Shown here: positions 1 to 51,239 of the stretch, in pieces
How the letters are laid out: each line of letters starts with the position of its first letter
Position numbering within the stretch: the first letter of the stretch is position 1
From: Candidatus Cloacimonadota bacterium
Lineage (GTDB): Bacteria; Cloacimonadota; Cloacimonadia; Cloacimonadales; TCS61
Direction of reading: 5' to 3'
DNA length: 51,239 nucleotides
Assembly: GCA_021734245.1 (NCBI GenBank)
Contig: JAIPJH010000011.1
Span: 1-51,239, forward strand
Notes under the pieces: generated by a model
Databases searched by the model: none
Told to the model about the DNA's origin: nothing
Seen by the model: the letters and a program-made list of their open reading frames with translations, nothing else
Translations under genes and position numbers: made by a program

Positions 1-173
1 GCTGCTCTGCATCGGGGTTTTCCAAATTTTCTCCCCTGTTTGAGGGGAGATCCGGCAGTTGCCGGAGAGGGGTAAATAATGAAAATTCGATTTTCAGCTT
101 GCTGAAATAAATTTAGCGAAATACACCTTGGCTCTGCCACGGTGATAGTCAAATTTAAGAATTTTCTTTATTT
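1..173. repeat. 173-nt dispersed palindromic repeat, copy 1
   Basis: This stretch matches 33240-33412 at 170 of 173 positions with no gaps (differences at 17, 80 and 149). It holds nested hairpins: TCTCCCCT/AGGGGAGA around 30-50, CCGGCA/TGCCGG around 52-65, and TTCAGC/GCTGAA around 92-105. An outer pair of 14-nt arms near 74-87 and 160-173 encloses the right half. It lies just downstream of the minus-strand gene at 207. It may extend left of the window, because the other copies are preceded by a TTCCTC-like word. Confidence 0.9.
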
Positions 174-206
174 CGGAAACCTGGCATTCGAAAGTCTGCC
201 AGGTTT

Positions 207-740
207 TTAATAATCATCGTATTCAATTATTTCAAATTTCAATTCGATATTTTGATCGTTTTCATATAAAGAACAACTAAGGATTACAGTTAAACCAGAA
301 TATGAAGGACAGCGCATATCAATCCAATGAAAAGTTCCATTACTATTAATATCTTCATTCAAACTCCAGTTTCCAAACTTATTTTGTTCTTTAATATTAA
401 AGAGAAAGTTTTTCAGATTTTGAAGGTAGCTTGAAGCTTTTTCATGATTATTTCCTTCGAAATATTGTACTATTACTGTATAACCGCTTTCACCATCTTC
501 ATACCAATATTCATAATATGCAACTTCCGCTCCTGGAAAATCAACATTAACTAATTTATTGCCAAATGTGCCATGAACTTTATTCTCAGAAATAACTTCT
601 TTGAAGTAATTATCTGATGAATTCAGAATACTGGAAACAGCTTGATAAAATTTTTCGGAATCAATTGCATCTGATGATTGAGCTTCAACATTAAAGATAA
701 GTCCAGTAATAACTATCATTACAAAGAATATTTTTTTCAT
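207..740 (-). CDS. secreted protein of unknown function
   Basis: The product is 177 residues and I do not recognise its family. It starts with Lys-Lys followed by a hydrophobic stretch (about residues 3-20, ending near VEAQS), a likely Sec signal peptide. The mature part has aromatic-rich, strand-like segments (YYEYWYEDGESGY, GTFHWIDM) and no membrane anchor. The start at 740 was chosen over a longer reading to 779 because GGAGGA lies five bases upstream and the signal peptide then begins at the first residue. It is monocistronic, with a repeat on each side. Export to the periplasm or cell surface is inferred. Confidence 0.65.
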   Translation of the reverse strand: MKKIFFVMIVITGLIFNVEAQSSDAIDSEKFYQAVSSILNSSDNYFKEVISENKVHGTFGNKLVNVDFPGAEVAYYEYWYEDGESGYTVIVQYFEGNNHEKASSYLQNLKNFLFNIKEQNKFGNWSLNEDINSNGTFHWIDMRCPSYSGLTVILSCSLYENDQNIELKFEIIEYDDY

Positions 741-792
741 AAGTTCCTCCAATCTATTATCTTCATATGAGTTCTGCATAATAGAGTTTTTT

Positions 793-930
793 CGTCTTCC
801 TGACGTTTTCTTCCAAGTTGTTCTTACGGCTTCGAGAAACTACGCCGGCACAAGTGGGAAGGATCTCGCTTTAATGAGATTCTTCAGTAGATATTTCCTG
901 AAAGAAACTTCAGAATGACTGCATTTTTAA
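793..930. repeat. dispersed GGATCTC-family repeat, copy a
   Basis: Positions 817-867 match 22747-22797 with a single mismatch (51 nt). The unit begins with CGTCTTCCTGACG and contains GGAAGGATCTC, followed by a GAGATTCTTC word. It fills the gap between the secreted protein and the BtpA gene. Related units lie at 4411-4562, 22747-22910 and 47383-47515. Confidence 0.8.
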
Positions 931-954
931 TTATACAGATTCCTTTTATTTTCA

Positions 955-1764
955 TCAACCTTTTAGGTTCTCAATTTTTGTAATGAATTTTTTTACTCTG
1001 TTTTCACTTACACTATTCTGCCAGTTTCCATCTATTTTGAAATGAGAACCAATTATAAATCCGTCAGCATAATTCCAATATTCAGAGATGTTTTGGATCG
1101 ATATTCCTGAACCGATCAAAATGGCTAGTTTTGTAGATCTTTCAGCTTCTTTCAAATCAGAAAGCTCGGTTTTTTCCGAAGTGGATTTGCCGGTGATGAT
1201 GATGCCATCACTCAAGAAGAATTCAGCGGCTTTGGTAAAATCGGAGATGCTTAGATCAGATGTGATAGCATGAGATGAATGCTTCTTCTGGACATCAGTG
1301 AAAATGGCAATGTGTTCAGCTCCGATTTTTTTGCGAAATCGCATCAATTCTCCGGCATCGGAGTTCATCAAGCCCTCATCAGCAATGTGGGAAAATACAA
1401 AACCTTCACAACGGACGAATTCGCATTCGGCAGCAAGTGCTGCCGCCAAAGCCGCCTGATTGGCTCCTGCCAGAATTTGCAAACCGCAGGGCAAATTCAC
1501 TTCGCATTTCACTTCTCGGGCAATAGCAGTCATTGCAGCTGTAATCTCCGGACCAACTTCCCGATTCAAATAGGGAACATCGTGCATGTTTTCCAGCATG
1601 ATCGCATCAACTCCACATTCCTGGTAGATTTTTGCTTCTTTGACAGCTAAATCAATAATTTCAGCAATTGTTTTGTCATTTTTTGGTGTTCCCGGCAAAG
1701 CCTGAACATGGATCATTCCAATAATTTTTTTAGTCTTGAAAAAATCTACTGTAAATTTGTTCAT
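955..1764 (-). CDS. BtpA/SgcQ family TIM-barrel protein
   Basis: The product is 269 residues, full length for the BtpA family (photosystem I biogenesis protein BtpA and SgcQ relatives, predicted phosphate-binding TIM barrels). The N-terminal family signature is visible as GMIHVQALPGTP (about residues 16-27). It is followed by DAIMLENMHDVPYL (about 51-64) and a C-terminal LIGSGIS phosphate-site-like segment. The start ATG at 1764 overlaps the TAA of the upstream symporter by one base (TAATG), which implies translational coupling. An in-frame TTG twelve bases earlier is less likely because AAAGGA abuts it directly. The upstream TPP riboswitch should control both genes. The family's reaction is not established, so a role in thiamine or precursor metabolism is inference from context. 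Confidence 0.85.
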   Translation of the reverse strand: MNKFTVDFFKTKKIIGMIHVQALPGTPKNDKTIAEIIDLAVKEAKIYQECGVDAIMLENMHDVPYLNREVGPEITAAMTAIAREVKCEVNLPCGLQILAGANQAALAAALAAECEFVRCEGFVFSHIADEGLMNSDAGELMRFRKKIGAEHIAIFTDVQKKHSSHAITSDLSISDFTKAAEFFLSDGIIITGKSTSEKTELSDLKEAERSTKLAILIGSGISIQNISEYWNYADGFIIGSHFKIDGNWQNSVSENRVKKFITKIENLKG

Positions 1765-2147
1765 TATATTTTCCAATCCTTTCTAACGCATTTACAAAAA
1801 CCGTGATAAATAGCACAGATTCCTCCAAAAATGGAGAAAAATCCCCAGAACAATGGAAGTGCAAAAATGTGCATTATGGAAATTTCACCGTTATTTGCCT
1901 TCACACTTTCCGAGATTATTGGAACGTAATAAATTCCAGCTGTAACAAGCATGCAGCCTGCTACGATCGCCGCATGACCAAAAATGATCATCCCATAGCG
2001 GTTTTTCACAAATGTTATCGTTATCAATCCTGTTGCTATGATCAATTTTACGAGAGCCCACATAATGATGCCCTGAGCAAAATGAATGACTGCAAAAACC
2101 AGCAATCCAATTCCCAATAATAATGTAATAATACTTCCAATTTTCAT
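1764..2147 (-). other. possible independent start of the C-terminal membrane protein
   Basis: Within the symporter reading frame an ATG at 2147 is preceded by AAAGGAG seven bases upstream. Reading from it gives a 127-residue protein with about four hydrophobic helices. It may be a separate small membrane protein that became fused when a repeat removed the symporter's stop codon. Both products could be made. Confidence 0.45.
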
Positions 2148-3632
2148 CTCTTTCTCCTTTTCGTCATCCTGAGGTAGCTCAAAGCTTCGGCTTGGCAGGC
2201 AAAATGACGATGTTTTGAGTAATTTCTTTAATAATCCATAACTTATCAATCCCAATGAAGTTGCAATTATTCCCATATATAATTCATCCACATTTTGCCA
2301 GAAACCAGTTAGTGTAATATTGCGCCAAACTGAAACCGTGATAACTCCCAGAATACTGGCAAAAATAAACTGATTATCTTTTATTTTTCCCGGAAAGATA
2401 TAACCGTAAAGAACAGGTAATAATAAACAACTCGCCGAGTAACTTCCCAACGTTTTCCAAACATCTTTTATGTTCCCTTCAAATACAATTCCCAATATAA
2501 CTGCCAGAATTCCCACGAAAATGATTCCCAAATGATAAAGTGAAACTTTTCCTTTCAATTTTCTTGGCATCAGATCATAGGAAACTGTGGTGCCGGCAAT
2601 GAAAAGATAAGAATCCAATGTAGAAAGAATCGTAGCGAGAATCCCAGCCAAAACAAATCCTCTGATTCCTGCAGGTAGAATTTGCAAAGCATAGATCAGA
2701 TAAGCTTTATCGGAAGCTGCTTCTGGAATTACAGCTCGTGCGTACATTGCACCGCTGGTCGTGCAGATATCGAATAAAAACCAGATCAAGGTAGAAATCA
2801 AGATTCCATTTCTGGCTGCTTTCTCATTTTTGGCAGCAAAAACTCGCTGGTAGAAATTCGGATCGACTAAAGTGGAAAGTGCGATAAATCCCCAAACCAA
2901 AGTAGTTGCAAGACCAACTCCGCCTGTAGGTGAAAAATGTGTGGCTGGTAGATTGGCTTTCAGAAATCCGATTCCACCGAATATTTTTACTGAAAAAACC
3001 AGAACTAAAAACACCCCCAGACACATCACGAAAAACTGTACGATATCAGAAAATACAACTGCCCGAAATCCACCATAAAGTGTATAGATAATAACGATCG
3101 TAGTTCCGATCAGCATACTTACAAATAGGGTTCCACCAAAAATTGCCTGAATCAGCAATCCCAAACTTATGACATAAGCGATAGGAAGCACATTGAAAAA
3201 ATTGAAAACAGCACTCAGTTTTTCCGATTTAGGACCGAACATTTTCCCTACCAGATTAGGCAGCGTTACAGCTTTATATTTGGAAACTTTCTTCACAATG
3301 AAAAGTGCAAAAATAATGTAGGCAATATACCAGAAAAAACCCTGTGTTACAAAGTTGAAGATTCCTTGTTCAAAGGCGATCTTAGTCACGCCGAAAATGC
3401 CACCATACCAGGTTGCAACCAAGGTTGCCACAAACATCGGCAGAGTTAACTGTCTTCCCATCAAAAGCAGATCCAGAAAATTATATTCTTCGCTGTTTTT
3501 CTTTTTAACTTTTCTCTTGAGAGTCTGTCCATAAATGATTGCTGCAAAAGTAATTAATAAAACCGCTGAGAAAACTATCCAGTCAGCTGATGTTATTATC
3601 GATTTGTAATCGACCGTACTTTCAAAATTCAT
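1764..3632 (-). CDS. sodium:solute symporter, fused to a C-terminal 4-TM segment
   Basis: The product is 622 residues. Residues 1 to about 475 are a sodium:solute symporter (SSS family) with many membrane segments and the conserved YGGFRAVVFSDIVQ motif. Family members are usually about 480-550 residues. Residues about 475-495 come from an intergenic-type palindromic repeat (2161-2210). The last 127 residues form about four membrane helices with their own start signal. A TPP riboswitch lies directly upstream, and AAAGGAG precedes the ATG by six bases. SSS transporters under THI-box control have been proposed as thiamine or precursor importers (ThiV-like, from memory of comparative genomics), so that is the best guess for the substrate. 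It forms an operon with the BtpA gene. Confidence 0.85.
   Translation of the reverse strand: MNFESTVDYKSIITSADWIVFSAVLLITFAAIIYGQTLKRKVKKKNSEEYNFLDLLLMGRQLTLPMFVATLVATWYGGIFGVTKIAFEQGIFNFVTQGFFWYIAYIIFALFIVKKVSKYKAVTLPNLVGKMFGPKSEKLSAVFNFFNVLPIAYVISLGLLIQAIFGGTLFVSMLIGTTIVIIYTLYGGFRAVVFSDIVQFFVMCLGVFLVLVFSVKIFGGIGFLKANLPATHFSPTGGVGLATTLVWGFIALSTLVDPNFYQRVFAAKNEKAARNGILISTLIWFLFDICTTSGAMYARAVIPEAASDKAYLIYALQILPAGIRGFVLAGILATILSTLDSYLFIAGTTVSYDLMPRKLKGKVSLYHLGIIFVGILAVILGIVFEGNIKDVWKTLGSYSASCLLLPVLYGYIFPGKIKDNQFIFASILGVITVSVWRNITLTGFWQNVDELYMGIIATSLGLISYGLLKKLLKTSSFCLPSRSFELPQDDEKEKEMKIGSIITLLLGIGLLVFAVIHFAQGIIMWALVKLIIATGLITITFVKNRYGMIIFGHAAIVAGCMLVTAGIYYVPIISESVKANNGEISIMHIFALPLFWGFFSIFGGICAIYHGFCKCVRKDWKI
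2161..2210. repeat. palindromic intergenic repeat inside the symporter frame
   Basis: The 50-nt unit has perfect 7-nt inverted ends (TCGTCAT at 2161-2167 and ATGACGA at 2204-2210) and an inner AAGCTTCGGCTT hairpin. CGTCATCCTGA words occur in the intergenic repeats at 47277 and elsewhere. On the minus strand it is read through in frame as low-information protein. Confidence 0.65.
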
Positions 3633-3639
3633 TTCACTC

Positions 3640-3735
3640 CTTTTTCGGAATTACCCGAACAAGTTCTAAGGGTCGCTTCCACCTCTCAGCACTTTCCCGC
3701 CTTTTTGCAGGAAGGCTCCCCTGTTTCTATTCGGA
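3640..3735 (-). promoter_or_regulatory. TPP (THI-box) riboswitch upstream of the SSS transporter
   Basis: Read on the minus strand, the conserved TPP aptamer elements appear in order: ACAGGGGAGC, GCTGAGA, ACCCTTAGAAC, TTGTTCGGGTAAT, then CCGAAAAAGGAG. The 3' end runs into the AAAGGAG ribosome binding site of the symporter, which starts at 3632. The spacing suggests translational control by sequestering that site. In known systems ligand binding lowers expression when thiamine pyrophosphate is plentiful. Confidence 0.9.
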
Positions 3736-3790
3736 AAGATTTTGAAATTAGAATAAAAGTCAAATCATTTTATCAAAACATAAGTTTAGC

Positions 3791-3846
3791 AAAACCCTGA
3801 AAAGGTTTCTTCCACAGAATCTTGCATTAAACACTTTCAGGGTTTT
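3791..3846. repeat. 12-nt inverted repeat in the intergenic region
   Basis: AAAACCCTGAAA at 3791-3802 is perfectly complementary to TTTCAGGGTTTT at 3835-3846. The 32-nt spacer contains a further AAGGTTTC word. No T-run follows, so this looks more like a palindromic repeat unit than a terminator. No gene was seen in 3736-3982. Confidence 0.6.
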
Positions 3847-3982
3847 AAGCAGGAAAAACCTTGCGTCGCAATGGTTGAATAATTGAATGAATTTCTAAAT
3901 ATCCTTGAAACTGCTAATCAGGAAGAAAATCTGGAGAAAGCCTGCCAAAGGTAGAGAAGCCTTTTCAAGTTAAGAAAAAAAA

Positions 3983-4144
3983 CACGCATCCCCCGAAAAA
4001 TTTGGAAAGTATAAACCTAATTTATTGTAATAAATGAAATTGAATTGATTTCACAGGTTAAAAATTCATGGGCTTGAAAAAAATGAAATTATTGTGTTTT
4101 TTTTGTTGCTTACTGAAAAATAAATATTTTTCGGGGGATGCGTG
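3983..4144. mobile_element. MITE-like element, 19-bp terminal inverted repeats
   Basis: The 162-bp element has perfect 19-nt inverted ends, 3983-4001 and 4126-4144, beginning CACGCATCCCCCG. The interior is AT-rich and has no reading frame of note. An AAGAAAAAAA word directly abuts both ends (3972-3982 and 4145-4154), as expected of a 9-10 bp target-site duplication. It sits exactly between two divergent TPP riboswitches. The family of the mobilising transposase is unknown. Confidence 0.7.
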
Positions 4145-4214
4145 AAGAAAAAAACCATTTGACATCGAAATCATCCCAGTGAAAGTCGACTTTAGATCTT
4201 TAAGAAATTAGTGT

Positions 4215-4291
4215 GTAAATCTGATTTAGGGGTGCCGGAAGGCTGAGATAATACCCTTGAACCTGATCTGGATAATGCCAGCGGAGGAAAT
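4215..4291 (+). promoter_or_regulatory. TPP (THI-box) riboswitch, plus strand
   Basis: A textbook TPP aptamer: GGGGTGCC, GGCTGAGA, ATACCCTTGAACCTGATC, then TGGATAATGCCAGCGGAGG. The 3' end supplies a GGAGG ribosome binding site for a short ORF, and a terminator-like hairpin follows within 30 bases. A TTGACA word at 4159 is a possible -35 box. The likely target is the TonB-dependent receptor at 4690, which is now separated from it by a repeat. Confidence 0.95.
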
Positions 4292-4366
4292 ATGAAGAAA
4301 TTGATAAAGTATCGAAATAAACCACATTCCCGTTATCTGCTGGGATGTGGTTTTTTTTGTTTTTAA
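4292..4366 (+). CDS. 24-residue leader ORF after the riboswitch
   Basis: The ATG at 4292 is five bases after GGAGG in the riboswitch 3' end. The frame encodes a Lys/Arg-rich start (MKKLIKYRNK) and ends inside the terminator T-run with GCGFFCF and TAA. It could be a leader peptide, the remnant 5' end of a gene displaced by the following repeat, or chance. No homologue is recognised. Confidence 0.3.
   Translation: MKKLIKYRNKPHSRYLLGCGFFCF
4320..4358 (+). terminator. terminator hairpin, riboswitch expression platform
   Basis: ACCACATTCCC pairs with GGGATGTGGT (one bulge) and is followed by eight T residues. Its position 30 bases after the TPP aptamer suggests transcriptional attenuation in addition to control of the ribosome binding site. 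Confidence 0.8.
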
Positions 4367-4410
4367 ATGTAATTCTGAAGAAAGAAACTTCGGAATGAAG
4401 ATGAAACAAG

Positions 4411-4562
4411 ACGTCTTCCTGAGGTATCTACAGATTTTCAAAGAAAATCTTCTTACTGCGGCATATAGCTTTGCTTTCGACTGTGTCCGGCGAAGCTTTG
4501 CGAAGACGGAAGGATCTCGTGAAAACTCTTTTAGTTTTACTTCTCGGAAATGCAATGGAGAT
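4411..4562. repeat. dispersed GGATCTC-family repeat, copy b
   Basis: Positions 4468-4521 match the reverse complement of 22832-22885 with a mismatch of one base (54 nt). The unit begins CGTCTTCCTGAGG and contains GGAAGGATCTCGTG. The rest of the gap (4563-4689) holds two more hairpins: TTCTCCT/AGGAGAA near 4609-4626, and CTGAACCACTC pairing with GAGTGGTCAG near 4633-4655. These separate the riboswitch and terminator from the receptor gene. Confidence 0.8.
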
Positions 4563-4689
4563 CGTTTCGTAAGAAATTTTGTAAGATTCCTCGCAAAGAC
4601 AGTACACTTTCTCCTCGATAGGAGAAGGTGGTCTGAACCACTCGTGAGTGGTCAGATCGGATAAGGTTGAAAAAAAAGGAGCGAAAAAG

Positions 4690-7146
4690 ATGAAGAAATT
4701 ATTTTTAATTATATTTATAATATTTTTAGCTGATCTGCTATTGGCAGATACTCTGATCGGTCAAATTCGATCAGCAGAAGAAGATAAGGCTTTGGAAGGT
4801 GTTTCTGTTTATCTTGAAGGAATGAATAAAGGCACGATAAGCGATGAAAAAGGAAATTTTGTAATTAAGGATCTGGAACCAGGACATTACTTTATAAATT
4901 TCACTCGCATGGGTTATAAATCTTTTCAGAAAGAAATTGATTTCCCCCAGGTTTACAGTTTGCAGATCAAGTTGAAAAGAAAACCGACTATGATCGAAGG
5001 AATGCGCGTTTCATCGACAGTTGCGGTGGAAAGAGAAACACCAGTTACATTTACGAATATGAAAAAAAAGGAAATTGAGGAAGCTAATTTTGGTCAGGAT
5101 ATTCCCATGCTGATGAATGAACTACCCAACGTATTTTCTTACGCAGATGCCGGCAGCCCGATGGGATATTCTTATCTCAAAATTCGCGGTTTCGATCAGA
5201 AGCGAATTGGGGTGATGATCAATGGAATTCCCCTCAATGATCCGGAAGATCATCAGGTTTACTGGGTTGATATGCCCGATTTTGCTGAAAGCATTTCCGA
5301 TATTCAATTCCAGCGCGGAGTAGGAAGTTCCATTTACGGAGTTTCTACTTTTGGTGGTTCATTGAATATGCAGACAAATCATGCAACTAAGAAAGAAGGT
5401 TCCGAACTTTTTGCTAATTTTGGAAGTTATAATACTGTAAAATACGGCTTCAAAACAACTCATGATATAATGAACTATTTCAAACTCAATCTACGGCTTT
5501 CCCGCATCACTTCCGATGGTTATCGAGATAACAGCAAAACAGAGCAGCATTCCTATTTTGCAGGTCTCAGCAAGATCGGAGAACGCAGCATCACGGAACT
5601 TAATTTCTACGGTGGGAACGAACTCACTCATGCTGCCTGGTACGCCTCCTGGGAAGGTGATCTGCAGGAAAATCACCAGCACAATCCCATCACTTATGAT
5701 AATGAAATCGATGATTTCAGCCAGCCACATTATGAATTGCATCACAAATATATGATCAACGAAAACCTGAATTCAGAAAATTCTCTTTTCTACATAAAAG
5801 GGAAAGGTTATTATGAACAGTACAAAGAAGATCGAGATCTCTGGGAATTTGGTCTGGCAGCCGATCCTGAAACGATCGAAACTGATCTGATCCGCCAGAA
5901 ATGGGTAGAAAAAAATCAGTATGGCTGGGTGGGAAATCTGCATTGGAACCATCGGTTTGGAAATCTTACAATTGGCAGTTATATCAGCCTTTTCGACAGC
6001 GAACATTGGGGAGAAATTGAAGAAGTTATTGGAGCTGATACTTTAAGTGTCAGTTATGAGAAAAATCAGGAATATCACAATTACACAGGAGATAAAAAAT
6101 ATTATACATTTTACATCAATGAAATCTTCAAACCAATTGAAAAAATAAGTATCATGGCAAACCTTCATTATCAGATGATCGACTATAAATTCCGGCAGCA
6201 TGAATCCGGTAATTTTGCCGGTGAAAATCTTCATTCCTACGAAGTTGATTACAACTTTTTCAATCCCAGATTTGGAGTTAATTACAACTTGAATGAATCG
6301 TTCAACATTTATGGAAATCTTTCTTTTGCGCAACGTGAGCCAACCGATGGCGAACTTTTCGATCTGTGGGATGGACCGGACGATTTAGGCGTTGCCCCGC
6401 TTTTTGCCAATGCAGATACGATTTATGTGAATGGCCAGATCGATCACATCAAGTGGAGCGATCCTTATGTGAAAGAAGAAAAGCTGATGGATATTGAATT
6501 GGGATTTGGTTACGATGCCGGAAGTTGGAAAATCAAAGCGAATCTCTTCCAAATGAATTTCCAGGATGAAATTATCGGCTATGGAACTATGGATGATGAT
6601 GGTGATCCAATCCGTGGAAATGCCGATGAAACAGTGCATCGCGGAGTGGAGCTTGAAGTGAAAGCAGAAATATTTCCAGATCTGAGTTTGAGTGGAAGTT
6701 TCAGTTACAACGATAATTATTTCGAGAAATTTATTATGAAAGACTGGGATGCCAACTGGAATGTTATCGATGTAGATTATTCCGGTAATAAAATAGGTGG
6801 TTTCCCCGATATTCTAGCAAGTTCCAAACTTTCTTATGAATGGAAATCTCTATTGACTTCCTTGCAAATTCAACACGTTGGAAAACAATATCTGGATAAC
6901 ACGGAAAATGAAGATCGCATTGTAGAAGCATATCAACTTTTGAATTTTGGTTTTAGTTATAAATTTGATGAATTACTAAAGAAAACAGACGTTGCCGTGA
7001 ATTTGAAAATTAATAATCTTCTGGATAAAGAATACGAAACATCTGGCTATTATGATCCGTGGGGCGGACCTGACTGGAGTGGTGCGAATTATTATTTTCC
7101 CGGAGCTGGAAGAAATATAATTGCAGGAATCAGAGTAGGATTTTAG
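4690..7146 (+). CDS. TonB-dependent outer-membrane receptor, probably for thiamine
   Basis: The product is 818 residues. It has a signal peptide (MKKLFLIIF..., cleaved near LLLADT), then a carboxypeptidase-regulatory-like beta-sandwich (about residues 20-100; GQIRSAEE, GVSVYLEG, GNFVIKDLEPG). A plug domain follows (about 115-230; YLKIRGFDQKRIGVMINGIPLND, GSSIYGVSTFGGSLN), then a C-terminal barrel ending in Phe. The start at 4690 follows AAAAAAGGAG and the signal peptide; an earlier in-frame start at 4648 would add a charged tail. Such receptors pull scarce ligands across the outer membrane using TonB energy. The upstream TPP riboswitch suggests thiamine, as proposed for riboswitch-linked receptors in Bacteroidetes. 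The substrate remains inferred. Confidence 0.9.
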   Translation: MKKLFLIIFIIFLADLLLADTLIGQIRSAEEDKALEGVSVYLEGMNKGTISDEKGNFVIKDLEPGHYFINFTRMGYKSFQKEIDFPQVYSLQIKLKRKPTMIEGMRVSSTVAVERETPVTFTNMKKKEIEEANFGQDIPMLMNELPNVFSYADAGSPMGYSYLKIRGFDQKRIGVMINGIPLNDPEDHQVYWVDMPDFAESISDIQFQRGVGSSIYGVSTFGGSLNMQTNHATKKEGSELFANFGSYNTVKYGFKTTHDIMNYFKLNLRLSRITSDGYRDNSKTEQHSYFAGLSKIGERSITELNFYGGNELTHAAWYASWEGDLQENHQHNPITYDNEIDDFSQPHYELHHKYMINENLNSENSLFYIKGKGYYEQYKEDRDLWEFGLAADPETIETDLIRQKWVEKNQYGWVGNLHWNHRFGNLTIGSYISLFDSEHWGEIEEVIGADTLSVSYEKNQEYHNYTGDKKYYTFYINEIFKPIEKISIMANLHYQMIDYKFRQHESGNFAGENLHSYEVDYNFFNPRFGVNYNLNESFNIYGNLSFAQREPTDGELFDLWDGPDDLGVAPLFANADTIYVNGQIDHIKWSDPYVKEEKLMDIELGFGYDAGSWKIKANLFQMNFQDEIIGYGTMDDDGDPIRGNADETVHRGVELEVKAEIFPDLSLSGSFSYNDNYFEKFIMKDWDANWNVIDVDYSGNKIGGFPDILASSKLSYEWKSLLTSLQIQHVGKQYLDNTENEDRIVEAYQLLNFGFSYKFDELLKKTDVAVNLKINNLLDKEYETSGYYDPWGGPDWSGANYYFPGAGRNIIAGIRVGF

Positions 7147-7226
7147 AGCTCCTTGCAAAGGTTTTTGAGCTCCTTGCTTATTCGACCTTCGCAAGGTTGT
7201 ATATGAATATATAAGTTAGCATACCG

Positions 7227-7250
7227 GGCAGACTGGAAGGTCTGCCTATT
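7227..7250. terminator. bidirectional terminator between convergent genes
   Basis: GGCAGAC and GTCTGCC form a 7-bp stem with a six-base loop, followed by TATTTT on the plus strand. It lies between the 3' ends of the receptor (plus) and the barrel protein (minus). CCTTGCAAAGG and CTTCGCAAGG words just upstream (7150-7198) belong to short palindromic repeats. Confidence 0.55.
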
Positions 7251-7251
7251 T

Positions 7252-7947
7252 TCAACCTTTGATGATAAAATATAACCTTACACCATAATGATTGAAACTA
7301 TCTATTTTTTCAATATAATAATTCAATAAATCAGCACTTAAATCATTCATTGAGCTTCCAATAATACCTAAATTGTAATAAGGTTCAACAACAAAACCCA
7401 AACCTGGTTCTTCAAAACCTCCGAAAACGAATTTCGTGAAAAATTTAACGTGCATATTAATGTCTGTAACCGAATCATCATAATCTGTATCATCGATATC
7501 AGATTTCTCTCCAAAGCGTGTGAAATAACGCCAAAACATAAAATTTATTCCAATTCCCGGATCAAATGCGAAACTTCCGGAATCTATGTTTATACCGAAA
7601 TCCATTGGTAAACTCAAACATCTTAACCAAATGTCTTGTTGATGCTTCACACCGGAATTTCCTACCAGCAAAGCATGAGTTTTAGCTCGATTATATTGAA
7701 GTCCAAAAGAAAAACTGAAATAGGGCATTGCCAGACCAAAATCAAATACCATACCATGATTTAGATGAATTTCATCCATTTTAGATGTGAGATATTCCTC
7801 ATACACATCATTATATTCTTTAACAACTTTATTCAAATTCTTAAATGAGCCAGATGCAACATTGTAACCCATACCGAAGTAAGCTGTTTGACCAAATATC
7901 AGTTGAAAAGCGACAAAAATAAAAATGATAAAAAACAATTTCTTCAT
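7252..7947 (-). CDS. small secreted beta-barrel-like protein
   Basis: The product is 231 residues with a clear signal peptide (MKKLFFIIFIFVAFQLIFGQ). Alternating hydrophobic and aromatic strands follow (FSFSFGLQYN, FAFDPGIGINFMFW, GLGFVVEPYYNLG), ending in YFIIKG. This pattern suggests an eight- to ten-stranded outer-membrane barrel, but the family is not recognised. AGGAGGAAT precedes the ATG. It runs convergent to the TonB receptor and appears to be a single-gene unit. Its role is unknown. Confidence 0.7.
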   Translation of the reverse strand: MKKLFFIIFIFVAFQLIFGQTAYFGMGYNVASGSFKNLNKVVKEYNDVYEEYLTSKMDEIHLNHGMVFDFGLAMPYFSFSFGLQYNRAKTHALLVGNSGVKHQQDIWLRCLSLPMDFGINIDSGSFAFDPGIGINFMFWRYFTRFGEKSDIDDTDYDDSVTDINMHVKFFTKFVFGGFEEPGLGFVVEPYYNLGIIGSSMNDLSADLLNYYIEKIDSFNHYGVRLYFIIKG

Positions 7948-7996
7948 AAAATATTCCTCCTAAATTCAAACTAATGTATATTATTCAAGTTTCTTT

Positions 7997-8023
7997 AGTC
8001 AAGAAAATCGTTTATTCTGCCTG
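7997..8023. repeat. left direct repeat flanking the DUF6788/nucleotidyltransferase module
   Basis: This 27-nt word recurs at 9148-9174 in the same orientation with two mismatches; the central 21 nt (8000-8020 and 9151-9171) are identical. The pair brackets the two-gene module at a distance of 1151 bp. Confidence 0.85.
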
Positions 8024-8047
8024 ACATTTTTCAAGCAAATAAAGTCT

Positions 8048-8113
8048 GTTAGGCAATAATTTCTTGACAGAAAATGCCTAACAATAAGGTGTTATTGCAT
8101 GATTTGTTAGGCA
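8048..8113 (+). promoter_or_regulatory. promoter with three GTTAGGCA operator-like boxes
   Basis: GTTAGGCA occurs at 8048-8055, inverted as TGCCTAAC at 8075-8082, and again direct at 8106-8113, seven bases before the ATG. The first two form an inverted repeat around TTGACA (8064-8069), a perfect -35 box. No convincing -10 box was found at 17 bases. The arrangement is typical of an autoregulated promoter; the binding protein is not known. Confidence 0.65.
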
Positions 8114-8120
8114 GGGATTT

Positions 8121-8435
8121 ATGAGTATTATTAATGATATTCTAATTGAAGAAAAAAATAGGTTGTTAGATCTGTTGGAGCAGTTTGAAAAGGAATTGAG
8201 AAATCTTCCCAAGGGATCTATTTCATACAAAGAACGAGGAAAACATATTTACTGTTACAGAGCTTTTCGAGCAGGGAAAAAGATTATTTTTCAGTATCTG
8301 GGCAAAGAAAATTCTGATCAAGTAAATGCAATGAAAGAAAAAATTCTTAGAAGAAAAAATCTTGAGCAAAAAATCAATGAAATAAAAAAAAATTTACAGG
8401 AAGTACGTAGAGGTTTAGGTGAAAAACAAAAATAA
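8121..8435 (+). CDS. DUF6788-like small protein, possible antitoxin or partner
   Basis: The product is 104 residues. The centre reads GSISYKERGKHIYCYRAF followed by KKIIFQYLGKE, which resembles the DUF6788 pattern (GS..y...g..YyY..r..gKv...YLG). Both ends are charged and helix-forming; residues about 72-104 look like a coiled coil. AGGG lies upstream of the ATG. It overlaps the next gene by 17 bases, so the two are translationally coupled. Small upstream proteins paired with nucleotidyltransferases often act as antitoxins or DNA-binding regulators; here that is inference. GTTAGGCA boxes at the promoter suggest autoregulation. Confidence 0.65.
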   Translation: MSIINDILIEEKNRLLDLLEQFEKELRNLPKGSISYKERGKHIYCYRAFRAGKKIIFQYLGKENSDQVNAMKEKILRRKNLEQKINEIKKNLQEVRRGLGEKQK

Positions 8436-9111
8436 ACTTTTTGAAAACATTTTACTTGCTTTAAACAAAGCAGGAATTCTGCAAGACATTATATTAATTG
8501 GCAGTTGGGTTCTGCCAGTTTATAAATATCACTTTTCTAATTCAGCTGGAATTCCAATTCTACGAACTACAGATATTGATTTTTTGATTACAAATCCACC
8601 CGGAATCAAAAAGAAAGTAGATGTTTCGGCAATTTTAAAATCCTTAGGTTTTGAAGAAACTTTTTCTTTATTGAATAATTTTACCAAGTTTTCACATGTC
8701 GATTTTGAAATAGAGTTTTTGATTCCCAAACTGGGAAGAGGAAATGACAAAGCTATTTATATTGAAGAACTCAATGTTATTGCTCAGCCCTTAAGATATC
8801 TTAATTTCATTCAAAATAATACAATAGTTATGGATTTTGGTATTATGAAGATTCGAGTACCGGAACCGGCAGCTTTTGTTTTAATGAAATATCTACTGAC
8901 AATCAAAAGAAAAGATGAAAAAAAAATCGCCAAAGATTTACGAACAGCTAACGAATTAACCGATTTTTTATTATCAAAATCTGATCAAAGAAAAAACCTC
9001 AAAATACTATTTTCAGAAATGCCCAGAAAATGGCAAAGAAAATTAATGAAAATTATTTATGATAACTGCTTTGAGCTTTATAAGCTTTTGACAGAAGAAT
9101 CTGAGACATAA
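8419..9111 (+). CDS. GSU2403-family nucleotidyltransferase-fold protein
   Basis: The product is 230 residues with a GTG start preceded by AGAGG. The N-terminal motif IGSWVLPVYKYHF, then RTTDIDFLI with the two catalytic-type aspartates, and a later EIEFLIPKLGRG are the hallmarks of the polymerase-beta-like nucleotidyltransferase fold of the GSU2403 type (NTP_transf_8). A helical C-terminal part (about 140-230) contains PAAFVLMKYLL and a RKWQRK segment. The substrate of this family is not known to me. Coupling to the small upstream gene and flanking direct repeats suggest a mobile toxin-antitoxin-like or defence module. That is a hypothesis, not something the sequence proves. Confidence 0.75.
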   Translation: MKNKNKLFENILLALNKAGILQDIILIGSWVLPVYKYHFSNSAGIPILRTTDIDFLITNPPGIKKKVDVSAILKSLGFEETFSLLNNFTKFSHVDFEIEFLIPKLGRGNDKAIYIEELNVIAQPLRYLNFIQNNTIVMDFGIMKIRVPEPAAFVLMKYLLTIKRKDEKKIAKDLRTANELTDFLLSKSDQRKNLKILFSEMPRKWQRKLMKIIYDNCFELYKLLTEESET

Positions 9112-9147
9112 CTCAATACAAAACTCCTTCTTTTCTATTTTTTTTTG

Positions 9148-9174
9148 AGCCAAGAAAATCGTTTATTCTGCTTG
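9148..9174. repeat. right direct repeat flanking the module
   Basis: Second copy of the 27-nt word at 7997-8023, same orientation, with two mismatches. It lies 36 bases after the nucleotidyltransferase stop. Confidence 0.85.
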
Positions 9175-9180
9175 TGAACT

Positions 9181-9534
9181 CTAACAGCATCCCTCTCCGC
9201 AACCGCATTTACCCGATGAAGCCGAAGAGGAACAATTGCATTCTTCCACAGTTCCTTGCTGGATATCTGCCTGGTATTTCTGCATTCTCAATTTTCGTAA
9301 CTCGTTCAAATCGTCACGATTTACAATGATCTCCATGCCAGCTTGCGGTTTGGTGCAGCAGGCATACTGGATCGCGTTATTGATCTCAATGGCACACACC
9401 TGACAGCAGCCGAAAGGACGACCAGCCAGGAAACAGGGAGCCGGAATTGTAATACCGTTCTCTTTGGCTATTTGCACAAGATTCAGATTTGAGTCGGTTA
9501 CTGTTACTTCTTTTTTATCGATTGTGATTTGCAT
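9181..9534 (-). CDS. 2Fe-2S ferredoxin-like protein with Cys-rich tail
   Basis: The product is 117 residues. Residues 1-75 are a plant-type 2Fe-2S domain of the kind found at the N-terminus of NuoG and hydrogenase subunits. Cysteines are arranged as PAPCFLAGRPFGCCQVC and then YACCTKP. After a linker the last 20 residues are Cys- and Gly-rich (ECNCSS..., GKCGCGEGCC), which could bind a second metal or cluster. AAAGGAG precedes the ATG. It lies 46 bases downstream of the flavoprotein gene on the same strand, so the two probably form an operon and may exchange electrons. The partner enzyme is unknown. Confidence 0.8.
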   Translation of the reverse strand: MQITIDKKEVTVTDSNLNLVQIAKENGITIPAPCFLAGRPFGCCQVCAIEINNAIQYACCTKPQAGMEIIVNRDDLNELRKLRMQKYQADIQQGTVEECNCSSSASSGKCGCGEGCC

Positions 9535-9580
9535 AAAATCTCCTTTTTTTGTGTTTTTTTATCAATTGGCTGTTATATTA

Positions 9581-10150
9581 TCAAGATATTTTTTTTAACA
9601 ACCAGGCAATATTTTCGCCTAAAATTTTCATCGTGCGAATGCCTTCCTCGTCCTTTTCATAATCACCAAAAGTTCGAGCCAGGCTCATATTCCAATAGCT
9701 GCTGCCGGGAATTATCATCTGGTTGATCAGGAAAAAATGATTGATGGAATCGAAGACATGGATCGAGCCGGCCCGACGAACCGCCACCACAGCCGCTCCC
9801 AGTTTTCTTTTCAAGGCTCCGCTATTGGCTCCGTGCAGAAAACCACAACGATCTATGAGTGCTTTGGTTTCGGGAGTGAGATCGGCATAATATGTAGGCG
9901 ACCCGATGATGATCGCATCAGCTTCCAGCATTTTTTCAAAATTGGAATTCAAATCATCTTTTTGAATACAGCGTTTATCATCGCTTTTGAAGCAGGCTCC
10001 ACAGGCTTTGCAGCCATTTACCGGCTTGCCGCCGATCTGCACGATTTCGGTTTTGATATTATTTTCCCTCAAAACTTCTGCTACTGTTTTTAACATTTCG
10101 AATGTGTTGCCGTTTGCTCTGGGACTGCCGTTGAATAGAACTGCTTTCAT
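9581..10150 (-). CDS. NADPH-dependent FMN reductase / iron-sulfur flavoprotein
   Basis: The product is 189 residues with a flavodoxin-like fold. The FMN phosphate loop is FNGSPRANGNT (residues 6-16). A compact cysteine motif GCKACGACFKSDDKRC (about 46-61) matches the CxxCxxC...C pattern of the iron-sulfur flavoprotein (Isf) branch. GSPTYYADLTPETKALIDR is the usual second flavin-contact region. GAGGAGG lies upstream of the ATG. It is first in a two-gene unit with the ferredoxin-like protein. It likely reduces an unknown acceptor using a flavin and probably a 4Fe-4S cluster. Confidence 0.85.
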   Translation of the reverse strand: MKAVLFNGSPRANGNTFEMLKTVAEVLRENNIKTEIVQIGGKPVNGCKACGACFKSDDKRCIQKDDLNSNFEKMLEADAIIIGSPTYYADLTPETKALIDRCGFLHGANSGALKRKLGAAVVAVRRAGSIHVFDSINHFFLINQMIIPGSSYWNMSLARTFGDYEKDEEGIRTMKILGENIAWLLKKIS

Positions 10151-10183
10151 GTTATGCTCCTCCTCTATATTTTTTTTGCCGCT

Positions 10184-10264
10184 CTGTGCGGCAGCTGCCT
10201 GACATCTCCCCTAAAATCAGGGGAGAAAATTTTGAAATCCCTAAGTAAGCAGCGAGGAACTCTT
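10184..10264 (-). repeat. diverged third copy of the 173-nt repeat (left part)
   Basis: Read on the minus strand this segment has TTCCTCGCTGCT, GGGATTT, AAAATTTTCTCCCCT, a loop, AGGGGAGAT and then CAGGCAGCTGCCG. These match in order the first 65 nt of the repeat at 33240 and its preceding bases. The right half of the long repeat is missing. Confidence 0.65.
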
Positions 10265-10280
10265 TTGATTAAACGATAAT

Positions 10281-13200
10281 TCAACTTTTCAAATCCAGCC
10301 TAACCAGTTCCTGCAATTCGCTGTTCGACATTTCAGAAATCCAGGTTTCGCCTTTCTGAACGGAAATTTCAAATAATTCCTTTTTAGATTCCAGCATTTG
10401 ATTAATTTTTTCTTCAAATGTGCCGGTAGTAATGAAACGGTGAACGTTCACATTTTTGTTTTGCCCGATGCGATAAGCTCTGTCGGTTGCCTGATTTTCT
10501 ACAGCAGGATTCCACCAGAGATCATAATGAACTACATGATTTGCTTCTGTTAAATTCAAGCCGGTTCCACCTGCTTTCAAAGAGAGAATGAAAATCTTTT
10601 TGGTTTGATCATTCTGGAATTGTTCGATCATCTCATCACGCTTTTTACGGCTGATGCCACCATGCAAAAACAGAACATCAGTTTCGAATTTTTGGGTCAG
10701 CAGTGGCTGTAAAATATTTCCCATTTCTTTATATTGGGTGAAGATAAGACATTTTTCCCGATTACTCAATATCTTTTCTAAAAGGGTAGTCAGGAATTGA
10801 GTTTTACCGGAATCCTCGAGCGATTTGTCTCCTTTCTTCAAGAAATTCACAGGATGATTGCAGATCTGTTTGAGAGATGTTATCAACTTAAAAATCGCAC
10901 CTTTACGTTCAATACTTTGTGCAGAATCAGTTTTATCTAATAACTTCATTGTGCTATCAACCACATTCTGATAAAGGGCTGTCTGCTGTTTTGTAAGCAA
11001 ACAAAATTGATCAATCACGATTTTTTCGGGTAGATCTTTAATAATGGATTTATCTGCTTTCACACGGCGCATAATAAATGGTGAAGTGATGTGCAGGAAT
11101 TGCTTGAGTTTGCCTTTATCGCGCTCTTTTTCGATGGGCATAGCGAATTCCCTGCGAAAAGATGTCGCCGATCCCAAAAGCCCTTTATTCACAAAATCCA
11201 TGATGCTCCAATATTCTGATAATCTGTTTTCTACTGGTGTTCCTGTCATCGCTATCCGAATGTTGCCATTCAAGGATTTTATTGCTTTGGTCTGTTTGGT
11301 GAGTGGGTTTTTGATATTTTGTGCCTCATCCAGAATTATGAAGCTCCACCTGGTTTTGTTTAATTTGCGGTTATCGCTTCGCGAAACTCCATAAGTGGTA
11401 AGAACTGCCTGACAGTTTGTTTCAAGTTCACGTTTGTAACCATGATATATTGTTACGTTTAGCGTGGGTGCAAATTTCTGAAATTCCTTTTGCCAGTTTG
11501 TGAGCAGAGTTGTGGGAACAATTATCAGAGCTGGGTTGGAAAGATCGGATTGTTCCTGATATTTGAGTAAAAGTGAGATGACCTGAATGGTTTTTCCCAA
11601 CCCCATGTCGTCTGCGATGATGGAACCGAAGCCGATTTGCGCATTATGAAACAACCACTGCAATCCACGCGTTTGATAATGTCGCAAAGTTCCCTTTAAG
11701 CCGTTTGGAACAGCTATTTTTTTTACAGAGAAAATATTTTTAAAAATTCGTTTAAGGTCATTACTGATGTCCAATTCAACATCTTTATATTTACCTTCGA
11801 TTCCCATTCGCAAAAGATTTGTGGGAGTGAACGAGGGAATATCCTGCCGGGCAGTTTTCATCAATTTCTGGAGTTCATTCTGCTCGATGTAAATGTATCG
11901 ATCAGCATATTTAACGATTCCCGATAACTGGCTCACATGACGAAAAAATTCATCTTTGCTTATGAATTTATCGCCGATGGCTATTTCCCAGTTGAAAGAA
12001 AGCAGCTGCATCAGATCCAGATAAGATTTCACTTTCATTTCTTTTTGTGATTTCTTCAAAGACAAAGTGAGTTGAGGTTTGATGATCTTTTTCAAAGATT
12101 TTGGGATGAGACTTTTCACTCGCAGAATTTCCAGGATGGGCAGAGAATGAAACCAGATAGAGACAAATTCATTGGAATTTATGGAGATCGGAGTTTGTGC
12201 CTGCCGGGCTAGATAAGTATTTACTACCGGCAAGAATTCACTGAGCTGAGAAAGATCTTTCAATAATGCGAGTCGCATCTTTTCATATTTTTTTTGCTTC
12301 AAGACTTTCTGCAGGGGAATTAATGTTTCGATTTTCTTCTGCTTTTCTTCAACCAGAATTTCAAACAAAAATTCGTTGCCTTTTGCAGTTTCATCTATCT
12401 TGATGACCGGCGAATTGAGTTGATGAACGAGATAAAATCTGCTGAGCCAGAGATGAATAGTGTGGGGAATTTGTTTATCTTCAAATTTCTTAAGACAAAA
12501 GGAGAAATCATGAAAGAAAAAGCTATCTATCTTGTCCATTCTCCGCTGAGATATTTTGATATAATAATCTTGCATAATGTTCTTAATAATTTGGGAAATG
12601 AGAAAATTCACTGCTTCTTCAGGATTTGTCGAACTTTCTTTTTTACTGTCAATTATCTTCACAAAATTTTCAGGAATAACTTCTACCATTGTGTGGTAAA
12701 TATCAGATACATTCTTTTTGAATAACGCCGGAATCCATCTCAGTAAATAACGATTTTCAGTATCATTAACTATTTGCGGTAGATACGCTCCAGCTTTGAT
12801 CAGGTGAAATGCAAAAGCCAGACAAAACCAAAAGACAACCGTTTGAGCATTTGCTTCCTGCAATTCTGCCAGGTCAACCTGTTTAAAATATTGATAAAGT
12901 CCTTCCAGTTCATTCAGCAAAATCCTTTCCTGTTTGTCATTTTCCAGTTCAACAGCAAAGTCCCTGCTATCTTTCTGTAACTTTATAGATGTGACTTGAT
13001 ATTGTGTTAATCGCTGCGTTTCCTGTGAGGTTGAATTCAAAAATTTTGTGATAAGTTTTTTATTGAATTTATACATTTCCGCCAGTACATATCGAAAGTC
13101 TCGATCAGTTATAAACAAAGGATTCTGCGACAAAACATTGATAATATCGTTATCACTTTCAGCGATGGTGGAAAGGTCAATTTGCTGTAGTATCTGGAAT

Positions 13201-13811
13201 GCATTATTCTGCTTACTAATTGTTTTTTTTATCGAAACCAGAGCCTTCCAACTTGTAATATCTTGTTCCAGAGAATTAACTTTATTCTTAGAAATATCAA
13301 CCGTTCTGGAAATTTCCGTCAGCAGATCGTAGTTATGAAAATCAAAAACGAGGAAGGGATTTTGATCGATTTCGTTGGCGATGATATAGAAAACCGCTGC
13401 AATATGTTTGCAGGGAACTGCCCAATCCGGACAGGAGCAGCTTGCTTGCATGTCTTGCCAGGAATTTGGAAATAAGGCGATATTTTTTCTTTCCAAATCA
13501 TCCAACAAGGTGTATGGAAGCTTATGGGAAGCTAATTGAGACAGATAATAGGGATTGTCCAGAATGATTTTTTTAATTTTTTCCTGCTCAGTTTTTGTAA
13601 ACTCCTTTTTCACGATTTTCACTTTATAAGGCGTTGCTCTGGTTCCCGAAACTCGGGCATGAATATATTTCTGTTTGATCTCGATAGAAACCACCGAGCC
13701 GTTGCGAGCATATCGCACACCGCGCGGCAGACGATTGGAATAATCGATATTTGTGAGTGCCTTGAGCCAGGCTGCTCCCCACCAGGTATTGCCAAATTTT
13801 GTATTAGCCAT
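10281..13811 (-). CDS. SWIM zinc-finger SNF2-family helicase
   Basis: The product is 1176 residues. A SWIM-type zinc motif CSCPDWAVPCKH lies at about 125-136. A long middle region holds no recognised catalytic motif. The C-terminal half is a SNF2 ATPase: DDMGLGKT (Walker A), LDEAQNIKNP (DExx box), GTPVENRLSEYW, LHGGISRKKRDEMI, LKAGGTGLNLTEA and RAYRIGQ. These proteins move along double-stranded DNA and remodel protein-DNA complexes (RapA/HepA-like); bacterial SWIM members are poorly characterised. The ATG follows AAAGGA at a longish 11 bases. It lies 53 bases after birA on the same strand and may be cotranscribed. Confidence 0.92.
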   Translation of the reverse strand: MANTKFGNTWWGAAWLKALTNIDYSNRLPRGVRYARNGSVVSIEIKQKYIHARVSGTRATPYKVKIVKKEFTKTEQEKIKKIILDNPYYLSQLASHKLPYTLLDDLERKNIALFPNSWQDMQASCSCPDWAVPCKHIAAVFYIIANEIDQNPFLVFDFHNYDLLTEISRTVDISKNKVNSLEQDITSWKALVSIKKTISKQNNAFQILQQIDLSTIAESDNDIINVLSQNPLFITDRDFRYVLAEMYKFNKKLITKFLNSTSQETQRLTQYQVTSIKLQKDSRDFAVELENDKQERILLNELEGLYQYFKQVDLAELQEANAQTVVFWFCLAFAFHLIKAGAYLPQIVNDTENRYLLRWIPALFKKNVSDIYHTMVEVIPENFVKIIDSKKESSTNPEEAVNFLISQIIKNIMQDYYIKISQRRMDKIDSFFFHDFSFCLKKFEDKQIPHTIHLWLSRFYLVHQLNSPVIKIDETAKGNEFLFEILVEEKQKKIETLIPLQKVLKQKKYEKMRLALLKDLSQLSEFLPVVNTYLARQAQTPISINSNEFVSIWFHSLPILEILRVKSLIPKSLKKIIKPQLTLSLKKSQKEMKVKSYLDLMQLLSFNWEIAIGDKFISKDEFFRHVSQLSGIVKYADRYIYIEQNELQKLMKTARQDIPSFTPTNLLRMGIEGKYKDVELDISNDLKRIFKNIFSVKKIAVPNGLKGTLRHYQTRGLQWLFHNAQIGFGSIIADDMGLGKTIQVISLLLKYQEQSDLSNPALIIVPTTLLTNWQKEFQKFAPTLNVTIYHGYKRELETNCQAVLTTYGVSRSDNRKLNKTRWSFIILDEAQNIKNPLTKQTKAIKSLNGNIRIAMTGTPVENRLSEYWSIMDFVNKGLLGSATSFRREFAMPIEKERDKGKLKQFLHITSPFIMRRVKADKSIIKDLPEKIVIDQFCLLTKQQTALYQNVVDSTMKLLDKTDSAQSIERKGAIFKLITSLKQICNHPVNFLKKGDKSLEDSGKTQFLTTLLEKILSNREKCLIFTQYKEMGNILQPLLTQKFETDVLFLHGGISRKKRDEMIEQFQNDQTKKIFILSLKAGGTGLNLTEANHVVHYDLWWNPAVENQATDRAYRIGQNKNVNVHRFITTGTFEEKINQMLESKKELFEISVQKGETWISEMSNSELQELVRLDLKS

Positions 13812-13864
13812 TACTTTTCTGTTCCTTTATCTAGTATTTCACAAATTTTAAGAAAATATTTTTT

Positions 13865-14623
13865 TCATTTTAGATTTTTTCTATCACTCCAATCCACCAC
13901 CGTTCCGGCATAAAATGGCTGGATCATGCCGGATTTAAGTTCGATCAGGATGGCTCCGTTTTTGTTCAAACCTCTGCATTTTCCGGAAAACTGGTCAAAA
14001 TCTGTATCTAAAGTTATTTCTTTATCTTTTAGAAATGAATTTTCATTAAAATATTTCAGGTCGAATTTGCCTTCAATAAAATCGGGCAGATCAGCTGCGA
14101 ATAAATCGAAAAATTCTGCCAGTATCTGACGATTATCAACTTCTTCTCCCAAAATGTTTTTCAAAGAAATTGCGTCTTCTTTAAGTTCATCAGGAAAATC
14201 TAAGTTATTTGAATTTAGACCAATTCCAATCAGATGATATTTTTCATTTTCCAAGTGAGAGGATAGAATACCAGATAGTTTTCTGTTTTGTAAAAAAATA
14301 TCGTTCGGCCATTTTATTTTCAGATCATTTGTTATTGTTGGAAAAAGTTTACTCAAAATTTTATGCAAACAGGTTCCGGTGAATATCGTTAAGCTGGATT
14401 GTACTGAGAGTCCATAAAGCGCAGCAGTCAGCCAGATACCGCCAACAGGAGAAAACCAGTTGCTTTTGTTTCTGCCCAGCCCACCGGATTGTTCATTGGC
14501 AATTACCAGGAAATTTCCCTGTGCTGTTTGTTCCCGAATCATTTTTTCTGCCTGTTTGGAAGTGGTTATCAATTTTTCGTAGAAGTAAACTTCATCGAAT
14601 AGGGGATGTTTAAATTCAATCAT
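13865..14623 (-). CDS. birA: biotin--[acetyl-CoA-carboxylase] ligase, catalytic type
   Basis: The product is 252 residues. Biotin ligase motifs are present: GGLGRNKSNWFSPVGG (adenylate loop, GRGR variant), IKWPNDIF, KLSGILSS and IGIGLNSN, with a small C-terminal SH3-like domain. It attaches biotin to carboxylase carrier proteins. There is no N-terminal winged helix, so it is a monofunctional ligase rather than a repressor. The start at 14623 follows AAAGGA and begins near the catalytic domain; an upstream extension to 14683 reads through repeat-like sequence. It sits between queA and the SNF2 gene on the same strand. Confidence 0.9.
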   Translation of the reverse strand: MIEFKHPLFDEVYFYEKLITTSKQAEKMIREQTAQGNFLVIANEQSGGLGRNKSNWFSPVGGIWLTAALYGLSVQSSLTIFTGTCLHKILSKLFPTITNDLKIKWPNDIFLQNRKLSGILSSHLENEKYHLIGIGLNSNNLDFPDELKEDAISLKNILGEEVDNRQILAEFFDLFAADLPDFIEGKFDLKYFNENSFLKDKEITLDTDFDQFSGKCRGLNKNGAILIELKSGMIQPFYAGTVVDWSDRKNLK

Positions 14624-14629
14624 TATTAT

Positions 14630-14765
14630 CCTTTCATGTCTTTGCGAGTATTCTCTTGCTGGCATCTGCCGAAGCAATCTCAAATAATGAAAGAAGAGAA
14701 AGAAATGATTGCCGCGTCGTTCCGAAAGTTCTGGGAACTCCTCGCAATGACTGAAAGAGTACCTT
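14630..14765. repeat. short-repeat region between queA and birA
   Basis: This gap contains words typical of intergenic repeats in AT-rich genomes: CTTTGCGAG, GAAGCAATCTC, ATTGCCGCGTCG, CTCCTCGCAATGAC. CTTTGCGAG and CTCGCAATGAC form an approximate inverted pair. No second copy with long identity was found in this window, so the call rests on character only. Confidence 0.35.
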
Positions 14766-14776
14766 TGAGGAATTAT

Positions 14777-15811
14777 TCATAGTATCACCATTGCATCGCC
14801 GTAACTGAAAAAGCGGTATCTTTCTTGAACAGCAATTTTGTAGGCATTCATGATATTTTCATAACCCGCAAAAGCCGAAACCAGCATCATCAGCGTAGAT
14901 TCTGGCATGTGAAAATTCGTGATCAAGCCATTTATGATCTGCAAATTCTTTCCAGGATAAATAAAAATATCCGTCCAATGTGAGCCGGATTTTACCTTTC
15001 CATTTTGGGCAAAACTTTCCAGTGTTCTGGTCGTCGTGGTGCCCACCGCGATGATCCTGCGTTTCGCTTCTTTTGCTTTATTAATTTTTTCAGCAGTATT
15101 TTGGGAAATCTCACAAAATTCGCTGTGCATTTTGTGTTCGGCAATGTTGTCCGTTTTTACGGGTCGGAAGGTTCCCAAACCAACTCGCAAAACAACTTCC
15201 AGGATTTCGATATTTTTAGTTTTAATTTTTTCTAAAAGTTCGGGAGTGAAATGTAAACCAGCTGTGGGAGCGGCCACAGAACCACGTTTTTGAGCATAGA
15301 CTGTTTGATAGGTTTCTCTGTCTTTTTCGATCGGGTCGCGTTTGATGTAAGGCGGCAGCGGAGTTTTGCCAAGTTTATCCAAATTCTGCCAGAAATCTCC
15401 CTTCCAGTAGAATCTTATAATTCTTCCACCTTCTTCGGCATGATCGACGATCTCGGCAGAAAAATTTTCAGAAAAATTAATTTTAACTCCAATTTGCAAA
15501 CGACGACCCGGTTTTACCAGACATTCCCACACATCGTCCTCTAATTGATTCAAAAGGAAAACTTCTACATTTGCGCCTGTAGTTTTATTTCCAAATAATC
15601 TGGCCGGAATAACTTTGGTTTTGTTCACAACCAGCACATCGCCTGGAACCAAAAAATCTATAATTTCCGAAAATTTATGATGTGAAACTTTTCCTGTTTT
15701 TTTTTCTAATTTCAAAAGACGGCTTTCAGAGCGAGTTTCTACTGGGAACTGAGCAACAAGTTCGGGCGGAAGATCGTACCAGTAGCTGGAAGTTTTTGAC
15801 AGATCTTTCAT
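14777..15811 (-). CDS. queA: S-adenosylmethionine:tRNA ribosyltransferase-isomerase
   Basis: The product is 344 residues, normal for QueA. It transfers and isomerises the ribosyl part of SAM onto 7-aminomethyl-7-deazaguanine in tRNA, the step that makes epoxyqueuosine. Visible signatures are YDLPPELVAQFPVE near the N-terminus, SRLLKL, AAPTAGLHFTPELL, VGLGTFRPV, AVGTTTTRTLE and FHMPESTLMMLVSAF. The ATG at 15811 was taken; a TTG three codons earlier is possible. Neither has a clear ribosome binding site. With queC at 30994 it shows that this organism modifies tRNA with queuosine. Confidence 0.95.
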   Translation of the reverse strand: MKDLSKTSSYWYDLPPELVAQFPVETRSESRLLKLEKKTGKVSHHKFSEIIDFLVPGDVLVVNKTKVIPARLFGNKTTGANVEVFLLNQLEDDVWECLVKPGRRLQIGVKINFSENFSAEIVDHAEEGGRIIRFYWKGDFWQNLDKLGKTPLPPYIKRDPIEKDRETYQTVYAQKRGSVAAPTAGLHFTPELLEKIKTKNIEILEVVLRVGLGTFRPVKTDNIAEHKMHSEFCEISQNTAEKINKAKEAKRRIIAVGTTTTRTLESFAQNGKVKSGSHWTDIFIYPGKNLQIINGLITNFHMPESTLMMLVSAFAGYENIMNAYKIAVQERYRFFSYGDAMVIL

Positions 15812-15874
15812 ATTATTCAATTCGTTTTTTATATTAAACCCCTCAGTTCTGCATGAAAAAAAAAGTGCAAAACA

Positions 15875-15894
15875 GCTCCCCTAAACAAGGGAGC
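15875..15894 (-). terminator. hairpin downstream of the coaBC-DUF3108 operon
   Basis: On the minus strand GCTCCC pairs with GGGAGC across an eight-base loop. T-rich sequence, including a run of nine, follows within about 15 bases. It is placed to end the operon that finishes at 15969, although it also resembles the short palindromic repeats found elsewhere. Confidence 0.4.
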
Positions 15895-15968
15895 AAATTA
15901 GGAATAACTGCATATAATAATTCACCTTAAGCATGTTAACTCATATAAGATTAAAAAAATATCATTCA

Positions 15969-16718
15969 TTATTTTTCTGTAATTTTGAAAGGAACATTTT
16001 CGGCATCTTTCAATATAGCTTTGAAATGTCCGAAAATAATTTTACTGCTCATCAATACCGGAATTTTGTGTTCATCATAGGTCAGCCAGATGTAGATTTC
16101 ACCGGTTTGTTTGAAGATAGCTTCGCCTTCCAGGATAGGCTCCACCACGATGCATTCCTTATCACCGAAGATCGTCTCGATAGTTTCGAGGCGATGGGCT
16201 ACAATTTTGGCGGGATAGTTTCTGCCGTCTGCTGTAACGTTGATCACCAGCGTATCACCAACGCTGAAATCCTGCAGGCGGTAATAATAGAAAGCACTGA
16301 AAATATCCTGCGTTTTATCGGCGATTTCCATTCTTTCTTGACTGGTCTTTTTTTTCTTAATTTTAGTATAAATTGTAAAATTCTGATCGGGATAATAAAA
16401 ATGAATGCGATGCTGGCGATAAGAACCTTCCCGCAATTTTTTGGTAAATCGCAGTGTCACCAGTCCGCGTTTTCTCCAGATTGATTCCAGGCGATCTCGC
16501 ACTTTATAAACGTGATCAAAAAAAGAATTCGTATTTGCCAGAGAAGTGATTCTGTACGTTTCTATTGAATCTCGGTAGGTATGATCTTCAATTTGCAGGG
16601 TAGCTTCACCAGCACTGATAACTCCGTATTTGATCTCGAAAGTAAGTTTTTCTCCAGGCTGGAAGGCAAGTAAACTTACACTGAAAATCGTTAATAGTAT
16701 TAGAATTAATTTTCTCAT
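15969..16718 (-). CDS. periplasmic DUF3108 protein
   Basis: The product is 249 residues with a signal peptide (MRKLILILLTIFSVSLLAF). The next segment, PGEKLTFEIKYGVISAGEATLQIED, is the start of DUF3108. Later family features are DIFSAFYYYR, GDTLVINVTADG and GEIYIWLTYDEHKIPVLM. The fold is thought to be a beta-structure in the periplasm; a function is not established to my knowledge. The ATG overlaps the end of the upstream Omp85-like gene by four bases and GGAGGAG lies within that gene's end. The context suggests work with the two outer-membrane barrels. Confidence 0.85.
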   Translation of the reverse strand: MRKLILILLTIFSVSLLAFQPGEKLTFEIKYGVISAGEATLQIEDHTYRDSIETYRITSLANTNSFFDHVYKVRDRLESIWRKRGLVTLRFTKKLREGSYRQHRIHFYYPDQNFTIYTKIKKKKTSQERMEIADKTQDIFSAFYYYRLQDFSVGDTLVINVTADGRNYPAKIVAHRLETIETIFGDKECIVVEPILEGEAIFKQTGEIYIWLTYDEHKIPVLMSSKIIFGHFKAILKDAENVPFKITEK

Positions 16719-17782
16719 CCGAATGTTTCTCCTCCACCGATATCAACTGAACTGTTTGTGGTGCATCGGCCATAATCGAAACGCAGATTAAAGCGGTCTT
16801 GCACAAAAATACTGATGCGCAGTCCAGCACCGAAACTGCAGCGGAACTTGGAAAAATTGAGATCTTCCAAATTCTGCATTCCCTGTCCCGTATCAAAAAA
16901 TGTGGCAAATCCAATTCTCTGTCCGATTTTTCCGGTGAATGGAAAAAAGCGATATTCAGCTCGGAAGGCAATTCCATGATTATTCAAAAAGAGTTCATTA
17001 TTAAATGCTCGAACGTATTCTCCCAATTTGAACAACCTGTAAAATGGGGTTGTATCGGAGCGATATGAAAAATATTGTTGAAATGCGAAAACGTGATTTC
17101 TATTGATACTGATAAATTCGCGCAGATCGAGAGTCAGTTTTTCATAATCATAATCACTCCCCAGCCAGGAACTATAGGAATGTAATTTCAAATTGGCAAA
17201 AATTCCTTTAGTCGAATAATCTTCGCTGTCCCGGCTGTCATAACTTATACCAGAACCAATTCCTGATAGTATATTTTCTTCATTTCCAGGTAGATCAGTC
17301 ATTAATACAGAATTTTCGCGTTTTATGATGACACTGTGAAGTTGATCGGAATAGAAATGAAGAAACCAGTTTGGTTTAAGATCATATTTCCAATCCAATT
17401 CGAATTCAAATATCTCCGGAGTAAATTTGTACATCTCAGCTTCAGGATCAGTATTTTCAACACCGTAAAATTCGCTGGGCCATTTCATAAAAGAAGTGTC
17501 TATGTTCAGTTCCGAATTCAGATTTGTTAGATTAAATTTCGGGAAGAAACGTATCTGCAACTGTTTTTTCTGGGTGTACATCGTCATCATATCCAGATGG
17601 TTCTTCAATTCAGGATCTTGATCAATCTGATAGCGATAGTAAGTTATCAAACCACCCCAGAAACCTGTTTCCTGCGAGTAAGCAAACTGAGGAAAAACTG
17701 CGAATTCTGAATTCTTTTCTTCTTTGCAGTTAAGTGGAAGGAAAATAATTAAAACTAAAAAAATCAAAACTATTTTTTTCAA
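16715..17782 (-). CDS. Omp85/BamA-type outer-membrane barrel without POTRA, paralog 2
   Basis: The product is 355 residues. A signal peptide is followed directly by barrel sequence, with no room for POTRA domains. It shares several motifs with the adjacent upstream paralog: QKKQ, MKWPSEFYG (MKWPTDFYG there), GIGSGISYDSRD, LDLREF, and a final RFNLRFDYG segment typical of the surface-antigen (Bac_surface_Ag) barrel. The TTG start at 17782 overlaps the previous gene's TGA (TTGA) and follows AGGAG. Known relatives move or insert lipids or proteins in the outer membrane; the cargo here is unknown. Confidence 0.8.
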   Translation of the reverse strand: MKKIVLIFLVLIIFLPLNCKEEKNSEFAVFPQFAYSQETGFWGGLITYYRYQIDQDPELKNHLDMMTMYTQKKQLQIRFFPKFNLTNLNSELNIDTSFMKWPSEFYGVENTDPEAEMYKFTPEIFEFELDWKYDLKPNWFLHFYSDQLHSVIIKRENSVLMTDLPGNEENILSGIGSGISYDSRDSEDYSTKGIFANLKLHSYSSWLGSDYDYEKLTLDLREFISINRNHVFAFQQYFSYRSDTTPFYRLFKLGEYVRAFNNELFLNNHGIAFRAEYRFFPFTGKIGQRIGFATFFDTGQGMQNLEDLNFSKFRCSFGAGLRISIFVQDRFNLRFDYGRCTTNSSVDIGGGETFG

Positions 17783-18843
17783 AATGCTTCTCCTGAAGCG
17801 ATACTAATATTGAATTTTACTTCTCCAAAGCCAATATCAAGCCGCACGTTCATGCGGTCTTCCAAAAAGAAGGAATAACGAAATCCCATACCATAATTGA
17901 ACTGTAGATCGGTTAAATTGAATTTGTCGATTTTACCGGCAACTTCTCCCAATTCAGCAAAAAAAGCTAAACCAAGACGTTGTTTGAAACCTTCCTGCCA
18001 GAAGAATAATCGGTCTTCAAGACGCATCACAAATTCATTTTTGTCTACAAAAAGTTTTGAAGTGATTGCTCGCATATTTTCATCAAGATAGTTCATTTGA
18101 TTAAATGGAACATTGCCATCGATACTGCTGAAAAAAGTCTGTACAGCAAAAGTATTTCGTTTATCAATTTGCAGGTATTTTCGCAAATCTAAAATGAATT
18201 CCCAAAAATCATATTCGCTGCCGGTAAGTTTAGAAAATCTATTTATCTGTAAACTGCCAAGATTTCCAGATGTAGGAAAGGAGGTATTATTTCTGTTATC
18301 AAAAAGCAGTTTCAAGCCGATTCCGGAAGTTAATGAATTTTCACTACCTGGAATTATATGCGCAGCGAGTAATCCATTTTCTTCGGTTTCTGATACTTCA
18401 AAATCCATGAATTCATAATACAATCCAACTTCCCAGAATTGATTTAACTTCTTTACAAATGTCGTTTTCATGCTTGTTTCGATAGCAGTAAAACTTTCGG
18501 AATCATCGCGATCTGTTTTCATTCCAATGCCATAAAAATCTGTTGGCCACTTCATGTATTGGATCTCACTTTCCAAACGATAATTTCCATTTTGAAAGTG
18601 AATGGTAGGACTGAAAAAAATATTGAATTGTTTTTTCTGACTGTAAGTAGAAGACAGATAAAATACATTTTTGGGAGCTGTATCTTCATATTTGGCAGAA
18701 CGATAGCGAAGATATGATAAAACTCCACCGTAAAACTCGGTTTCATTGGAATAGCCTGCGATAGGATAAGCAGCGAGTTCCGTTTTGGCTGGAAGTGATA
18801 AGATTATGGCTAAAAGAATGAATGCAAGGAAGAAAAATCTCAA
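17779..18843 (-). CDS. Omp85/BamA-type outer-membrane barrel without POTRA, paralog 1
   Basis: The product is 354 residues, with a signal peptide and then a POTRA-less surface-antigen barrel. It is clearly a tandem duplicate of the next gene by length, layout and shared motifs (QKKQF, MKWPTDFYG, GIGLKLLFDNRN, LDLRKYL, MNVRLDIGFGE). It begins at TTG overlapping the SDR gene's stop by four bases, with AGGTGG upstream. Coupled expression of both barrels from a five-gene operon suggests that they work together, perhaps as two specialised versions of one export function. This is inferred. Confidence 0.8.
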   Translation of the reverse strand: MRFFFLAFILLAIILSLPAKTELAAYPIAGYSNETEFYGGVLSYLRYRSAKYEDTAPKNVFYLSSTYSQKKQFNIFFSPTIHFQNGNYRLESEIQYMKWPTDFYGIGMKTDRDDSESFTAIETSMKTTFVKKLNQFWEVGLYYEFMDFEVSETEENGLLAAHIIPGSENSLTSGIGLKLLFDNRNNTSFPTSGNLGSLQINRFSKLTGSEYDFWEFILDLRKYLQIDKRNTFAVQTFFSSIDGNVPFNQMNYLDENMRAITSKLFVDKNEFVMRLEDRLFFWQEGFKQRLGLAFFAELGEVAGKIDKFNLTDLQFNYGMGFRYSFFLEDRMNVRLDIGFGEVKFNISIASGEAF

Positions 18844-19583
18844 AGTTTACCACCTGTTATAAAGAATTCTTCGCCCGTAATATAGCTGTTTTCATCCGAA
18901 AGCAGAAAGTCGCAAACGCCGAGCAGATCCTTGAATGAAGCGCATCTTTTTAGAGGAATTTCACGCAGTTTTTCATTGTAATATTCTTCGCGGAACTTGC
19001 GATAGCTTTCTGAATATTGACTGTCATCAATTTTTATCGGTCCGGGAGAAACCGTGTTGATGATGATGTTGTTGTCTGCTTCTTCAATAGCGAGTGTTCT
19101 TCCCAGATTGGCTATTGCTGCTTTAGAAGCTGCATAAGCTGAACCTTTTGGTAGTCCGATGCGGGAGACATTTGAGCCGAAAAGAACGATTTTTCCATTT
19201 TTGTTTTTTCTAAAATAAGGTATCAAACACTTCAGCAGGTTAAATGTTCCAATCACATTTATTTTAATAATAGAATTCCACAATTCGGGGTCGGTATCGA
19301 TCATATCCTGAACATTATGGTTCCTGGCTGTGGCAGTATGAATCAACCGGTTTGGCAGCCATCCAGTTTCATCAAAAGTTTTATTCAATTTTGCTTGCAG
19401 ATCTTCAAGATCAGTAAGATCGGTTTTCAAAATTCTTACATTTTTTAGATGGAATAGATCATCGATTCTGTGTGTATCTTTATGAACGATAAGAACAAGA
19501 TTGATCTTTCTCTGGCTAAGTGTATGAGCCAGATAAGATCCCACATTTCCACCAGCTCCTGTAAGAATAAGTGCTTTATCCAT
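18840..19583 (-). CDS. short-chain dehydrogenase/reductase
   Basis: The product is 247 residues. The dinucleotide-binding loop is TGAGGNVGSYLA (a TGxxxGxG variant) and the catalytic Tyr-Lys pair is in SAYAASKAA. A Ser-containing strand (KIVLFGSNVSR) and VSPGPI complete the classical SDR pattern. The C-terminal LLSDENSYITGEEFFITGG is also typical. It is FabG-like in form, but the substrate cannot be told from sequence. The start at 19583 follows AAGGAG and overlaps the coaBC end by eight bases; a longer reading to 19655 would run far inside coaBC. Confidence 0.88.
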   Translation of the reverse strand: MDKALILTGAGGNVGSYLAHTLSQRKINLVLIVHKDTHRIDDLFHLKNVRILKTDLTDLEDLQAKLNKTFDETGWLPNRLIHTATARNHNVQDMIDTDPELWNSIIKINVIGTFNLLKCLIPYFRKNKNGKIVLFGSNVSRIGLPKGSAYAASKAAIANLGRTLAIEEADNNIIINTVSPGPIKIDDSQYSESYRKFREEYYNEKLREIPLKRCASFKDLLGVCDFLLSDENSYITGEEFFITGGKL

Positions 19584-20748
19584 GTAATTTCTCCTTGAGT
19601 TTATCCAAAATTGTATGAGCAACCTCAAATTTGGTTCCGCAGATTTTTTCCTCAACTTCAGGTGAAATCAGAGTTATCTCAGTTTCATCTTTTCCCGAAA
19701 CATTTAGATTGTTTGCAGCGATGAAATCCAGGTTTTTTGCTTTCAACTTTTTGCGTGCATTTTCTACAATATTTTCCGTTTCAGCCGCGAATCCGACTAA
19801 TATCTGATCTCTGGTCTTTTGCCGTCCTAATTCTGCTAAAATGTCTTTTGTTCTCTTCATTTGTAAATTCAAAGAATCACTTTTTTTTATCTTATGATCA
19901 GATTTCGTTGCAGGAGTAAAATCTGCTACAGCTGCTGTTTTGATAGTGATTTTGTGTTTAGGAAATTCATTGATTACAATATCATACATTTCTTGTGCAG
20001 AAATAGTTTCTATACTTTTAAAATATTCCGGAATTTCTTCAGCTACTGCTGCATGAACAAGGGTAACTTTTGCGCCTCGGAAATGGGCAGCACGCGCCAG
20101 AGCAAGTCCCATCTTCCCGGAAGAGTAATTGGTGATAAACCGCATCGGATCAATGCTTTCCCGGCAGGCACCAGCTGTTATCAAAATTGGAATGTCTTTT
20201 AAATCTTGTTTATAAGAAAGATACGTTCCGGCAAAATGAATGATTTCATTTGTTTTGGGAAAGCGTCCTTTTCCTTCATAACCGCAGGCAAGTTTTCCAT
20301 ATTCCGGTTCCATGAAGAAATATCCATGATCAGTGAGTTTCTGTATATTTTCTTGAACAAGAGGGTTTTCGTACATGTGAATATTCATGGCAGGAACGAA
20401 ACAGACAGGTGCAGTAGTTGCCATGATCGTGGTTGAAAGCAGATCATCAGCAATACCTGAAGCAACCTTTCCGATGATATTTGCTGTGGCAGGAGCTATC
20501 AAAACCAGATCTGCCCAATCTGCCAGTGAAATATGTTCGATATCAGCCTCAGCATCAAACAATCTGGTCACTACTTTTTGATGAGTTATCGATTTAAATG
20601 TGACAGGACTGATCAGTTCGCAGGCATTACTTGTAAGAATCGTGCGAACTTCCGCACCAAGTTTAGTCAACATGCTGGCAACATCCACTGCTTTGTAAGC
20701 TGCAATTCCACCAGTTACACCTAATAATATTTTTTTATTTTTGAACAT
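19576..20748 (-). CDS. coaBC: bifunctional phosphopantothenoylcysteine decarboxylase / phosphopantothenate--cysteine ligase
   Basis: The product is 390 residues. The N-terminal half is the flavin-dependent CoaC decarboxylase (GVTGGIAAYKAVD, PATANIIGK, PAMNIHMYENP, and the substrate-clamp EPEYGKLACGYEGKGR). The C-terminal half is the CoaB ligase (LITAGACRESIDPMRFITNYSSGKMG, KTAAVADF, LVGFAAETEN). Together they make 4'-phosphopantetheine for coenzyme A. AGGGAG precedes the ATG. It heads a tight five-gene run ending with the DUF3108 protein. Confidence 0.97.
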   Translation of the reverse strand: MFKNKKILLGVTGGIAAYKAVDVASMLTKLGAEVRTILTSNACELISPVTFKSITHQKVVTRLFDAEADIEHISLADWADLVLIAPATANIIGKVASGIADDLLSTTIMATTAPVCFVPAMNIHMYENPLVQENIQKLTDHGYFFMEPEYGKLACGYEGKGRFPKTNEIIHFAGTYLSYKQDLKDIPILITAGACRESIDPMRFITNYSSGKMGLALARAAHFRGAKVTLVHAAVAEEIPEYFKSIETISAQEMYDIVINEFPKHKITIKTAAVADFTPATKSDHKIKKSDSLNLQMKRTKDILAELGRQKTRDQILVGFAAETENIVENARKKLKAKNLDFIAANNLNVSGKDETEITLISPEVEEKICGTKFEVAHTILDKLKEKLHG

Positions 20749-20891
20749 GATAAACTCCCTAATTATTGATTATCAAATCATTTGGAAACGCTTTTTTTGT
20801 AAAGCATTTTGTGCTAATGAATAAGATTCAAAATTTTCGGATTGACAAGATTTTTTCCATTTCATTAATTCTCATTCAAATGGAGGTGGAT

Positions 20892-21971
20892 ATGAAAAAA
20901 ATTGTAGTACTCTCATTAATTAGTGTTTTCGTTTTTACATGTTTACAAGCAGCAGATTTGGAAGAAACGCTGGAATCACTTTCCGGCGAAGCAGCCGAAA
21001 GTTATGTAAGTCCTATTGTATCAGCTTTTGGTACAAACCTGAATGGTGGTTGGTTTCATTGGGCACCGAAAGACAAGTTATTTGGACTCGATGTCGAATT
21101 TGGTATGGTGTTAATGTCTACGATGTTTCCTGATGATGATAAAAGTTTTGATGCAACTGGAGCATTCCAATTTAACCAAAACCAAGCAGAAAATATTGTA
21201 GAAAATTCGGGCATATCTTCTGGTGACTATGGATATGATGAACTGGTTTCTGCGATCATGTCTCAAGAGTTTGAAATTGGAATTCACGGAGCTACAATTA
21301 TTGGTGAAGAAGATGATCATGTGATGCTGGAATTTCCTGAGCAAACTGTAACAGTTGATATTGGCGGAAGCCCACAAGATTTTGATCTTCTGGCTTATTC
21401 TCAGGATTCTGGAGTTGGAGGTCTTCTGGATGATTATTCGATGCTGCCTTTAGGAGCTCCTCAATTGAGCATCGGTACTATTTATGGTACAAAAGCTGCA
21501 TTTAGATTTGTTCCCAGTTTAGATATTGAAGATCTTGGAAAATTTGATTATTTTGGTTTTGGAGTTCAGCACAATCCCAAAGCCTGGCTCAAAGTTCCGA
21601 TTCCTATCGATCTTTGTTTCTCCTATTTTACTCAAACTATGAAATTGGGAGATATTGTTGAAGCAAATGCTACAGCTTTTGGTTTAAATGTAAGTAAAAC
21701 TTTTGGTGCAAGTTTCTTGAGTGTAACTCCTTATGCCGGATATATGCTGGAAAGTTCCAACATGAAATTTAAATATAGCTATGAATTAGGTACAGATCCA
21801 ATTTCAGGAACTCCTTTAGATCCAATGGAGATAAAATTCGATATTGATGGAAAAAACAAAAGCAGACTGACCCTGGGAACTACTTTCCGCCTGGGAGTTT
21901 TCAACATCAATGCAGACTACAACATTGGAAAATACAATTCATTTACAGCCGGATTTGCTTTAGGATTCTAA
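20892..21971 (+). CDS. DUF6588-like outer-membrane protein
   Basis: The product is 359 residues. Signal peptide (MKKIVVLSLISVFVFTCLQA), then LEETLESLSGEAAESYVSPIVSAFGTNLNGGWFH, which matches the opening of DUF6588 proteins (a helix, then a 'last strand at domain start' pattern). The rest alternates in barrel-like strands and ends in FALGF with a terminal Phe. Chosen start: GGAGGTGG lies upstream of the ATG at 20892; a frame open to 20766 has no signal. A strong terminator follows. Likely a barrel of unknown function. Confidence 0.75.
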   Translation: MKKIVVLSLISVFVFTCLQAADLEETLESLSGEAAESYVSPIVSAFGTNLNGGWFHWAPKDKLFGLDVEFGMVLMSTMFPDDDKSFDATGAFQFNQNQAENIVENSGISSGDYGYDELVSAIMSQEFEIGIHGATIIGEEDDHVMLEFPEQTVTVDIGGSPQDFDLLAYSQDSGVGGLLDDYSMLPLGAPQLSIGTIYGTKAAFRFVPSLDIEDLGKFDYFGFGVQHNPKAWLKVPIPIDLCFSYFTQTMKLGDIVEANATAFGLNVSKTFGASFLSVTPYAGYMLESSNMKFKYSYELGTDPISGTPLDPMEIKFDIDGKNKSRLTLGTTFRLGVFNINADYNIGKYNSFTAGFALGF

Positions 21972-21994
21972 ATCAAAAAAAAAACTATTTAAAA

Positions 21995-22027
21995 AAGCTC
22001 GAACGATTTTGTTTGAGCTTTTTTTTG
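21995..22027 (+). terminator. rho-independent terminator after the DUF6588-like gene
   Basis: AAGCTCGAAC pairs with GTTTGAGCTT (one mismatch or G-T pair) across a six-base loop and runs into at least eight T residues. Confidence 0.9.
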
Positions 22028-22073
22028 TTTGACCAATTATTTCATATAATTATATCAAGTTTGAGGTTGTAAA

Positions 22074-22631
22074 ATGGAATTTTTAGATGTTATAAAATCA
22101 AGAAAAAGTATTCGTAGTTTTGCCGAAAAAGATATTCCAGAAGATTTTTTGTTAGAAATTTTAGAAGCAGCTCGATTGGCTCCTTCCTTTCAAAATCGTC
22201 AATGCTGGCGGTTTGTTGTGGTACGAGATCCTCAAAAAAGAAAAGAACTGGCTCTTAAAAGTGGTTTTCTGGGAAAAGTTAATTTCTTCATCAAAACTGC
22301 TCCGGTTATTATCGTTGCTTGTGCCGATACAAGTAAAAGTGGAACGGTGAATAATCAGGATTACTATCTGGTAGATGTCTCCATTGCCTTCCAACAGATG
22401 ATGCTGGCTGCCTGGAATCGAGGAATAGGCAGTTGCTGGCTGGCGGCTTTCGATGAGAAAAAAGTGAAAGATATCTTAAATATCCCTGATAAAATCAGAG
22501 TTGTTGCGATGAGTCCATTTGGCTATCCCAAACAGAAGCAGGGATTTTATGCCAAAGCGGTGAAAACTTTCGCAGGCAGTAAAAAGCGGCTGGAAATAGA
22601 GAAGATAGTGAAATGGGATGAATGGAAGTGA
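22074..22631 (+). CDS. nitroreductase family protein
   Basis: The product is 185 residues. The FMN-binding nitroreductase fold is shown by VIKSRKSIRSFAEKDIPED (Arg residues contacting FMN phosphate), LEAARLAPSFQNRQCWRFVVV, the central DVSIAFQQMMLAAWNRGIGSC segment, and the closing MSPFGYPKQ. Such enzymes reduce nitro groups or quinones, or act in cofactor chemistry, with NAD(P)H. The substrate is not known. GAGG precedes the ATG. It stands alone between a terminator and a repeat cluster. Confidence 0.9.
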   Translation: MEFLDVIKSRKSIRSFAEKDIPEDFLLEILEAARLAPSFQNRQCWRFVVVRDPQKRKELALKSGFLGKVNFFIKTAPVIIVACADTSKSGTVNNQDYYLVDVSIAFQQMMLAAWNRGIGSCWLAAFDEKKVKDILNIPDKIRVVAMSPFGYPKQKQGFYAKAVKTFAGSKKRLEIEKIVKWDEWK

Positions 22632-22642
22632 TGAGATTGTGG

Positions 22643-22666
22643 GACTTTGAGACTTTGAGACTTTGA
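22643..22666. repeat. 8-nt tandem repeat (GACTTTGA x3)
   Basis: Three perfect copies of GACTTTGA directly after the nitroreductase stop. The reverse complement TCAAAGTC is the same word that builds the 24-nt array at 50351-50542. Confidence 0.85.
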
Positions 22667-22698
22667 GAATATATCAAAAAAAACCGTCATTCTGACGT

Positions 22699-22743
22699 TA
22701 TTCCCCTCTTGAGAGGGGTGCGACTTCAGTCGTGGGGTGTGTT
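22699..22743. repeat. palindromic repeat pair, copy 1
   Basis: Its reverse complement matches 27681-27725 apart from a few bases. It has two hairpins: CCCCTCTTGAGAGGGG, and CGACT/AGTCG around two loop bases. The second hairpin differs from its partner by a compensatory pair change. Confidence 0.8.
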
Positions 22744-22746
22744 CAC

Positions 22747-22910
22747 GTTGTTCTTACGGCTTCGAGAAACTACGCCGGCACAAGTGGGAAGAATCTCTTC
22801 GAATTTAGAGAAGTAAAGCTATAAGAAATTCCACGAGATCCTTCCGTCTTAGCAAAGCTTCGCCGGACACAGTCGAAAGCAAAGCAATTGGTATCCTCAG
22901 GAAGACGGTA
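22747..22910. repeat. dispersed GGATCTC-family repeat, copy c
   Basis: A composite that shares 51 nt with copy a (22747-22797 versus 817-867) and 54 nt in reverse with copy b (22832-22885 versus 4468-4521), each with one mismatch. It thus links the two ends of one longer unit. Nothing gene-like was seen in 22632-23061; the frames open here are made of repeat sequence. Confidence 0.85.
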
Positions 22911-23061
22911 TTTTTTTGTCATCTGAGCAATTCTTTCACAGAAGATTGACGAAGAATCTGAAAATTGTATGAGACTTTCGGACAATGAGATTTGAAAAGA
23001 ATAATTGACAGCAAAACAGCTTAGTCAGTTTTTTCATAAGATATTGGATAAAGGAGCTTAA

Positions 23062-24135
23062 ATGAAATTGACAAAAGAAATTGTACAAAAATTACCAAAA
23101 ACTGATCTACACGTTCATCTTGATGGTTCGATGCGGATCAGTACAATATTTGATCTGGCAAAAAAGCAAAATGTAAAACTTCCTGTAAAAACTGAGAAAG
23201 AACTGGCTGATAAAATTTGTTGCGACAGGCAATGCGAAAGTTTAGTCGATTACCTGGAAGGTTTTGAAATAACCTTGAGTGTGATGCAAACCGAAGAAGC
23301 ATTGGAACGAATAGCTTTTGAACTGGCCGAAGATGCAGCCAAAGAAAATATTCGTTATATGGAAGTGCGTTATTCTCCAATTTTGCATACTCAAAAAGGT
23401 TTGAAACTAACTACAATTTCCGATGCAGTTATCAGGGGATTAGCAGAAGCAGAGAAAAAATTTAACATAAAAACGGGTGTGATTATTTGCGGAATTCGCA
23501 ATATGGATCCGGGAACTTCCATCGATCTGGCAAAACTGGCAATCGCTTATAAAAATAAAGGTGTTCTTGGTTTTGATCTGGCGGGAGCTGAAGCTGATCA
23601 TCCGGCCAAACATCATAAAGAAGCATTTTATCTGGCTTTGAACAACAACATCAACATCACTGTTCATGCCGGAGAAGCTTACGGACCGGAAAGCATTCAT
23701 CAAGCTCTGCATTATTGTGGAACACATCGCATCGGTCATGGCACACGACTCATCGAAGATGGCGATCTTTTAAATTATGTGAATGATCATCGTATTCCGT
23801 TAGAAATCTGCATCACAAGTAATCTGCAGACGAAAGCCATCTCCGGTTTACGCGAACATCCGTTGGGATTTTATGTGGAATATGGATTGCGCGTTACGAT
23901 AAATACCGATAATCGCTTGATCTCAAATACTACACTTACTGATGAATTTATGTTAGCGATAGATGAACTGGGATTGGATTACAGCGAAATAAAAAATATT
24001 ATTATAAATGGTTTTAAAAGCGCTTTTCTTCCTTATCGAGAAAAAGTACGTCTACTGAATTCTGCCTTAGACGAAATGGATGAGATCGAAGAAAAAGAAT
24101 TGAAAGGAAGAATCAAAATTCAGGAAAAAATATAA
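23062..24135 (+). CDS. add: adenosine deaminase
   Basis: The product is 357 residues. It deaminates adenosine (and deoxyadenosine) to inosine for purine salvage, using zinc. Metal and catalytic residues are visible: TDLHVHLDGS (His17, His19), HAGE (His202, Glu205), RIGHGTRL, and INTDNRLIS with the zinc-side Asp. The second Asp of the classic DD pair is Asn here, as in some bacterial members. AAAGGAG lies before the ATG. It is followed after 11 bases by rmuC, so the two are probably cotranscribed. An adenine-deaminase-type specificity is a less likely alternative. Confidence 0.93.
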   Translation: MKLTKEIVQKLPKTDLHVHLDGSMRISTIFDLAKKQNVKLPVKTEKELADKICCDRQCESLVDYLEGFEITLSVMQTEEALERIAFELAEDAAKENIRYMEVRYSPILHTQKGLKLTTISDAVIRGLAEAEKKFNIKTGVIICGIRNMDPGTSIDLAKLAIAYKNKGVLGFDLAGAEADHPAKHHKEAFYLALNNNINITVHAGEAYGPESIHQALHYCGTHRIGHGTRLIEDGDLLNYVNDHRIPLEICITSNLQTKAISGLREHPLGFYVEYGLRVTINTDNRLISNTTLTDEFMLAIDELGLDYSEIKNIIINGFKSAFLPYREKVRLLNSALDEMDEIEEKELKGRIKIQEKI

Positions 24136-24146
24136 TTTGAGGTAAA

Positions 24147-25466
24147 ATGGAATTTGTCATTATAGCTGCTGCAATCATTATTGGCTCGGTGATCATTGGT
24201 TTCTTTTTGAAATCCAAATCGGGTGGAAATGATGAATTGATCATTCGAGAAGAAAGAGATAAACTTGCAGCTCAAAACGAAATTCTGCGGGAAGATCTTG
24301 GGAAGAAGGAATCTGAGCTGTCTGAACTTAGAGAAAATAACACGAACCTGCAATCGGAACGTTCCAAACTGGAAACTTTGAATAAAAATTTCCAGGAAAA
24401 ACTCGATTCTCAGAAAAAGGAAATCGAAGAACTGCAAACCAAATTTACCGATGCTTTTAAAAATCTGGCAAACGAAATCCTGGAAGAAAAAACCAAGAAA
24501 TTCACTGAACAAAATCGTACCAATCTTGATGAACTTTTAAATCCGCTCAAAGAAAAGATCAAAGATTTTGAAAGTAAAGTGGAGCAGTCCAACGAAAAAA
24601 ACAGGATCAGCCACACTTCGCTCATCGAGCAGATAAAAAATTTGAAAGAATTGAATAAAAAAATAAGCGATGATGCCAATAACCTGACGAAAGCCTTGAA
24701 AGGTGATGCGAAAATGCAGGGAAATTGGGGGGAAGTGATCCTGGAAAGAATTCTGGAAGAATCTGGTTTGCGAAAGGGGATAGAGTACGATACACAAGTT
24801 AGCATGACAAACGAAGAAGGTCAGAGAATGCAGCCCGATGTGGTCGTGAAACTTCCTGATAACAAACATCTAATCGTCGATTCCAAAGTTTCACTGGTAA
24901 ATTATGAAAGAATGGTTTCATCTGAAAGTGAAGAACAGAAAACCGGATATTTAAAAGCTCTCAATATTTCCGTAAAATCTCATATCGAAGGACTTTACAA
25001 AAAACATTATCATGATCTGAAAGATGTAAATTCTCCCGATTTTGTATTTCTATTTATTCCCATCGAAGGTGTGTTTTCCATCCTGATGCAGAACGACAGT
25101 ACAGTTTATCAGTATGCCCTGAATAAGCAAATCGTAATAGTGAGCCCCAGCACGTTGCTGGCTACGTTGCGTACGATTTCTTTTATTTGGCGGCAGGAAA
25201 ATCAAACTCAGCATGCCATGGAAATTGCCCGTCAGAGCGGCAATCTTCTGGATAAATTTTATGGATTTCTGGAAGACCTGGAAAAAATAGATGTAAATCT
25301 GGATCGTACCAAAAAAGCTTATGATGATTCGATTAAAAAACTGGTTTCAGGAAAAGGAAATTTAATTTCTCGAGTTAAAAAAATTGAAGAACTTGGGGCA
25401 AAAGCCAAAAAGCAGATTCCTGAGAAATTTGTTCAGGAAGATTTATTACTGCAGGATGAGGAGTAA
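24147..25466 (+). CDS. rmuC: DNA recombination protein RmuC
   Basis: The product is 439 residues. It has an N-terminal membrane helix (FVIIAAAIIIGSVIIGFF), then a long coiled coil (about 35-185), then the RmuC nuclease-like domain (KGDAKMQGNWGEVILERILEESGLRKGIEY, QPDVVVKLPDNKHLIVDSKVSLVNYERM, FLFIPIEGVFSILMQND). RmuC limits inversions and rearrangements at short inverted repeats, which is notable in a genome this rich in palindromic repeats. The start at 24147 follows GAGG. It is followed by the DUF1622 gene two bases later. Confidence 0.95.
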   Translation: MEFVIIAAAIIIGSVIIGFFLKSKSGGNDELIIREERDKLAAQNEILREDLGKKESELSELRENNTNLQSERSKLETLNKNFQEKLDSQKKEIEELQTKFTDAFKNLANEILEEKTKKFTEQNRTNLDELLNPLKEKIKDFESKVEQSNEKNRISHTSLIEQIKNLKELNKKISDDANNLTKALKGDAKMQGNWGEVILERILEESGLRKGIEYDTQVSMTNEEGQRMQPDVVVKLPDNKHLIVDSKVSLVNYERMVSSESEEQKTGYLKALNISVKSHIEGLYKKHYHDLKDVNSPDFVFLFIPIEGVFSILMQNDSTVYQYALNKQIVIVSPSTLLATLRTISFIWRQENQTQHAMEIARQSGNLLDKFYGFLEDLEKIDVNLDRTKKAYDDSIKKLVSGKGNLISRVKKIEELGAKAKKQIPEKFVQEDLLLQDEE

Positions 25467-25468
25467 AA

Positions 25469-25804
25469 GTGGGAGAGGTAATTATTGTAATCGTAAATTG
25501 GGCTGCTCATTTTGCCCATCTGGCAGCTATCTGTGTAATCGGTGTTGGCATCGTAAAAGCCTTCTTGATATTTCTTGCGGATATTTTTACCAGGAAGGAA
25601 GCTCGAGAAGCCATCAAAGAAAGCCGTCTGGAAATTGGCCATGCCTTTTCGCTGGGACTGGGTTTTCTGATCGGCGCCAGCATCTTGAAAACTACCATCG
25701 CTCCAACCTGGAATGATATTGGTCAATTAGCTTCTATTATCGCCATTCGAACATTATTGAACTACTTTCTGGTGCGAGATATTGAACAGATGACAGAGAA
25801 GTAA
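25469..25804 (+). CDS. DUF1622 membrane protein
   Basis: The product is 111 residues with a GTG start preceded by GAGGAG. It has three hydrophobic helices, with RLEIGHAFSLGLGFLIGASILKT and IRTLLNYFLVRDIEQM, which are the typical DUF1622 signature. The family is a small inner-membrane protein of unknown function. It begins two bases after rmuC and closes the add-rmuC unit. Confidence 0.88.
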   Translation: MGEVIIVIVNWAAHFAHLAAICVIGVGIVKAFLIFLADIFTRKEAREAIKESRLEIGHAFSLGLGFLIGASILKTTIAPTWNDIGQLASIIAIRTLLNYFLVRDIEQMTEK

Positions 25805-25849
25805 AAAATTATTCAGAATTAAGAAATGATTTTTATTCCAAAGGAAGTT

Positions 25850-25965
25850 TAAATGCGTTCCCAAACCAATCTTCGTCCCGAGAAATCGAGACTAAGAACT
25901 GGCAGGCAGGTTTAGGAACAAGAAAATTAGAAGAGAAATAATCTGTGTAATCTGTGTTAATTCGT
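25850..25965. repeat. intergenic repeat-type sequence
   Basis: Contains GTTTAGGAAC followed by AAGAA, a word also found inside the trmFO insertion (around 32963-32978), and a TAATCTGTG/TAATCTGTG short direct repeat. It fills the convergent gap between DUF1622 and tcdA. The identity with the trmFO segment is short, so the link is tentative. Confidence 0.4.
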
Positions 25966-25968
25966 GAG

Positions 25969-26706
25969 CTAAAATTTCCCTGCCAATTTCCGCAGAACGT
26001 AACTGGCAGCCCACATTCCCATGATTGCCGGCAAATAAACCACCGAACCTAAAGTTCCGCGTTTTCTACCCCGACCGGAAACCCATTCTGCTTCCGCTCC
26101 CGCTGCATGATCAAATTGCGGGATTGGTTTTTCGTAGGAATAAATTACCGGAATTCCTTTGCGAATTCCACGACGATGCAGATATTTTCGCACCTTTTTT
26201 GCCAGTGGACAAATACGGCTTTTGGAGATATCCACAAGTTCGATTTGAGCGGGATCAAATCTACTGGCTGCTCCCATCGAGCTGATCACGGGGATCTCCT
26301 TTTTAATGCAACTTTCCAGAAGTCCCGTTTTGGGGCCCAGACTATCAATTGCATCAACCACAAAATCCAGATTTTTCAGCAAGAAATCCCGCGATTCCTG
26401 AGCGCAAAAATCAGAATAGATTTCTACTTCAGCCTGGGGATTAATATCCAGAATTCGATCTCGCATCGCTTCTGTTTTCATCTTACCGATAGTGCTGTGC
26501 AGAGCTGGTAACTGCCGATTCAAATTGGAAAGTCCAACTGTATCAAAATCGACTAATAAAAAGCTGCCAATACCGCTGCGTGCAAGTGCTTCAGCAGCAT
26601 AACTTCCAACTCCACCCAAACCCATCACAGCTACTTTGCTTTTCTGGAAAATTTCTATCGCTTCATCACCAAATAAAAGTGCTGTTCTGGAAAATTGCTC
26701 AAGCAT
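25969..26706 (-). CDS. tcdA: tRNA threonylcarbamoyladenosine dehydratase (TcdA-like, E1/ThiF fold)
   Basis: The product is 245 residues. ThiF/MoeB-type adenylation fold: FSRTALLFG near the N-terminus, GLGGVGSYAAEALARSGIG (nucleotide loop), LVDFDTVGLSNLNRQ, DAIDSLGPKTGL, and SSMGAASRFDPAQIELVDISKSRICPLAKKVRK. The last segment is characteristic of TcdA (YgdL/CsdL), which cyclises t6A to ct6A in tRNA with ATP. The chosen start ATG at 26706 overlaps the end of tatD by eight bases. A general HesA/MoeB relative is the alternative. Confidence 0.88.
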   Translation of the reverse strand: MLEQFSRTALLFGDEAIEIFQKSKVAVMGLGGVGSYAAEALARSGIGSFLLVDFDTVGLSNLNRQLPALHSTIGKMKTEAMRDRILDINPQAEVEIYSDFCAQESRDFLLKNLDFVVDAIDSLGPKTGLLESCIKKEIPVISSMGAASRFDPAQIELVDISKSRICPLAKKVRKYLHRRGIRKGIPVIYSYEKPIPQFDHAAGAEAEWVSGRGRKRGTLGSVVYLPAIMGMWAASYVLRKLAGKF

Positions 26707-27457
26707 TATTAACTTCCAATTTATCTTCAAAGATCATGTTTATTGTTTTATTTTGAACAGAGAATATATTATTGAAAGAACAATTACAAGTTTTTTTTAT
26801 GTTTTCAACAACTAAACCAAGATTTTTCAAATGATTGAAATCTTCTTTGGAATCATGTGGTTTCTGATATGGAGCATCTGTTTCACACAAAATCAAGCTG
26901 CGATTAAAAATGTATTGAAGAACTTCTTTTTTAGGAGGTTTACAGCCAATCGAAAAAGCCAGATCAAATTTCGAGAAATTTTCTGCTACATCCAGAGAAG
27001 AATTGAAAGCATGCAGATAGCCGTGGATTTTCGGGAAATTATTTTTGATTATTTTATACAGATCGTAGTATTTGTGAACAACATGAAAAACTACCGGCAG
27101 ATCATAATTTGCTGCCAGATCGAGCTGCTGCAGAAGTATTTGCTTTTGCCACTCAGAATTTTTATTTCTGCCGTCCAAGCCGATCTCACCAATTGCAGCG
27201 ATCTGTTTTTCATCGCAGAATTTGATGAGAAATTCGAAATCTTTTTCATCACTCTTTTCGTAAAACGGATGAATTCCTGCACTCCAATACATTCCGGGAA
27301 ATTGATTTTGCTGATGCCAGGTAAATTCTTCCCGGCAAAGAGCAGAAGAAATGAAGCGGGTAACTCCAGCTTTTTTGGCTTCATCAAGTTCGTTTTGCAG
27401 ATTAGAAGCCATTCTTTCATCTGCCAGATGGCAATGTGCATCGAGGAATTTTTTCAT
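26699..27457 (-). CDS. tatD: TatD family metal-dependent hydrolase
   Basis: The product is 252 residues. Metal-binding motifs are DAHCHLAD at the N-terminus, GEIGLDGR, HVVHKY, LHAFN, and CETDAPYQKP. TatD proteins are DNases of the amidohydrolase superfamily that act in repair and turnover. It overlaps tcdA by eight bases. The start has a weak AAAGAGAT upstream. The usual GEIGLDY tyrosine is replaced by Gly-Arg. Confidence 0.9.
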   Translation of the reverse strand: MKKFLDAHCHLADERMASNLQNELDEAKKAGVTRFISSALCREEFTWHQQNQFPGMYWSAGIHPFYEKSDEKDFEFLIKFCDEKQIAAIGEIGLDGRNKNSEWQKQILLQQLDLAANYDLPVVFHVVHKYYDLYKIIKNNFPKIHGYLHAFNSSLDVAENFSKFDLAFSIGCKPPKKEVLQYIFNRSLILCETDAPYQKPHDSKEDFNHLKNLGLVVENIKKTCNCSFNNIFSVQNKTINMIFEDKLEVNNA

Positions 27458-27469
27458 ATCTCTTTATCG

Positions 27470-27750
27470 TCATTCTGACGTATCTTGCACGTTGTTCTAG
27501 GAAGAATCTCATTATACATCATACTTTTTTTTGAATCATTTTGCTCAAATATTTACCAGATTAAACTAATTTTTTAAGGAGGAGGATTTCACGAATTTGG
27601 GGTCTTTGGAATGCAGAATGGGTCATCATAAACCCCCTTTAATTCCCCCTTCCGAAGGGGGACAAATAACCTTGCGGAGGTTTGACACACCCCACGGCTA
27701 AAGCCGCACCCCTCTCAAGAGGGGAATTTGACCTGCGCAAGGTTATTAAA
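27470..27750. repeat. cluster of palindromic intergenic repeats
   Basis: From left to right: CGTCATTCTGACG and GAAGAATCTC words (27471-27510); a 33-nt element at 27631-27663 that recurs reversed at 31706-31738 with one mismatch; and a hairpin pair at 27681-27725 that recurs reversed at 22699-22743. Flanking AACCTTGCG and CGCAAGGTT form an outer inverted repeat (27667-27746). No gene was seen in the gap. Confidence 0.8.
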
Positions 27751-27760
27751 AAATTATTTT

Positions 27761-29263
27761 CTAAAACTGAAATTCTACGCCCATGCTGATGGTTTTTACA
27801 GTTTCATCTTTTCCTTTGATCTTACCATTGCCATCCAGATCGACGTAACGTTCCTGGTAAACACCAACAAGTTGAGCTCCACCGCCCAAACCGTAAGCCA
27901 GTTTTCCATCAACTACAGCACCGGGAGTTTTAAATTCTTCCAATTTATCGAAGCCAGTCTGGTAATATCCGATTTCTGCTTTGGTAAGTTTGGGAATAAT
28001 GGAAGTATTAATTCCGGCTTTTCCCCAGATCGAACGATAATGTTCATTTCCGGAAATATCGGGATCTTTGGTGTACATATCTTCGTAAGCAACTGTTACT
28101 GTAATGAAATTGAAGAGATTGGAAGATAAACTTCCATACCAGCCTTGAGATTTGGTTCTAAAAACCAGTAAATCCTCTTTTGTTACTACAGTATTTGAGT
28201 TTTGATCAACCATTGCACGACCTTCATCATACAATTGGTCAAAGAACGCAGGTGCAAAATCTTCTTCATAGATGCGAAATTCCAGATTCATGTCAAATAT
28301 CAGGAATTTTGAATAAAAGCCGGGAAAGATAAATCCCATACCATGCCCGTCAATCTTGGCTGCTTCAGCGTAATGACCTAACGCAAATAAATCTTCCTGA
28401 ATGATCGGTAAAGTATAATCCAGAGCGAAAACGGAAATGTCATCTTCACCCAGATCGCCAAAAGATGGATTGCGCTGTCCATTTATGAAAGGCTCATTAT
28501 AAAACCAATTATGAAATCCTGTGGAATCGCCGTTTATGGAAACATATCCAGTCAGCCAGTAATCGATGTTTTCATCAACTTCATTATGTTTATCTTCATC
28601 ATAAGGATAATCGTCAAAGTAATCGGGATAATCATCTTCATCCGAATCCATCAGACCATTAATTTGATTGGTATCATGCGCAACTGTTCCACCCAGAGTG
28701 AAACCTTTCAAAAGTGGAATGCTGGAACCAGCCAGGGGTTGGATTGTCAATCTTCCTGCCAGGATGTCGTTTTCTACAACATTCGATGTGAATACTTCTG
28801 CTGTCATTCCCATGAAGGGAAGTTCTCCGCCCAATTGTACCCCCAATTGTCGATATTCGGGATAACGCAGCATATTGGTATAATCTTTCATGACAAGTCC
28901 GTAGCCGAGTGAGTAGGATGGAAATCCACCGACTCTTCCAAAGAAGGCATCACCACGCTGACCATAACGAATATAATAGATTTTGTTCACATAATCATCA
29001 AACTGATCCCAGTCTGATTCGCGAACGTTGCCGTCACTGTCGATGAGCAGATCCATATCCAATCCAATCCCGAATTTACCGAAGACAAGTTCCGGAGTCA
29101 ATCTGATCTGTGTGTAAGTTGTACCGCCAAACATCACGGTTCCCACGCCGCCGCCCATGCTAAATGGTCCGCCACCGCCTTCCGGCTCTGTTGCTAATTC
29201 ATCTGCCAGAAGTGACAAGCCAACAAGCAAAGTAAATAGTAATAAAAAAACTTTTCTGTGCAT
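27761..29263 (-). CDS. large outer-membrane beta-barrel protein with an Asp-rich loop
   Basis: The product is 500 residues. A signal peptide (MHRKVFLLLFTLLVGLSLLA) is followed by barrel-like alternating strands and a C-terminal GVEFQF, an outer-membrane insertion-type end. Around residues 205-235 sits a strongly acidic Asp/Tyr-rich loop (DSDEDDYPDYFDDYPYDED), and near the end DLDGNGKIKGKDE resembles an EF-hand-like calcium loop. GGGAGG precedes the ATG. The family is not recognised; calcium binding at the cell surface is inferred. Confidence 0.75.
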   Translation of the reverse strand: MHRKVFLLLFTLLVGLSLLADELATEPEGGGGPFSMGGGVGTVMFGGTTYTQIRLTPELVFGKFGIGLDMDLLIDSDGNVRESDWDQFDDYVNKIYYIRYGQRGDAFFGRVGGFPSYSLGYGLVMKDYTNMLRYPEYRQLGVQLGGELPFMGMTAEVFTSNVVENDILAGRLTIQPLAGSSIPLLKGFTLGGTVAHDTNQINGLMDSDEDDYPDYFDDYPYDEDKHNEVDENIDYWLTGYVSINGDSTGFHNWFYNEPFINGQRNPSFGDLGEDDISVFALDYTLPIIQEDLFALGHYAEAAKIDGHGMGFIFPGFYSKFLIFDMNLEFRIYEEDFAPAFFDQLYDEGRAMVDQNSNTVVTKEDLLVFRTKSQGWYGSLSSNLFNFITVTVAYEDMYTKDPDISGNEHYRSIWGKAGINTSIIPKLTKAEIGYYQTGFDKLEEFKTPGAVVDGKLAYGLGGGAQLVGVYQERYVDLDGNGKIKGKDETVKTISMGVEFQF

Positions 29264-29425
29264 CTATACCTCCCATCTTATTTTCAATGGAAAGAAAATC
29301 GAAGTATAGTTGTTAAATGTCAAGTTTTATCGTTCTTCGTGATGAGTATAAGCAGGCTAATGAATTCTTTCATGGACAAATATATCCTCTCATTTTGATT
29401 TGAATAAAAGAGAATTGAGGAGAAA

Positions 29426-30853
29426 ATGCAGTACGGATTTCTAAAAAAATGGGTTGAAGAAAATCAGGATCAGAACCTGGTTTTTCGAGCGATGCAAAAA
29501 TATCAGGATCAATACATTATAAAATTTAATAAACAGAAAAAACAGCTTCAGATCTGTCTGGCAAATGATTGTTTCTGTTTTTTTACTGAAAAGAATATTC
29601 TGCTTTTTTCCGATAGAAATGACCTGAATCAATTTAACCAGAATTTAGAGAAATCTAAACTGAAAAAAATAGATATTGCAACCGATGATCGCATAATAAT
29701 TCTGCATTTTGAAAGAATCAATATTTATAATCAGCAGGAGTCTATGCAGCTTATTCTGGAATTGATCCCGCGCTATCAAAACGTAATTCTTGTACAAAAA
29801 AATCAGATCATAGATTGCCTTCGCAAGATCAGTTTTGCCGAAAACACTCATCGTCAGGTTTTGCCGGGAGTTACATATTCTGAACCTCCAACTGATTTCA
29901 TAGTACAGGAAAAGGAAATAAAATATCCTTTACAATTCAATGAAAAATTGAAACTGGAAAAATCAGAAAGTGCTGGTTTTTCTGATATGAATTCTGCTTT
30001 TGAAGCACTTTATTACAAAGGAATTCTGCACAAGAAAATCGAGCAGTTCAAAAAAGCAAAAATAAAAGCAGTAAAGAAGAAATTGAAGCAGAAAGAACGT
30101 AAAATCATCAAATTGAAAAATGAGCTGAAAGATGCCTCAAAAGAAGAATTCTGGAAACAGCAGGCGGAGCTTTTGAAAGCAAACTTTTCAAAGATAAAAA
30201 CCGGGATGAAGTCTATAAAACTTACAAATTATTATGAGAATGATTTTCCTGAAATCCTGATAAAATTAGATGAAAAAAAATCTTCCAGTCAGAATGTGGA
30301 ATACTATTTCAAGAAGTATCGCAAAGCTCGCGATGGAAAAGTGAAAATAGCTCAGCAGATCGATCTTACAGAAACTGAAATTCATGATCTGGAAATGGAG
30401 ATAATCGAGATCGAAGAAAGCGATGCACTTCCCGATAAAGAAAGGGAAAAGAATAAAAAATCATCTTCCAAAACAGAAAAATATAAAATGCTGAAAGTGG
30501 ATGAAAACTGGGAAATCTATATTGGCAGAACCAGCAGGGAAAACGATTTTTTGACCACACGTTTGGCAAAATCACATGATTGGTGGTTTCACACCAGAAT
30601 TTTCCGTGGAACTCATGTAATCCTGCGAAATTTGAACAAGCGTGAACTTCCTGATAAAATGAAATTGATCTGTTGCAGATTGGCTGCATATTACAGCAAA
30701 GCAAAGAAATCGGGAAATGTTCCTGTAGATTTTACTCAGATTCGATATGTACGAAAACCAAAAGGTTCAGCAATTGGTTTCGTAACTTACACAAACCACA
30801 AGACGTTATACGTCGATCCGCTCAGTATGCGTGATGCGAAAAACCTTATATAG
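29426..30853 (+). CDS. NFACT/RqcH-like ribosome quality-control protein
   Basis: The product is 475 residues, somewhat shorter than typical bacterial RqcH (about 550-570). The C-terminal NFACT-R (DUF814) domain is clear: HDWWFHTRIFRGTHVIL, then AAYYSKAKKSGNVPVDFTQIRYVRKPKGS and TLYVDP. A coiled coil occupies about 205-270. The N-terminal NFACT-N part aligns only loosely (IIILHFERINIY, LILELIPRYQNVILVQ) and several familiar residues are not obvious. RqcH recruits tRNA-Ala to stalled 50S subunits to add alanine tails. GAGGAG precedes the ATG. Whether this divergent copy keeps tailing activity is uncertain. Confidence 0.82.
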   Translation: MQYGFLKKWVEENQDQNLVFRAMQKYQDQYIIKFNKQKKQLQICLANDCFCFFTEKNILLFSDRNDLNQFNQNLEKSKLKKIDIATDDRIIILHFERINIYNQQESMQLILELIPRYQNVILVQKNQIIDCLRKISFAENTHRQVLPGVTYSEPPTDFIVQEKEIKYPLQFNEKLKLEKSESAGFSDMNSAFEALYYKGILHKKIEQFKKAKIKAVKKKLKQKERKIIKLKNELKDASKEEFWKQQAELLKANFSKIKTGMKSIKLTNYYENDFPEILIKLDEKKSSSQNVEYYFKKYRKARDGKVKIAQQIDLTETEIHDLEMEIIEIEESDALPDKEREKNKKSSSKTEKYKMLKVDENWEIYIGRTSRENDFLTTRLAKSHDWWFHTRIFRGTHVILRNLNKRELPDKMKLICCRLAAYYSKAKKSGNVPVDFTQIRYVRKPKGSAIGFVTYTNHKTLYVDPLSMRDAKNLI

Positions 30854-30993
30854 TTTTCAAATTTCAATAACATTCAATTAAATTAAATGTAATTTGTGCT
30901 GGACAAAAATCCCAACACCAAAAAACCTCCTAAGAAACAAGGAAATATTGAAAGATTTAAATTTAGATTTTGAATGGAATTTTAGGAGAATAA

Positions 30994-31671
30994 ATGAGTA
31001 AAGCAGTAGTTTTAGTTAGTGGTGGAATGGATAGTCTGGTTACAGCTGCAATTGCCAAAAAAGAGTGTGACGAATTATACTTTTTGCACGTAAATTATGG
31101 TCAGAGAACCGAAGTACGCGAATTGCGATCTTTCAGGAAAATGAAAGATTATTTTAAACCGAAAGATGTGTTGATAGCAGATATTGCCTATCTCACACAA
31201 ATTGGCGGTTCAAGTTTGACCGACGAAAATATAGAAGTGAAAGATCATCAGGAAAATGGCAATATTCCAAATACTTACGTACCATTCAGAAACAGCCATA
31301 TAATTGCTATTGGTGTAAGCTGGGCAGAAGTTATAGGTGCCGATAAAATTTATATCGGAGCTATGGAAGAAGACAGTTCCGGATATCCCGACTGTCGTGA
31401 AAAATATTTTGAAGCAATGCAGAAAGCAGTGAATGAAGGTACAAAAGATGGAACTGAAATCCAACTAATTACTCCTATTATTCATAAGAGAAAATCTGAG
31501 ATCATCAAACTGGGAGCAAAACTGGAAGTTCCTTTCGATCTCAGCTGGAGCTGTTATCGCAACAACGACATTGCCTGCGGAAAATGCGACAGTTGTGTGC
31601 TGCGTGTAAATGCTTTCAAAGCAGCAGGATTGAAAGATCCGATTCCTTACGAAGTGGAACAGAATTGGTGA
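30994..31671 (+). CDS. queC: 7-cyano-7-deazaguanine synthase
   Basis: The product is 225 residues. QueC makes preQ0 from 7-carboxy-7-deazaguanine with ATP and ammonia, the step feeding queuosine. The PP-loop SGGMDSL (residues 9-15), NYGQRTE, and the zinc motif CGKCDSC (about 203-209) near the C-terminus are all intact. AGGAG precedes the ATG. It partners functionally with queA at 14777, though the two are not linked in an operon here. Confidence 0.96.
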   Translation: MSKAVVLVSGGMDSLVTAAIAKKECDELYFLHVNYGQRTEVRELRSFRKMKDYFKPKDVLIADIAYLTQIGGSSLTDENIEVKDHQENGNIPNTYVPFRNSHIIAIGVSWAEVIGADKIYIGAMEEDSSGYPDCREKYFEAMQKAVNEGTKDGTEIQLITPIIHKRKSEIIKLGAKLEVPFDLSWSCYRNNDIACGKCDSCVLRVNAFKAAGLKDPIPYEVEQNW

Positions 31672-31705
31672 TTTCTAACAACGAACAGAAGATTTTTTCC
31701 TTTTC

Positions 31706-31738
31706 GTCCCCCTTTGGAAGGGGGAATTAAAGGGGGTT
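31706..31738 (-). repeat. 33-nt palindromic repeat, copy 2
   Basis: Reverse complement of 27631-27663 with one mismatch. Contains CCCCCTTTGGAAGGGGG (hairpin) followed by AATTAAAGGGGG. It lies between queC and trmFO. Confidence 0.85.
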
Positions 31739-31799
31739 AAAAATCGACTTCATAATATTTAATTATCTACAAAATAACAAGATTGCAAATTAAATTTCC

Positions 31800-33224
31800 A
31801 TGAAAACCATAAAAATCATCGGAGCCGGACTATCAGGAAGTGAAGCAGCATTGCAGCTGGCAGATTCCGGTTGGAAAGTTAAGCTTTTTGAAATGCGTCC
31901 AAAGCTGAAAACTCCTGCCCATGAAACAGATAAATTTGCCGAGATCGTTTGCAGCAATTCGCTAAAATCAAAATTGAGAACAACTGCTTCCGGCCTTTTG
32001 AAAGAAGAGATGAAAATGCTGGGCTGTAAACTTCTTCCGATCGCAGAAAATTGCAGCGTTCCTGCTGGAATTGCTTTAGCTGTTGATCGTGAAAAATTCT
32101 CACATGAAGTTACAAAAATCATCTCAGATCATCCAAATATTGATGTGATCAGAAAAGAATTTACAGAGATTGATGATGAACTGACAATCGTTGCTACCGG
32201 TCCGTTAACATCTTCCACACTTACACAAAACCTGATCGATTTGATCGGTAAAAATCAGCTTTATTTTTTCGATGCGATCGCTCCGATCATCGATGCGGAT
32301 AGCATTGACCGTGATATAGTTTATCGCAAAACACGATACGATAAAGGTGAAGCGGATTACTTAAATTGTCCCTTTTCCCGTGATGAATATTACGATTTCG
32401 TAACAGTGTTGAATAATGGGCAAAAACATGAAGCTCATGAATTTGAAACTCAAATTTTCGAAGATATCAAGTTTCAGTTTTACGAAAACTGCACACCAAT
32501 AGAAGAACTTGTCAGAAGGGGAAAGGATACCCTGCGCTTTGGTGTGATGCGTCCAGTCGGTTTGGAAGATCCAAAAACAGATAAACGTCCTTTCGCTGCA
32601 TTTCAGCTGAGAGCAGAAAACACAGATAAAACAGCTTATAACTTAGTTGGCTGCCAAACGATGCTGAAATATGGAGATCAGAAAAAGATCTTACGTAAAA
32701 TTCCAGGATTACAATATGCTGAATTCCTGCGGTTTGGCTCAATCCATCGCAATACGTTTCTAAATGGACCAAAAATCCTGAATCCTGATTTATCTTTGCA
32801 GGCAAAACCAAATGTGTTTATTGCTGGTCAGTTGGCAGGTGTGGAAGGTTACGTAGAATCAATTTTAGGTGGAATTCTGGTTGCGAGGAACGTAAAGCAA
32901 ACATCCTGTTTGCACTCTTACGGAAAAGGAGTTTCGTTAGAAAAAACTGCTTCCATACCGGAGTTTAGGAACGAGAATGAAAAAATTAAAATCCTTAAGT
33001 CAGACTGTCGTTCTAACTCAATGATTTTACCAGAAACGACCGTTTCCGGTCAACTTTGGCGACATTTGATAACACCAGTAAAAAACTTTCAACCTATGAA
33101 TGCAAACTTTGGACTGTTGCCGCCGTTGATTGAAAAAATCAAAGATAAGAAATTGAAAAAGCAGAAACTTGCTGATAGAAGTTTGAAAGACTTAAAACAG
33201 TTTTTGTTTTTCAATGGGAATTAA
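31800..33224 (+). CDS. trmFO: methylenetetrahydrofolate--tRNA-(uracil-5-)-methyltransferase, with an internal insertion
   Basis: The product is 474 residues; family members are usually about 435-445. TrmFO methylates U54 of tRNA using methylene-THF and FAD. The N-terminal FAD loop IGAGLSGSEAALQLA, EIVCSNSLKS, SVPAGIALAVDR, and the C-terminal FIAGQLAGVEGYVES and NFQPMNANFGLLPPL are intact. Between GGILVARNV (ending residue 365) and ILPETT (from 409) lies a 43-residue segment where relatives have about eight residues. No clear ribosome binding site is visible before the ATG; the start fits the FAD loop. Confidence 0.93.
   Translation: MKTIKIIGAGLSGSEAALQLADSGWKVKLFEMRPKLKTPAHETDKFAEIVCSNSLKSKLRTTASGLLKEEMKMLGCKLLPIAENCSVPAGIALAVDREKFSHEVTKIISDHPNIDVIRKEFTEIDDELTIVATGPLTSSTLTQNLIDLIGKNQLYFFDAIAPIIDADSIDRDIVYRKTRYDKGEADYLNCPFSRDEYYDFVTVLNNGQKHEAHEFETQIFEDIKFQFYENCTPIEELVRRGKDTLRFGVMRPVGLEDPKTDKRPFAAFQLRAENTDKTAYNLVGCQTMLKYGDQKKILRKIPGLQYAEFLRFGSIHRNTFLNGPKILNPDLSLQAKPNVFIAGQLAGVEGYVESILGGILVARNVKQTSCLHSYGKGVSLEKTASIPEFRNENEKIKILKSDCRSNSMILPETTVSGQLWRHLITPVKNFQPMNANFGLLPPLIEKIKDKKLKKQKLADRSLKDLKQFLFFNGN
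32895..33023 (+). repeat. insertion within trmFO, repeat-like
   Basis: This 129-nt stretch encodes residues 366-408 (KQTSCLHSYGKGVS...). It begins with a GCAAACA/TGTTTGC hairpin and contains GTTTAGGAACGAGAA, a word shared with the intergenic sequence at 25908-25924. The encoded protein is low in family signal. It looks like an in-frame insertion of intergenic-type repeat. Confidence 0.5.
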
Positions 33225-33239
33225 TCGAAAGAATTCCTC

Positions 33240-33412
33240 GCTGCTCTGCATCGGGATTTTCCAAATTTTCTCCCCTGTTTGAGGGGAGATCCGGCAGTTG
33301 CCGGAGAGGGGTAAATAAAGAAAATTCGATTTTCAGCTTGCTGAAATAAATTTAGCGAAATACACCTTGGCTCTGCCACGGTGATAGCCAAATTTAAGAA
33401 TTTTCTTTATTT
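33240..33412. repeat. 173-nt dispersed palindromic repeat, copy 2
   Basis: Matches 1-173 at all but three positions. In this copy the outer arms 33313-33326 and 33399-33412 are perfectly complementary (14 nt, starting AAATAAAG), enclosing about 72 nt. It lies between convergent trmFO and osmC-like genes, at the 3' end of both. Confidence 0.95.
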
Positions 33413-33416
33413 AAAA

Positions 33417-33818
33417 TTATTTATTTTTCACCACATCTATTTCAATTTTTATCGATTCATGCAGATGCTTTTTTACTGCGCACAAACTGGCAGATTTGAT
33501 GAGTGCTTTGTGATATTGTTCGGGAAAGTCTTCCGGAACAAATATCTGCATCGAAATTGTATCTATCAAACCGGTTTTCATATCAAAAACAACATCCTGG
33601 ATAAGCTTTATCTGATCTGTTTCCAAGCCTCTCTGCTGGCAGAAACTTTTGATGTAAATTCCTGCACAAGTGCCTAATGCTGATAAAAATAATTCAAATG
33701 GAGAAGGTGCTGAGTCATCTCCACCACTGCGCTTTGGTTGATCTGTCATCACAGAAAAATCTCTTATCTTTGCTTCCACTTTCAGATTTCCGGGAAATCC
33801 AACTTCTAACTGCATCAT
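33417..33818 (-). CDS. OsmC/Ohr family protein
   Basis: The product is 133 residues. OsmC-like pattern: SGGDDSAPSPFELFLSALGTCAGIYIKSFCQQRGL with the conserved catalytic-type Cys, and the later second-Cys region SASLCAVKKHL. Such proteins reduce organic hydroperoxides through two cysteines; this branch (YhfA-like) has less certain substrates. AGGAG precedes the ATG. It ends within five bases of the 173-nt repeat. Confidence 0.88.
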   Translation of the reverse strand: MMQLEVGFPGNLKVEAKIRDFSVMTDQPKRSGGDDSAPSPFELFLSALGTCAGIYIKSFCQQRGLETDQIKLIQDVVFDMKTGLIDTISMQIFVPEDFPEQYHKALIKSASLCAVKKHLHESIKIEIDVVKNK

Positions 33819-33957
33819 ATTAAAACTCCTAAGTTTTACTACAAAATTAAGTTTTTAATTAATGATGTCAAATATTATTTATGGTTAAAATGATAGTTTT
33901 GGGAAATAAAAACTATGACCTTGAAATTTCGTTTTATCGAAACTCTATACAAAATAA

Positions 33958-35190
33958 TTAATGATTAAAAAATTTTTTTCCGAACTCCGATTTTCCAATA
34001 AATTTCATCCTCTTCATCCACTCCATTTTTTCCTGCAATTTCACATTAAATATTTCTTCATCAACATCAAAATCATCCAAATCTTCGGTTGCTCTGCGGT
34101 TATTGAAGAACAGGTTATTTTCTATCACAAAATCATCTGGAACCAAGTGCAAGGCAAAAGGGCATTGATAGCCGTAATAATCGGGAGAATCATAAGCTTT
34201 GCTTTGAGCTGTTTGCACGATGATATTATCTTTGAAAAAACCGGGATTTTCCTCAGTTGAAGAAGTGATCGCAGCTCCCATTGCTCCTGTATCGTAAACG
34301 ATATTGTGTGAGATGAAACCTTGAGGTTTTCCGCGACTGGCATCCCAGAGAGAAATTCCCCAGGTATTCATGTCTTCAATTATGTTGTTATCCACGATTC
34401 CAATGGCATCCACGAAAAGTCCGATACCTTTCCAATAACGCGCGATGTAGTTGTTCGAGATTTTCGCTTTAGCATTCCAGGTAACGCCAACTGCTACTCC
34501 GCGGCCACCTTTGGGAGTTCTTCCACCTGCTTTGTCCATGCCGTCGATATAATTTCCAGTCACGATCGCTTCTGTATTTCTAAAAAGCGCAATTCCATCC
34601 CAGGAATTTCGAATGATGTCATTATCGGTAATTTCCAAATACGAATTTTCACGACCGCAAATCCCCATGATTCCGGAAATATTTTTCACGATCATCAAGG
34701 AATCACCCAGATTATTCGTGATCAGATTATTATGAATTTTTGCGCTGCTGTTTTTTACTACGATCGCTGCATCGCCGGCCATCCCTGCTGAATCACGTAT
34801 TCCATCCGTAATTGTAATGTTCTCCAGATAGAAATCCTGGCAATCAACAATATAAAGTCCGTATCCGGAATTAGTGTGAATAACTGCCGACCTGTCTTTG
34901 GGGCCAATAATTTTAATGTTTTCCCCACTTATTTTAAGTCCGTAAGTTGCCGGATTTGTTGTTTTGGGTTCTTCACAATTGGCACAAGTAGAATCTATAA
35001 AATGAGTTGGAGTCAGTTCATAATCTCCACTTGCCAGCTCTACAATTATGTTATTCTGGCTGGTTTTAAATAGTTCAATCAGATCATTTTCATTATCGAT
35101 TGTTATGGTTTTAGATATGGGATTTGAGATAAAATAAATAACCAGGAATATGAAAATTACAAACAAATAGAACAGAATTTTTTTCAACAT
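33958..35190 (-). CDS. right-handed beta-helix (NosD-like) secreted protein
   Basis: The product is 410 residues. An N-terminal membrane anchor or uncleaved signal (residues 4-21) is followed by repeated turns of parallel beta-helix: GLYIVDCQDFYLENITITDG, AAIVVKNSSAKIHNNLITNN, YLEITDNDIIRNSWDGIALF, AKISNNYIARYWKGIGLF. Such folds occur in polysaccharide lyases, epimerases and NosD copper proteins, but no catalytic set is evident. The ATG overlaps the nitrilase-family gene's stop by seven bases, so the pair is translationally coupled. Function unknown. Confidence 0.8.
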   Translation of the reverse strand: MLKKILFYLFVIFIFLVIYFISNPISKTITIDNENDLIELFKTSQNNIIVELASGDYELTPTHFIDSTCANCEEPKTTNPATYGLKISGENIKIIGPKDRSAVIHTNSGYGLYIVDCQDFYLENITITDGIRDSAGMAGDAAIVVKNSSAKIHNNLITNNLGDSLMIVKNISGIMGICGRENSYLEITDNDIIRNSWDGIALFRNTEAIVTGNYIDGMDKAGGRTPKGGRGVAVGVTWNAKAKISNNYIARYWKGIGLFVDAIGIVDNNIIEDMNTWGISLWDASRGKPQGFISHNIVYDTGAMGAAITSSTEENPGFFKDNIIVQTAQSKAYDSPDYYGYQCPFALHLVPDDFVIENNLFFNNRRATEDLDDFDVDEEIFNVKLQEKMEWMKRMKFIGKSEFGKKFFNH

Positions 35191-35981
35191 TCATACATCT
35201 CCGTTCTTCTGTCATTGAAAGCATGATTGTATTCTGTAACTTTTTTGTCATCAGCTTTTTCGGGGTAGATCTCCACGATTTGAACAGTTTCTTCAGTTTC
35301 AGTGCAGCGATGCAGAATTTCTCCTTTGGTAGAAAGTATCTGACTCATACCGGTAAAGGTTAATTCACTATCCATATTTTTTTCAGTTCCGGTTCTATTG
35401 GAAGTTATCGAAAACACACGATTTTCCAAACTTCTGGTTATCATTGCCTGCTGGCACCAGGGCAATACAAGATTGGCGGAATGAGCAATTATCTGCGCTC
35501 CACGTAATGCCAAGGTTCTTGCTGATTCCGGGAATATCCAGTCAAAGCAGATCATAAGACCAACTTTTACACCATCTTTAGCTTCGAAAACTTTTAGTCC
35601 CGAATTACCAGGAAGAAACCATTTTTTTTCTTCGTAAAACAGGTGGGTCTTCCTATAAACATGGATAGTTCCGGCAGGATTTACCAGCAAAGATGAATTG
35701 TAGAATTTATCTCCATCTTTTTCGGCAAATCCAACTACATAGCTGGTATTTTTTTCTTTCGCCAATCTTGTGAATAAATTTGCCGTGACTCCTGTTTTTG
35801 CTGGTTCTGCAGCTTTTTCCAATTCAGATTTGGTTTTGAATAAGTATCCTGAAGTTGCCAACTCGGGAAGAACAACCAAATCAGCATTTACCGTGGCTAA
35901 TAATTCTTCCATTTTTTTTAGATTTTCCTGGATTTTCAGAAATTTTGGTTCGAATTGTAATACTCCGATTTTATAGATCAA
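35184..35981 (-). CDS. carbon-nitrogen hydrolase (nitrilase superfamily)
   Basis: The product is 265 residues. The catalytic triad is visible: Glu in VVLPELATSGYLF, Lys in YRKTHLF, and Cys in GLMICFDWIFPESAR. The TTG start at 35981 follows GGAGG. Relatives hydrolyse omega-amides, N-carbamoyl compounds or nitriles; the substrate cannot be assigned, though an omega-amidase-like role is common. It is co-transcribed with the beta-helix protein. Confidence 0.9.
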   Translation of the reverse strand: MIYKIGVLQFEPKFLKIQENLKKMEELLATVNADLVVLPELATSGYLFKTKSELEKAAEPAKTGVTANLFTRLAKEKNTSYVVGFAEKDGDKFYNSSLLVNPAGTIHVYRKTHLFYEEKKWFLPGNSGLKVFEAKDGVKVGLMICFDWIFPESARTLALRGAQIIAHSANLVLPWCQQAMITRSLENRVFSITSNRTGTEKNMDSELTFTGMSQILSTKGEILHRCTETEETVQIVEIYPEKADDKKVTEYNHAFNDRRTEMYEC

Positions 35982-36111
35982 AAAAAACCTCCGAAATTTA
36001 ATAATTTTCTTAAGAATTTATAAATTAATTTTAATCAAGTTTGTCAATGATTCCATTCCAAAATTAATTTACTATAATATTATAAAATAATAAATTATAA
36101 TAATATGCTTG

Positions 36112-36290
36112 ACACTAAAACGTCGGGATTTTTTGTATCACACAATTAAAAAAGGCGCATATTTATTATCAGCTGACCAAGGTCAGCATTTTTTTGGTAA
36201 TAAAAGAGTACCACTGATATTCAGTGGTTTCGTCGTATAAAAGGGCTATTTTATAATGGCTCTGAAAAGATGAAAAGTGAGGTGAGAGAC
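36112..36290 (+). promoter_or_regulatory. rimP operon leader with attenuator-like hairpins
   Basis: The divergent gap 35982-36291 is AT-rich and contains a TTGACA word (36109-36114). Downstream a first hairpin, GCTGAC/GTCAGC (36172-36187), is followed by seven T residues; a second, ACCACTGA/TCAGTGGT (36210-36228), is followed by TTT. Placed 65-120 bases before rimP, the first looks like an internal terminator or attenuator. A third weaker structure may lie at 36240-36270. Confidence 0.5.
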
Positions 36291-36291
36291 C

Positions 36292-36759
36292 ATGGAAAAA
36301 ATCATGGTGGAAAAACTTGAGAAAATAGCTAAAGAAGCTTGTTCAAAACAGGGTGTAGCACTTTACGATCTGGAATTGAAGCGTGCTTCCAAAGGTCTTA
36401 TTGTGCTGGTTTATATCACAAAATTGGATGGTGTGAACATTGGTGATTGCCAGATAGTTAGCAGAGAAATCTCGAATCGTTTGGAAATCGATGATTTCAT
36501 AGCTGAACGATTTTTTCTGGAAGTATCATCGCCGGGTTTGGAACGCGAATTGAAATTGAAGAAGCATTACGTGAGTGCGATTGGCGAGAAACTGAAGATA
36601 ACATTCCAGGCAGAAGATAAAAATAAAACAGTGATCGGAGTTCTAAAAGAAGTAGAAACCGATTATTTGAAATTGGATGTAAAAGATGAAATGAAACAAA
36701 TTACATTCAGTGATATAAAAAAAGCAAAAACTTATTTCGATTATAAAAAGAAGAGTTAA
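36292..36759 (+). CDS. rimP: ribosome maturation factor RimP
   Basis: The product is 155 residues. RimP helps assemble the 30S head. Family features: ALYDLELKRASKGLIVLVYITKLDGVNIGDCQIVSREIS, then FFLEVSSPGLERELK, and the C-terminal SH3-like part with ITFSDIKKAKTYFDY. Start preceded by GAGGTGAGAG. First gene of a long operon whose order (rimP-nusA-rnpM-ylxQ-infB-rbfA) is the classic translation and transcription cluster. Confidence 0.95.
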   Translation: MEKIMVEKLEKIAKEACSKQGVALYDLELKRASKGLIVLVYITKLDGVNIGDCQIVSREISNRLEIDDFIAERFFLEVSSPGLERELKLKKHYVSAIGEKLKITFQAEDKNKTVIGVLKEVETDYLKLDVKDEMKQITFSDIKKAKTYFDYKKKS

Positions 36760-36770
36760 GAGAGGGAATT

Positions 36771-38003
36771 ATGAGTGCTAACTTAATGAGTTCTTTAGCC
36801 GAACTGGCCAGTTTGAAACAACTTGATAAAAATCAACTGGCAGAGATCATAAAAGAAAGCTTATATCAGGCAATCTCAAAGAAGATGATAGAAGAAAATG
36901 ATTTGAAGATCATTGCCGAATTTGATACGAACAGAGTGCTGGCAAAATTTAATCGCATCGTGGTGGAACGCGATTTTTCTTTGGGAGAAATCTCCCTGGA
37001 AGAAGCTAAACATTATGAACCCGAAGCCGAATTAGGTGACTTAATTCCCGTGGAAATGTATATTTCCGATTTTGAACCGAAAGTGATCCGTAATGCCAGA
37101 AAGGCAATCTTGGAACGCATTAAGGCATTGGAAGAAAATCGCATTATGGACGATTATGAAAATCAGAAAGATCAGATCATTTCCGGAAAAGTTACTAAAG
37201 ATGATTATAATGGTTACGTAGTAGATATAGGATATGCAGATGCACTTCTGCCGAAGGAAGAGCAGATCGAAGATGAATATTTTAAAGTTGGCGATATCAT
37301 CAAAGCTTTCGTAGTCAACATTCGTAAAAGAAAAAATGATGTGATCGTGATCTTATCCAGAACTCGTCCGGAATTTGTTAAAAGAATATTTGAAACAGAA
37401 ATTCCCGAAGTAAATTCAGGTGACATCGATATAAAAAAGATCGTGCGTGAGCCTGGAATGAGAACTAAAGTTGCAGTAATTTCCAATGATAAAAACATCG
37501 ACGCTACAGCTGCTTGCCTTGGCGAAAAAGGAATTCGTATCGAATCGATCCGTAATCAGTTGAATGGCGAATTGGTGGACATAGTACTTTGGGCAGAATC
37601 TCCTGAACAGCTTATTGCTAACGCAATTGGACCTGATTTGGTAGAAAAAGTTTATCTGGCGGAACGTGGCAGATTTGCTCGTATAATAGTAAGTGAAGAC
37701 AACAAAAATCTGGCAATCGGAAAGAAAGGCAAAAACGTGAAACTGGCTGCCAAACTTACCGATTTCAAATTGGATATTTATACAGAAGAAGAATTTGAAG
37801 AAAAGATCTCGGAAGAAAGAAGAATCACCAGCCATGTAAGCGATCTGGATGGAGTTTCGGCCAAAGTTGCCGAAGTTCTGAAAGAACATGGCTACACTTC
37901 TGTGCAGGATATCTATGATGCCAGCATCGAAGAACTTTGCAATCTGGAAGGTCTTGGTAAAAAAACAGCTAACAAGATCAAAGAATCTTCCAAATTCTTC
38001 TAA
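36771..38003 (+). CDS. nusA: transcription termination/antitermination protein NusA
   Basis: The product is 410 residues. The N-terminal RNA polymerase-binding domain (to about 125) is followed by an S1 domain (ISGKVTKDDYNGYVVDIGYADALLP, RKRKNDVIVILSRT). Two KH domains come next (PGMRTKVAVISNDKNIDATAACLGEKGIRIESI and FARIIVSEDNKNLAIGKKGKNVKLAAKLT), then a C-terminal helix-hairpin-helix (LCNLEGLGKKTANKIKE). NusA controls pausing, termination and antitermination, and may act on the hairpins in its own operon leader. GAGGG precedes the ATG. Confidence 0.97.
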   Translation: MSANLMSSLAELASLKQLDKNQLAEIIKESLYQAISKKMIEENDLKIIAEFDTNRVLAKFNRIVVERDFSLGEISLEEAKHYEPEAELGDLIPVEMYISDFEPKVIRNARKAILERIKALEENRIMDDYENQKDQIISGKVTKDDYNGYVVDIGYADALLPKEEQIEDEYFKVGDIIKAFVVNIRKRKNDVIVILSRTRPEFVKRIFETEIPEVNSGDIDIKKIVREPGMRTKVAVISNDKNIDATAACLGEKGIRIESIRNQLNGELVDIVLWAESPEQLIANAIGPDLVEKVYLAERGRFARIIVSEDNKNLAIGKKGKNVKLAAKLTDFKLDIYTEEEFEEKISEERRITSHVSDLDGVSAKVAEVLKEHGYTSVQDIYDASIEELCNLEGLGKKTANKIKESSKFF

Positions 38004-38015
38004 AATGAGGAAGTT

Positions 38016-38243
38016 ATGTCGAATGGATCATCTCATGCTAATCATGTGCCACAGCGCACTTGTGTGATCTGCCGGCAAAAAAAAGAGAAATATAATTTTT
38101 TAAGATTTATAGTGGTGAAAGGAAGTCCGATCTTCGATCTGAAACAGAAATTGCAGCAGCGGGGAAGCTATGTTTGTGATGATAATGACTGCCTATCTAA
38201 GTTGAAGAGATGGATTTCCAAAAAAGGAAGAAAGATTAAATGA
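38016..38243 (+). CDS. rnpM: YlxR/RnpM, RNase P modulator
   Basis: The product is 75 residues with the DUF448 pattern: RTCVICRQKKEKYNFLRFI near the N-terminus and QQRGSYVCDDNDCLSKLKR. In Bacillus subtilis YlxR was reported to bind and modulate RNase P (RnpM). AATGAGGAAG supplies the ribosome binding site. Its TGA overlaps the start of ylxQ by four bases. Confidence 0.9.
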   Translation: MSNGSSHANHVPQRTCVICRQKKEKYNFLRFIVVKGSPIFDLKQKLQQRGSYVCDDNDCLSKLKRWISKKGRKIK

Positions 38244-38572
38244 AAATTGAAAAGGTTTTGAATTTGCTTCATATGGCCCGAAAAGCCGGTCATTTGATTG
38301 TCGGCTTTGATGCCTGCAAAAGATCATTGATGGCAGGTGATGCTAAATTGCTGATCCTGGCTGAAGATTTGGCAAGTAGGCAGAAATCGGAAATGATAAA
38401 CGTTTCGGAAGCCTGTAATGTGAAGTGGATTGAAATAGGAACAAAAGAAAAATTCGGTGAAGCATTCAAAACCAGAGACCTGGGAATTATCAGTGTAGAA
38501 GATCATAATTTTGCCAAGGGTATTCTGAAGAAAACTGATATTCCTGAAGATAAAATGGGGAAGAAAATTTAA
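38240..38572 (+). CDS. L7Ae-family ribosomal protein YlxQ
   Basis: The product is 110 residues with the L7Ae/L30e/S12e fold: LLHMARKAGHLIVGFDACKRSLMAGDAKLLILAEDLA. It binds kink-turn RNA in relatives. It overlaps rnpM by four bases and lies ten bases before infB. Confidence 0.9.
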   Translation: MKIEKVLNLLHMARKAGHLIVGFDACKRSLMAGDAKLLILAEDLASRQKSEMINVSEACNVKWIEIGTKEKFGEAFKTRDLGIISVEDHNFAKGILKKTDIPEDKMGKKI

Positions 38573-38581
38573 GGGGGAAAA

Positions 38582-40999
38582 ATGCCGATAAGAGTACATC
38601 AATTAGCCAAAGAATTCAAAATTTCGACTGCTGCGTTGAAGAAACATCTGGGCGATATGGGTGTGGAAGTAAAAAGCCATATGAGTCCGGTGGATGACGA
38701 AATAGTTGCTAAGATTCGAGCTAAATTCAACGAAGAAGTCAGAGCCATCAAACAGCGTCAGCACGATAGTAAATCGCTTCATAAAAAAATAATTCTGGCA
38801 AATAAGAAAAAGAAGGAAACTGAGCAGGAAAAAGCTTCTTCTCCCAAACCCAAAGCCATAGATATTCCCAAATTTGTTGAGAAAAAAATTGAGAAAAAAG
38901 ACTCCCGATCTTCTCACAAAAAGCATTCAAAGCCGAAACCAAAAAAGGAACAACCAGTATATAAAGAAAGTAAATTGCCACCAAAATTAAAAGGTGTTAC
39001 AGAACCGAAATTCAAAGACAAAGAATTTACCAACAAAGATGACAAATCTAAAGATAAGAAATTCAAAGATAAATCAAAGCATCTGAAAGCTAAATTAAAA
39101 AGCATGAAGAAGAAAAAGGGACGCAAGACCAAATTTGTTCCTACAGAATTGGAAGAAGCTGAAATTGCAAAAAACATCAAAAAAACATTAATAACTACTT
39201 CCAAAAAGAAAAAATATAAAAAAGATGATAAAACTCAGACTCAGGTTGATGCTAAGATAAAAATTGCCGAGTTTACTTCTGTAAGTGAATTAGCAAAACT
39301 GATGAATGTAAATGCTTCGGATATTATTCAGAAGTTTTTCATGATGGGTCAGATGGTAACGATAAATCAGCGTTTGGATAAAGAATCTTTGGAAATGATC
39401 TGTGATGAATTTGATTTTGATGTGGAATTTGAAGAAGAGTACGGAAAAGAGATCCTGGAAGAAAAAGTAGAAGAAGTCGATGATTCTGAAAAAGTCGGCA
39501 GACCACCGATAGTTACAGTGATGGGTCATGTCGATCATGGTAAAACTGCCATATTGGATAGAATTCGTTCTACAAATGTAATTGCCGGAGAAGCTGGTGG
39601 AATTACTCAGCATATCGGTGCTTATCAGGTAGAATATCAGGATAAACAGATCACATTCCTGGATACTCCAGGTCATGAAGCTTTTGCGGCTATGCGTGCT
39701 CGCGGAGCAAATGTAACTGACATTGCTATTATTGTGGTTGCGGCAAATGAGAGTGTGAAACAGCAAACAGTAGAAGCTATCGATCATGCCAAAGCTGCTG
39801 GAGTTACAATAATCTTGGCGATCAACAAAATTGATCTTAAAGATGCAAATATTGATCGTGTGATTTCAGATTTGATGCAGCAGAACCTGATGCTGGAAGG
39901 TTACGGTGGAGAAATTCTCTGGGTTCCCTGTTCAGCCAAAACCGGTGAAGGAATCAACGAACTTCTGGATACAATTTTACTTTCTGCTGAAATGCTGGAA
40001 CTGAAGGCAGCTGAAGAAGTTCCTGGTAAAGGAATTGTAATTGAGTCGATGAAAGATCAGCGCATGGGAACAATCGTGACTATCTTACTTCAGGAAGGAA
40101 CATTAGAAAAAAGTGATAGCGTAGTTTGTGGAGCTACTTTTGGGCGTATTCGAAAAATGGAAGATGAACGCGGTAAAGAAATTGAAAAGGTCAGTCCAGC
40201 AGGTGTGGCTGTTCTATATGGATTGAACAGTGTTCCCAAAGCTGGAGATATTTTGAATAAAGTAGAAAATGAGAAAACGGCACGTTCGATAAGTACTGAA
40301 CGTAAAAATATTCGTCGTGAACGAGAAAAATATCAGCAGAAAACAAATCTTGATAACCTGTTTCAGAGAATCAAGGAACACTCGATGAGCGAGATCAAGC
40401 TTATTGTGAAAGCCGATACAGACGGTTCTGTGGAAGCTCTTTGTGACTCGTTCCAGAAGTTAAGTACAGATGAAGTGGTTGTGAACATTATCCGTAAAGC
40501 AGTTGGTGGAATTAATGAAGCCGATGTGAACATGGCTTCTGCTTCCGATGCTATCATCATTGGATTCCACGTGCGAGCTAACAACACTGCTAAGAAAATG
40601 GCAGAAGATGAAGGTATAGAGATCAAACTCTATCACATTATTTACGAAGCTATCGAAGATATTCAAAGCGCCATGCAGGGAATGTTAGCTCCTGAAATTG
40701 TGGAAAAATATATGGGAACAGCAGCTGTTAAACAGATATTCAAGATCAAAGGCGTTGGCACAATTGCCGGTTGTGCGGTAGAAAAAGGTAAAATAACCAA
40801 TACCGGAGTTGTTCGACTTTATCGTGATGATATTGTTATTCACGAGGGAAAACTATCATCTTTGAAACATTATGCAAACGAAGTGAAAGAAGTGAAGGCA
40901 GGTTCCGAATGTGGAATCGGCATCGAAAAATATAATGATTTGAAAGAAGGCGATGTGATTGAAAACTTTGTGATGGAAGAAGTCGCCAGAAAATTGTAA
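38582..40999 (+). CDS. infB: translation initiation factor IF-2
   Basis: The product is 805 residues. An N-terminal IF2N helix domain (VHQLAKEFKISTAALKKHL) is followed by a very Lys-rich linker (about residues 55-215). A second IF2N domain comes next (EFTSVSELAKLMNVNASDIIQKF), then the GTPase: GHVDHGKT (G1), DTPGHEAF (G3), NKID (G4), CSAKTG (G5). The C-terminal beta-barrels bind initiator tRNA. GGGGG precedes the ATG. The linker is unusually lysine-rich (KK- and KDDK-type runs), within the range seen in AT-rich genomes. Confidence 0.97.
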   Translation: MPIRVHQLAKEFKISTAALKKHLGDMGVEVKSHMSPVDDEIVAKIRAKFNEEVRAIKQRQHDSKSLHKKIILANKKKKETEQEKASSPKPKAIDIPKFVEKKIEKKDSRSSHKKHSKPKPKKEQPVYKESKLPPKLKGVTEPKFKDKEFTNKDDKSKDKKFKDKSKHLKAKLKSMKKKKGRKTKFVPTELEEAEIAKNIKKTLITTSKKKKYKKDDKTQTQVDAKIKIAEFTSVSELAKLMNVNASDIIQKFFMMGQMVTINQRLDKESLEMICDEFDFDVEFEEEYGKEILEEKVEEVDDSEKVGRPPIVTVMGHVDHGKTAILDRIRSTNVIAGEAGGITQHIGAYQVEYQDKQITFLDTPGHEAFAAMRARGANVTDIAIIVVAANESVKQQTVEAIDHAKAAGVTIILAINKIDLKDANIDRVISDLMQQNLMLEGYGGEILWVPCSAKTGEGINELLDTILLSAEMLELKAAEEVPGKGIVIESMKDQRMGTIVTILLQEGTLEKSDSVVCGATFGRIRKMEDERGKEIEKVSPAGVAVLYGLNSVPKAGDILNKVENEKTARSISTERKNIRREREKYQQKTNLDNLFQRIKEHSMSEIKLIVKADTDGSVEALCDSFQKLSTDEVVVNIIRKAVGGINEADVNMASASDAIIIGFHVRANNTAKKMAEDEGIEIKLYHIIYEAIEDIQSAMQGMLAPEIVEKYMGTAAVKQIFKIKGVGTIAGCAVEKGKITNTGVVRLYRDDIVIHEGKLSSLKHYANEVKEVKAGSECGIGIEKYNDLKEGDVIENFVMEEVARKL

Positions 41000-41014
41000 A
41001 CTGGGAGACCAAAA

Positions 41015-41374
41015 TTGCCCCGTATTAGAATTCAACGTTTGGAAAGTGAACTTTTCAAGCTTATCAGTACTGTTCTCACGTTCAAAGTACGAGATAAAGA
41101 CCTGCAGATGGTCAATGTTACAGAGGTTAAGCTTACCAATGATCTGGCTTATGCCAAAATCTATTATACAACCTTGGAACCAAATGTAAAAAAGGTTCAG
41201 CTTGGCTTGGAACGCAGTAAAGGTTTTATAAAAAAAGAGATCGCAGCTGCTAAATTCATGCGGATCGTTCCGGAACTTATTTTTAAGTTTGATGATAAAG
41301 CAGAAAAAGCTCGCAGATTAGATGAGATCTTTGCTAAAATTCACCAGGAGGAAGCTGATACTGATGAGAATTGA
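41015..41374 (+). CDS. rbfA: ribosome-binding factor A
   Basis: The product is 119 residues. RbfA helps mature the 16S 5' end. Family signature: VNVTEVKLTNDLAYAKIYYTTLEP, then FIKKEIAAAKFMRIVPELIFKFDDKAEKARRLDEI. The start is TTG with GGGAG upstream. Its 3' end overlaps the nrnA start by 11 bases. Confidence 0.93.
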   Translation: MPRIRIQRLESELFKLISTVLTFKVRDKDLQMVNVTEVKLTNDLAYAKIYYTTLEPNVKKVQLGLERSKGFIKKEIAAAKFMRIVPELIFKFDDKAEKARRLDEIFAKIHQEEADTDEN

Positions 41375-42359
41375 CGATCTGCAAAAAATAAAAAAACAAT
41401 TATTAGATGCACTTCCAAATTACAAATCTTTCTGTATTCTCACTCACAAAAATCCTGATGGTGACGGTCTTTGTGCAGCTTTGGCTCTGCAGGAAATTTT
41501 ATTAGATTTTGCCATAAAAGCAGATGTAGTAATCGAAGATGAAATACCAGATAATTACGAATTTCTGAACGGTTCTGAAAGGGTGAAAGTTTTTAATGAT
41601 ACAATGCTGTATAAATTCGTGATAATTCTGGATTGTCATGAAGTTGATCGTCTGGGAAAATGCGCTCCTCTGCTTCACACAGCCAAAGAAGTTTTCGTAT
41701 TCGATCATCACGTGCAGCAGCAGCTGATAGAAAATTCCAAAACTTACATAAATGCCAAAGCAGTTTCTGTCGGTGCAATCCTGTTTGATATGTTTGAAGA
41801 AGAAATTGCAAATCTTCCTGCTGATTCGGCAAATTATGTTGCCAAAGCTCTATATACAACTGTTATAAATGATACAGATAATTTCATAAATATGAACACC
41901 GATGCAGCTACCTTTTTATTTTGTTCCAAATTGATGAAATTTGATATTGTTCCCGGACAGATCACAGAACAGTTTTTACTTTGCCGACCCGTAAATGAGA
42001 TGCAGTTTATCGGGGAAGCTCTCTCTAAAATGGCAACTTATGATGAAGATAATATTCTGTTCATCGTTGCTTCTCTCGATATGTTGGAACGTCATGATCT
42101 TATCGATAAAGAAGTTTCCAAACTTACACGCTGGGTAAAAGGAACTAAAAATGTGAAAATTGTTGCAAGTTTCCTGGAGATAAATTCGAATCGTTATCGT
42201 ATTAGTTTGCGTTCCAATTATATAAACGTAAATAAAATTGCTACAAAATATGGCGGCGGTGGACACAAAAAAGCTTCCGGCTGCGAGATCAAAGGCAGTT
42301 TAGAAAAAGTTCAACAAGGATTGTTGGAAGATATTCGAAACCAACTTCACAGCATTTAA
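41364..42359 (+). CDS. nrnA: DHH-family oligoribonuclease / pAp phosphatase, NrnA-like
   Basis: The product is 331 residues. DHH motifs: THKNPDGDGLCAALAL (metal-binding), LDCHEVDRLGK, FDHHVQQ, INDTDNFINMNTDA, and the DHHA1 domain end GGGGHKKASGCEI. NrnA degrades short RNAs and pAp. The ATG at 41364 lies 12 bases after AGGAGG, a rather long spacing; an upstream in-frame ATG at 41322 would overlap rbfA more. Part of the rimP operon. Confidence 0.93.
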   Translation: MRIDDLQKIKKQLLDALPNYKSFCILTHKNPDGDGLCAALALQEILLDFAIKADVVIEDEIPDNYEFLNGSERVKVFNDTMLYKFVIILDCHEVDRLGKCAPLLHTAKEVFVFDHHVQQQLIENSKTYINAKAVSVGAILFDMFEEEIANLPADSANYVAKALYTTVINDTDNFINMNTDAATFLFCSKLMKFDIVPGQITEQFLLCRPVNEMQFIGEALSKMATYDEDNILFIVASLDMLERHDLIDKEVSKLTRWVKGTKNVKIVASFLEINSNRYRISLRSNYINVNKIATKYGGGGHKKASGCEIKGSLEKVQQGLLEDIRNQLHSI

Positions 42360-42374
42360 ATTCAAAGGATGATT

Positions 42375-43232
42375 ATGAATCCGTTCGGCGTGCTTCTCAT
42401 CGATAAACCTGTGGGATTGTCTTCATTCGATATTATCCGAAAGATCCGCAAAATTACTGATATCAGAAAAGTGGGCCACACTGGAACTCTGGATCCTTTT
42501 GCCACCGGACTTCTGCCGGTTTGTATAGGAAAAGCAACTCGACTTACAAACAGGATGATGGCAAAGGAAAAAGAATATCTGGTTACCATGAAACTGGGAG
42601 TTCGAACCGCAACCGGCGATACAGAAAGCGAAGAGATCGAAGAGCTGCAAATTCCCGAAATCTCAGATAATGATTTGATCGAACTCAAATCTAAAGTCGA
42701 AAAGATTGAATCTCAAATTCCTCACAAGTTTTCTGCCATCAGAATTGATGGCAAACGTGCTTATCAATTAGCTAGGAAAAATGAAGATTTTACCATTCAA
42801 GCCAGACCGATCCAAATAAATGATTTTTCTATTGAAAGTTTTGATTTACCGATCATGAAATATAGAGTTATCGTAAGCAAAGGAACTTATATTCGCACGC
42901 TTTCCGAGACTATTGCAGAGATGCTTGGTACGATCGGAACGACATTAGAATTACGACGAACAAAGATCGGAAATCTGAAAATTGAAAATGCGGTAAAAAT
43001 AAAAGATTTGAATTCAGAAAACTGGCAGCAGAATATGATATCTGTACCTGATATTTTTCCTGATATTGAATCTATAATTATCGAAAATATTGAGCATTAT
43101 AAAAACGGGCGTTTTATAGATTTAGAGCATGAAAATTGCGATGATGTGATGGTTTTATCTCCTGAGCAAGATTTTCTGGGATTCGCAAAAATACACGCCA
43201 ATATGTTGCAGCCCAAGACGGTTTTTATATGA
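42375..43232 (+). CDS. truB: tRNA pseudouridine(55) synthase TruB
   Basis: The product is 285 residues. Catalytic region GHTGTLDPFATGLLPVCIGKATR with the essential Asp, KEYLVTMKLGVRTATGDTE, and KGTYIRTLSE are typical. It makes the T-loop pseudouridine. The ATG at 42375 lies six bases after AAAGG; an ATG two codons earlier abuts that site. It ends directly before a tandem repeat that separates it from ribF. Confidence 0.95.
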   Translation: MNPFGVLLIDKPVGLSSFDIIRKIRKITDIRKVGHTGTLDPFATGLLPVCIGKATRLTNRMMAKEKEYLVTMKLGVRTATGDTESEEIEELQIPEISDNDLIELKSKVEKIESQIPHKFSAIRIDGKRAYQLARKNEDFTIQARPIQINDFSIESFDLPIMKYRVIVSKGTYIRTLSETIAEMLGTIGTTLELRRTKIGNLKIENAVKIKDLNSENWQQNMISVPDIFPDIESIIIENIEHYKNGRFIDLEHENCDDVMVLSPEQDFLGFAKIHANMLQPKTVFI

Positions 43233-43284
43233 AATATATTAATAATAAGAAAAGTGAAAATTCCTCTATCCAGGCAAATTGGAG

Positions 43285-43591
43285 AACCCCTTTGTTCTGC
43301 GAAAGATTGTTACCAAGAAAGACAGAACATTTCCCCTTTGAAGGGGAACAATATGGAAGTAAAGAGAATATGAGTTCCACTTTCGCTCCCTGTGAAGGGA
43401 GCTGGCTCCGTGTAACGGAGGCTGAGGGTTATCAGAAGAAAGTAACCCCTTTGTTCTGCGAAAGATTGTTACCAAGAAAGACAGAACATTTCCCCTTTGA
43501 AGGGGAAAAATATGGAAGTAAAGAGAATATGAGTTCCGCTTTCGCTCCCTGTGAAGGGAGCTGGCTCCGTATAACGAAGGCTGAGGGTTAT
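43285..43591 (+). repeat. 148-nt tandem duplication between truB and ribF
   Basis: Two copies, 43285-43432 and 43444-43591, differ at only a handful of positions and are offset by 159 bases. Each contains CCCCTTTGAAGGGG, GCTCCCTGTGAAGGGAGC, and a GGCTCCGTGTAACGGAGGC-type hairpin. The second copy's CCGTATAACGAAGG weakens the last stem. An in-frame read through both copies (43229-43597) is not convincing as a gene. The repeat ends nine bases before ribF, which has no clear ribosome binding site. Confidence 0.95.
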
Positions 43592-43600
43592 TATTAAAAA

Positions 43601-44539
43601 ATGAAATTTCTAAACGGTCAGAACTGCAGTTTCAATTATCCTGTTATCAGCATGGGAACTTTTGACGGAGTTCATCTGGGGCATCAGAAATTACTGCAGA
43701 ATTTAACTGATCGAGCCCAAGAAACCGGTGGAGAATCGGTTGTTATCTCCTATTATCACCATCCGTTGGAAACAATTCATAAAAAAACTTTTCCCTATCT
43801 TCTTACCGAGAGAAATCTGAAAGAAAAGCTGCTGCGAGAATTTGGTGTGGATTGTATTTTATATTTAGAATTTACTGAAGAAATGGCTGCGATGTCACCT
43901 GCTGATTTCTTGAAAAAAATATTGATAGATGAAATCGGAGCAAAAGAAATGATCGTTGGCTACGATACACATTTTGGCAGATTCCGCGCAGGAAATTATG
44001 AATTCCTGAAGAAAAATGCGGAAGAATATAATTATAAAGTATCGCTTGTAGAACCTTTTAAAATAAAGAATCGCATCATCAGCAGCAGTCTGATACGTGA
44101 TTTTGTACGCGAAGGCGATCTATTTGATGCAGCCAGATGTCTGGGCAGGAAATATTCCATAATTGGCAAAGTTATCAAAGGTCAGCAGTTGGGGCGTGGG
44201 ATCGGATTTCCCACGATTAATTTGCAACCGGTAGATGCTAATAAACTTATTCCCGGCATCGGTGTTTACGTTTGTGAAATTCACTGGAAAAATACGATTT
44301 TTCTGGGAACGACCAATATTGGTTACAGCCCAACTCTCAAGAAAAATCATTACAAAGAGATCGAAACTTTTATTTTGGATTTTGATGAAGATATTTATGA
44401 TCAAACCGTTGAAGTGATCTTCCACAAAAAATTGCGAGATGAACTTGATTTTGCATCAACTCGCGAACTTATCGATCAAATAAAAAAAGATGTGGAAAAC
44501 ACACGGGGATATTTCCAGAACAACCCTGCTAAAAAGTAA
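43601..44539 (+). CDS. ribF: bifunctional riboflavin kinase / FAD synthetase
   Basis: The product is 312 residues. FAD synthetase half: MGTFDGVHLGHQKLLQN, SYYHHPLETI, VGYDTHFGRFRAGN, and ISSSLIRDFVREG. Riboflavin kinase half: GRGIGFPTINLQP and GTTNIGYSPTLKKNH. It makes FMN and FAD, supporting the many flavoproteins in the window. The ATG follows a T/A-rich segment without a visible ribosome binding site, since the upstream sequence is a recent-looking repeat. Confidence 0.96.
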   Translation: MKFLNGQNCSFNYPVISMGTFDGVHLGHQKLLQNLTDRAQETGGESVVISYYHHPLETIHKKTFPYLLTERNLKEKLLREFGVDCILYLEFTEEMAAMSPADFLKKILIDEIGAKEMIVGYDTHFGRFRAGNYEFLKKNAEEYNYKVSLVEPFKIKNRIISSSLIRDFVREGDLFDAARCLGRKYSIIGKVIKGQQLGRGIGFPTINLQPVDANKLIPGIGVYVCEIHWKNTIFLGTTNIGYSPTLKKNHYKEIETFILDFDEDIYDQTVEVIFHKKLRDELDFASTRELIDQIKKDVENTRGYFQNNPAKK

Positions 44540-44598
44540 GTAATATCCAAAACAACCCTGCTAAAATATAAAACCTTGACAAAATAACCCTGCAAAAA
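44519..44598 (+). repeat. three short direct repeats at the ribF 3' end
   Basis: An AACAACCCTGCTAAAA-type word occurs at 44519, 44551 and (with changes) 44582, spaced 32 and 31 bases apart. The first copy encodes the last residues of RibF (NNPAK) and the next copies lie after the stop. Confidence 0.7.
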
Positions 44599-44649
44599 TG
44601 TAATCGGGTGTAAGGTTTAAAGTGATAATCTGTTGGTTGTGAGGTTGTT

Positions 44650-45915
44650 ATGTATGTGCAAAGAGAATTAGAAAATAAACTAAAAAAATATCTGAAAAGC
44701 CCTGAGATAATTGCAATTTTAGGAGCACGTCAGGTAGGAAAAACTACATTATTGCAGAACTTTTTTAATACGGAAAATTCATTAATGATCAGTTTTGAAG
44801 ATAGGGAAAAGCTATCTCATTTTCAAGAAGATGAAAAGTCTTTTGCAGATTATTATTTAGATAAATGCGACATATTGATAATTGATGAATTCCAATATGC
44901 CAGAGAAGGTGGCAAAAAACTTAAATATATCTTCGATAATTATCCTGGTAAAAAAATTATCATCAGTGGTTCTTCTTCTTTAGAACTAACAGAGCAGGCA
45001 GCAAAATATTTAGTGGGTCGAATATTTCAATTTCAACTGAATTCATTTAGTTTTTCAGAAGTTTTGAGACATGAAGATATCCAACTTTATGAGCAATTGT
45101 ATAAAGCTGCAGATCAATTAAAGGAATTTACTCAAATAAAAGATTATAAATTGCCAATTGTGCCGTCAGCACTTATCAGCAAAGCTTTGCAAATTTTAGA
45201 TGAGTACATTATTTTTGGTGGTTATCCTCGAGTAGTATTAAGTGAAAATGCTGAAGAAAAAGAAACCGTTTTGCACAATATTTACAATACATATCTAATT
45301 AAAGAAATCAGAGAAATCCTGAATATAGAAAATGATTTTGAAATGGAGAAATTAACGAAATCGCTGGGGTTGAGAATAGCTGATTTGATAAATCTTAATG
45401 AAATATCAAATTTTATGGGAATGAATGTAAGAAAAGTTCAGCAATTAATCCATGTTTTGGAAAAAACTTTTATTATTCAGCTTTCAAATCCATTTTATAC
45501 AAACAAACTTCTGGAACTTAGTAAAAGCAAAAAACTTTTCTTTCGAGATTCTGGTTTCAGAAATGCTGTGATCAAAAACTTTACCAATCAAGATTCGCGT
45601 ACTGATACTGCAGATCTTTACGAAAATTTCATATTTGAAGAAACACATAAAAAAAATATAGAAACAAAGTATTGGCGTACAAAATCGAAAGCGGAAGTAG
45701 ATTTGATAATAGAAAAAAATGGAGAAATAATCCCTGTTGAAATTAAATCCAATTTAAAAAGAAGCAGTATACAAAAATCACTTCATAGTTTCATCAAAAA
45801 ATATGTTCCCGCTCGAGCCTTCGTTGTTTCAAGAGATTATTTTGATTTTAAAAAAATTAATTCAACAGATGTTTTGTTCATTCCATTTCCGTTATTTGTC
45901 CTAATAGATTTTTAA
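44650..45915 (+). CDS. AAA-type ATPase with DUF4143 C-terminal domain
   Basis: The product is 421 residues. Walker A GARQVGKTTLLQNF, Walker B LIIDEFQYAREGGKKLKYIFD, and ISGSSSLEL (sensor) form an AAA_14 ATPase. A C-terminal DUF4143 domain contains KYWRTKSKAEVDLIIEKNGEIIPVEIKSN, a nuclease-fold-like motif. Members are frequent in accessory regions and their function is uncertain; some are suspected to be toxin- or defence-like. GAGG precedes the ATG. It interrupts the ribF-radA neighbourhood and is more AT-rich than its neighbours by eye, suggesting acquisition. Confidence 0.88.
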   Translation: MYVQRELENKLKKYLKSPEIIAILGARQVGKTTLLQNFFNTENSLMISFEDREKLSHFQEDEKSFADYYLDKCDILIIDEFQYAREGGKKLKYIFDNYPGKKIIISGSSSLELTEQAAKYLVGRIFQFQLNSFSFSEVLRHEDIQLYEQLYKAADQLKEFTQIKDYKLPIVPSALISKALQILDEYIIFGGYPRVVLSENAEEKETVLHNIYNTYLIKEIREILNIENDFEMEKLTKSLGLRIADLINLNEISNFMGMNVRKVQQLIHVLEKTFIIQLSNPFYTNKLLELSKSKKLFFRDSGFRNAVIKNFTNQDSRTDTADLYENFIFEETHKKNIETKYWRTKSKAEVDLIIEKNGEIIPVEIKSNLKRSSIQKSLHSFIKKYVPARAFVVSRDYFDFKKINSTDVLFIPFPLFVLIDF

Positions 45916-45930
45916 GTTTCGGAGGTAAAC

Positions 45931-47259
45931 ATGTTTTTCTGCACAGAATGCGGATCAGAAACCAGTAAATGGTCGGGAAAGTGCCCGGCTTGCGGAGCCT
46001 GGAATACATTGAAAGAAACAACACGGGTAACAGGAAAAAAGAAAAATCAGCGCGTAAGATTTGAACTTTCCACCCAACCGGAAAAGATTATAAACATCAA
46101 AGCAGATGCAAAAGAGCGGATATCTACCACAATCGGTGAATTGGATGGAACGCTGGGTGGTGGAATTGTTTCCGGAATGGTCGTTTTGATTGGTGGAGAA
46201 CCCGGAATTGGCAAGTCAACTTTGATGATGCAGGTAGCAAATATTCTGGCAGATAAGCGAAAAGTTCTTTATGTTTCCGGAGAGGAGAGCAAACAGCAGA
46301 TCAAAATGAGGAGTGTACGTTTGGAATGTACTTCGGAAGAGTTACTTCTATATTGTGAAAATGATGCAGAAGCTATTTTGAATACAATTTCCGATCTGGA
46401 ACCTGAATTTGTAGTGATCGATTCCATCCAATCAATTTATATGAATTCTATCGACAGCGCTCCGGGAAGTGTTTCTCAATTGCGGGAATGCACCGGGCTT
46501 CTTACCCGAATTGCCAAACAGAAAAATATCCCGATCTTCCTTGTTGGACACGTTACCAAAGACGGCTCGGTAGCAGGACCGAAGATCATCGAACACATGG
46601 TGGATACAGTTCTTTATTTTGAAGGTGAAATGCAGAATCAGTTCAAAATTTTGCGTGCCACGAAAAATCGTTTTGGCTCTACAAATGAAATTGGAATTTT
46701 TGAAATGCTGGCTTCCGGTTTGCAGGAAGTCAAAAATCCATCTCAACTTTTCCTGCGGGAAAATGAAACGAATGTGGGATGTGCAATCGGCTGTCTGCTG
46801 GAAGGAACGCGTGCTTTCCTGGTAGAAGTTCAGGCTCTGGTTTCTCCTGCCAGTTATGGAAATTCGCAGCGAGTTGCTTTAGGTTTCGATCACCGAAAAT
46901 TAGCTCTGATCTTAGCTGTTATCGAGAAAAATCTTTCCATAAATCTGCGGAATAATGATGTGTTTTTGAACCTGGCAGGCGGAATGAAAGTGATGGAACC
47001 GGCTCTGGATCTTTCGATAATTGCTGCAATCCTTTCCAGCGCCAAAGACACACCTCTTCCAGCTAAAACGATGCTGCTTGGTGAAGTTGGATTGAATGGA
47101 GAAATTCGGGCAGTATCGCAAGCTGAAAAAAGGATAAAAGAAGCGATTAAATTAGGCTACGAAAACATTATCGTTTCAGCACGAACCAAAAACGTGAAAA
47201 GCAAGATCACAAAACTAAAACATATTCGCCAGTTATTTCCGGTGTTGTTTGGGAAGTAG
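45931..47259 (+). CDS. radA: DNA repair protein RadA
   Basis: The product is 442 residues. An N-terminal zinc finger (CTECGSETSKWSGKCPACG) is followed by a RecA-like ATPase with GGEPGIGKST (Walker A), VVIDSIQSIY, and the diagnostic KNRFGSTNEIG motif. The C-terminal Lon-like domain (EVGLNGEIRAVSQAEKRIKEA) lacks a protease site. RadA drives branch migration in recombination. GGAGG precedes the ATG. Confidence 0.97.
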   Translation: MFFCTECGSETSKWSGKCPACGAWNTLKETTRVTGKKKNQRVRFELSTQPEKIINIKADAKERISTTIGELDGTLGGGIVSGMVVLIGGEPGIGKSTLMMQVANILADKRKVLYVSGEESKQQIKMRSVRLECTSEELLLYCENDAEAILNTISDLEPEFVVIDSIQSIYMNSIDSAPGSVSQLRECTGLLTRIAKQKNIPIFLVGHVTKDGSVAGPKIIEHMVDTVLYFEGEMQNQFKILRATKNRFGSTNEIGIFEMLASGLQEVKNPSQLFLRENETNVGCAIGCLLEGTRAFLVEVQALVSPASYGNSQRVALGFDHRKLALILAVIEKNLSINLRNNDVFLNLAGGMKVMEPALDLSIIAAILSSAKDTPLPAKTMLLGEVGLNGEIRAVSQAEKRIKEAIKLGYENIIVSARTKNVKSKITKLKHIRQLFPVLFGK

Positions 47260-47269
47260 ATTCATCCAA

Positions 47270-47640
47270 TTATCGGTCATCCTGAGGAATTCTTTCTTAG
47301 AAAGTTGACGAAGGATAGACGAGTTCATATTTCGTCAAAAAGCAAAGAGTACCTCAATATGACGACATTTTTTTTGTAAGCCCACGAATTCATTCGTGGG
47401 TAACTTCGGCACAGGTTGGAAGAATCTCTTTGCATTCCGAGAAGTAAAGCACCAAGAGTTTTCACGAGATCCTTCCAAGGTAATGCTAACAGAAACGTCA
47501 GGATGACGGCTTTTTTTGGGTGCAAAGCGTTTTTTAGATTTTAAGCGACAAATTCGCTTGCAATTGCAATTCGTCATTGATCTGGTCATATCCTTCGATA
47601 CGTCGTTACACTCCTACTCAGGATGACATATATTTTCCCC
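47270..47640. repeat. repeat cluster incl. GGATCTC-family copy d
   Basis: 47277-47375 holds a GTCATCCTGAGG start and an inverted CCTCAATATGACGAC end. 47383-47515 is a reversed GGATCTC-family unit (CACGAGATCCTTCC, GAAGAATCTC, CGTCAGGATGACGG) with an inner CCCACGAATTCATTCGTGGG hairpin. 47590-47633 has CGATACGTCG and TCAGGATGAC. No gene is supported in 47260-47670. Confidence 0.75.
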
Positions 47641-47670
47641 GTCCATCTAGTGATCCTGTCTAAGAAAATA

Positions 47671-47699
47671 AAAAAAGCCCCCGGAAATTCGAGGGCTTT
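47671..47699 (-). terminator. terminator of the TPR-protein gene
   Basis: On the minus strand AAGCCCTCG pairs with CCGGGGGCTT (one G-T pair) and runs into at least six T residues, 19 bases after the stop. Confidence 0.85.
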
Positions 47700-47717
47700 C
47701 AAGTTCAAATATATTTT

Positions 47718-49304
47718 CTAAAACCCACCTGGTTTCGTAGCAGATTTAAGTTGCTGCAAAGTAGCTTTCTTGTTTTTTATCTCTTTCAATACAGAAGGAT
47801 CTGAAGTCATTCCTTGAGCTTTATTCAAAAGAGCTTCTTCTTCCAGGAACAAATTATAAGCCTCTTCCTTCACTCTGTCACGATCTTCCACCAGCTGATC
47901 GGCAGCTTCACCGTAGTATCTGGATTTATCTTTATATTCTTCCTCGTACCACAAAAACTTCTCATATTTTTTGTAGCCCTGTTCAAATTTTACCTGAGCT
48001 TTTATCATGTAAGAGTCGTATAAATTTGCATCCAGTTCCAATGCTTTATCAGCCATTTGGATTGTTTTTCCATAATCTTTCATCACCAGGTAAATATCTG
48101 CAATTCTCAGATAAACTTTAGGAAGTTCAGGATTGATGTTTTTTAACTGAAGAAGGGTGTTCAATGCTTCCTGATTTTGCCCTGTAACACGATACGCTCC
48201 AGCCAGATTCATATAAGCATTCACATTTTCAGGTTGCTCAACCAAAACAGATTTATACTGCTGGATAGCATCATCCAATTTTCCAGTTTTTAGATAACAC
48301 TTTGCCAGTTTTTTCTGCAAATGATCTACATCCGGAAATGCCTGGCTTGCAGATAAAAGAGGTTGAATTGCATCATCATACAATTCCTGATCGTATAACA
48401 AAACGCCCAGAGCCTGACAGGCTTCTGAATAGTTTTCATCAATTTCCAGTGCTTTTCGGAAGGCTGCTTCTGCATCTCCATAATATTCGATCTCGGAGTA
48501 AATATTTCCTATTCGATACCAGATCTCTTTGTTGTTTTCATCTATAGCAGCAATCTGTTCCAGAGCATCTACAGCTTCTTCGTAATATTCCATTTTAAGA
48601 TAAGATTTACTTAAAAAATCTAACATATTTACGTTTTCAGGATCGATTTCCAGCCCTTGCAGATAATAATCTACTGATGCTTCATATTCTTTGTTCAAAT
48701 ATTTAATAGCACCCAGATAAAAATAGGCATCCACGTTTTGCGGATCGATCTGTATAAGGCTGCTGAAAGACTCTTCGGCGGATGCAAAGTTCTTACTGTT
48801 GAAATGCTGCAAGCCGATATCCATCAGTTTTGTAACTTCAGCCTGGCCAGATTCTTCAATTTTCGTTAACAAATTCTCAGAGATCATTGCACGACGGTCT
48901 TCTTTATTTTTGGTAACGTTAAAAATTATCGGAAAAACATCGGAAGTTTGCAAACTGTAAACATTCAATTGAACTTTGAATTCATTATTGGAAGCAGAAC
49001 TAATTCCTCCCCAGAGAACAAAATCTGCCTCCAGATCAGTTCCTAGTGTACGTGCTTCGTCTTTTCCCATATAGGCAAAACCAGATTTCTTGAATGCTTT
49101 TTCGGCATCTTTAATTTTGATCAATTCCAGATTTTCATTGTCCTTGAAAACATTCTCAAAATCACGTTTGGTCATCTCCTTATAAACATAATCGCTGGGA
49201 CGATCGTTCTTCTCGAATTTTACTATTGCTACTTTTTGGACTTCGGCTAAGAGTGAGAACATCAAAATGCTCATCAAAGCGAGAGTTAAAATTAACTTTT
49301 TCAC
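47718..49304 (-). CDS. periplasmic TPR-repeat protein with N-terminal CsgG-like domain
   Basis: The product is 528 residues with a signal peptide (MKKLILTLALMSILMFSLLA). Residues about 22-150 resemble a CsgG/curli-assembly-type fold (VAIVKFEK, AFKKSGFAYMGKDEARTLGTDLEADFVLWGG). From about 165 to 440 there are roughly eight tetratricopeptide repeats (AYFYLGAIKYLNKEYEASVDYYLQGLEIDPEN and similar). A charged C-terminal helix follows. TPRs act as scaffolds; the partner is unknown. The GTG start is preceded by GGAGG. Confidence 0.82.
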   Translation of the reverse strand: MKKLILTLALMSILMFSLLAEVQKVAIVKFEKNDRPSDYVYKEMTKRDFENVFKDNENLELIKIKDAEKAFKKSGFAYMGKDEARTLGTDLEADFVLWGGISSASNNEFKVQLNVYSLQTSDVFPIIFNVTKNKEDRRAMISENLLTKIEESGQAEVTKLMDIGLQHFNSKNFASAEESFSSLIQIDPQNVDAYFYLGAIKYLNKEYEASVDYYLQGLEIDPENVNMLDFLSKSYLKMEYYEEAVDALEQIAAIDENNKEIWYRIGNIYSEIEYYGDAEAAFRKALEIDENYSEACQALGVLLYDQELYDDAIQPLLSASQAFPDVDHLQKKLAKCYLKTGKLDDAIQQYKSVLVEQPENVNAYMNLAGAYRVTGQNQEALNTLLQLKNINPELPKVYLRIADIYLVMKDYGKTIQMADKALELDANLYDSYMIKAQVKFEQGYKKYEKFLWYEEEYKDKSRYYGEAADQLVEDRDRVKEEAYNLFLEEEALLNKAQGMTSDPSVLKEIKNKKATLQQLKSATKPGGF

Positions 49305-49399
49305 ACTTCCTCCAAGATTTATTTTCTTATTTCAATTTTCATACATTTTTTTTTCACTTCATTTTGGTGCAAGTTATTTTTTTGCTATATCTTTATTGG

Positions 49400-50047
49400 T
49401 TAATCAAAACGCTCTTCATTGTGTAGCATTCTATAAATCAAGACCTTGCCAGAGGTAAATTTTATTTTTACTTCTTTTTGCTGGAATGTATTGCTCAAAC
49501 TGTAAAATCCATTTACATAATCTCCAAATTTTATAGGAAACTCAAATCCAAAACTTTCAAATTTTGTAACTTTTCCCGGAGAAAAAAAGGAGACCGTTTC
49601 ACCGATTTCACCTTTAAAAACATATTGTCCTGATCGATAAATTTTCCAGTAACCGAAATTATCGTACAACTCAATTCCAAGATTGTTTTCTGCTACCCAC
49701 AGCTTTTTCAAACTGTACAAAGTATGATCGCTGCGCCGGCCAAATATAGAGAATAATCTGATCAGATCTGGAGAAAGTGTGCTGGCAAAATTAAGTGTTT
49801 TTTCCAGGTCGGAAGTCTGCTGCTCTTCTATCCGGATTATTTTTGCATTACAGAATTTATGTTTATTCTCAGGAAAAATGGAATCAAGATCACCAATGAT
49901 GTAATCTGGCTTTATATCCAATTCTCCACAATGATTTGCTCCACCATCGGCAGCAATAATAACATCCGATTGTAAAATGATCTCTTTCAACTTTTCTTCT
50001 GGCTTTTCGCCATTTCCGATGATCGAAATTACTTTTTCTTTTTTCAT
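49400..50047 (-). CDS. thiN: thiamine pyrophosphokinase
   Basis: The product is 215 residues. TPK motifs: IAADGGANHC, PDYIIGDLDSI, EQQTSDLEKTL, and FGRRSDHTLYSLKKLW. It converts thiamine to thiamine pyrophosphate in one step, which fits salvage of imported thiamine. The start at 50047 gives the usual KVISIIGNG strand; an upstream TTG at 50083 is possible. No obvious ribosome binding site is seen at 50047, and a TTGTCA / TAAATT pair at 17-base spacing ends seven bases before it, hinting at a near-leaderless message. It is distant from the riboswitch genes. Confidence 0.93.
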   Translation of the reverse strand: MKKEKVISIIGNGEKPEEKLKEIILQSDVIIAADGGANHCGELDIKPDYIIGDLDSIFPENKHKFCNAKIIRIEEQQTSDLEKTLNFASTLSPDLIRLFSIFGRRSDHTLYSLKKLWVAENNLGIELYDNFGYWKIYRSGQYVFKGEIGETVSFFSPGKVTKFESFGFEFPIKFGDYVNGFYSLSNTFQQKEVKIKFTSGKVLIYRMLHNEERFD

Positions 50048-50161
50048 GGAATATAATTTACAAACAGGTAAAGAATTTGACAACCAATTCCATTAAATAT
50101 TTTCTATCTATGCTTAGATTCGAAACAATTCGAATTTAGAAGAAGTGTAATGAAGTTGTTG

Positions 50162-50249
50162 AAATAAAGAGGCAAAGAAGCAGGGAGGCAAAGAGGCAAA
50201 GATGCAAAGAGGCAAAGAAGCAGAGAGGTAAAGATCCAAAGAAATAAAG
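50162..50249. repeat. 8-nt periodic array, AGGCAAAG-type
   Basis: Eleven consecutive octamers vary around AGGCAAAG (also AAGCAGGG, ATGCAAAG, ATCCAAAG, AAATAAAG). All keep the AAAG-like end. It lies between thiN and the propeller gene; no gene is seen in 50084-50317. Confidence 0.85.
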
Positions 50250-50317
50250 ATTCTTCGTCAATAGTCGCAAGAAGATTTCTGCAATATGACGATCATTGGT
50301 TATTAATCACTGGTCAC

Positions 50318-51104
50318 TTGTCATTAGTAATTCGTATTTTCTCATTCTCTCAAAGTCACAAAGTCTCTCAATCACAAAGTCACAAAGTCTCTCAATCCCA
50401 AAGTCACAAAGTCTCTCAATCCCAAAGTCACAAAGTCTCTCAATCTCAAAGTCACAAAGTCTCTCAATCTCAAAGTCACAAAGTCTCTCAATCTCAAAGT
50501 CACAAAGTCTCTCAATCACAAAGTCACAAAGTCTCAAAATCTCATCGTCTCAACTCTCATCTCTCACTTCTGTTCCTTTTCTGCTTTCTGCTTTTTGCTT
50601 TTGGCCTTTTTTCCCAAGAAACCTGGGTAAAAACTTATCGTCCATTTCAACGACCTAACTGGACAGATAGATACGAAGTCGAAGATGTGATAATTACTCA
50701 AGATGGTGGCTATGTGGTCTGTGGATCATATGAAATTTTCGGCTATGATCCTCATGAGTATGAGAATTGGGCCTTCCTTATGAAGACCGATTCTGATGGC
50801 AATCTACTTTGGGCTGTTGATGATTCTCTGGATTTCATGATTAGCAATGGATATCAAATAGATTTTACTGAATTACCTGACGGCAGTTTACTATCTATAG
50901 GTTATTCAGCTTTTGGTGGAGGAGGGATCTATATGATAAAACGAGATTCGGAGGGAAATCAAATGTGGGCAATCCCATATGATAATGAATTCGGTGTTTT
51001 CTCTATGAAAACTACTTCTGATGGTAATGTAATTCTGGCTGGTGGTTCGAATAATAATGCTGCATTGAGGAAGATAAATCCTGATGGCAATACAATTTGG
51101 ACTA
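50318..51104 (+). pseudogene. secreted propeller-like protein, interrupted by an IS630-type element
   Basis: The open frame runs 50318-51157. A TTG at 50318 is the only frame-matching start; the first 70 or so residues are the tandem repeat array (SQSHKVSQ units). A signal-peptide-like stretch (LSLLFLFCFLLFAFGLFSQ) follows with no native ATG. Then come repeats of the pattern TQDGGYVVCG, KTDSDGNLLWA, ELPDGSLLSIGY, KRDSEGNQMWA, TSDGNVILAGG, typical of secreted WD- or delta-60-like propellers. The gene's own sequence stops near residue 262, at CTAG (51102-51105). The remaining 17 codons are encoded by the inserted IS end. Function unknown; likely extracellular. Confidence 0.65.
50351..50542. repeat. 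24-nt tandem array, eight copies
   Basis: Eight copies of a 24-nt unit begin at 50351 and then every 24 bases to 50519 (CAAAGTCA, CAAAGTCT, CTCAATCN as three octamers); the last is incomplete. The only variable base is the last one of each unit (A, C, C, T, T, T, A). In the frame leading into the propeller gene this is the third base of a Ser codon, so all changes are silent. Confidence 0.95.
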
Positions 51105-51239
51105 GTGACCCGTCAATCATCGATTGTCGGATAGAGACGTTTCAATTTAACTCGTGAATCTTGGGTGGTAAACTGCCAGTTTATAGAGCATTCTTTTTTG
51201 TTTCTTGCTTTTGTCCATGCTGCTACCTGGCTGGACAGC
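51104..51239 (-). mobile_element. right-edge end of an IS630-family element
   Basis: A transposase C-terminus enters from the right edge and ends at 51113. The boundary with the propeller gene is at CTAG (51102-51105), the target preferred by IS630, which duplicates TA. The terminal bases then begin GTGACCCGTCAATC. The other end and the inverted repeat lie outside the window. Confidence 0.7.
51113..51239 (-). CDS. IS630-family transposase, C-terminal part
   Basis: Forty-one codons are visible, entering from the right edge. They read LSSQVAAWTKARNKKE, then INWQFTTQDSRVKLKRLYP, then TIDD and a stop. The WQF-T-x-D-x-R-x-KLK-x-LYP end is the hallmark C-terminus of IS630-family DDE transposases. 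The catalytic part lies outside the window. The frame differs from a shorter minus-strand frame ending at 51147, which was not used. Confidence 0.85.
   Translation of the reverse strand, partial: LSSQVAAWTKARNKKECSINWQFTTQDSRVKLKRLYPTIDD

Follow-up and report, generated by a model that had tools for sequence, protein, structure and literature searches.

The window analysed here, a stretch of 51,239 nucleotides from a Candidatus Cloacimonadota bacterium, contains two divergent TPP riboswitches that are separated by a 162-bp unit with inverted ends. This arrangement raises the question of what the unit is and how it came to lie there, and whether its presence has altered the promoters of the genes on either side. 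An earlier note on this DNA had read it as a MITE-like element inserted in the space that should hold both riboswitch promoters.

A 162-bp element between two divergent TPP riboswitches

The + strand TPP riboswitch (4218–4306), which belongs to a TonB-dependent-receptor-like gene (4648–7146), scores 63.5 bits and exceeds the Rfam gathering threshold of 54.3. The divergent one (3621–3732, − strand), upstream of a sodium:solute-symporter-like gene (1764–3632), is weaker: it scores 36.3 bits, below gathering (E 3.8e-5 in a local search), and has a long insert in one stem, but a counterpart is present in several relatives. The setting described in the earlier note, with an element between two divergent TPP riboswitches, was thus recovered.

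The element itself occupies positions 3983–4144. Its terminal inverted repeats, CACGCATCCCCCGAAAAAT at 3983–4001 (+ strand) and the perfect complement at 4126–4144 (− strand), are 19 nt long and 100% complementary, as first described, with 124 nt between the arms. The left repeat is the same at 19 of 19 nt as the end of a transposase-bearing element in a related genome (G010:C141:2633). Comparison of the flanks revealed an exact 10-nt word, AAGAAAAAAA, at 3972–3981 and at 4145–4154. These words form a target-site duplication, with a left copy (AAGAAAAAAAA, 3972–3982) and a right copy (AAGAAAAAAAC, 4145–4155) that differ by 1 mismatch in 11, the first 10 being exact, and the candidate duplication proposed earlier is therefore confirmed (10/10, or 10/11, identical). 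The right copy is followed by a 3-nt spacer (4156–4158, + strand) and then by TTGACA (4159–4164, + strand), the element's target motif and the putative −35 box of the TPP-riboswitch/TonB-receptor leader. No ORF of at least 90 aa is contained in 3983–4144, and the element folds far more strongly than its shuffled versions (z of −5.3 and −4.1 for the two strands; 0 of 200 shuffles as good).

We examined the orthologous leaders of relatives, including a search for the empty site that the earlier note had proposed as a check. In a congener, the flanks of the window element are contiguous and enclose a single target copy (GAAGCCTTTTCAAGGTTAAGCAAAAACCATTTGA; L133, and L110 from QMNP01000026.1), at a locus where the surrounding unit is repeated. 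In three further leaders (L111, L119 and G002/L128, the last from a congener), AAAAAACCATTTGACA is present and the element is absent. A leader from another species (L113) has, at the corresponding position ahead of this riboswitch, an element whose ends, CATCCATCCC...GGGGGATATCTG, are related; its duplication is degraded. Since congeners of the host are without the element, this looks like an independent insertion. The intergenic space of L110, L119 and L128 also contains tandem direct repeats of about 230–250 bp, which are rich in palindromes (GGACTTCTCGTCCCGAGGAGTCC).

These comparisons bear on whether the inverted repeat could be a conserved regulatory structure of the riboswitch leader, such as an attenuator, a terminator or a protein-binding palindrome, and not a mobile element. 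The strong fold would suit such a structure, as would internal hairpins that, judged by eye, seem to persist from genus to genus through compensating changes. However, most orthologous leaders are without the repeat, one site is empty, and copies with target duplications stand before unrelated genes; neither of the two observations that the earlier note had named as pointing to regulation, an absence of other copies and conservation of the repeat in orthologous leaders, was made. A regulatory RNA structure is ruled out by the empty site and by the unrelated contexts of the copies, and we give a conserved leader structure of any kind almost no credence.

The element family and its transposase-bearing relatives

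The ends of the element recur across the host genome, as the earlier note had suggested should be checked: the end motif, with at most 2 mismatches, gave 56 matches in 3.1 Mb compared with 2 for a reversed control, and the element used as a DNA query gave 75 matches. In this Cloacimonadota genome the family numbers about 30 copies. Several contigs terminate within one of them, as expected for repeats. Most aligned copies measure 319–341 bp (the family being ~320–340 bp), and one other copy besides that of the window is short, at 163 bp.

The window copy aligns with full-length copies from end to end, with the middle missing, and its closest relative is C9:24916–25237. Its outer parts are joined at TGAAATT (4035–4041, + strand), a word that borders the missing ~160 bp on both sides in full-length copies; the window copy is thus an internal-deletion derivative, and the deletion probably arose between these short direct repeats. 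A remnant of the right internal hairpin of the full-length element (GATTTCACAGGTTAAAAATTCATGGGC) is retained at 4042–4074 (+ strand).

Full-length copies contain two perfect internal palindromes, CCCACGAAT..ATTCGTGGG and CCCATGAAT..ATTCATGGG. An apex segment of ~36 nt is found in the left palindrome of some copies and, inverted, in the right palindrome of others (L012 536–874 versus L020 543–881), so that either both palindromes were once filled or the segment moved between hairpins. In other genera (L071, L072, L080 and L069), the internal hairpins are retained with paired changes, identified by eye (CCCACGAAT/ATTCGTGGG, CCCATGAAT/ATTCATGGG and CCCACAAAT/ATTTGTGGG), which suggests selection on the palindromes or their self-correction. 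One palindrome of the family, CCCACGAATTCATTCGTGGG, also stands alone in the window at 47381–47400, without element ends. This solitary copy and related palindromes elsewhere in the genome mean that it may be a dispersed repeat in its own right, which the MITE carries. At G000:C7 (L022 656–1244 and 2673–3261), two 589-bp copies with an extra palindrome array flank a secreted-protein-like gene; the sequence outside them is shared on one flank, as a segmental duplication would produce, and one of them is without a target duplication. Neither these copies nor a long-spaced end pair (C52:25–2474) enclose a transposase, and both were rejected as autonomous elements.

A transposase was looked for in the host and in related genomes. 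No homolog was found in the host assembly; the sole IS4-type (DDE_Tnp_1) gene of the host genome (C44) has no matching ends and is nearer to IS1182 models, and was discarded as a candidate. Scanning related genomes for the end pattern revealed, in G019, a pair of ends 1479 bp apart that encloses a 449-aa ORF, with the flanking arrangement CTGTAACTTA / element / CTGTAACTTA-TCC-TTGACA. The 449-aa protein scores 56.8 against Pfam DDE_Tnp_1 (cut-off 23), and its nearest NCBIfam match is IS4, although it stays below every NCBIfam IS4 cut-off (IS4_2 score 73, cut-off 152). As it passes the Pfam DDE_Tnp_1 cut-off yet falls under that of NCBIfam IS4_2, the transposase probably represents an undescribed IS4 subgroup. 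Among 11 transposases, D118, D206 and E341 are invariant, with 87 and 134 residues between them, as are Y334-R337-E341-K348 (YRLRWKIEEVHRHVK at 334). These residues match the signature reported for the IS4 family, D(60–110)D(100–150)E and Y(2)R(3)E(6)K, which goes together with duplications of ~10 bp (PMC2266710). In agreement with that family, ends are mostly CACGCAT, with a 5'-CA start, and duplications range from 9 to 17 bp with a mode of 11.

Homologs of the transposase are present in 45 of the 107 genomes of the order. Complete transposase elements were recovered from G019, G049 and G050 (each 1479 bp) and from G028, G092 and G094, all with ends that differ from those of the window element at one or more positions. 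The end of the G010 transposase element is the same as the window's over 19 nt, and this element runs off its contig. Moreover, the congener G002 has decayed transposase fragments, one of them on contig C255, which also bears the end motif. The search for a transposase gene with the same ends, proposed in the earlier note, was therefore successful in related genomes (G010 with its identical 19-nt end, G019 and G049) and unsuccessful in the host assembly. Further afield, plasmids yielded only 23–24% matches, in Thermus plasmids, and viral sequences yielded none; the long end pattern was absent from genome contigs outside the element's own group. Overall, the recurring ends, the empty site in a congener and a transposase with such ends in relatives support the MITE reading.

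A one-sided target rule and its interpretation

The position of TTGACA next to the window element was compared with 129 distinct edges with outward flanks from ~20 related genomes, which had been chosen by the inverted-repeat pattern alone. At 58 of these edges, TTGAC faces away from the element and starts 11–18 nt out, when about 1 edge is expected from a background of ~0.1 occurrence per position at offsets farther out. Since each element has two edges, 58 of 129 covers most elements. Reversed TTGAC was found within 70 nt of none of the 129 edges. TTGAC alone was searched for; the base that follows it, the sixth, is A in 93%.

Where both ends of an element were known, matching of the flanks, blind to TTGAC, gave the length of the duplication, which ranges from 9 to 17 bp and is usually 11. 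In 27 of 29 elements, 5 transposase-bearing ones among them, exactly 3 nt separate the duplication from TTGAC, and in one exception (C8) this gap becomes 3 via the other side. Among the 37 paired elements, 4 lack TTGAC (these include a TTGTC variant, one element blocked by a neighbouring copy, and the G050 transposase copy) and 4 have TTGAC but no recognisable duplication. The rule is obeyed by 5 of the 6 transposase-bearing elements, including those of G092 and G094, which belong to another family of the order and whose transposases are ~30% identical to the query. The far target arm contains no motif, and a symmetric target motif is absent; the target is therefore one-sided.

Could this adjacency result from selection or sampling alone, with all other insertions lost? 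Insertions into coding sequences are indeed expected to be purged, but such losses cannot set a gap of exactly 3 nt in 27 of the 29 elements, which come from several genera, and the edges were picked by their inverted repeat alone. We therefore regard this explanation as barely credible.

Target words are in some cases shared between copies. The ends on C70 and C94 have CAAATATTAATC in common and those on C88 and C21 have GTTAACTTTTC, where we infer the joins across contig ends. Such sharing suggests repeated insertion at one TTGACA, that is, no target immunity.

We also asked whether the TTGACA targets are promoters. An ATG-initiated ORF of at least 100 aa starts 20–130 nt downstream of 31 of 45 TTGAC sides, compared with 16 of 61 other sides and 19% of random positions. 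A set of 75 TTGACA sites that lie upstream of genes but away from elements has the same T at +27 as the element-adjacent sites (63% versus 62%), and the TTGACA of the window site is invariant in 8 orthologous leaders. The host genes downstream of copies include those for ribosomal protein L21, MnmG, LemA, a RarA-like AAA ATPase and an acyl-CoA dehydrogenase. In the window, 11 of 18 TTGACA words are non-coding; the comparison of coding with non-coding targets, 5/52 versus 4/18, favours neither word reading nor promoter docking (see below). A TATAAT-like −10 hexamer was sought 16–18 nt below TTGACA, both at a set spacing and through a motif search, and nothing convincing emerged. It should be noted that, for this reason, the promoter reading draws on indirect signs, and the target TTGACA is best called a probable −35 box.

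This rule also bears on the question of promoter damage. The earlier note had proposed that the insertion may have changed expression from the riboswitch promoters; instead, 14 nt downstream of the element stands an intact TTGACA, conserved among the orthologous leaders, and nearly all copies of the family are placed in this way. As the element obeys the rule, inserting upstream of the −35-like box, the riboswitch promoter was probably spared. The element begins at about −51 of the TonB-receptor leader and extends upward, and TTTGACT (− strand, 3758–3764), which probably serves the divergent transporter as −35 word, is ~220 bp away from it, so that neither putative core promoter is broken. Any effect of the insertion should thus be confined to sequences upstream of about −50, and the insertion would be near-neutral for the downstream gene.

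Between TTGACA and the TPP riboswitch, L107–L112 and L119 share a conserved, boxA-like WGWTCTTTARRAA, which reads AGATCTTTAAGAA in the window (4194–4206). A boxA antitermination site before a riboswitch-controlled receptor gene would be unusual.

In all likelihood, then, 3983–4144 is a MITE, an internal-deletion derivative that was mobilised in trans by an IS4-type transposase and targeted to a point 3 nt upstream of a putative −35 box. At the level of sequence, the copies, their ends, the duplication, the empty site, the matching transposase elements and the asymmetric 3-nt target rule are established; we infer cut-and-paste chemistry and mobilisation by the transposase lineage of related Cloacimonadota. 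In the proposed mechanism, an IS4-type DDE transposase, encoded in related Cloacimonadota and supplied in trans, would pair the MITE ends. Joining of one transposon end would always take place 3 nt from TTGACA, on its upstream side, and that of the second end 9–17 bp (usually 11), about one helical turn, further upstream. Repair would then give the target duplication and leave the −35 box and the adjacent upstream A/T tract intact.

How the target is recognised can be explained in two ways. The transposase may read TTGACA as a plain DNA word, with one subunit on one target arm, the link with promoters being a by-product of where TTGACA occurs and of selection against coding insertions. This is the explanation towards which we lean: strong conservation of target arms has been documented for elements of the IS4 family (PMC2266710), the A that completes the hexamer is conserved though the search word did not include it, and TTGACA is mostly non-coding in the window, so that insertions could reach promoters with no additional factor. 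On the other hand, a symmetric target would be expected of a two-fold symmetric synaptic complex, and the far arm is without signal; moreover, the duplication varies over 9–17 bp and the distance is constant on the TTGACA side alone, which looks as though something else kept that side in place. This could be so if the transposase docked on a promoter-bound sigma factor or on the RNA polymerase alpha C-terminal domain, with joining at about −40. Docking would fit the asymmetry, with a distance fixed on the promoter side and variable on the far side, as well as the constant position of the element upstream of TTGACA and the promoter-like downstream bias of sites that lead into genes. Yet these positions are equally what reading of the plain DNA word would give, and below the TTGACA sites no −10 box could be recognised; we consider docking a minority hypothesis, with perhaps one chance in a few. 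The simplest account is that the transposase reads TTGACA, while the one-sidedness and the elastic duplication leave room for docking.

Relation to known elements and biological meaning

The transposase-bearing elements resemble the IS4 family (PMC2266710) in their single-ORF DDE transposase with Y(2)R(3)E(6)K, in the size of elements (1.4–1.8 kb), in their 5'-CA ends and in duplications of about one helical turn, and some IS4 members likewise have conserved target arms. None of the listed IS4 subgroup consensuses fits the ends found here, CACGCATMCCCCGAAA, well. The elements also differ in having a one-sided target, TTGACA plus exactly 3 nt, with a duplication of 9–17 bp. Promoters are unmentioned in the text of the IS4 paper (De Palmenaer et al. 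2008, PMC2266710).

As MITEs, the short copies are comparable to MITEAba12 and to BrickBuilt of Porphyromonas gingivalis, which (PMC6382973, PMC4596501) are likewise short, non-coding, multi-copy and intergenic, with inverted ends and target duplications. BrickBuilt has irregular duplications, and its own ends act as promoters (PMC4596501). For the present copies, by contrast, the intergenic position is accounted for by a distance from a promoter-like motif that is exact to the base, and there is a transposase lineage that follows the same target rule. MITEs and IS4 elements were already known; what appears to be new is a one-sided, base-exact −35-box rule across a whole element lineage. We found no description of −35-box-targeting insertion sequences in open-access papers.

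The yeast retrotransposons Ty1 and Ty3 insert at a set position relative to promoters and spare genes, their integrase being tethered to Pol III factors. The elements described here share with them a promoter-set insertion that spares genes, and differ in that Ty1 and Ty3 are retrotransposons with a tethered integrase. If the IS4-like lineage of Cloacimonadales docked on promoter-bound machinery, which we think possible but rather improbable, it would be a bacterial counterpart of promoter-tethered retrotransposons.

Insertion beside genes without breaking them would mean that host genes keep working while elements gather at their regulatory face. Such targeting would explain how a mobile element persists at ~30 copies in a 3-Mb genome. 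Moreover, element ends would mark promoters genome-wide in a phylum where little has been described of them, and the system might serve to place DNA immediately upstream of promoters.

Follow-up and report, generated by a model that had tools for sequence, protein, structure and literature searches.

A direct repeat frames a two-gene operon in Candidatus Cloacimonadota bacterium (contig JAIPJH010000011.1, assembly GCA_021734245.1), and the question raised by this locus is whether the repeat records the arrival of a small mobile unit, and what such a unit would encode. The window, meaning the whole stretch of 51,239 nucleotides that was analysed, had been read by an initial annotation as carrying a small cargo cassette between repeats, possibly a mobile toxin-antitoxin or defence unit. 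We examined the two genes, their promoter, the repeat and the homologous modules of other genomes, and found a linked gene pair of likely toxin-antitoxin type that is bracketed by direct repeats far more often than control positions.

The gene pair and its promoter

The downstream gene (8419-9111, + strand) starts with GTG, overlaps the upstream gene by 17 nt and encodes a nucleotidyltransferase (NTase) of 230 aa. As shown by profile search, it was rightly called NTP_transf_8 (PF12281; 75.5 bits against a gathering cut-off of 26.3; E 7.5e-21), and the profile matched all 20 NTase homologues; PF12281 was the only Pfam match, with no membership of DUF1814/AbiEii. The motifs G28-S29, T50-x-D52-x-D54 and E99 are intact, giving the GS...DxD plus third acid set of MenAT and AbiE toxins. 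G28, T50, D52, D54 and E99 are invariant and S29 is nearly invariant in the 20 homologues, as would be expected of a nucleotide and metal site. Foldseek comparison of the AlphaFold model (pLDDT 91.8) returned MenT1 (E 6e-5) and MenT3 (E 8e-4), with ANT(2'') also among the best solved matches.

The upstream gene (8121-8435, + strand) encodes a small basic protein of 104 aa, the proposed antitoxin and autorepressor, with a pI of 9.8 (9.6 to 11.2 across homologues) and a predicted fold of a helix, three strands and a long helix (pLDDT 93.1). Searches with this protein found no Pfam or NCBIfam family above cut-off, no AbiEi/COG5340-type match, no HEPN match and no PDB relative, and the fold search gave no confident match. 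Among 23 homologues no Pfam family matched beyond chance, and DUF6788 matched none of the 23 at E <= 0.01. The DUF6788 label of the initial annotation is unsupported because the small protein has no Pfam, PADLOC or PDB relative. The PADLOC anti-phage defence profiles matched neither the small protein nor the NTase.

A lack of linkage of the two families in other genomes had been named by the initial annotation as evidence against its reading; the small gene in fact lies beside the NTase gene in 83 of 84 fetched loci from six phyla, the one exception being cut by a contig end. In a scan of one genome per species, all 25 loci carried the small gene directly upstream of the NTase gene, and these loci span Cloacimonadota, Spirochaetes, Atribacterota, Actinobacteria, Omnitrophota and Clostridia. 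The distribution is sporadic in the phylum of the window, where the NTase occurs in 4 of 125 genomes; in Omnitrophota it occurs in about 77 of 384 genomes, some of these matches being weak or partial. The genomes compared are metagenome assemblies. No relative of the module was matched on plasmids, phages or viral contigs.

Upstream of the operon, a TTGACA box resembling a -35 element (8064-8069, + strand), unchanged across the four Cloacimonadota modules that were aligned (those of the window, G012, G009 and G003), is surrounded by four candidate operator half-sites on the + strand: TGCCTGACA at 8018-8026, TGTTAGGCA at 8047-8055 in inverted orientation to the first, TGCCTAACA at 8075-8083, and TGTTAGGCA again at 8105-8113, 7 nt ahead of the ATG. 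Conservation with relatives begins at half-site 1, and this left end of the module is sharp and constant in Cloacimonadota modules. An inverted repeat matching in at least 8 of 9 positions within 70 nt of the ATG was found in 71 of 76 loci; an upstream control gave 5 of 72 and shuffling 24 of 380. Between the arms, 58 of the 71 have a hexamer resembling a -10 element. The arm sequence varies by clade (TGCCTAACA, TTACCAGACA, TTTACACTA or GTTACCNNACA) while position and spacing stay constant, as would be expected of an autorepressor co-evolving with its operator. Two further observations concern the right end: at L069 (4600-4660) a second operator-like inverted repeat overlaps and follows the NTase stop, and modules of the TTTACACTA clade often keep a half-site, TGTAGTGTAA, just past that stop.

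Among known systems, the module is closest in organisation to MenAT and AbiE (DUF1814), with which it shares two overlapping or adjacent genes with the antitoxin first (as proposed for the module in the window), the NTase fold with GS and DxD motifs, and paired inverted repeats over the promoter; the promoter of the MenAT-related Rv2827c carries four repeats in two pairs (PMC7319586). The first metal-binding Asp of the NTase (D52) is also preceded, at a distance of two residues, by a residue with a hydroxyl group (T50), as D41 of MenT1 is by T39, the site of antitoxin-induced autophosphorylation (PMC11375011); regulation of this type may by analogy be shared by T50. Unlike those systems, the module NTase belongs to PF12281 rather than DUF1814 and is related by fold only, its partner is a helix-three strand-helix protein of 100 aa without winged-helix or COG5340 resemblance, and its half-sites are 9-bp arms about 20 bp apart instead of 23-bp repeats. 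HEPN-MNT is likewise a two-gene unit with an NTase-fold protein, but the module lacks a HEPN partner. MNT is about half the size of the module NTase.

Direct repeats around the module

The left copy of the repeat in the window lies at 7990-8023 and the right copy at 9141-9174, both on the + strand. A 27-nt word with 21 identical nt at a distance of 1151 bp had been claimed, and this held: the words at 7997-8023 and 9148-9174 share 25 of their 27 positions, 21 of them in one unbroken run (8000-8020 and 9151-9171), the start-to-start distance is 1151 bp, and the repeat grows to 34 nt with 30 identical. What lies between the copies is exactly the operon (8121-9111) with its promoter, again as described before. 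The final 6 nt of the left copy overlap half-site 1, so that this copy ends within the half-site, where DNA conservation with relatives starts; the right copy starts 30 nt past the NTase stop, and a convergent ferredoxin-like gene (9181-9534, - strand) ends 6 nt away from it. The repeat is non-coding and intergenic, and no recombinase is encoded between its copies.

We then considered whether the repeat could be a common intergenic element, a possibility which had been raised against the cassette reading. At up to 3 mismatches the repeat word has 2 matches in the window, with 0 expected from shuffling. The 21-mer occurs in the 3.1-Mb genome only at its two sites in the window, and at up to 2 mismatches it is absent from 122 other genomes of the phylum; a dispersed intergenic repeat is ruled out for the window. 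The local alignment score across the module was 24, compared with a maximum of 13 for mismatched flank pairings from other loci. A single-copy site without the module had also been sought. No such site was found for the window because no close relative shares the locus: homologues of the adjoining outer-membrane gene were found in two genomes, where the other neighbours are missing, and the ferredoxin-like gene has no close homologue in the two other genomes of the genus. An empty MATE transporter locus was found for the relative G012.

To compare homologous modules, the 600 bp before the module start were aligned with the 800 bp after the NTase stop in 68 usable loci, and same-sized positions elsewhere in the same loci served as controls (n=538). 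A direct repeat flanks the module in 18 of 68 loci against 10 of 538 controls, which is 14 times commoner (P 4.9e-12); some of the repeats at other loci are hairpin or dispersed elements, and the enrichment stays at P 5.6e-5 once these cases and the window are dropped. The right copy starts within 30 bp of the NTase stop in 9 of the 18 (P 5e-9). The other 50 of the 68 modules have no detectable bracketing repeat. The repeats measure 18 to about 250 bp, are diverged and differ from locus to locus, and therefore represent target sequence rather than element sequence. A target-site duplication by a transposon was considered and rejected on the length range, divergence and locus specificity of the repeats, with no transposase present. 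Three related genomes share the module flanks, which suggests vertical inheritance there. A serine recombinase was found near the module in only 2 of 78 loci, both in one genome, by motif and phmmer search, and no tyrosine recombinase was detected near modules by a regular-expression screen, which is an insensitive one.

Insertion targets at other loci

The targets of the bracketed modules are of several kinds. In G324, the module directly follows an intact tRNA-Ser gene, and 18 bp of the tRNA 3' end are repeated after it. In G342, a tRNA-Ser related to that of G324 is followed by a tandem series of four att-like sites, each a 70-bp repeat (L176/L177; G342:C1, about 568000-576000); the intervals contain cargo of unrelated genes in segments of 1 to 3 kb, the module stands alone in one of them, and no recognisable integrase is encoded inside the array. 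At L050, the module has an intact MATE transporter gene on its right and a 5' fragment of that gene on its left. The relatives G010 and G014 carry the MATE gene without module or duplication, and in G009 the module lies upstream of the same MATE gene. The same arrangement of fragment and intact gene is found at L171 for miaB, named by eye from its start, and at L069 and L153 the module is flanked by copied gene 3' ends. At L136, a large serine recombinase gene (4350-5981; G337:C11) lies directly downstream of the module, and the element sits at a gene 3' end; L153, with the module alone, occupies the same gene end, and in each of the two loci a copied gene end lies on the far side.

The copied gene ends of L050, L171, L069 and L153 differ by 40 synonymous and 12 non-synonymous codons, two of the latter, in L050, being counted upstream of its start codon; in the coding part, the L050 MATE copies differ by 6 synonymous codons. 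The copies differ mainly synonymously, and therefore both derive from functioning alleles, not from the decay of one after duplication. Displaced and regenerated target-end repeats are present in L137, L135, L136/L153, L050 and L171. In integrative islands of the Islander type and those at dusA, a regenerated target and a displaced fragment mark both ends (PMC4383910, PMC8409611), and the repeat pattern seen here matches that signature. The likeness to islands at tRNA genes and gene ends extends to the tandem arrays at tRNA-Ser in G342 and the serine recombinase in L136. In contrast to such islands, however, the module is about 1.2 kb long, has only two genes and usually no recombinase, its targets vary by locus, and the window has an intergenic repeat.

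Integron gene cassettes and pdif modules are also small, repeat-bounded mobile units that often carry toxin-antitoxin genes. The half-site sequence GTTAGGC/GCCTAAC resembles an attC core. The half-sites nevertheless lie at the promoter, are clade-specific and are usually absent at the right end, and the module has no IntI and no Xer-type 6-bp spacer, with bracketing repeats that differ per locus. The attC reading was rejected, as the half-sites that occupy this promoter position in other clades are unrelated; the attC of a cassette lies at its 3' end, and no site follows the NTase gene in the window.

Several loci carry decayed or partial modules. In G003 the NTase is frameshifted, and a gene pair identified by eye as Phd/YefM-like and RelE/ParE-like adjoins the decayed module (L006:2726-3332; G003:C263), which suggests a toxin-antitoxin hotspot. 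At L039 (3601-3927; G038:C41), a small gene with a four-half-site operator has no NTase gene after it and is a solitary remnant of the proposed antitoxin. In G377:C40 (L119:654-4370), the module is present twice at a distance of about 2.7 kb, and the NTase of the upstream copy is truncated. In G026:C127 (L038:3923-4136), a half-site pair stands alone, without module genes, between copies of a 544-aa gene's 3' end, which are 83% identical to each other; the pair looks like the scar of a lost module.

Proposed function and mobility of the module

Our conclusion is that the locus holds a MenAT/AbiE-like toxin-antitoxin module which represents a new type of pair and spreads as a minimal, usually recombinase-less integrative cassette. 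A bicistronic toxin-antitoxin-like unit, with the NTase as toxin and the small protein as antitoxin and repressor, that moves as such a cassette is in our judgement the probable reading, held with fair confidence. The toxin-antitoxin role is likely, judging from fold, active site, gene order and operator. A defence role, also raised by the initial annotation, gains no support beyond these features, as no PADLOC profile matched. As toxin, the NTase would act by nucleotide transfer to RNA or protein, in the manner of MenT toxins at tRNA 3' ends; the small basic protein, which is produced first, would neutralise it and may repress the operon by binding the four inverted half-sites (8018-8113) that flank the promoter. 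The proposal that the two genes are the cargo of a cassette is sustained by the 14-fold excess of repeats over controls, the varied tRNA and gene-end targets and the strict linkage; it stops short at the window in that no empty site was found there. The same insertion signature appears to be present in the window, but its repeat is short and non-coding and has no recombinase inside.

For its arrival, the module would come joined to a copy of the end of its target. This could occur by site-specific recombination at gene or tRNA ends, with a recombinase that acts in trans or has since been lost, or by recombination with homology on one side only, and either route may apply to the window. The new and displaced copies of the target end would then stay as flanking direct repeats, and loss through recombination between them would be counter-selected by the toxin, which may keep the bracketed state. 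A stronger form of this proposal, tentative and in our estimate possible without being probable, is that cassettes of about 1.2 kb, among the smallest integrative cassettes known, carry nothing but the new NTase toxin-antitoxin pair; recombinases acting in trans would move them into the ends of varied genes and tRNAs, tandem arrays included, and addiction would lock them against repeat-mediated loss.

The main competing account of mobility does without a site-specific recombinase. The module might have spread by transformation and recombination between relatives, one side being homologous in a shared neighbour gene and the other joined illegitimately (homology-facilitated illegitimate recombination) or by way of a circular donor, so that integration is additive and duplicates the flank; the mechanism is known in bacteria (PMC3240628, PMC3784515). 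The synonymous differences of the L050 copies, which point to two functional alleles, the MATE loci of G010, G014 and G009, and the lack of a recombinase at most loci agree with it. It leaves unexplained the att-like tandem arrays at tRNA-Ser and the serine-recombinase version at the gene end shared by L136 and L153, and the sharp, constant left end in Cloacimonadota also speaks against it. We regard this account as rather unlikely. That the repeat in the window is a local accident, either a tandem duplication or an old intergenic repeat around an ordinary, vertically held operon, seems to us improbable. Its shortness (34 bp) and non-coding nature, the lack of a recombinase and of an empty-site genome, and the 50 of 68 relatives without repeats fit an accident, but the 21-mer is unique to two sites that sit tightly around the operon, homologous modules are bracketed likewise far above control, and the module turns up only sporadically within the phylum (4 of 125 genomes).

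On function, NTase-fold proteins stand on both sides of toxin-antitoxin pairs (PMC11586414), and the fold search also returned aminoglycoside NTases. The NTase might accordingly be antitoxin-like, as MNT AMPylates HEPN, or a housekeeping nucleotidyltransferase, and the small protein would then serve as target or regulator of the NTase. We consider this unlikely: the small protein, basic and of helix-strand-helix build, shows neither HEPN fold nor Pfam match, the operator geometry fits a repressor antitoxin, and the gene order is antitoxin-first.

These results add a widespread NTase toxin-antitoxin-like pair, common in Omnitrophota and spread across at least six phyla, of which no published description was found in the open-licence literature searched, and offer a natural series of co-evolved repressor-operator pairs. 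They also provide a testable case for the question of whether insertions between direct repeats, which would be lost otherwise, are stabilised by addiction modules.
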